Below are positions 1 to 26,272 of a stretch of DNA of 26,272 nt, piece by piece. Each line of letters starts with the position of its first letter. Within the stretch, counting starts at the first letter, position 1. The notes below the pieces were generated by a model. That model was not told the DNA's origin and did not search any database. It saw nothing but the letters and a program-made list of their open reading frames with translations. Both the position numbers and the translations under genes were made by a program. The DNA comes from a virus. Location of the stretch: positions 1 through 26,272 of IMG/VR virus record IMGVR_UViG_3300024520_000431. One strand, written 5' to 3'.

Positions 1-16
1 GTGTAGGACTCGGCTT

Positions 17-394
17 ATGGAATTCGTCGACTGGTTCTACATGGCCTCCGGTACTTACGAAGTCAGGGCAGAGACCCTGGCAGCCATTGCTATGGTCGAG
101 TCCCGGTTCAGCCCCGATGCAATCTCTAGGTCTGGAGCTGTGTCCATCATGCAGCTGGTACCACGCTGGTTCCCTGAACTGAGGTTCGGGGTGGACGGGG
201 CGCATACAATAGAGTGCCTAGCTACGACGGGAGCCTGCCAGGACGAACCCATCATGAAAGCAGCGGAGCGGCTGGCGGAAATGATTACGTTCTGCGGGTC
301 CGAGGCCGAGGCTATCGGCTACTACAATACAGGCGAGTGTCAGGTAAACGGGTACGTCAGGTCAGTACTCAGGGCTAGAAGAATACTGGAGTGA
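17..394 (+). CDS. Stand-alone lytic transglycosylase (SLT domain)
   Basis: This 125-residue protein is essentially one soluble lytic transglycosylase domain, which cleaves the MurNAc-GlcNAc bond of peptidoglycan to leave a 1,6-anhydro product. The catalytic glutamate is probably E28 in AIAMVESRFSPDAIS. It is followed by the family signature SGAVSIMQLVP at 39-49 and the C-terminal substrate-groove motif YYNTG at 102-106. There is no signal peptide or membrane segment. The ATG at 17 follows an AGGA eight bases upstream, but the frame stays open to the window edge, so a longer N-terminus cannot be excluded. In T7-like phages an SLT domain is often part of a huge ejection protein; here it is a small free gene on the strand opposite the virion genes. 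It could serve lysis or be packaged. It contains several cysteines (residues 67, 74, 93 and 108). Confidence 0.85.
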   Translation: MEFVDWFYMASGTYEVRAETLAAIAMVESRFSPDAISRSGAVSIMQLVPRWFPELRFGVDGAHTIECLATTGACQDEPIMKAAERLAEMITFCGSEAEAIGYYNTGECQVNGYVRSVLRARRILE

Positions 395-398
395 AGAC

Positions 399-599
399 AT
401 GGGACTACTAAATATTCAGACTGCTATTTGCGACGAGTGCGGGCAGGCACAGGACTACCGGACCCCTAACATGGGACTCGCCCCCGTGGCCTGGGCTGCC
501 AACGACGACGGGAGCAAACTATTCTGCGGTGGATGTATCAAGAAGGCTGCAGAAGAAGGGGAGAAGAAAGATGAGGAGCCCGAAGTTCACTCTGATTGA
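399..599 (+). CDS. Small zinc-ribbon-like protein
   Basis: This is a 66-residue protein of unknown role. Two CxxC knuckles, CDEC at 11-14 and CGGC at about 43-46, are separated by roughly 28 residues, the spacing expected for a four-cysteine zinc ribbon. The C-terminal 20 residues are a charged Lys/Glu tail. The start is set by GGAG overlapping the stop of the upstream transglycosylase gene, seven bases before the ATG, so the two are probably translated together. The end overlaps the next gene by 29 bases in another frame. Small zinc ribbons are common in phages as DNA- or protein-binding accessory factors, but nothing here identifies a partner. Confidence 0.65.
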   Translation: MGLLNIQTAICDECGQAQDYRTPNMGLAPVAWAANDDGSKLFCGGCIKKAAEEGEKKDEEPEVHSD

Positions 600-873
600 C
601 GCAACAGAGACATTCACCGAGGAAGAGATAAAGGTAGCCGAGGGGCTCATCGTCCCTCTCAACGACCTAGTCCTAGAGCAGGAGGAGGAGGAGGAGCAGC
701 ATGAGAGGGATGCGAATACCTTCTGGGTTGGGGTTGGTCTCGCCTACGGGACTCTGGTGGCGATGTACATCTCCAATTCAGAGGACCAAGAAGCGGCTGC
801 GAAACTTATTGAGCAGGTTGTTTACGGCCTAAGGTCTCAAGAGGAACCGAAGCCTAAGCCAGGGATGAACTGA
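571..873 (+). CDS. Acidic hypothetical protein
   Basis: This is a 100-residue protein that I do not recognise. The start chosen is the ATG at 571, which has GGGGAG seven bases upstream; an in-frame ATG at 529 lacks a comparable site and would extend the overlap with the preceding gene. A run of glutamates lies at about 41-46. It is followed by a moderately hydrophobic stretch (FWVGVGLAYGTLVAMYI, about residues 51-67) that could be a single membrane segment, and then a charged amphipathic helix and a proline/lysine-rich end. It is the last gene of the plus-strand trio and converges with the amidase gene 18 bases away. Confidence 0.55.
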   Translation: MRSPKFTLIDATETFTEEEIKVAEGLIVPLNDLVLEQEEEEEQHERDANTFWVGVGLAYGTLVAMYISNSEDQEAAAKLIEQVVYGLRSQEEPKPKPGMN

Positions 874-891
874 CATACGTTCCACGTGAAA

Positions 892-1593
892 CTAACCGCA
901 CATCTCAGGTAGCCCAGCCCTGCGTGCGAACGACTGCCAGCCCTTCCACTTACTGGGGGGAGGGTCCCAGGGCGCACCCTTGAACGTAGTCCGGGATATG
1001 GGTGCAGCATCTGAATGGGTGATGACCCTCTCTCTACTGAGGCGGACCCCAGTCGAAGAAGATATCTCCTCGCAGAGACCGACCAGTGTCTTCCAGCATC
1101 TGTCAGACCATGGGGCAGAGATTGTCCGCGGGCAGACAACCTCGATACCCACGGTGACATCATTAGGACGCCCTGTGCGCCAGAGCTGTCCTTCAGCTAG
1201 TTCCCGGGGAGACTTGAAGTCCGGCCATCGCTGGAACCACCAACCGTACTTGTTGGACGCGTTCCAGTCTGGGCTTACGTACGCGTTCCGCCTGCTAGAA
1301 CCCACATGCCATGCTCCAAAGTCCATCGGCACCATCTGGATGCACTCTCCTCGTTGCCCCACAACGAAATGGGCTCCGAAGTGGCCGACTCTGCCGTCCC
1401 GGTACATGTCAACTGCTGTCTGGAACGGGTCTCCGGCAGGTCCAGCATTGCGTACAGGACCTGAGCCGGTTGTGTGGATGACGATGGCTTCGACATTATC
1501 GTGTCTCCTCGCTTTGAACTTGCCCTTGGCGAAGCCGTAGAGAGGCACGAAAGTCGATGCGGCGCCTACTTCAGTCCTCTTCTTCTCCCCCAT
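892..1593 (-). CDS. N-acetylmuramoyl-L-alanine amidase (endolysin)
   Basis: This 233-residue peptidoglycan amidase belongs to the Amidase_2/PGRP fold (T7 lysozyme relatives) and cuts the bond between MurNAc and L-Ala of the stem peptide. Likely zinc ligands are H40 (IVIHTTGS), H193 (ITHSDA) and D210 in the APWDP motif. Other family signs are HFGAHFVVGQRG at 71-82, the AWHVG motif at 94-98 and VGIEV at 148-152. The domain occupies most of the protein, with about 20 extra residues at each end and no cell-wall-binding domain. There is no signal peptide, so export through a holin is expected. GGAG lies about ten bases before the ATG. The start overlaps the end of the 66-residue gene by 23 bases, and the gene closes the lysis cassette. 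It is probably the main endolysin; the plus-strand transglycosylase may be the second enzyme. Confidence 0.9.
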   Translation of the reverse strand: MGEKKRTEVGAASTFVPLYGFAKGKFKARRHDNVEAIVIHTTGSGPVRNAGPAGDPFQTAVDMYRDGRVGHFGAHFVVGQRGECIQMVPMDFGAWHVGSSRRNAYVSPDWNASNKYGWWFQRWPDFKSPRELAEGQLWRTGRPNDVTVGIEVVCPRTISAPWSDRCWKTLVGLCEEISSSTGVRLSRERVITHSDAAPISRTTFKGAPWDPPPSKWKGWQSFARRAGLPEMCG

Positions 1594-1771
1594 CAGCGAA
1601 CTTCTCCAGTGCTTCGATGCGGGCCAAAATAGCCTTCATCTCAATCTTGAACTTGGACGGGAGAATCTTGTCTACCTTCTCGTCTGCCTCGTCCTTGATG
1701 GCCTCTGCTGTAGTCCGAGCGATACCGATGAGAGCACCTATGGCCTTGAGTATATCCAGAAATGTTTCCAT
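1571..1771 (-). CDS. Small helical protein of the lysis cassette
   Basis: This is a 66-residue hypothetical protein. Its N-terminal 20 residues (from METFLDILKAIGALIG) form a short hydrophobic or amphipathic helix. The remainder is charged and helical, compatible with a coiled coil (EMKAILARIEALEKF), and ends in an acidic tail. The ATG at 1771 lies one base after the stop of the lipoprotein gene, with GGGGAG ten bases upstream. A longer reading of the same frame back to 2035 crosses the lipoprotein gene and is not credible. Place and size suggest a holin regulator or a short inner-membrane partner of the lipoprotein, but that is inference from context only. Confidence 0.65.
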   Translation of the reverse strand: METFLDILKAIGALIGIARTTAEAIKDEADEKVDKILPSKFKIEMKAILARIEALEKFADGGEEED

Positions 1772-1772
1772 G

Positions 1773-2219
1773 TCAGTTGCACTCCCCGCTGGCCAGAGGC
1801 CCGAGGAGCCCCAGGGCTTGAGCCAACTGGTCCGGGATGGGGACGCCGAGACCACGAAGTCCTTCGGCGATGGCAGAAACGGCTCCCACGAGACACGCGA
1901 GCCCACCAATAATGTCCCCTTCATGGAACTCTCCGTAGGAGTCGAGGCTCCTCTGGCTTGCGACGAGCGAATCCTTCGCGCTGACAAACGCCATCTCGAC
2001 CCTGGTCCACGGGCGCATCCTCTCCTCGTATTCACTGAGCGTCTCCGATGCTTCTAGGGCTACATCGTGGGCGGCCTCGTACATGGGAGCCACCATCCCG
2101 TCAGCTTCGACGACAGCCAGGGCCGTAGTGGAGAGTACCCTCTGCACAGTCTGAGAAGCGTTCGCGCCACATCCCGCCACCATACCTACAGCGGCCAGAG
2201 TCAGGGCCACGGTCCTCAC
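1773..2219 (-). CDS. Phage lipoprotein in lysis cassette
   Basis: This is a 148-residue predicted lipoprotein. The N-terminus is a signal peptide (MRTVALTLAAVGM) followed by the lipobox VAGC, with lipidated Cys at residue 17. The mature part looks mainly helical, with a Trp-containing segment (EERMRPWTRVEMAF) near the middle and a hydrophobic helix near residues 103-125. The GTG start overlaps the stop of the upstream 52-residue membrane protein as GTGA, which supports this start and translational coupling. Lipoproteins beside phage endolysins often act as outer-membrane spanin subunits, but this one is longer and less proline-rich than a typical o-spanin. It may equally be a lipoprotein active in the infected cell envelope, such as a superinfection-exclusion factor. 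Confidence 0.75.
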   Translation of the reverse strand: MRTVALTLAAVGMVAGCGANASQTVQRVLSTTALAVVEADGMVAPMYEAAHDVALEASETLSEYEERMRPWTRVEMAFVSAKDSLVASQRSLDSYGEFHEGDIIGGLACLVGAVSAIAEGLRGLGVPIPDQLAQALGLLGPLASGECN

Positions 2220-2374
2220 GGTTCCTCTGGGGACTTGAGGGGACTGGGGCTCAGGGCACCAGCAACAACGCCGGTAAGAGCAGCAGCAATCTCGTTTGCA
2301 CCGAAGGCCAAGGAGCCGACGACTCCCGCAACCACTAGGCCCAACATTACGACGCCCATCCAGTTCAAAGACAT
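2216..2374 (-). CDS. Small membrane protein, holin candidate
   Basis: This is a 52-residue gene. It begins MSLNWMGVVMLGLVVAGVVG and ends with a proline/glutamate tail (SPSPLKSPEEP). Residues 4-25 form a clear transmembrane helix, and residues 28-42 (an Ala/Gly/Val-rich stretch) could form a second, giving a two-helix hairpin as in small class II holins. An excellent ribosome-binding site, GAGGAGG, lies seven bases before the ATG at 2374. The stop overlaps the lipoprotein GTG start as GTGA. Size, hydrophobicity and position beside the amidase make it a holin or antiholin candidate; the fold alone does not prove it. Confidence 0.65.
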   Translation of the reverse strand: MSLNWMGVVMLGLVVAGVVGSLAFGANEIAAALTGVVAGALSPSPLKSPEEP

Positions 2375-2386
2375 ATCCTGTCCTCC

Positions 2387-2423
2387 TCTGAAAAGTATAG
2401 CAGGTGTGTAAGGAAGGTACTAA
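2387..2423 (-). promoter_or_regulatory. Candidate sigma70-type promoter for lysis genes
   Basis: On the minus strand TATACT (plus positions 2394-2399) matches the -10 consensus at five of six bases. A weak -35-like TTAGTA sits at 2418-2423 with an 18-base spacer. Transcripts would start about 12-14 bases before the ATG of the 52-residue membrane protein, just ahead of its strong ribosome-binding site. This falls in one of the two longest intergenic gaps of the minus strand (67 bases). The -35 matches only three bases, so the call is tentative. Confidence 0.3.
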
Positions 2424-2441
2424 TCGGCTAAGTAGCTGGTA

Positions 2442-2639
2442 TTACGCTAGTATCTGCCAGACGATAGCAACGGTGGCAGGGAGGGTGCCGGCGACGAGGC
2501 CCCAGAGAGAGGCCTTAGCCTTGATTGAGGTCAACTCTACTTTGACTTTGTGCAGTTCCAGGTGCACGCGGCACAGTTCTTCCTTCATCTCGTCTAGTCG
2601 GAAGATGACCAGCTTCTCGTATTTCCCCCAGTCGTTCAC
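2442..2639 (-). CDS. XhlA-like coiled-coil/TM protein (holin-associated)
   Basis: This 65-residue protein has a charged heptad-like helix (about residues 5-40, ending VKVELTSIKAK) followed by a single C-terminal transmembrane segment at 44-64 (SLWGLVAGTLPATVAIVW). That layout, including the Trp-Gly near the membrane boundary, is characteristic of the haemolysin XhlA family. XhlA works with a holin and endolysin in phage and PBSX-type lysis. The start is GTG, with GGTGGAG five bases upstream overlapping the stop of the fibre gene. It is the first lysis gene after the tail fibre. Family assignment rests on architecture, not strong identity. Confidence 0.7.
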   Translation of the reverse strand: MNDWGKYEKLVIFRLDEMKEELCRVHLELHKVKVELTSIKAKASLWGLVAGTLPATVAIVWQILA

Positions 2640-2641
2640 CT

Positions 2642-5600
2642 CTACTCCACCTCGCAGGATGCGTAGACGCTGTAGACGTCGATGTCTCTTGCGGCTGCAG
2701 CCCCTGAGTTCTGCACATAAAGCATCGGCTTCAGTAGGGTAGAGGAGCCTGGCAGGTCGGTGGTCGCAGTCTGAACCAAGACATCGTCAATCCAGTACTG
2801 GACGTCAGAAGCTCCCATCACAATCTCGAGTTTATATACCTGGTCGACAGTAAGAGTGGACTCTGTCGAGGTTGACGGGGTGACACCACCATCGTTCGTG
2901 GAAGTGTTCCAGACCGTGCCGGTTGCCTCGTAGGTGAACAGCGCGTGGTGGGTGCTGGCCGTAAGATGAGTCTGGCCCAGGCCAACCCTGACAACCGTAT
3001 TAGTAAGAGTAGTGTTGACGGCTAGATGGCACAGGAACCGCCCCACCCCGCCACGGCTCACCCATTCGGAGTTCGTGACCATGGTTATTAGAGCGTCGTC
3101 ACCGTCACCGTTACCCTGGGAGGCCAGCGTGATAGCCGCTCCTCTGACTGCACTGGGAGCCTGGGTTGCTGTGCCAGAGGTTGGGTCTGTTAGCTCCCAC
3201 CAGTCAGAGTTGAATTGACCGATGCACGGGTCGTACATCTCGATCCGGGTCTCCCTCAGGTAGTCGCCCATACTGGTGATGCGGGCAACTCTTCTCGCAG
3301 CACTATCTTCGAACCTGGTGAAGTTCCGCCCAACGGCATCACCAGATTGGATTTCAATATTGTCGTTGGAGTCTAGGGTTACCAACGTGTTGCTAATAAC
3401 TCTAGCGTTAGCATCACCGTCTAAGGTTGCTGACCCATTGTTAGAGTCGATGTCGATGCTGCCGGCCGTGGACGTGATGTTGACCGCGTCTGTGCTGGTA
3501 ATCGTGGTGATGTCTGCAGCAGAAAGGGTTATGTCCCCGTTAGCAGCACCCACAGCGGTCAGGATGATGGAGCCATCTGCTGTATCAACCGAGAAGTTGC
3601 CTGTGCCGGCTAGGTTCAGGTCTATATCGTCTGCTGAATTCACCTGGAACACAGGCGTGGAACCAGCAGTAGTAAACGTCATGGAACCCACGCCACCCGT
3701 AGTGTCGATGGTCATGATTCCAGCGTTGAGGTCCAGGGCTGAGGTACCTCCTGCTGTAACGGCTACCCCAGTGGTACCAGCAATGATGGTGTTCAGAGTC
3801 GAGCTGATATCCATCTGCCCGTTGGCGCCGTTCGCGTCCAGTTTCACGATACCGTCGGTGGTCTGAATCCAGAGTAGAGCAGCGGCCCCGTTGGTTTGGA
3901 TGTTCATCGTACCCGGAGCACCGCCAGCAGTGGTGTTCAGGGTCATCTGGTCGCCAGAGGTGATGTTCGTCGTAGACGCCGAATCTATATCTACCGTGCC
4001 TGTAGCCCCTAGTGCGTTGAGGTCGATGGTGCCGTTGACCGTGTCTACTGTGATATTTCCGGTGCCACCAGCATCTATATCGATGTCGTCTGCGGAGTTG
4101 ATTGTGAGTACTGGCGCTGTCCCCAGGGTATTTATGTTCATGGCCCCTGTGCCAGAGCCTGCGTTCACCGTCTCAATGACGATGGTTCCGCGAGAGGTCA
4201 GGTCAGCCGCGTTACCCGCGCCGCTGGTGCACCGTATCCTGATATTCCCGTTTTGCGGGATGAGGTCGATGTTACCTCCGGTAGCGGGCTCGACGAATAC
4301 CCGGGAGCCGTTCGAGGACTTGAGGGTCAACTCGCCTCCAGCGTCTACGTCGATATCTCCGGTCTCCGTGAACATCTTGATTTCGCCTGCGACTGCGGCT
4401 GGCTGGGAAGCGGTGTCTCCCGCGTACAGGATTACTGCACCCTCGGCACCGTTGGTGGTGAAGGAGGACCGGACAACAACGTCACCTGCTGTGGAGCCTG
4501 TAGCGTTGTTCACTAGGGATTCGAGGTATACGTCGCCGCTAACGTACCCGCCTCCGCCGCCAGTTACAGCCTGGAGGTTTCCGAACCGAGCGTCTCCCCA
4601 GCTAGTCAGGGTAGTGGCTGCGTTGTTCGTAACCGTGGACCTCATGTCGGTGTCACCAACCGTAAGTGCACCAGCGGCAGCCGCGACCGCGTGGCCTACG
4701 GTCATGTCCCCAGCGTTCAGGCCGGTAGAGTCGTCTTCCGCTTGGACGGTTACGTTGTTCTCGCCCGTGATGCTGATGTTGCCAGCTGTACCGCCGTTAG
4801 CATCTAGGGTGATACCTCCGTCTACCGTGGCTAGGTCGATTCCAGATGTCGTACCCGATGTAGCTAGGCCTAGAGTCCGCGCGTTACCACCAGCCGTGAT
4901 TGTAAGGTCAGCATCGGTAGTGAGAAGAGTTGCGGCCGAGCCTACTGCATCAGCTCTCATCGTTAGGGTTCCGGTGTTGGAATCGATGAGTACGTTGCCA
5001 GCCGTATTGTTGACAATGTTTATGCCGTTGTTGGCTGTGACGTTGAACTGGCCTGTTGCCGTATTGACGATGTTTACGTCGGTCGTGATGTTACACGTGC
5101 CACCAGCGCCCAAGGTGTTGGCGTTGATGTTGATGTTACCGTCTGTTGTGGTGACAGCTACGGGGCTACCGGTTCCAGTAGTAGACGCTGTAAGGGTCCT
5201 CGCGTTACCACCAGCAGTAACGGTTACGGCACCGTCCGTCGTGGATACCGTGTTGGAACTCGCGGCTCCGGTGGTAGTGAGCAAGGATGTAACACCAGCA
5301 CCGCCTGCAGTGATTGCTACGTTGCCGTTGAACGTTCTGGCTGTGACGTTTCCGGGTGCAGCGCCAACGCCAGCATCAATCAGGATGTCCGAAGTGATAG
5401 TCCGGAGCTGAATAGGGGCGCCAGCACTGTTGGTAGTGATGGTAGCCTGACCGGAGGTAGACACGGTTAGCGTGCCACCAGTCGTGGTGTTCATCAGGAT
5501 AGAGCCACCCTGGCCACCAGCTGTCGTGCCCCCATCAATGTCGATGCTGCCCCCGTCGGCCGTACCTGCCGTAGCGTTGCCGCCCTGGACTTTTACGAGG

Positions 5601-6592
5601 CCGCCTACTGAAGATGTGGAGTCTCCACCTATAGCGAGAATGGCCCCGCCAGCCTGGCCGTTAGGGTTGTCTGCTCCCAGTATGGATACGTTCCCAGAGT
5701 CAGAAGCAGCGTTCGAGCCGTCGCCTGCACCTGAAGAAATGGTGACATTTCCGCCCCTGGCACCTGGGCCCGTAAGGTCTAGACCAGCGTCGCCCGCAGA
5801 TATCGTGATATCGGAACCAGCGCCCGAGGCAGTCAGGTTGTTCCCGTCGCCGCCCTGTCCGCCAAGTACGAATATCGCCCCGCCTGCCCCGCCTGGACCT
5901 ACGAGGCTGACTCCGATGTCCCCGCCGTCCCCGCTAGTTGCGATGATTGGTCCACCGGCACCGGGTATGTTGCCTGCTGTGCCTGGGGCTCCGATGCCCG
6001 TACCAGCAGAGAACGTTCCGCCTGTAGCATTCTCTGTAGCGTTACCAGTAGTGAAGGAGATGTTGCCGCCGGAGGAACCAGAAGCAGAAGAGTTCCCTGT
6101 GATGTGGCTGAAGTCTGCCGCGGTGGTGTCTGCAGGGGTGATAAACGTGAAGTCCTGGGTAGCCCGCAGTTCGTCGGCTCCCATGGTGGCGTTGCCGCCC
6201 GAATCCGTAATCTGGATTGCCGTGTTACCTGCCAGAACGTTGAGTTCGAGGTTCAGCGAGCCGTTGGCGGAGGTGTCGATGTCCACCAGGGCAGCGCCGA
6301 TGGCACCGACCGAATCGTTGATATCTACTGAGACACCTACAGCGTTGGCAATCGTGTTACCCGCAGTATAGGCCTGCTGCAGAGTGTTGCCGCCGCCAGC
6401 GACAGCCAGGGCTACCCAGGTAGCAGGTGGACCGCCTGCGTTGGTGCAGATGTACAGCAGGTTACCAACGGTGTCGTAGGCGGTATCCCCCACCTCCAGG
6501 CCGTCCTGTAGAGCAGCTACGCCCGGGAAGGCTCCTGCTCCTGCAAACTGACCCCAGTGGTTGTGATTGTTGGTCGGTGACTTGGTTGCCAT
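2642..6592 (-). CDS. Giant repetitive tail fibre with lectin-like tip
   Basis: This is a 1316-residue virion fibre. Residues 1-70 form an N-terminal attachment region, with a motif common in environmental phage fibres around LQQAYTAGNTI (71-81). Residues 165-365 are Gly/Ala-rich with a short period built on GG-x-hydrophobic-x-hydrophobic. Residues 370-1085 are a Thr/Asn/Asp/Gly-rich beta-solenoid resembling haemagglutinin-type filaments, with internal duplications. Residues 1090-1125 look like a linker. Residues 1140-1316 resemble a LamG/concanavalin-like jelly roll (VYKLEIVMGASDVQYWIDD), probably the receptor-binding tip. The ATG follows AGGTAATAGAA, which overlaps the stop of the upstream spike gene. 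Cysteine and methionine are rare, as expected for an extracellular rod. Fibre identity is strong from composition and context; the receptor is unknown. Confidence 0.85.
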   Translation of the reverse strand: MATKSPTNNHNHWGQFAGAGAFPGVAALQDGLEVGDTAYDTVGNLLYICTNAGGPPATWVALAVAGGGNTLQQAYTAGNTIANAVGVSVDINDSVGAIGAALVDIDTSANGSLNLELNVLAGNTAIQITDSGGNATMGADELRATQDFTFITPADTTAADFSHITGNSSASGSSGGNISFTTGNATENATGGTFSAGTGIGAPGTAGNIPGAGGPIIATSGDGGDIGVSLVGPGGAGGAIFVLGGQGGDGNNLTASGAGSDITISAGDAGLDLTGPGARGGNVTISSGAGDGSNAASDSGNVSILGADNPNGQAGGAILAIGGDSTSSVGGLVKVQGGNATAGTADGGSIDIDGGTTAGGQGGSILMNTTTGGTLTVSTSGQATITTNSAGAPIQLRTITSDILIDAGVGAAPGNVTARTFNGNVAITAGGAGVTSLLTTTGAASSNTVSTTDGAVTVTAGGNARTLTASTTGTGSPVAVTTTDGNININANTLGAGGTCNITTDVNIVNTATGQFNVTANNGINIVNNTAGNVLIDSNTGTLTMRADAVGSAATLLTTDADLTITAGGNARTLGLATSGTTSGIDLATVDGGITLDANGGTAGNISITGENNVTVQAEDDSTGLNAGDMTVGHAVAAAAGALTVGDTDMRSTVTNNAATTLTSWGDARFGNLQAVTGGGGGYVSGDVYLESLVNNATGSTAGDVVVRSSFTTNGAEGAVILYAGDTASQPAAVAGEIKMFTETGDIDVDAGGELTLKSSNGSRVFVEPATGGNIDLIPQNGNIRIRCTSGAGNAADLTSRGTIVIETVNAGSGTGAMNINTLGTAPVLTINSADDIDIDAGGTGNITVDTVNGTIDLNALGATGTVDIDSASTTNITSGDQMTLNTTAGGAPGTMNIQTNGAAALLWIQTTDGIVKLDANGANGQMDISSTLNTIIAGTTGVAVTAGGTSALDLNAGIMTIDTTGGVGSMTFTTAGSTPVFQVNSADDIDLNLAGTGNFSVDTADGSIILTAVGAANGDITLSAADITTITSTDAVNITSTAGSIDIDSNNGSATLDGDANARVISNTLVTLDSNDNIEIQSGDAVGRNFTRFEDSAARRVARITSMGDYLRETRIEMYDPCIGQFNSDWWELTDPTSGTATQAPSAVRGAAITLASQGNGDGDDALITMVTNSEWVSRGGVGRFLCHLAVNTTLTNTVVRVGLGQTHLTASTHHALFTYEATGTVWNTSTNDGGVTPSTSTESTLTVDQVYKLEIVMGASDVQYWIDDVLVQTATTDLPGSSTLLKPMLYVQNSGAAAARDIDVYSVYASCEVE
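3458..4150 (-). repeat. Three tandem 75-79-residue fibre repeats
   Basis: Residues 815-893, 894-968 and 969-1045 of the fibre form three diverged copies of one unit. Each opens with a G-x-M-x-(I/F)-x-T element, continues through a hydrophobic strand to (N)SADDID or TTDGIV, and then shows alternating D/N-rich strands. Copies one and three are most alike: NSADDIDIDAGGTGN versus NSADDIDLNLAGTGN, then VDT followed by (V)NGTIDL or ADGSII. The second copy has lost the SADDID element. Divergence at DNA level indicates old duplications. Confidence 0.7.
4745..5251 (-). repeat. Duplicated TAGGNARTL fibre segment
   Basis: Fibre residues 448-509 and 555-616 are two copies of a segment of about 62 residues, offset by 107 residues. 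Both contain TAGGNARTL preceded by a TT-D strand and followed by a hydrophobic strand, DG-(G/N)-I and an N-rich strand. The intervening 45 residues are a further solenoid stretch. The similarity is also visible in the DNA around 4880 and 5200, where a GCGTTACCACCAGC core is shared. Confidence 0.6.
5498..6100 (-). repeat. Short-period glycine-rich fibre region
   Basis: Fibre residues 165-365 repeat a unit of roughly 15-22 residues: GG followed by a short beta strand such as NVTISSG, SIDIDGG or AILAIGG, then a glycine/alanine/asparagine loop. At least nine units can be counted by eye. Regular GG-strand-loop spacing suggests a narrow beta-solenoid or glycine-rich triple-stranded rod forming the proximal shaft of the fibre. 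Confidence 0.55.
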
Positions 6593-6597
6593 TTCTA

Positions 6598-7737
6598 TTA
6601 CCTGTCAATGTTGTGGGCCACGTCGTTGCCGGCACCGAGGTCTTCTACTGGGGCTGCTTGAGTGATGGTGTTGAATACGTTGCCTGTAGCTACGTTGTCG
6701 TCGTCTCCAGCTGCGGAGAACTTGATGGCCCGGTCCCAGTCAGAGATGAAGTTGCCATTGATGGAGCACCCCACGCATCCGTTGACTAGCTCCACGGCTT
6801 CTAGTCCTACTCCGATGCCGCCCTCACCCTGAATGTAGTTCCCCTGGATGATGGCAAAATCAATGTTGTTCAGGACTACCCCGCGCATCGTCGCCAAGTT
6901 CTGTTGCACGTTGATGTCGCTATTGAACAGGCCGAACCGGTTCTGAGTAGTCTGGGCTCGGACGCCTTCTCTTAGATTTCTGAAGATGGTTCCCCTGATG
7001 AGGAGCCCAGTCTGGACGACGCTGACACCGATGTCCCCACCGCGCAGTTCACAGTCTACGATGATGACCTGAGAGTTCGGGCCTGTGGCAGTTACCATGA
7101 TGAAGTCGGTACCGGGCACCAGAGTATCGAACGACGGGGCCTGTCGGCTGGTAGCTGTATTCGAAGTGCAGTTCATCAGGTATGCAGGGCTATTGGGGCA
7201 CGAGAAGTCGTACACAGACCTAAGAGCTGTCTCGCCTACGTCGGTGGCGTCCCACCCCAGTGCCCCTATGAACTCGACCTGGACCCGGATACACCGAGTT
7301 GCGTTGGCCATGGTTATTACTGCCGTGGCTCCAGCAGGAGGGCCGGCTGTTGGCCTAGCTACCTCAATCCCGACGTCCATCACAGTGGCCTCGGAGTTCA
7401 GCCCCAGTGCCCCCATGTTGCCGGTTGACTTGGTCCTGATGAACGTCTGCTGAGTCCCGGCCCCACGGAGGGTTGTGCTGTTGGGAACCACCAACGGAGA
7501 CGTAGCTGCCCCTGCACCAAGGTCGTAAGTCCCCGGCCTGACCCAAACGTCCAAGTTGGCTCCGGCTGTAGCTAGGGCAGCCTGTAGCTGAACACCGTCC
7601 CCTACATCTAGGAAGTCGCAGTCTGTGCCTAATACGTCACCTACCACGGAGTTCCCGACGACAATAGCCGGGGTCAGCCCTTGAGCCGCGCCGCCACCGC
7701 CGCCACCGCCACCTGTTAAACTAGAACGTCGGGACAT
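6598..7737 (-). CDS. Beta-helix tail spike protein 1
   Basis: This is a 379-residue protein with a pectin-lyase-type right-handed beta-helix. After MSRRSSLT and eight glycines comes the strand-turn region QLQAALATAG...VWVRPGTYDLG, the usual entry to such helices (RPGTY motif). Beta-helix rungs follow, rich in N-x-(I/V) and G-x-(I/V) repeats, for example MRGVVLNNIDFAIIQGNYI. This architecture is typical of trimeric phage tailspikes that bind or cut surface polysaccharide. I cannot identify catalytic acids. The N-terminus resembles that of the 707-residue spike, implying a common docking site. The start follows AAGGTAGGTAATAA. At 379 residues it is short for a spike; no C-terminal trimerisation domain is obvious. 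Confidence 0.8.
   Translation of the reverse strand: MSRRSSLTGGGGGGGGAAQGLTPAIVVGNSVVGDVLGTDCDFLDVGDGVQLQAALATAGANLDVWVRPGTYDLGAGAATSPLVVPNSTTLRGAGTQQTFIRTKSTGNMGALGLNSEATVMDVGIEVARPTAGPPAGATAVITMANATRCIRVQVEFIGALGWDATDVGETALRSVYDFSCPNSPAYLMNCTSNTATSRQAPSFDTLVPGTDFIMVTATGPNSQVIIVDCELRGGDIGVSVVQTGLLIRGTIFRNLREGVRAQTTQNRFGLFNSDINVQQNLATMRGVVLNNIDFAIIQGNYIQGEGGIGVGLEAVELVNGCVGCSINGNFISDWDRAIKFSAAGDDDNVATGNVFNTITQAAPVEDLGAGNDVAHNIDR
7690..7713 (-). repeat. Eight-glycine triplet tract
   Basis: Eight consecutive GGY codons encode a polyglycine linker right after MSRRSSLT in spike protein 1. The DNA is a run of GGT/GGC triplets. Slippage would change linker length in whole codons without breaking the frame. 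Confidence 0.85.
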
Positions 7738-7744
7738 TTATTAC

Positions 7745-8149
7745 CTACCTTACCGGTCCGCTTGAACGCCAAAAACGGAGGACACCAACTAACGGAGAGA
7801 TGTGATTAATCCAGACACCTTCTGCTGCCGCTCCCGTTCCGTCTCCAAACTTGAGCATCTTGAGGTCGAAGTGCCGTTCTTCCCCTGCGCCCATGCGAAT
7901 GCAACCAGCATTAAGTAGAGGCAGAGGCACGGGGTCCCCACCCAAGGACAACGTCAGGTTACTGATGACAGTAGCAGTACGCGTGAAGCTGATGTAGACG
8001 TCCTCTGATTCCGCCTGGATAGTTATCCATTGGTTTGAGAACTCAGCGGGCAACAGCATGGACTGAGCAGCCGCAGCCGAAGCCCTCACGTATGTTTCGA
8101 TTGGAGGCGTAATAGATGCCTCTGAGTTGAGTAATGTATTTCCCGACAT
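7745..8149 (-). CDS. Small beta-rich virion protein between spikes
   Basis: This is a 134-residue hypothetical protein lying between two tail-spike genes, seven to thirteen bases from each, so almost certainly co-transcribed with them. The sequence looks like an all-beta domain: strands such as NQWITIQAESEDVYISFT and VWINHISPLVGVLRFW alternate with short loops. It ends in RSSGPVR, and no signal or membrane segment is visible. AGGAGA lies eight bases before the ATG. Likely roles are a spike-docking adaptor or a minor tail or head protein. I do not recognise a named family. Confidence 0.65.
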   Translation of the reverse strand: MSGNTLLNSEASITPPIETYVRASAAAAQSMLLPAEFSNQWITIQAESEDVYISFTRTATVISNLTLSLGGDPVPLPLLNAGCIRMGAGEERHFDLKMLKFGDGTGAAAEGVWINHISPLVGVLRFWRSSGPVR

Positions 8150-8161
8150 CGTTCCTATCTC

Positions 8162-10285
8162 CTAAAGTTTCTCGCCGTTGGTCCAGAATACACCGGATAT
8201 CTCGGCCATAGTTATATCTACTGCACCCGGAGGGGCGGCACCTGCGGAGTCCATCTCTAGTCTCCAGTAGACAGTGTCCGACTCATAGTAGCCGGATATG
8301 TCGTACAGCCCAAAGTTGATTTCCTGTATCCTAGTCAGGTCGGTACTCAGGACTGGGACAGTAGCCGAGAGGGTGGCCACCTTGGATGTGATGACCTCGG
8401 TTTGGGCTATGGTCCTAGTTATCGGGGTAGTCCCTCCTGTCGGGTCTGCCTCCATTACATTCACGCTCTCGATGGGGAGTACCGAGAGAATCCAAGTCGT
8501 ATTCCCTGGAGCCCCGGGTGCGGTAGCTGGGAGCATGTGGAAGTCGAAAGTCAGCGGGAACGAGGTGTCTAGACCCCGAGGGATATCGAACTGGCCGTAT
8601 ATGGCATCGCCCGAACCGTTCAGTCTAGAGTTCTTCATGATGTGGGCCCAGCCAGTCGGGACTCCGCCGGAGCCAATGGTTGGGTTAGCGTCGGCTACTG
8701 CTCCAGATTCCCCGAAGACGTTGCCTGTGGACTGGATGGTCCTCTTGAACCTAGCGTTGCCGAAGTACTCTTGGGTCCCGTCCGCGTTGAGTTCGGTCCT
8801 AGATGAGTGGAGCTTGAACTGCTGGAACACGGGGGCCGTAGTCAGAATGTTCTGGTTCCGTAGTCTTGACCAGTAACCCGTGGTCCCGTTGATGTTCTTC
8901 GTAGCCCAGGCTGCGTTAGAGTCTACTCCGTACCTGATCTGTTCTGATGTATTGGTCCGGATTAGGACTTCGTTGGCGTAACGGTGGAATAAGTCTGAGT
9001 GGGTGGATAGTACGCCGAATGGAGTCCAGGCTGCCCCGTCCCAGAGTTCCCAAACGAAATCTCCGCCGATGTTCGCCGCTACGGTCTGGAGCACCTTGAG
9101 GCCCCAATGTTTTTTCAGGCCTACGATGTCTTGGAGGGTTGTGCAGAATAGGATGGAGTGGTTGGCCCCGAGCCCCTGGAAGGAAAGGGTCGAACCCGTA
9201 GGGCTAGAGGCCGCAGCTGACTCGTCTACGAACCCGGCACCGTCGCCGACGCCAGCAGTCCCATCGGTTGTCAGGACGACCATCTCTCGAGTGTAGGAGT
9301 CCCCCTCTCCGAACACAGCCTCCGTGCCCTTCTCTGGGCTTCCGACGTGGAGCTCCGACTGGCACTTGAAAGCTTGGTCCTCGGCAAATTCATCCTGGTA
9401 GTTGGCTATGATAGTTGCGCCGGTCTTCCAGGCAGTAGGAGCTGAAATCATCGACTCTTGGTACGAGCATCCGACGGCGTGGTAAGTACCTGAGACAAGC
9501 ACAGGGTCTACCAGGATGTCGTTGGTTACCGAGTTGTCGATGTGTACGGCGGACAAGTGGACGATTGCACTGTTGTCGATGATGCTGATGCCGTTGGTGC
9601 AACCCTCGATCGTAGCGTCTGAGACTGTAAGCTGACCCGGGCCGCACTCAAAGCCGTTGGTGATGGTACCTGTTACTGGGCCAATCTGAACTGAGTGCGC
9701 ATGGACCGAGCCAGAGTTGTTCACGAGGACTGCAGAGCCGATAGTTCCCACAGCTACGAACAGGCCATCGATAATCAGGAGCCCGCCGCCGACGACTGTA
9801 GCCATTACGTTGTCGCAGGTTCCGGACATGTACTGGATATCTCGGCAGGCTAGTGTCCCGGCTCCGAGGTTAGCGATGCCGGTACCCAGGACCCCGGTTC
9901 CGATGAGTCTACAATCAGTGACCGTCGCCGAAGCAGCGGAGGTGACAATGCCACCGGCAGCGTCGTTAGGGAGGGTTACCGAAAATCCACGTATGGTTGA
10001 GTTTAGGGACAGGGTGACCCGGGTTCCGCCTGGCGCAGCACCTGTGATGGATGCCCACGCATCAGATTCCAGGTTGACCGAGGCAGGGACTGTCACCGAC
10101 TCAGGGTAAGTCCCGGGACCGACCTTTACCGTATCTCCTCCGGCTGCTGCTGCGAGTGCACCCGCAATAGTGGCGAAGGTAGTCCTTGCTGCTGGTTGGA
10201 GGAGCACGACGCCTACTACACCGCCGTTAGTTATACCCGCTGCGGCTCCGGCACCACCGGCACCGATGTTTCCTCGTCTGCTCAT
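8162..10285 (-). CDS. Beta-helix tail spike protein 2, multidomain
   Basis: This is a 707-residue tail spike. Residues 1-30 are MSRR plus a Gly/Ala-rich linker like spike 1. Residues 35-280 form a right-handed beta-helix beginning with TIAGALAAAAGGDTVKVGPGTYPESV, the PGTY entry of pectin-lyase-fold proteins. The middle (about 300-500) contains an aromatic beta domain with FVWELWDGAAWTPFG and GYWSRLR, a module I associate with other phage and environmental surface proteins. The last 200 residues look like a beta-sandwich. A strong GAGGAGG lies nine bases before the ATG, which begins one base after the stop of the ejection gene. Host glycan recognition or depolymerisation is likely from the fold; active-site residues cannot be assigned. 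Confidence 0.82.
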   Translation of the reverse strand: MSRRGNIGAGGAGAAAGITNGGVVGVVLLQPAARTTFATIAGALAAAAGGDTVKVGPGTYPESVTVPASVNLESDAWASITGAAPGGTRVTLSLNSTIRGFSVTLPNDAAGGIVTSAASATVTDCRLIGTGVLGTGIANLGAGTLACRDIQYMSGTCDNVMATVVGGGLLIIDGLFVAVGTIGSAVLVNNSGSVHAHSVQIGPVTGTITNGFECGPGQLTVSDATIEGCTNGISIIDNSAIVHLSAVHIDNSVTNDILVDPVLVSGTYHAVGCSYQESMISAPTAWKTGATIIANYQDEFAEDQAFKCQSELHVGSPEKGTEAVFGEGDSYTREMVVLTTDGTAGVGDGAGFVDESAAASSPTGSTLSFQGLGANHSILFCTTLQDIVGLKKHWGLKVLQTVAANIGGDFVWELWDGAAWTPFGVLSTHSDLFHRYANEVLIRTNTSEQIRYGVDSNAAWATKNINGTTGYWSRLRNQNILTTAPVFQQFKLHSSRTELNADGTQEYFGNARFKRTIQSTGNVFGESGAVADANPTIGSGGVPTGWAHIMKNSRLNGSGDAIYGQFDIPRGLDTSFPLTFDFHMLPATAPGAPGNTTWILSVLPIESVNVMEADPTGGTTPITRTIAQTEVITSKVATLSATVPVLSTDLTRIQEINFGLYDISGYYESDTVYWRLEMDSAGAAPPGAVDITMAEISGVFWTNGEKL

Positions 10286-10286
10286 G

Positions 10287-13058
10287 TCAGAGTCCCTCCT
10301 CGACGGACTGAGATTGTGTAAGTGTAGCCGATGCGAGGCCTAAGGGCCTAGAGGCTGGACGTGGGCCAGTTATCCCTGAGGCCTGAGCTTGCTGCTCAGT
10401 CTGCGCAGCCGTGGACTGCATAGCTTGTACGAACTGGCCTGAGAGTGTTGGGTCGATATCCAGGCCGAACGCCTGCCCGAGCTGGATTCTACTTTGGTAC
10501 GAAACTGTCCCGCCGGCACTGGCAACCTCAGTTAGGACCTCCATTGCCTGCATTCTCATCTCGTTGTGCATCGACGGTAGGACTGACCTCACGGCCTCCA
10601 TCCCGGACGCATTGGGGATTCCGGATGCGATGTCCTCGTATACTGATACGGGGTCTTCTAGCGCTGCCACCTTGTCAGTGAACTCGTCCATGTCTGTAGC
10701 TGACGGGGGAACCATTACCTGGTTAGGAAACAGCGGGTCCATGACTACAGGGGGGAGCACCCCGGCAAGATAGAACAAGCTACCCACTGCCACCTCCTGA
10801 GAATACTGCGAAACGCTCTCGTCCAGTAGGTCCAGGCTCTCTGTCGTCGCACCGAGCCTGTTGATGAGAAGCTCAGGGTTAGCACTTAGTTCCATGATTT
10901 CGTCGGCGAGCTCCACGAAGGCCTCTTGCCTCGTAGCTGGGTTGCGGAGCGCGGCGACTAGAGGGGTCGCTGTTGCTGTAACTGACGGTCTGCCGAGTCT
11001 ACCTAGCGAGCGCTCTCCAGATTCGATAGACTTCTTGAGGGCTAGGGAGGCTTTCTCCATCCTACCGCCGACCCTCCTCAGGACCTTCTCCCACTCCAGA
11101 ATCTTCTCCCAGGTTTTAGCTGGGTTAGCTGCGAACTTAAGTGCAGTAACGGCAGCCCCACCTGCTAGGCCGCCCAACCCGCCTCCAGCCATGTTACCAA
11201 CCACAGCCCCAAGTGCCGGGGATACGTTCCTGGCCAGGATTTGAGGTAGACTTGTGGCCTCAGCCTCAGCCTTCACTGCACGGTTGAACTGAGCCCTGCG
11301 GTTAATGTCCAGGGCATGCCTCTCTATAGACTGGGTCAGCCCCTCGGTAGCCTTACCTAGGCTGGTCGGTATCCCTAGATTGCTTGCGTCCGCTGAATGG
11401 TCCTCGAGATTCTTCGTTATCTCTCTTAGCCTGTCCACGGTGATGTCGCCGCGAGGTTCCTCGAAGTCCTTGAATGCATCCCTGAGCCGACCAGATGTGA
11501 CTACTGGACCAGACTCTGTCCCGCCGATATCCGAAGATGCCTTTAGTATCCCGACTTCCGTGTCAAGTACGGCGTTTCTCTTGGAGAAGATGGTGCCAGC
11601 TCTTCCGAATGCATTCTCGTCGCCAAGTGCGGCGTTGAGGAGGGTCCGCTGCTCGTGTAGGAAACCGGATGCGTCGCTCTCTTTTGCTGCAGCAACTCCC
11701 AAGTCGTCGCTTAGGCCAACAAGCTGCCTGTGCATCTGGGCCGGGGTCCCACCTCTTATGGCCGCAGCCCTGCCTTCGACTACACCCAGGGTCTTCCCCA
11801 GCAAATCGCTCGATCCCTTGAACGCATTGTTATCTAGGGCCTGGGTCACCGCTACACGGATTCTCTGCGCTGCGTTGTCAGATGCGGCAGCGACCACTTC
11901 CCTTGGTACGTCCCCGAGGGCTTTGGCGAACTGGGGGGCTAGGCTGTCGTAGTCCCGCACGGTCCTGGCGTAGCTCGAGAACTCGTCTGTGGCGGCCTTG
12001 ATATTCGTAGCTATATCGTCAGCGGCCCGCACCATACTTTCCGGGCTTCTGATGAGGCTGGCCCTTGTGTTGGTATCCATCATGCGAAGTTGAGGAGCGT
12101 CCGGGCTTCTAAGCAGGGTCTCGCCCAGTTCGGTTGGGGTCTGCCGAACAATGCTCTGTTCAGCTGCATCAATCCTAGAGCCAGATACCAACCTGGTCCC
12201 CGGTGTCATGGACATGCGGTTCACCAAGGCTCGGCCCCCAGTGACAACCCCCTGCAGGCCCAGGCCTAGGACCATGCCCATGCCAGCATCGGAGAACACC
12301 CTCTCAGCCGTCAGCTCTGTATTAGTGATTTGAGAGACAGCGTGGTTCATGGCTGCAGAGGCTACGATACCCTCCGTGGCTTCCCTGCCGATGACTCCAG
12401 CTACCCTCGAACCGCGCTCGCTCAAGCCTAAAGTCCTAGAAATCTGTCCCGCGAAGAACCGCTCCGCGCTGGGGGCAATGGTTCGCGCTAACCCAGCTGG
12501 ACCCGCTGCCCTGAACGCCTGGCGCAATAGCCCGCCTTGCCCACCTGGCAAGAGGAGTGGGCCGAATACCCCCGCGGTCATTCCTATCCTGGTAAACCCT
12601 GGAACGTTCTCCGCTACCATCCCGGATGTCCGTCTTGTTCCAGGCCTGATGGCTTCCTGAGCAGCGCCAGAGAGACCAAAGCTTAGGGTATTGGCGGCAG
12701 CGTTGAAGAGAGCCGTGCCCCTGTAGTTGTTTGCTAGAACTCTTCGGGTCGACTCCTTGTCGTCTCTAGCGAATATTTGGCCCGCCAAGGGCTGTATCTC
12801 CGCGTTCCCAGTAAGTATCCTGAGGCTCCTGTTGCCCTGTTGAGCCAAGTCACGAATGTTGGCGATATCGCCTGCTCTTACTACATCGTGCTGCATGTTC
12901 CCGTCGTCGCCGGTGTAGACAATCTCTATCGGCTGGTCGGGGTCCTTCGGTGCTTGGCCCATCTGGAACAGGCGCTGCTCGAATTCCCCATCATTGCCTA
13001 GGTCGACAACTTCCTCGTCGCCGTCTGCGTTTATGACAATGTATGTGGGGTCTGGCAT
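10287..13058 (-). CDS. Putative internal virion (ejection) protein C
   Basis: This is a 923-residue protein, probably ejected into the cell with the DNA. The first 90 residues are a small mixed domain (MPDPTYIVINADGDEEVVDL). Hydrophobic Gly/Ala stretches occur near 155-180, 257-275, 610-645 (AGGGLGGLAGGAAVTAL) and 755-775. Between them lie long charged helices, including 640-685. This mix of helices and membrane-active stretches matches the T7 gp15/gp16-like trans-envelope proteins. No SLT catalytic motif is visible, unlike T7 gp16. The ATG overlaps the previous stop by one base (TGATG). It is the third of three consecutive ejection-like genes between the nozzle and the spikes. Assignment is by architecture and position. 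Confidence 0.6.
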   Translation of the reverse strand: MPDPTYIVINADGDEEVVDLGNDGEFEQRLFQMGQAPKDPDQPIEIVYTGDDGNMQHDVVRAGDIANIRDLAQQGNRSLRILTGNAEIQPLAGQIFARDDKESTRRVLANNYRGTALFNAAANTLSFGLSGAAQEAIRPGTRRTSGMVAENVPGFTRIGMTAGVFGPLLLPGGQGGLLRQAFRAAGPAGLARTIAPSAERFFAGQISRTLGLSERGSRVAGVIGREATEGIVASAAMNHAVSQITNTELTAERVFSDAGMGMVLGLGLQGVVTGGRALVNRMSMTPGTRLVSGSRIDAAEQSIVRQTPTELGETLLRSPDAPQLRMMDTNTRASLIRSPESMVRAADDIATNIKAATDEFSSYARTVRDYDSLAPQFAKALGDVPREVVAAASDNAAQRIRVAVTQALDNNAFKGSSDLLGKTLGVVEGRAAAIRGGTPAQMHRQLVGLSDDLGVAAAKESDASGFLHEQRTLLNAALGDENAFGRAGTIFSKRNAVLDTEVGILKASSDIGGTESGPVVTSGRLRDAFKDFEEPRGDITVDRLREITKNLEDHSADASNLGIPTSLGKATEGLTQSIERHALDINRRAQFNRAVKAEAEATSLPQILARNVSPALGAVVGNMAGGGLGGLAGGAAVTALKFAANPAKTWEKILEWEKVLRRVGGRMEKASLALKKSIESGERSLGRLGRPSVTATATPLVAALRNPATRQEAFVELADEIMELSANPELLINRLGATTESLDLLDESVSQYSQEVAVGSLFYLAGVLPPVVMDPLFPNQVMVPPSATDMDEFTDKVAALEDPVSVYEDIASGIPNASGMEAVRSVLPSMHNEMRMQAMEVLTEVASAGGTVSYQSRIQLGQAFGLDIDPTLSGQFVQAMQSTAAQTEQQAQASGITGPRPASRPLGLASATLTQSQSVEEGL

Positions 13059-15487
13059 CAGGGTGCAATCCTTGCCCGGCTGTTACGGACCGCGTTCTGT
13101 AGGCCCAGTCTACGTGTTGGAACCCCTCCTCTGGACTGAATCAGAGAAGCCGCTTCCCTACCTATTAGGTTGGAGGTTGCCCTCAGGGATGCTGCAGCGT
13201 CGTCTCTCATATCGAAGCTGTTGATATTAGGCACCAGAGACTCGACTAGTTCTAGGTCGGGCCCGTTCAGCGCTCCCAGACCTAGGCCTCTGGCCAGGAG
13301 GATCTGGTTGAATCGGGTAAACGATATGTTCTCACCGCCAGATATGCCCAGGCTCTCGAAGAAGTCCTCGCTTTCGGTCCTCGCGGCAAGCCTTTGCAGC
13401 GATTCCATGATGTCCTTGATTTGGGCAACCTTAGTTTTCATCTCCTCAAAGGCTCGCTTGCTTGCCGGAGATGAGTTGACCACCGCCATAGCTTCTTCGT
13501 TAAATCGATGGTTGAGGACAGTCTGCGCCCTATTTGAAAGTGCTATCGCTTGTTCTGGCCTAGTCAGGAAGTCGGGGACTCTGCGGAAATCATGGAATAC
13601 GTAGACATCTTCTCCGGCTGTGTTCGTCGCCGTAGAGTTCGGCCCAGGGGTCCAAGTTCTTTGGACACTCATGTTATCTTCGTTCATGGACAGGAGACGG
13701 GTGAGGTGGATGTTGTTCGGGGGCAGGGGCCTCCCCTGGCTGTCCCGGCTCACGGATACGTCACTCAAATGCCGGCGAACCCTCGAACCCTCGAACCCGG
13801 CGACGCTGTCCCTCGGGCTGTATGACTGAACCTGGTCGCTTCCTACAGCTGTGGTCCTTGCTGGCCTCTGACGCTCTTCCTGAGTCTGGGGCTGTCCTGT
13901 CGTTGTGCCAGTTCCACCGCCCCTTCTTGCTCTTCTGGGCTGGGCTGCCGCCGCTTCTACGCCCGCTTGCTCCAGCGCTCCTGGGCCTTCACGAGACACC
14001 AGCCTCCTTAGGGCCATCTCCGCGTCTAGGTTCCTCTGGGAGACTTGTCTCACGCTACTAATCGTCTCTGAGATATGGACTGCGCCTGTAGCCCGAGCTG
14101 CCTCGATTCGTGCCTGGTTTTGAGCTTGGCGCATCTGAGTCTGCATTATCTCCCAAGCCTGCCTCTCGGCATCGGATGAGGAACGCAGTTTGCGTGCTTC
14201 GATGTCCTCTAAGGCCCTCTGCCGATGCATGTCAGTCAGCATGGCTCTAGCCTTGGTCTCGTCCCCGGTAATGCGAATCAGGTCGCCAAGGATGTTTCTG
14301 GCAGTCGTGACTCCAGCCCTAGCGTTGATGATGTTAGCCTTCTGTGCGTCGATGTCTCTGGCTATAGCGTTATCGATAATACTAAGGGCCGCGTTCGAGC
14401 CAACACCCGTCAGGCCTCTGCCAAACTCACCAAGTGCTACAGCTATGGACGCACCAATCCTGGCCCCGGAACCTCGGCTCGAGAAGAACCGGTTAGGGTC
14501 AATCTCTCTGGCTGAGACTTCTCTATTTAGTGCCTGGACCTCTTCCCAGTACCCCCGCATCTTCTGGAAGCTCTCGTCCACAATGCCCTGCATGATCTGC
14601 TCGTCTTCAAGCATTGCCCTTGCGGTGTCAGCGTGGACAGCGGATAGCTGAGCGTCCCTAGTTGCGAGGTTGTTTACCAGGTCGTCCTTCTGTTGGATTG
14701 CCAGCTCGGCCAAGGTCGACCTCTCAGCCTCTAGCTCCGGCGGGACATGGCCAGAGATGAACTCTTCCATGGTCACCGTAGTTGTCATCCGAGGACCGCC
14801 CGCGCCTCCTCTGCGCCCAGGTCCTGCTTCCGGAGCCCCCAAGTCGAACGGGAGGTTAGGGAAGTTAGGGTCTACGATTCCCACGCCTCCAGGGTCAACG
14901 CTAAAGGTGGCAGCATCAGCATCTCCACCAACACCTAGTAGAGCGTTAATGTCGGCCGTCTCGTCTTTCTGGCGCTGCTCGTTGGTGACGTTCGAAGATG
15001 GCCCAGAAGCTGTGGCGGGCCGCTGCCTGCCCCTAACCGCTCCTCCCTGGGACTCTGGCCTAGAAGGGACGATTCCTGGGTCGAACGTACGGAAGTCGGT
15101 GACGATGCCATCGGCTGGTGCAGGCGTGGCTCCGGCGGGTATCTCGTCTTCGTTGGTTGCGAGTAGGGGTTGCTCGGGTGGAGCGAATACGTCCTGAGCC
15201 TGCAACCCGGGACCAGGCTGCGCGAACCCTCCGGAGACGTCTCCAGCTCCGACAAGCCCTCCGGGTGTCCCGCGTACATCCTCTGCGCTAATCCCAGCCT
15301 CTTCGCTTAGGGCTATAGTCCGGGCCGTATCGCTTACCAACTGGTCCTGCGAGGCCCCCAGGTTCCCCTGTAAGGCTTGCGCGGTAGCTGTGGGTATAAC
15401 GAACCTCTGGCCGTCCTCGGACTCGACTACGGTGGTCTCCTGGCCCTCTATGACGGGCCCTGGGCCGACTTCGTTGGGTCCCGGCAT
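13058..15487 (-). CDS. Putative internal virion (ejection) protein B
   Basis: This is an 809-residue structural protein. Residues 1-240 are low-complexity, rich in Pro/Gly/Asp and probably disordered. Residues 250-335 are helical. A hydrophobic segment at about 342-372 (IGASIAVALGEFGRGLTG...NAALSIIDNAIARDID) is followed by a long coiled-coil-like region, 373-470, with many Ala/Arg/Gln. The pattern of IGASIA...ALG followed by N-A-AL-IID-AI-RDI-AQ recurs in virion proteins of many environmental phages. The C-terminal 300 residues are mixed and helical. Start and stop overlap both neighbours by one base (TAATG, TGATG). GAGGAG lies seven bases before the start. A tape-measure role is less likely given the nozzle gene upstream. 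Confidence 0.6.
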   Translation of the reverse strand: MPGPNEVGPGPVIEGQETTVVESEDGQRFVIPTATAQALQGNLGASQDQLVSDTARTIALSEEAGISAEDVRGTPGGLVGAGDVSGGFAQPGPGLQAQDVFAPPEQPLLATNEDEIPAGATPAPADGIVTDFRTFDPGIVPSRPESQGGAVRGRQRPATASGPSSNVTNEQRQKDETADINALLGVGGDADAATFSVDPGGVGIVDPNFPNLPFDLGAPEAGPGRRGGAGGPRMTTTVTMEEFISGHVPPELEAERSTLAELAIQQKDDLVNNLATRDAQLSAVHADTARAMLEDEQIMQGIVDESFQKMRGYWEEVQALNREVSAREIDPNRFFSSRGSGARIGASIAVALGEFGRGLTGVGSNAALSIIDNAIARDIDAQKANIINARAGVTTARNILGDLIRITGDETKARAMLTDMHRQRALEDIEARKLRSSSDAERQAWEIMQTQMRQAQNQARIEAARATGAVHISETISSVRQVSQRNLDAEMALRRLVSREGPGALEQAGVEAAAAQPRRARRGGGTGTTTGQPQTQEERQRPARTTAVGSDQVQSYSPRDSVAGFEGSRVRRHLSDVSVSRDSQGRPLPPNNIHLTRLLSMNEDNMSVQRTWTPGPNSTATNTAGEDVYVFHDFRRVPDFLTRPEQAIALSNRAQTVLNHRFNEEAMAVVNSSPASKRAFEEMKTKVAQIKDIMESLQRLAARTESEDFFESLGISGGENISFTRFNQILLARGLGLGALNGPDLELVESLVPNINSFDMRDDAAASLRATSNLIGREAASLIQSRGGVPTRRLGLQNAVRNSRARIAP

Positions 15488-16587
15488 TAGGATTCTCCTC
15501 GGCTGGACCTCTGCACCAGGCGCTGAATCTCTTCGTCGCTGAAGCCTAGGTCCGAGAGGATGGTCTTAGCGGCGGTGTCGAAGGCGCTGCCCGGTCTAGC
15601 TAGGAACCGAGACGCTGCCCTCAAATCTTCGAGACCTTCTGCGTCCAGGTTCTTGGCCCGAGCTAGTTGGGCCACTGGGTCGCGTCTTTCGGCTGCAGGC
15701 TCGTCGATTCTGCGCGTCAGCCCCTCGGACTGCTGCAATGCCTGTCGAATCTGCTGCTCGACCTGCTGGACTCTGATGCTAGCCCTCTGGGGCGCTGCGG
15801 CTTGTGGTTGGACAGGGGCCTGCCTAGCCACGGTTTGGCTTAGGGGCTGGTCTAACGGCTGCCCTTCTTGGGCTGGCTGGGTAGGTACGGTCTGGGGCTG
15901 GGTCTGGAGCTGCTGGGCCGGGACCGCTGGGGGCTGGACCTGGGGAATCACTGCAGCTGAGACTGGGGGAGACTGCGGAGAAGCCTGGGCCGGAGCCGCC
16001 TGCTCAACTGGAGCAACGGGGGCTCCCGTGGGGGCGTTTGTTGCTGCCGGTTGGGCTGCTGGTTGCTGGGTTGGGACCCCTCCCCCCAATTGCCCTGGAG
16101 GCCTGTTCAGGAACTGGTTTCCCTCGGTCAGGCCGGTGTCACGGCTCAGTGAGCTGCTGATTGCATTGCTGAGCTGTTGGTCCTGCTCAGATAAGGCCCC
16201 CGTGGTTGAGTCGGCCGCATCAGAACTTGCGGTAGACTGTGCAATCCCAGCTCCGACGGCCGATGCCCCTGCTCCAATGATTCTCTGCGTATTCTGCAGT
16301 TGTTGCTCGGCTAGCTGGAGTCGGCCTAGCTGAGCCTGCTGAGCTGCTGCAATCCTACTCGGACCAGCTGCTGCCACCGCTCCCTGAGCCTGCCTTGCCG
16401 CTAGAGAAGGAGAAACTCCTGCCCTGGCCCCAATAGCTTGGGCTGCTGAAAGGTCTGCCTCTCTCTGCTGCTGCAGGAGCTGCCGGGTGTCCTTCTTTGC
16501 GCGTGCCTCCGCTCCCTGCCTCGCAAAGTGAGACCCTACGGCTGTCCCAACCGCGACTAGCCCTGAAATAATTGCACCTATTGGCAT
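15487..16587 (-). CDS. Putative internal virion (ejection) protein A
   Basis: This is a 366-residue protein. It opens with a hydrophobic segment (IGAIISGLVAVGTAVGSHFA, residues 3-22), then an Ala/Gln-rich coiled-coil region to about 100 and a second weakly hydrophobic Gly/Ala stretch near 101-118. A Pro/Gln/Ala-rich flexible linker spans about 160-270, followed by a charged helical C-terminus. The N-terminal half resembles T7 gp14, which inserts in the outer membrane during ejection; the proline-glutamine linker is an addition. GAGG lies five bases before the ATG. The stop overlaps the next start as TAATG. The antisense strand shows long open frames here only because of the codon repetition. 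Confidence 0.6.
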   Translation of the reverse strand: MPIGAIISGLVAVGTAVGSHFARQGAEARAKKDTRQLLQQQREADLSAAQAIGARAGVSPSLAARQAQGAVAAAGPSRIAAAQQAQLGRLQLAEQQLQNTQRIIGAGASAVGAGIAQSTASSDAADSTTGALSEQDQQLSNAISSSLSRDTGLTEGNQFLNRPPGQLGGGVPTQQPAAQPAATNAPTGAPVAPVEQAAPAQASPQSPPVSAAVIPQVQPPAVPAQQLQTQPQTVPTQPAQEGQPLDQPLSQTVARQAPVQPQAAAPQRASIRVQQVEQQIRQALQQSEGLTRRIDEPAAERRDPVAQLARAKNLDAEGLEDLRAASRFLARPGSAFDTAAKTILSDLGFSDEEIQRLVQRSSRGES

Positions 16588-16594
16588 GATTCCC

Positions 16595-19500
16595 TCATCT
16601 CTTGGCTCCCGCTTCGTTGAGCTTGTGAAGCCCTTCTTTCATACCAACCTCCAGGCCAATCCCGGTAAGGACGAGTCCTGAGCCGTTGGTCGGTGGTGAC
16701 CCTGGAGCAATGACGACCTCTTCGACCGTCATCCTCATAGATTGTGATTTCTGCCTACCCACGTGGACCGAGAGCTGCATCGGGTCCCCGAATGTCGGGA
16801 GACCGGAGAGGAACCCTAAGGCCTGGACCTCCGCCTCCGTCCAATCGGAAACCTGGGCCCCGGTCGTATCCTGATACTCAAACTCTAGAGTAACCCGCAC
16901 GTCGCCAGTTGAGTGGCGACCTAAAGTATACGCTCGCCAAATCCTCTGGAAACCCTGGAGCCCTGCCAGCTTCAACCAGGCAGTCCTAGCAAAAGTAGGG
17001 ATATGGTTGGTCAAGTCCGTGGGGAGACCTTCTGATTCCGACGCGACGTCGAACGGGCTATCCAGGATAACAGAGTATAGATTGTCATGGCTGCACGCCG
17101 AGCGGGTTTGTCCCATGCTGGTAGTGCTCGGGTCAAAGAAGATTGACCAAGCTCCGTGGTAGTAGTCGTAGGTCAGGGTCACGTTGGTAAGGGCGCCCTG
17201 CATCCCGAACCTAACCTGATTCTGCTTATCCAAGAGCACAGCAGAGTTGATTAGGATATCCTGGCCAGCCACAGCATTAGCGAAGAAGTCCTCGACTGGA
17301 GCGCCGATGTAGTTGACGTTCAAGCCTCGGTCGATGTTGTAGATGCCCTTCTCAGATTGGAACATCACTCCGAACGGCCCCGAGATAACTGAGCTGCGGC
17401 TGACACAGCCAACATCGCCAGAGATTAGCTTGGGCCCCACCAGCGACTGCCCGGCTCCAGCGTCGTTCGGCCCAGCCCCCGCAATGTAGAAGATTGAAGA
17501 TGATGTGAAGACGAGGACCTTATCGTCCAGGGCTCCCAGAGCTGTGATGGTCTCGGAATCTGTTTGGACCGATATCTCGAACGCACCAGTGAACTCAGGG
17601 GGGAGAGCTGGGGAGCTTATTTTGGAGAACCATACCGATGTTCCCGTTTCAGCAGAGGCTACCCAAACCCTACCGTTGACCGTAGCTACGTCGATAGCAG
17701 CTGGAGGTTGGAGGTTTCCCAGGATGCCGCCTGTCGTGTACAGGATTGGATTATCGGTGAGGAGACTAACGGCTGGCGCTCCGACAAACGTGGGGAAGTC
17801 GACCTGTAGGGACACCCTTCCAGGGACAGCACTTATAGCGTCAGGCCCGAAGGCCGGCTCCCTCAGCGTGTAATAGTGGATAGCCCCGTCTGCGGCCGTC
17901 ATGTAGAGCTCTATGAACAGGGACTTCACATCTGGATTGAATGCAGTGGGGAGGGAAGGGTGCAGGGCTATGAATGTGATGTCTGAGACGGCGCCGCCAG
18001 TTGTGTCGATTACCCTGGGCCTGCTAGGGGCGCTCCTGTGCTCGTTGCCGTGGCTATCGATGAAGACGAAGACAGCTATGCCCTCGTATCTCCCGGGCGT
18101 AACGCCAACTCCGCCTACAATGTTGAACTCGATTATTTCAGGAGCAGTGTGGGGGATAATCTCGCTCCACACATCCCCGTCGAACTGACCTGCCACCGCA
18201 CCGCTCGATACAGTCAGACCAGATGACTGGAGCATCTTAGAGGGGAGAAGAGGCTGCCACTGCATGTCGTAGGAGACTATGCCGTCCGTGTGGTCGTCTA
18301 GGTAAATGTCGTCCCCGTGCCTGTCGGAATACTTGATTGAGTATATCCTGTTGAACACCCAGTTGATGTTATCTGTGCTGGATACCCTCGGAGGGCTAAA
18401 CTGGAAGTTGTCGGGGCAGTTGAGCGTGTCGACCCAGTTATCTACGAGGCTTAGCCTGTCCTGCTGGAACCTGGCCACAGGCTTCAGGTAGTTAGTAGTG
18501 GTTGCCCCGACAGTCCTGGTGTAAGGCATCACGAAGACTGCGGCTGGAGTCTCGTGGTCCACACTGACAGCTCTGTTTACCAGCGAGCCAGAGCGGTTTG
18601 TCCTCAGGCCAAACACAGCACCGTAGTCGTCCGGCTGGAATGCCTTGGTTGCGAGGTACGCGTTGTGCCAAAGGCCTACTGTGCCAGCTACCAAGACACC
18701 AGCGGTTGTAAGGTCTGCCCACTGGGTTTGAGCGTAGAACCTGTCTTCTCCTGTGGGGAAAAGGAAGTCCTCCTCTAGTCCAGAGCTGGCGATGAGCATG
18801 GTGCCAGTAACACCGCGAGTGGTTATCGTGATGTACGAAGCACCCTCGTAGACCAGAGCAGTATTGAGCCAGTTGTAGATAGGGCTTGGACCAGTTGTTA
18901 CAGCCAGAGTCGTCTCGTTTACAGTGAAGGTCCAGACCTGGTCGTCTGCAGCAGCTGGGTCTTTCGATACACCACAGCAGTACTCGTTAGTGATGCTGTT
19001 GTGGAAGATTGTGCGCCCCTGGGATGCTTCGTGGTCGCCAGCTAGGGCCAGGTTGGATGCTGTGATAGCTGGCACCGCATCGAAGAGATGCAAATCAGTC
19101 AGTGCCCCTGAGCCGCCGGGAGACCTGATGGCTATGATTCCGCCGGTCGAGTCCGTATTGGTGGAGTCAGCATCGAAAGCAAAGACCGCGTTCAGGAGTA
19201 CAAACGTAGCGCTGACCGTGAACGGGTTCGTGGTGGTGTTGATTGAAAGAGCTGTTACGTTGTTCGTAGTGGTGTTCAAGGAGATTAGTACGAATGTTCT
19301 AGTGTTCAGAACCAGCACCTGAGGCATGCGGCCCATACCAGTAACAACGGTTGGCGGGATTACAGGCTGCCCCGTGCTCCTCTCGTAAACTGCATACCAG
19401 GTGTCCTCGCCGAAGGCAGTTGGGTCCGGAGTATCGGTCCACGCCACCATCTCGTACTCAGGTGTTACGTTGGAGTCGCACCTGGTAGGTGTAGAATTAG

Positions 19501-19867
19501 CGGCGATGTGCCTTCTGACACTGAGGTCGACGGGGACTAGTCCGCCGTTGCCATTGCTAGAGTGGTTCCTCCACCGGCCCTCGTCTTCAATCAGACTCTG
19601 GACGCTATCTTGGTTAGTTACCCTAAGCTGTCCGCCATGATCGAAGATGGTGTGCGCGGTTGGGTTATTAGTGAACCCTGCCGTGACCTCAGCAGCGTAG
19701 CCGTTTCTCTTGCTGAGACTTCCGGTCTTATCGTACTGCATTTCTCGCACAAGAGAGAGAACTGGAGACTCCACCAGATGCTCGTCTAGCTTCGTATCCA
19801 TGCCGCCCTCTAGGGAGACTTGGACCACGTTCTTAAGCAGCGGTACTCTTGTGGATTGTTTTGGCAC
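16595..19867 (-). CDS. Tail nozzle / tubular hub protein
   Basis: This is a 1090-residue tail protein of the gp12/tail-tubular-B or P22 gp10-like stabilisation type. The N-terminus has the usual signature: GGMDTKLDEHLV at 21-32 and MQYDKTGSLSKRNGY at 43-57. A fibronectin-III-like strand pair lies at 590-670 (VFIDSHGNEHRSAPSRP). From about 718 a beta-propeller-type region starts PPAAIDVATVNGRVWVASAE, with VWFSKISSP, and continues through KVLVFTSSSIFYIAGAGP. The GTG start overlaps the upstream stop as TAGTG. The protein would close the head-tail channel and carry the spikes. It is longer than T7 gp12 (about 800 residues), mostly through extra beta sequence between 100 and 500. Confidence 0.75.
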   Translation of the reverse strand: MPKQSTRVPLLKNVVQVSLEGGMDTKLDEHLVESPVLSLVREMQYDKTGSLSKRNGYAAEVTAGFTNNPTAHTIFDHGGQLRVTNQDSVQSLIEDEGRWRNHSSNGNGGLVPVDLSVRRHIAANSTPTRCDSNVTPEYEMVAWTDTPDPTAFGEDTWYAVYERSTGQPVIPPTVVTGMGRMPQVLVLNTRTFVLISLNTTTNNVTALSINTTTNPFTVSATFVLLNAVFAFDADSTNTDSTGGIIAIRSPGGSGALTDLHLFDAVPAITASNLALAGDHEASQGRTIFHNSITNEYCCGVSKDPAAADDQVWTFTVNETTLAVTTGPSPIYNWLNTALVYEGASYITITTRGVTGTMLIASSGLEEDFLFPTGEDRFYAQTQWADLTTAGVLVAGTVGLWHNAYLATKAFQPDDYGAVFGLRTNRSGSLVNRAVSVDHETPAAVFVMPYTRTVGATTTNYLKPVARFQQDRLSLVDNWVDTLNCPDNFQFSPPRVSSTDNINWVFNRIYSIKYSDRHGDDIYLDDHTDGIVSYDMQWQPLLPSKMLQSSGLTVSSGAVAGQFDGDVWSEIIPHTAPEIIEFNIVGGVGVTPGRYEGIAVFVFIDSHGNEHRSAPSRPRVIDTTGGAVSDITFIALHPSLPTAFNPDVKSLFIELYMTAADGAIHYYTLREPAFGPDAISAVPGRVSLQVDFPTFVGAPAVSLLTDNPILYTTGGILGNLQPPAAIDVATVNGRVWVASAETGTSVWFSKISSPALPPEFTGAFEISVQTDSETITALGALDDKVLVFTSSSIFYIAGAGPNDAGAGQSLVGPKLISGDVGCVSRSSVISGPFGVMFQSEKGIYNIDRGLNVNYIGAPVEDFFANAVAGQDILINSAVLLDKQNQVRFGMQGALTNVTLTYDYYHGAWSIFFDPSTTSMGQTRSACSHDNLYSVILDSPFDVASESEGLPTDLTNHIPTFARTAWLKLAGLQGFQRIWRAYTLGRHSTGDVRVTLEFEYQDTTGAQVSDWTEAEVQALGFLSGLPTFGDPMQLSVHVGRQKSQSMRMTVEEVVIAPGSPPTNGSGLVLTGIGLEVGMKEGLHKLNEAGAKR

Positions 19868-20178
19868 TAAAAAACCCAGAAATTAGCGTTTACCGTTCCG
19901 CCGGCTACTGTGATTCGCACAAACTTCTCTGGGTCCACGGCACTCTCTTGGATTATGATTGTGGCGCCCCCGTTGTCGTTCCCGATAACCGTTCCGCCAA
20001 TAGACCGTCTACCAAGTTTATGGGGGACCTCGTGCGTTCCGGCGGCCAAGTTCAGACCTGTGAGAGCGGAGCCCCTGCCGATATCTGACTGCTGCGGGAT
20101 GGCCTCTTCAACGTTATCTTGGATGCGGTTCGCAGCCTCGTTATCCGTCTGGATGCGTACGTATTTCGAATTAGCCAA
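19867..20178 (-). CDS. Small virion protein near the head-tail joint
   Basis: This is a 103-residue protein. Its core, TGLNLAAGTHEVPHKLGRRSIGG followed by a strand and an aromatic end (NANFWVF), matches a pattern I know from small podovirus proteins beside the head-tail adaptor, in which a leader helix is followed by H-K/G-L-G-R and a beta domain. The start is a rare TTG, eight bases inside the end of the adaptor gene; AGAAGG lies ten bases upstream, and no ATG or GTG occurs in the first 25 codons. It is co-translated with both neighbours. Function is unproved, possibly fibre or nozzle docking. Confidence 0.65.
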   Translation of the reverse strand: MANSKYVRIQTDNEAANRIQDNVEEAIPQQSDIGRGSALTGLNLAAGTHEVPHKLGRRSIGGTVIGNDNGGATIIIQESAVDPEKFVRITVAGGTVNANFWVF

Positions 20179-21193
20179 AATGACCGAACCTTCTGCTGCC
20201 GAGACCGCCAGCGTCTGTAATCCTCTCTGGAAATCCCTGGTCTCTCGCCTGGGACATCATTTTAATTCTCTGCTCTAAGCCGTTCTTTCTCGTGAGGAGA
20301 GCAGAGATGTCGCCCTCCTCCTTCTCGATGCACTTGATGGCGGAATCGATAACTACGTACTCCTCCCAGCCGTTGAAGCCGTTCCAGACCTGAGCGTCCG
20401 TAACTAGCTGAGGAGCGTGGGGGATGTACCAAACCGTGGCCGTCAGGACTGAGCCGGGGGGCGGGTCGAACCTGATGGAAGCGTTGTACTGACCAACGAG
20501 GCCCGAGGAGACCACATTACTGACCACTGCGGGAATAGTCGCTAGGTCGGTATCTGTAACAACCCTGTTCGTGACTGTTCTCACCTCTGTGACTGTGGCT
20601 GTGGCCGGAGCACCGATGAGGGCTGCACCAGATGTAGCCGAGAACGTCAGGACCTGGCCCGGGTAGAAGGCCGATATATCCGAGGCGTTGACCAGAGAGA
20701 AGGACTCCTGGTTCGGCACCCCGATAACGATGTCGAAGAGGGCTGCAATAGTCCCCATCTCAACACCCGGGAGGGGGCCTGTCCCGAAGTCTGTGTTGGA
20801 CATGCTCCCAGCATTGAAACCCAAGAGCCTGTACCTAGCTGCCTCCGCCCAAGTTGCCGTCACATGCTGGTTATCAAACCTCTCGTCGAACATGTAGGGC
20901 CGGATTGGAACGGGGGACGTGCCGCCCAAGTTCACGTCGACACCCTTCAGGATGTAGAAGTCGTTGGGTAGGTGGTAGACGTCTCGGGCCGCCTCTGTGG
21001 TGATGTCGTGTCTGGTCAGGAAGAACTCTTGCCCCGCTGCATCGAGGATGAGGTCGTACAGTTCCGAGATGGACTCGTTGATGTACCGGTCGACCTCGCC
21101 CCCCAGAGCTGTATCGACGAACGTGGTATTTTCCATGTTCGCCCTCTGGAGGGTTTCGGTCCGCAACTGAGCAAGAGTTCGTACCCTGGCCAT
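20171..21193 (-). CDS. Head-tail adaptor (connector) protein
   Basis: This 340-residue protein is predicted to sit under the portal. The N-terminus (LRTETLQRANMENTTFVDTA, then VDRYINESISELYDLI at 34-49) and the segment VYHLPNDFYILKGVD at 72-86 are typical of podovirus adaptor proteins. So is the C-terminus, with FDPPPGS at 242-248, YIPHAP at 256-261, EEYVVIDSAIKCIEKEEGD at 277-295 and a long terminal helix. An insertion of about 110 residues (125-235) interrupts the canonical fold and contains a small beta domain resembling one in the capsid protein. The ATG follows TAGGTAATAC, which overlaps the preceding stop. Confidence 0.75.
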   Translation of the reverse strand: MARVRTLAQLRTETLQRANMENTTFVDTALGGEVDRYINESISELYDLILDAAGQEFFLTRHDITTEAARDVYHLPNDFYILKGVDVNLGGTSPVPIRPYMFDERFDNQHVTATWAEAARYRLLGFNAGSMSNTDFGTGPLPGVEMGTIAALFDIVIGVPNQESFSLVNASDISAFYPGQVLTFSATSGAALIGAPATATVTEVRTVTNRVVTDTDLATIPAVVSNVVSSGLVGQYNASIRFDPPPGSVLTATVWYIPHAPQLVTDAQVWNGFNGWEEYVVIDSAIKCIEKEEGDISALLTRKNGLEQRIKMMSQARDQGFPERITDAGGLGSRRFGHFG

Positions 21194-21200
21194 GTATTAC

Positions 21201-21605
21201 CTACTGACCAGCCAAGGATTCGCGAGTAACGATGGTCACGAACATTTCTTCATTAGCAGTAAGCTCGAAAGCAGCGCCAGCCTCATCGTAAACACTGAAT
21301 GTGAAGGTACGCGTACCCTCGACAATCGCTGTGCACTGGCAAATCAGAGTGACACCAGCCGCTCCGAGGCCAGTAGCCTGGACACTTTGAACTCGGATTG
21401 GGGTTGCTGCGGCCACTGGTGTGTTGAGCTGAATATCGTATTCGCCAACGCCAGTTCTATCGATACCAAGCGTACCGAATGTTGCGTCCAGCGCATCGCC
21501 TTCGACCAGGGCCGGGTCAGCAGCACCAGTTCCTAGCATCCGAATATGATAATAAACTACCTGCGGGTTTACTTCCCAACTTCTATGGATTGCGTCGACT
21601 GCCAT
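21201..21605 (-). CDS. Decoration-like virion protein 2
   Basis: This is a 134-residue protein likely to coat or cement the capsid. It looks all-beta, with GVGEYDIQLNTPV, VTLICQCTAIV and RTFTFSVYDEAG as apparent strands. The end, EEMFVTIVTRESLAGQ, matches the end of the neighbouring 130-residue protein (QELCVMLVERNSVAN), and both have an F-x-(V/I)-x-(V)-YD/D strand about 30 residues earlier. The two therefore appear to be paralogues. AGGAG lies eight bases before the ATG. Position directly after the capsid gene supports a head role; identity with known decoration proteins was not checked. Confidence 0.65.
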   Translation of the reverse strand: MAVDAIHRSWEVNPQVVYYHIRMLGTGAADPALVEGDALDATFGTLGIDRTGVGEYDIQLNTPVAAATPIRVQSVQATGLGAAGVTLICQCTAIVEGTRTFTFSVYDEAGAAFELTANEEMFVTIVTRESLAGQ

Positions 21606-21632
21606 TTCAAATTCTCCTGAATAAAATTGTTG

Positions 21633-22025
21633 TTAGTTAGCCACACTGTTGCGCTCGACGAGCATGACGCATAACTCTTGGTCAACGTCTAGGTCGTCGG
21701 CCGCTGGGGGGTTAGCGCCGTCGTAGATTTGCACATGAACCTGACGGTTAGGCCGGTCCACTTCGATTCCAAACTGGTGAGGCTGCTCGCCGCCAACGTC
21801 CTCTAGGACCTGGCAACTGAAGCTGACATCTTGAAGCGCTCCAACACCTTCAAAAGTGAAGATATATGGAGAGTTCGCGCCACCAGCGTTGGTAACTGTG
21901 ATTCCCTTACCTGCTCCGGCTACCATACCGAGGCCAGCACCACCGATTCCCTCCGCTTTGCCTGCATAAAACAGTAGGCCGGGCTGGAGAGCCCACATCT
22001 TCGACTTGTTTCTATTCGAGGGCAT
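21633..22025 (-). CDS. Decoration-like virion protein 1
   Basis: This is a 130-residue protein directly downstream of the capsid gene, separated by a 69-base gap with a hairpin. A basic N-terminus (MPSNRNKSKMWALQ) is followed by a Gly/Ala-rich stretch and beta strands (SPYIFTFEGVGALQDVSFSC, VHVQIYDG). The C-terminal strand QELCVMLVERNSVAN is shared with the next protein. AAGGA lies six bases before the ATG. Cement or decoration protein is the best guess from size, fold and position. Confidence 0.65.
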   Translation of the reverse strand: MPSNRNKSKMWALQPGLLFYAGKAEGIGGAGLGMVAGAGKGITVTNAGGANSPYIFTFEGVGALQDVSFSCQVLEDVGGEQPHQFGIEVDRPNRQVHVQIYDGANPPAADDLDVDQELCVMLVERNSVAN

Positions 22026-22050
22026 CTTTTTTCCTTTGTTTTAGAGGACC

Positions 22051-22077
22051 GGAGCCCCGAGACCATCCCGGGACCCC
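22051..22077 (-). promoter_or_regulatory. Strong 12-bp hairpin after capsid gene
   Basis: The minus-strand RNA folds as GGGGUCCCGGGA, loop UGG, UCUCGGGGCUCC: twelve consecutive pairs, three of them G-U. On the plus strand those three would be C-A mismatches, so the structure fits the minus transcript specifically. It starts 17 bases after the capsid stop codon. No U-run follows, so it is not a classic intrinsic terminator; 3' protection of the capsid message, processing or partial termination are possible. Confidence 0.6.
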
Positions 22078-22094
22078 TTAGACCTCAGTCAGTA

Positions 22095-23333
22095 CTAAAC
22101 AGCGAGGCTAATATTCGCGTTCCAACCTGGAGCAGCGCAGCCCAACTGAGCGTAGTACCCAGTGCGAACTTCGATTGCGTCTAGGCCAGCTTCGCGGAGG
22201 AACTGCATACCGTCGGAGTCGAGCAGCTGAGGCGCGGCACCGAGGGAATACAACTTCCAAGTATCCATCTGAAGCATGAAGGCGGTTCCGACCGGGCAGT
22301 TGTGGTCAGGGATGACCAGGACCGAACCCGTGGGCGTGTGGAGGCGCATCCCCGAGAAGGAGATGTCAGCCATATCGCCGGAGCCGTTGCCACGCTCGTA
22401 CTCAACGCGGGAGCCCAAGTCATTGAGCAGCTCGTTGTAGTGGAGGTGGTTGAGAAACACGTGGCTGGGGCGTCCACCCTCACGGCCGAGGCGAGTCGCG
22501 CCACCGGTCAGGGCTTCTTGCACAGTCATCGTGACACCAGCAAAACGGACACCACCGAGGCGGGTAACGTCTGCAGTCCGGTTAACACCGAAGAAGAGGC
22601 CAGCGCCAGGAGCAGCAGGAGGAAGCCAGCCGCCGAGACCCGTGAGGGAAACGTTGGCGCCACCGTTAGCTGCGTCGCCCTGCTTGTACAGGAAGTCGGT
22701 TGCAACGAGGCCCGGAATCTGAGCGTTCCAGTTACCGCCAACAACCGTCAGAGTTCCGAGGTCACGGTCGATGCCCGTAAGAACAACGGAACCGGGGTAG
22801 AGCACGCCACCTGCGGCAACCGAAGCCACGATGGTATCGCCAACCTCGAAGTTCGTCACATCAGCCGGAGTGGCCAAGGTGATGGTAAGAGCAGCGGCAC
22901 CAGCGGCGTTCACAACACCGATTTGGCCTGTGCCCGTTCCGTAGATCTTCTGGGCCAAGGAGCGGCCGACACTCTGGAAGACGCCGTCGATTTCTGAGGT
23001 CACTGCCTCCATGAAAGCGCCAACATCACCCTTCGAAGCCTTTAGAACCTCGTTCTGGATAGTTGCCAGGCCGTAGTCGCGGGCTCGGGTAAGCACGAAA
23101 CGGACGTACTGGCTGTTAGCGCCAGGCTTCTGGGCCAAAGCGGTGGGGAAATCCACTGAACGGGACGCCGGGGTACCGAAACGGACAGGAACCGGAAGGT
23201 TCAGACCGGTGAAGTTCTCCATTTTCGGAAGCATCGCCAAGAGGGGATGGTTCGAGTAGGACATGCTCTTGATTTCAAGAGCGGTGTAGTGTTCCTTGAG
23301 TACGCTCGCGAACGAGACTAGATCCAATGCCAT
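22095..23333 (-). CDS. Major capsid protein (HK97 fold)
   Basis: This is a 412-residue major capsid protein, the shell subunit. The N-terminal part has YSNHPLLAMLPKMENFTGLN (26-45) followed by PVPVRFGTP, and then RARDYGLATIQNEVLKASKGD (83-103) with the long spine helix AFMEAVTSEIDGVFQSVGRS (106-125). These patterns are typical of HK97-fold capsid proteins of environmental podo- and siphophages. The C-terminal P-domain includes VIPDHNCPVGTAFML. Residues 150-216 look like an inserted beta domain (DVTNFEVGDTIVAS). GGAG lies seven bases before the ATG and falls just after the scaffold stop. The gap after the gene and the hairpin there suggest it is expressed separately from downstream genes. Confidence 0.88.
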   Translation of the reverse strand: MALDLVSFASVLKEHYTALEIKSMSYSNHPLLAMLPKMENFTGLNLPVPVRFGTPASRSVDFPTALAQKPGANSQYVRFVLTRARDYGLATIQNEVLKASKGDVGAFMEAVTSEIDGVFQSVGRSLAQKIYGTGTGQIGVVNAAGAAALTITLATPADVTNFEVGDTIVASVAAGGVLYPGSVVLTGIDRDLGTLTVVGGNWNAQIPGLVATDFLYKQGDAANGGANVSLTGLGGWLPPAAPGAGLFFGVNRTADVTRLGGVRFAGVTMTVQEALTGGATRLGREGGRPSHVFLNHLHYNELLNDLGSRVEYERGNGSGDMADISFSGMRLHTPTGSVLVIPDHNCPVGTAFMLQMDTWKLYSLGAAPQLLDSDGMQFLREAGLDAIEVRTGYYAQLGCAAPGWNANISLAV

Positions 23334-23346
23334 TTCTTATCTCCGG

Positions 23347-24090
23347 TTATTCGTTGAACCTCAGGCCTTCCATCATCCGCCTGATTGATTCTTCGCGGCT
23401 TCTGGGGGCTTCGGTCCTACTGGGGGTTTGTGCTGAGTGTCGGTTCGATAGAGTCGGAGCCCTCGGAGCCGGCTGGGTGAACTTGTCCGCCCAACGCTTC
23501 CTGATGTTCTCGTCTTCCATCATCTTGTCCATCAAACCGGAGAGATATTGCTCAATCTCGCTGGCGGCCTTATCTTCGCTTAAGGACTCACCGGTCTTTT
23601 CAACGTGCTCCTGAATCCTCTGGACGACTGCTTCCTGCATGCCGAAGTTATTCGTGAGCGGGTATTCGCCGGAGGAGTCCACGTAGCTACGGATTCTGCC
23701 TCTAGCCTCTTCCAGGGCCTGCTCGTACTTGGCCCGGTCTTCACGTTCCTGTCTTTCCTGCCACATCCTCTTCATATCGGAAACTTCACCCCTGAGACCT
23801 GCTGTGGGGTCCGGCCGGTTGCCCTTCAGTACCTCCTGAGTGAGGTTCTCGAAGGTGTGGCCGTGGGTCTCTAGGGCGCGCATAGGAGCGCTTTCCATCT
23901 GCGTCCTCAGTTCATCTAACTGCTGCTTATAGTCTTCTGCAGTTTTTAGCTGGCTTGCTTGCCTTCTTACGTTAGCTTCCTGCTCCATAAGTGCTTGGAG
24001 GGCTGCTGCTGCTCTCGGCGTCATCTCAGGCTCCGGTGCTGTTACTGCCGGGGTTTCCGTTGCTTGCTCAGTCTGAGTAGTTTCGTCCAT
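23347..24090 (-). CDS. Capsid scaffolding protein
   Basis: This is a 247-residue, acidic and helical protein between portal and capsid genes, the standard place for a scaffold. It is rich in Glu/Gln/Lys/Arg, with a Thr/Glu/Pro-rich N-terminus and long coiled-coil stretches (about 30-80 and 100-140). The C-terminus (REESIRRMMEGLRFNE) is a basic amphipathic helix, as expected for capsid binding. Two starts are possible: ATG at 24090, with AGAGG eight bases upstream, is preferred; GTG at 24108 would overlap the portal stop as GTGA and add six residues. No protease domain is visible, so the scaffold would need to exit or be cut by another enzyme. Confidence 0.75.
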   Translation of the reverse strand: MDETTQTEQATETPAVTAPEPEMTPRAAAALQALMEQEANVRRQASQLKTAEDYKQQLDELRTQMESAPMRALETHGHTFENLTQEVLKGNRPDPTAGLRGEVSDMKRMWQERQEREDRAKYEQALEEARGRIRSYVDSSGEYPLTNNFGMQEAVVQRIQEHVEKTGESLSEDKAASEIEQYLSGLMDKMMEDENIRKRWADKFTQPAPRAPTLSNRHSAQTPSRTEAPRSREESIRRMMEGLRFNE

Positions 24091-24104
24091 GGTTCTTACC
24101 TCTG

Positions 24105-25976
24105 TCACTGTAGGTTTGTCTGACCGTCCCCAGCACTAACTGCATTCGGAGCTACTCCGTTGGGCCCGGGGGCCGGAGGGGCAACGCCTGCCTGCATAGA
24201 CTGGGCTTGATTTAGTTGAGCCTGCTGCTCCATTTGAGCCCTCTTGATGAACTCGTTGACGGCAACCATGAACTGACGCAAAAGTCTTAGTCGGTCCTCC
24301 TCCACGCTGTCGTTAACGGCCTTGTTGTACTCGGCCTGTATCTTCTTGAGGGCTAGCTGGTGGTCGATAAAAGGCTCAGGTGCCTCGTAGACCCCGTCGT
24401 CAATCATCTGTTCCGCGACTCTATCAATATAGTCTGAGGCTGCTCGGTCTAGGGCGACGGAGCGGTCGAGGTCTGGGTAGTCCAGGAGCCTCTTGCCCTC
24501 TTCGATATCGATGAGTCTAAGTCCGATAAGCTGCTCAATCATTGCGAGCCTGCCCGAGGGCGACTGGGGCAGAGACGAGGAGGGGAACACTTTCAGTACG
24601 TACGCGTCGCGGTCTAGGTCTACGTCCGCCCACTTCACCTCTTGTATGGTTCTCTTATCCCTCTGGGCTACAACGCTGTAGCTCGGGTCTTCTTCGTGTA
24701 TCTCTCGGCCGAGGTCCACCATGCGTACTGCAATGTCCAAGAACATCTGCTCGTAGGCTTGGGATACGACGGCAAATCTCCCAGACTCTATATCGCTGAA
24801 AGCACGGAGCGCAGCCCCGGACTCCAGGCCAGCAGGCTTCTGGGAACTGGCAGATAGTTGGCTTACGCCCGCTATCTCGAAAGCCCTCTGGTACAGCCGG
24901 TCTAGGTGGGCAAAGAGTTCTCCGGGGACTGATTGGCCAGACGAGATGATAGGTGGGGTACCGGCGTAAGGGACGATGGCGCCGATTTGGTTGTTTATCT
25001 GGGACTTCTTTATCTTGCTGCCGGACTCTACGAAGATTCGAGGAATGGACACCAAGTCCATAATCTTCTTGATGGTAATGAGCAGCTTGTTGATTTCAGA
25101 CTGCAGTCCCCGGAGCTCTTCTGCTACGCCGATGCCGAAGAAACCTCGTAGGTTGCTCGACCAGCGGACGAAGACGAACGGCAGGTAATCCTTCTCCCAC
25201 GGCTCGTCTGCTAGAATCTTGCTCTCGATGGTTATCTGGTGTCGGCCGTCTCCTGCCCCGGGTCCCGAGGGGAGGTGCCAGCCCTCGACAACTCGCAACT
25301 GGTCTGCCGTGGAATCGTGGGCGGAGCGTTGCTCTGCTGTGCCTTCCCGCCACTGGTCCGAGGGGTTCGAGGCCGCGAGGATGGCTCCCTGGTGCTCGGG
25401 GAATAGCTCGAGGAGGACGTCCCGGTTCACGAACTTGGACTGGATGATTTGCTGGGGTTCCTCGTAGAAGCCCTCCGCATAATCCACGAACAGCTCGGAG
25501 GGGAGGATGCGCTCAAACTTGATTTCTGTGCTCCCGGGGTCCCGGAACACCTTGGCTACTCCGGTCCCGAACACACAGGCATCCAGGAACACTCTGGGGG
25601 CCTTCTCAAACACCCTAGATAGGTAGAACTGGCCGTCTACGAACCTCTCGAGGAGCTTGGCTCTCCTTCTCGTGGAGTGGTTGCCTCCGGAGGTCAGGAA
25701 GGTCGGGCGGGGCCGGGAACGTGCAATTCTTGATACGATGGTATCGCAAACGCTCTTCACCACGTTCAGGGTGACCCGGTCCTCCGTCAGGAGCCTCTCG
25801 TACGTTCTGGGGCCTACTCCGCCCAATCCGCGGTTGGTGTAGAGGGCTGAGTGGAGACGGTCGTCAATCCGCCTGCCCCTGTCATTGTTCCAGATATGCT
25901 CGAAGGTATCCTTAAGAGCGCCGTCTGGAGCCCCCTCTAGCCACCAACGAAAGTCCTTCTTAGAAAGGTCTGGCAT
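24105..25976 (-). CDS. Portal protein
   Basis: This 623-residue portal protein would form the dodecameric DNA gate at one vertex. Characteristic segments are EDRVTLNVVKSVCDTIVSRI (65-84) with RPRPTFLTSGG after it, and FGTGVAKV at 136-143. Further on are FGIGVAEELRGLQSEINKL (280-298) followed by IPRIFVESGSKI, and VSQLSASSQKPAGLESGAAL (371-390). The C-terminal 60 residues are Gln/Ala/Pro-rich and probably disordered. Size and segment order match podovirus portals. The ATG follows the stop of the 61-residue gene with no gap. The ribosome-binding site is weak (GGA about 10 bases upstream), so coupling to the preceding gene is likely. Confidence 0.88.
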   Translation of the reverse strand: MPDLSKKDFRWWLEGAPDGALKDTFEHIWNNDRGRRIDDRLHSALYTNRGLGGVGPRTYERLLTEDRVTLNVVKSVCDTIVSRIARSRPRPTFLTSGGNHSTRRRAKLLERFVDGQFYLSRVFEKAPRVFLDACVFGTGVAKVFRDPGSTEIKFERILPSELFVDYAEGFYEEPQQIIQSKFVNRDVLLELFPEHQGAILAASNPSDQWREGTAEQRSAHDSTADQLRVVEGWHLPSGPGAGDGRHQITIESKILADEPWEKDYLPFVFVRWSSNLRGFFGIGVAEELRGLQSEINKLLITIKKIMDLVSIPRIFVESGSKIKKSQINNQIGAIVPYAGTPPIISSGQSVPGELFAHLDRLYQRAFEIAGVSQLSASSQKPAGLESGAALRAFSDIESGRFAVVSQAYEQMFLDIAVRMVDLGREIHEEDPSYSVVAQRDKRTIQEVKWADVDLDRDAYVLKVFPSSSLPQSPSGRLAMIEQLIGLRLIDIEEGKRLLDYPDLDRSVALDRAASDYIDRVAEQMIDDGVYEAPEPFIDHQLALKKIQAEYNKAVNDSVEEDRLRLLRQFMVAVNEFIKRAQMEQQAQLNQAQSMQAGVAPPAPGPNGVAPNAVSAGDGQTNLQ

Positions 25977-26162
25977 TTAACTGGTCCAATCCAATGTATC
26001 ACCAATGTCCTCTTGGGAAAAGGCGACGGGTTCCGGGTTTGATACGGGCAATGTATCGGGTTTGAATACGAGTTCAACTTCACCAATCTTTGCCTGCAGA
26101 ACCCCGAGTGCTTTCAAGCCCTTGGCCAGTTCTAGAATCTCTTCTGCGTTTAGTTCTTTCAT
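25977..26162 (-). CDS. Small hypothetical protein before portal
   Basis: This is a 61-residue protein starting MKELNAEEILELAKGLKALG. The first half is an acidic amphipathic helix, followed by a beta-like stretch (IGEVELVFKPD) and an acidic tail. The ATG at 26162 overlaps the stop of the upstream gene as ATGA; an alternative ATG at 26174 would add four residues and lacks a good ribosome-binding site. I recognise the general pattern (helix plus K-x-G-E-x-E-hydrophobic) from small phage proteins near portals, but not a function. Confidence 0.65.
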   Translation of the reverse strand: MKELNAEEILELAKGLKALGVLQAKIGEVELVFKPDTLPVSNPEPVAFSQEDIGDTLDWTS

Positions 26163-26272
26163 AATTCCCACCATGACTTGCTGTTCTGAGCCTCTATCTT
26201 TTCTGCGAGGGCCTGTTCGTGCTCGTCGGCCTTCTTTCTCCAGAAATCGTCCGTGCCAGGTACTGGACCCTC
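26159..26272 (-). CDS. C-terminus of an unidentified gene (partial)
   Basis: An open frame enters from the right window edge and ends with TGA at 26159-26161, giving 37 residues that end SWWEL. The visible part is a charged helix (FWRKKADEHEQALAEKIEAQ). The ATGA overlap with the next start supports it as a real gene. In most phages of this layout the large terminase lies just upstream of the portal; too little is visible here to say. Confidence 0.6.
   Translation of the reverse strand, partial: EGPVPGTDDFWRKKADEHEQALAEKIEAQNSKSWWEL

Follow-up and report, generated by a model that had tools for sequence, protein, structure and literature searches.

Gene organisation of the head region

The viral record IMGVR_UViG_3300024520_000431, a stretch of 26,272 nucleotides here called the window, derives from an uncultured short-tailed phage of an environmental podovirus group. 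Its minus strand encodes, in order, the portal, a putative scaffold, the major capsid protein, two proteins of about 130 residues, the head-tail adaptor, a 103-residue protein and a tail/virion protein of 1090 residues. The features considered are as follows.

24105..25976, minus strand: portal protein, P22/SU10-like (Pfam P22_portal, E=8.8e-10)
23347-24108, minus strand: putative scaffold, between portal and major capsid protein
22095..23333, minus strand: major capsid protein gene, 412 aa, HK97 fold (AlphaFold2, Foldseek, PHROG 14242, NCBIfam capsid_maj_Podo)
22671..22937, minus strand: domain of the capsid protein immediately following the spine helix (residues 133-221), likely source family of the adaptor insert
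21633-22025, minus strand: protein of about 130 residues between the capsid and adaptor genes
21201-21605, minus strand: second protein of about 130 residues between the capsid and adaptor genes
20171..21193, minus strand: head-tail adaptor gene, 340 aa, SU10/T7-type core (Pfam SU10_adaptor PF24175 and Foldseek of the model)
20519..20818, minus strand: inserted domain in the adaptor, residues ~126-225, absent from adaptors L106, L107, L111 and L116
20519..20713, minus strand: capsid-homologous part of the insert, adaptor residues 161-225 (HMM and HHalign)
16595..19867, minus strand: large tail/virion protein, 1090 aa, putative nozzle (PHROG 511, E=2.5e-10; Pfam Phage_stabilise, E=7e-4, below cut-off)

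The first-pass annotation had pointed to a resemblance between capsid residues 150-208 (22710-22886, minus strand) and adaptor residues 165-222 (20528-20701, minus strand), and these coordinates proved correct.

Core of the adaptor

The adaptor matches the Pfam family SU10_adaptor (PF24175) with E=1.8e-7 and 32.2 bits, as compared to a curated cut-off of 27. In the AlphaFold model, the core has pLDDT values mostly between 80 and 95 and consists of a helix bundle and a beta region, the latter being by analogy the fibre dock. Foldseek searches with this model matched VP1 (2e-5) and SU10 (4e-4), as well as tail or adaptor chains of GP4, cyanophage A4, Pa223 and KHP30; the solved adaptor chains that were matched are 195-228 aa in length. 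The profile match and the predicted core fold together identify the protein as an SU10-type head-tail adaptor. Its genomic context, with the portal upstream and a large tail protein downstream, fits a ring located between portal and nozzle. Sequence searches of solved structures with the capsid and the adaptor gave no relevant match, and annotated phages contained no match to the adaptor or its insert.

The capsid protein and its post-spine domain

The window capsid was modelled by AlphaFold2 with a mean pLDDT of 80 and displays the HK97 fold. Foldseek returned 281 PDB matches to the model at E<=0.001, the best being the SU10 major capsid protein (E=4e-10) and cyanophage Mic1. At the sequence level, the protein matches the PHROG 14242 major head protein (E=5e-15) and NCBIfam capsid_maj_Podo (E=4e-18, below that model's cut-off).

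The domain that directly follows the spine helix is modelled as a small beta domain with one short helix (pLDDT ~84-90). A domain of 80-108 aa is present at this place in all 176 full-length capsids (176/176), and the more distant capsid of Arthrobacter phage Jasmine aligns through it. A recent insertion of this domain into the capsid is thereby ruled out. The first-pass annotation had viewed the segment as an interruption of an otherwise typical fold in each of the two proteins; this is true of the adaptor (see below), but in the capsid the family carries this segment as a constant domain.

Position and gain of the adaptor insert

In the window adaptor, approximately 100 extra residues (126-225) separate a strand ending in YRLLG from a strand of the form xYxxSIRFxP. 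In the close relatives L106, L107, L111 and L116, the equivalent YRxxG and xYxxxIxxxP strands are linked via a short loop. The insertion site lies in the adaptor's beta region, where it corresponds to a beta-hairpin tip.

The distribution of the insert was assessed in 233 loci, which yielded 176 distinct adaptors (138 of 210-249 aa, 31 of >=250 aa and 7 short pieces), and 169 adaptor cores were used for a tree. The window adaptor falls into a clade of five together with L106, L107, L111 and L116, with a support of 99. The insert is missing from 4/4 of these nearest relatives, and none of the rest of the 169 adaptors carries it. Because all four clade-mates are without the insert, it was gained on the window phage's own branch. 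The alignment and the tree thus define adaptor residues ~126-225 as an extra domain acquired on that branch at the tip of a beta-hairpin, and the earlier suggestion of a mobile insertion is borne out for the adaptor.

Searches of viral contigs with the insert and with near-adaptor alignments recovered a single other carrier, the near-identical 40.3-kb contig IMGVR_UViG_3300024518_005224, and a scan of genome contigs for insert-bearing adaptors found no relative. The insert is thus known from one lineage only. The separate contig differs from the window at 21 of 11,020 aligned bases, with 0 differences in the adaptor, and has the same insert; for this reason, misassembly is an unlikely source.

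Relationship of the insert to the capsid domain

The window's own two proteins provide weak evidence of a relationship. BLASTP of the whole proteins recovered the same register at E = 0.38, and Smith-Waterman shuffling of the two segments gave P about 0.011. The case rests on family profiles, which show the relationship to be real; the window pair by itself, at P about 0.01, would not have been proof of it.

An HMM built from the capsid domains of 14 relatives, excluding the window, scored the adaptor insert at 20.4 bits, as compared to 11.6 bits for the best of 5,000 shuffled inserts and 1.1 for the reversed protein. When an HMM of 133 capsid domains was searched against all non-capsid ORFs, the window adaptor ranked first with E = 3.1e-5 (next, 0.018). 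A profile of 176 capsids, with the window left out, likewise placed the adaptor first among 5,225 non-capsid ORFs (E = 5e-5; next, 0.013). In the reverse direction, phmmer with the insert as query returned capsid proteins for all of the best 13 matches besides the adaptor itself, mostly at capsid residues ~138-220, which is the homologous place. The strongest single match was to capsid L071, in which LVNANDITNFEVGHVLVFSATSGA (capsid) aligns with LVNASDISAFYPGQVLTFSATSGA (adaptor).

Profile comparison by HHalign, which had been proposed at first pass as a check, gave a score of 36.1 and a probability of 89 for the insert against the capsid domain (35-39 in a repeat comparison). The best of 300 shuffles reached 18.1, the best of 400 real fragments 20.1, and inserts of other adaptors up to 14.0. 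The similarity originally aligned by eye is confirmed by these family profiles, clearly above chance. A chance or compositional resemblance between two Ala/Thr/Val-rich beta segments would account for the modest P value of the window pair, but it is highly improbable, since none of the controls (shuffles, the reversed protein, real fragments and the inserts of other adaptors) comes near the score of the insert and the reverse search selects capsids at the homologous place. Homology of the insert to the post-spine domain of the capsid family is, on this sequence evidence, close to certain.

The match spans ~62 residues. The first ~35 residues of the insert match the capsid domain poorly, and the match stops at profile position 79/89, leaving the final capsid strand with its GDxxFxxGD motif without a counterpart in the insert. 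The insert is best described as homologous to the post-spine domain but truncated or diverged, and not as a full member of that family. Pfam, PHROGs and NCBIfam contained no family matching over the insert. AlphaFold models the insert as disordered (pLDDT ~30-44, as compared to ~84-90 for the capsid domain), because the alignment for the model, which comprised all aligned adaptors, has no other adaptor with homologous rows for it; judged by sequence, the insert and the capsid domain may have a common fold.

Other inserts in the adaptor family

Inserts of seven other kinds are held by 24 other adaptors of the 169. By number of rows these are GM (7), DUF7243-like (7), TGGAT (4), E1_FCCH-like (2) and L186 type (2), plus L108 and the fibre-like L007; GM, TGGAT, L186 and L108 are labels coined in this analysis. 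They occur in the adaptor genes of L007, L102, L104, L108, L124, L178, L186 and relatives, at core columns near 72 and 144-150, away from the site of the window insert. Some of them have matches in tail-fibre, baseplate or virion structural families, and the L007 insert matches tail-fibre and baseplate domains. Among the 169 adaptors, no other insert occupies the site used in the window, and no other is clearly related to the capsid.

The possibility that these inserts are the same domain was rejected for all seven families by HHalign. Against the capsid domain they score at most about 20, except for GM, which is marginal at 21-25 (column shuffles up to 14); the window and GM inserts score 10-13 against each other.

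At least eight changes are required on the adaptor tree to explain the presence of any insert, and three sites are involved. This suggests that the adaptors of this podovirus group form a hotspot where beta domains are inserted. Such repeated gains of unrelated inserts also suggest tolerance, and the window insert, known from a single lineage, could be a functionless passenger tolerated at a solvent-exposed hairpin. Its frame is nevertheless open through ~100 extra codons with a GC content like that of the rest of the adaptor gene, and its homology is still recognisable after strong divergence; a neutral passenger is accordingly considered unlikely.

Probable transfer: direction and donor

Since the domain is universal in capsids and restricted to a single lineage among adaptors, movement from capsid to adaptor is the simplest direction. 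The domain is an old part of the capsid that likely moved to the adaptor. As a mechanism, a gene segment encoding the capsid domain would have entered the adaptor gene via illegitimate recombination with the frame kept.

The first-pass annotation had proposed that one domain was copied between the two head proteins. One type of domain is indeed common to capsid and adaptor, but the idea that the window phage recently copied its own capsid segment is not supported: its capsid ranks only ~52nd of 134 against the insert, with a score of 52 that lies near the median of 50, and the highest score among other capsids is 95. Few branches of the domain tree are supported, and the insert occupies a long one; the tree does not name the donor capsid. 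The donor would belong to this capsid family, but it is not recognisable as the capsid that the window phage has today.

The capsid domain and the insert might instead descend separately from promiscuous small beta domains of phages, with no direct transfer from capsid to adaptor. Adaptors of this family have acquired many beta domains, and the marginal match of GM to the capsid domain would be compatible with a third source common to both. This reading is nonetheless quite unlikely, as the window insert scores 35-39 against capsids but 10-13 against GM, no other insert comes near, and no better source was found among the non-capsid ORFs of the loci, nor at E <= 10 among annotated phages. Homology, gain in the adaptor and transfer from capsid to adaptor, taken together with the collar role described below as a leading guess only, form the reading that we consider probable.

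Possible role of the insert

The SU10 adaptor comprises a helix bundle, a long-tail-fibre dock domain and an embracing loop, and forms a dodecamer under the portal; its interaction with the capsid is presented in Fig. 5e of that study (PMC9509320). By analogy, the window adaptor would form a dodecamer. Its beta region would be the outward long-tail-fibre dock, as in SU10 and T7, and the insert would extend one hairpin of it outward. Given a dodecamer and an outward-facing dock, both taken from analogy, twelve copies of the insert would encircle the neck immediately beneath the portal vertex.

In the adaptor of phage R4C, an accessory Ig-like domain touches the capsid around the fivefold vertex with a symmetry mismatch, and the authors tie this attachment domain to local stability, not to adsorption (PMC10276861). 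The ring of inserts in the window phage may similarly serve as a collar at the periphery that attaches to the capsid, perhaps re-using the domain faces that are employed between capsid subunits. By this analogy, a peripheral collar facing the capsid is judged to be the most likely role of the insert, and is put forward tentatively. A stronger form, which we regard as improbable, is capsid mimicry: the capsid-derived domain on a twelve-fold ring would engage the five-fold vertex via the inter-subunit contacts of the capsid and so bridge the symmetry mismatch.

The main alternative role is binding of tail fibres or the host surface, in which the insert would offer an extra docking or carbohydrate-binding surface unrelated to capsid contact. 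It is suggested by SU10 and T7, where long tail fibres dock on the equivalent domain (PMC9509320), and by the fibre-like insert of L007 within the same adaptor family. The window insert, however, matches capsid domains and no fibre family, and the fibre-like inserts occupy a different site on the adaptor. A fibre or host role is considered unlikely, although it ranks next after the collar.

Comparison with known systems

The window adaptor is comparable to SU10 gp11 (PF24175) and to the adaptors of T7 and KP32 in core sequence, predicted fold and a beta region between helices, and the gene order portal - capsid - adaptor is the same. The solved adaptor chains that were matched are ~195-230 aa, whereas the window adaptor is 340 aa, and the SU10 paper describes no capsid-type domain. 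The adaptor of roseophage R4C resembles that of the window in having an accessory domain on its periphery, which in R4C is shown to contact the capsid (PMC10276861). R4C is a siphophage, however, and its domain is N-terminal and Ig-like instead of a fibre-dock insert, and is not reported as a relative of a capsid protein.

The I-domains of P22 (PMC9965877) and crAss001 (PMC10172136) are, like the window capsid domain, beta domains inserted in the HK97 fold. Their sites differ, as P22 carries its I-domain in the A-domain and crAss001 in the E-loop, whereas the window capsid domain directly follows the spine helix; in the portions of these two reports consulted, neither I-domain is described in an adaptor. 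Promiscuous phage domains (Fraser 2006, cited in PMC10276861; PMC10684548) are mobile domains common to proteins of differing function, as here. The cases reported in these sources are mainly Ig-like domains and receptor-binding, neck passage or lysis proteins, whereas the window case concerns a domain of the capsid family. No earlier report of a capsid-family domain in an adaptor was found in the open-licence literature searched.

A domain of the shell has apparently been re-used in a neck protein. This adds a new case to the domain shuffling known from phages and suggests that a domain of the major capsid protein is re-usable in another virion protein. If the insert touches the capsid, it offers a concrete system for how a twelve-fold neck fastens to a five-fold vertex. 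If it does not, it still illustrates clearly that domains move between virion proteins.

Additional features of the window

The two ~130-residue proteins encoded between the capsid and adaptor genes (21201-21605 and 21633-22025) have a Smith-Waterman score of 59 against each other, as compared to 51 for the best of 2,000 shuffles. They look like diverged paralogues at the sequence level and may be head decoration proteins. At another locus (L126:4295-4660, plus strand), a 121-aa protein encoded just after the capsid gene ranks second, behind the window adaptor, in matching the capsid domain, though only marginally (E = 0.013). Decoration proteins may be distantly related by ancestry to the capsid post-spine domain.

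Differences between the window and the near-identical 40.3-kb contig are unevenly distributed, as 13 of the 21 fall within 37 bases (19013-19049, minus strand) inside the gene for the 1090-aa tail/virion protein. Of these, 5 are non-synonymous and 8 synonymous when each base is read singly. A donor copy for this tract was sought in the window and none was found (best, 27/40). The cluster resembles a short tract left by recombination or conversion. An ORF of 1316 aa at 2642-6592 (minus strand) is highly repetitive, rich in Gly, Thr, Asn and Asp, and contains many short beta-type repeats; it is probably a fibre or spike.
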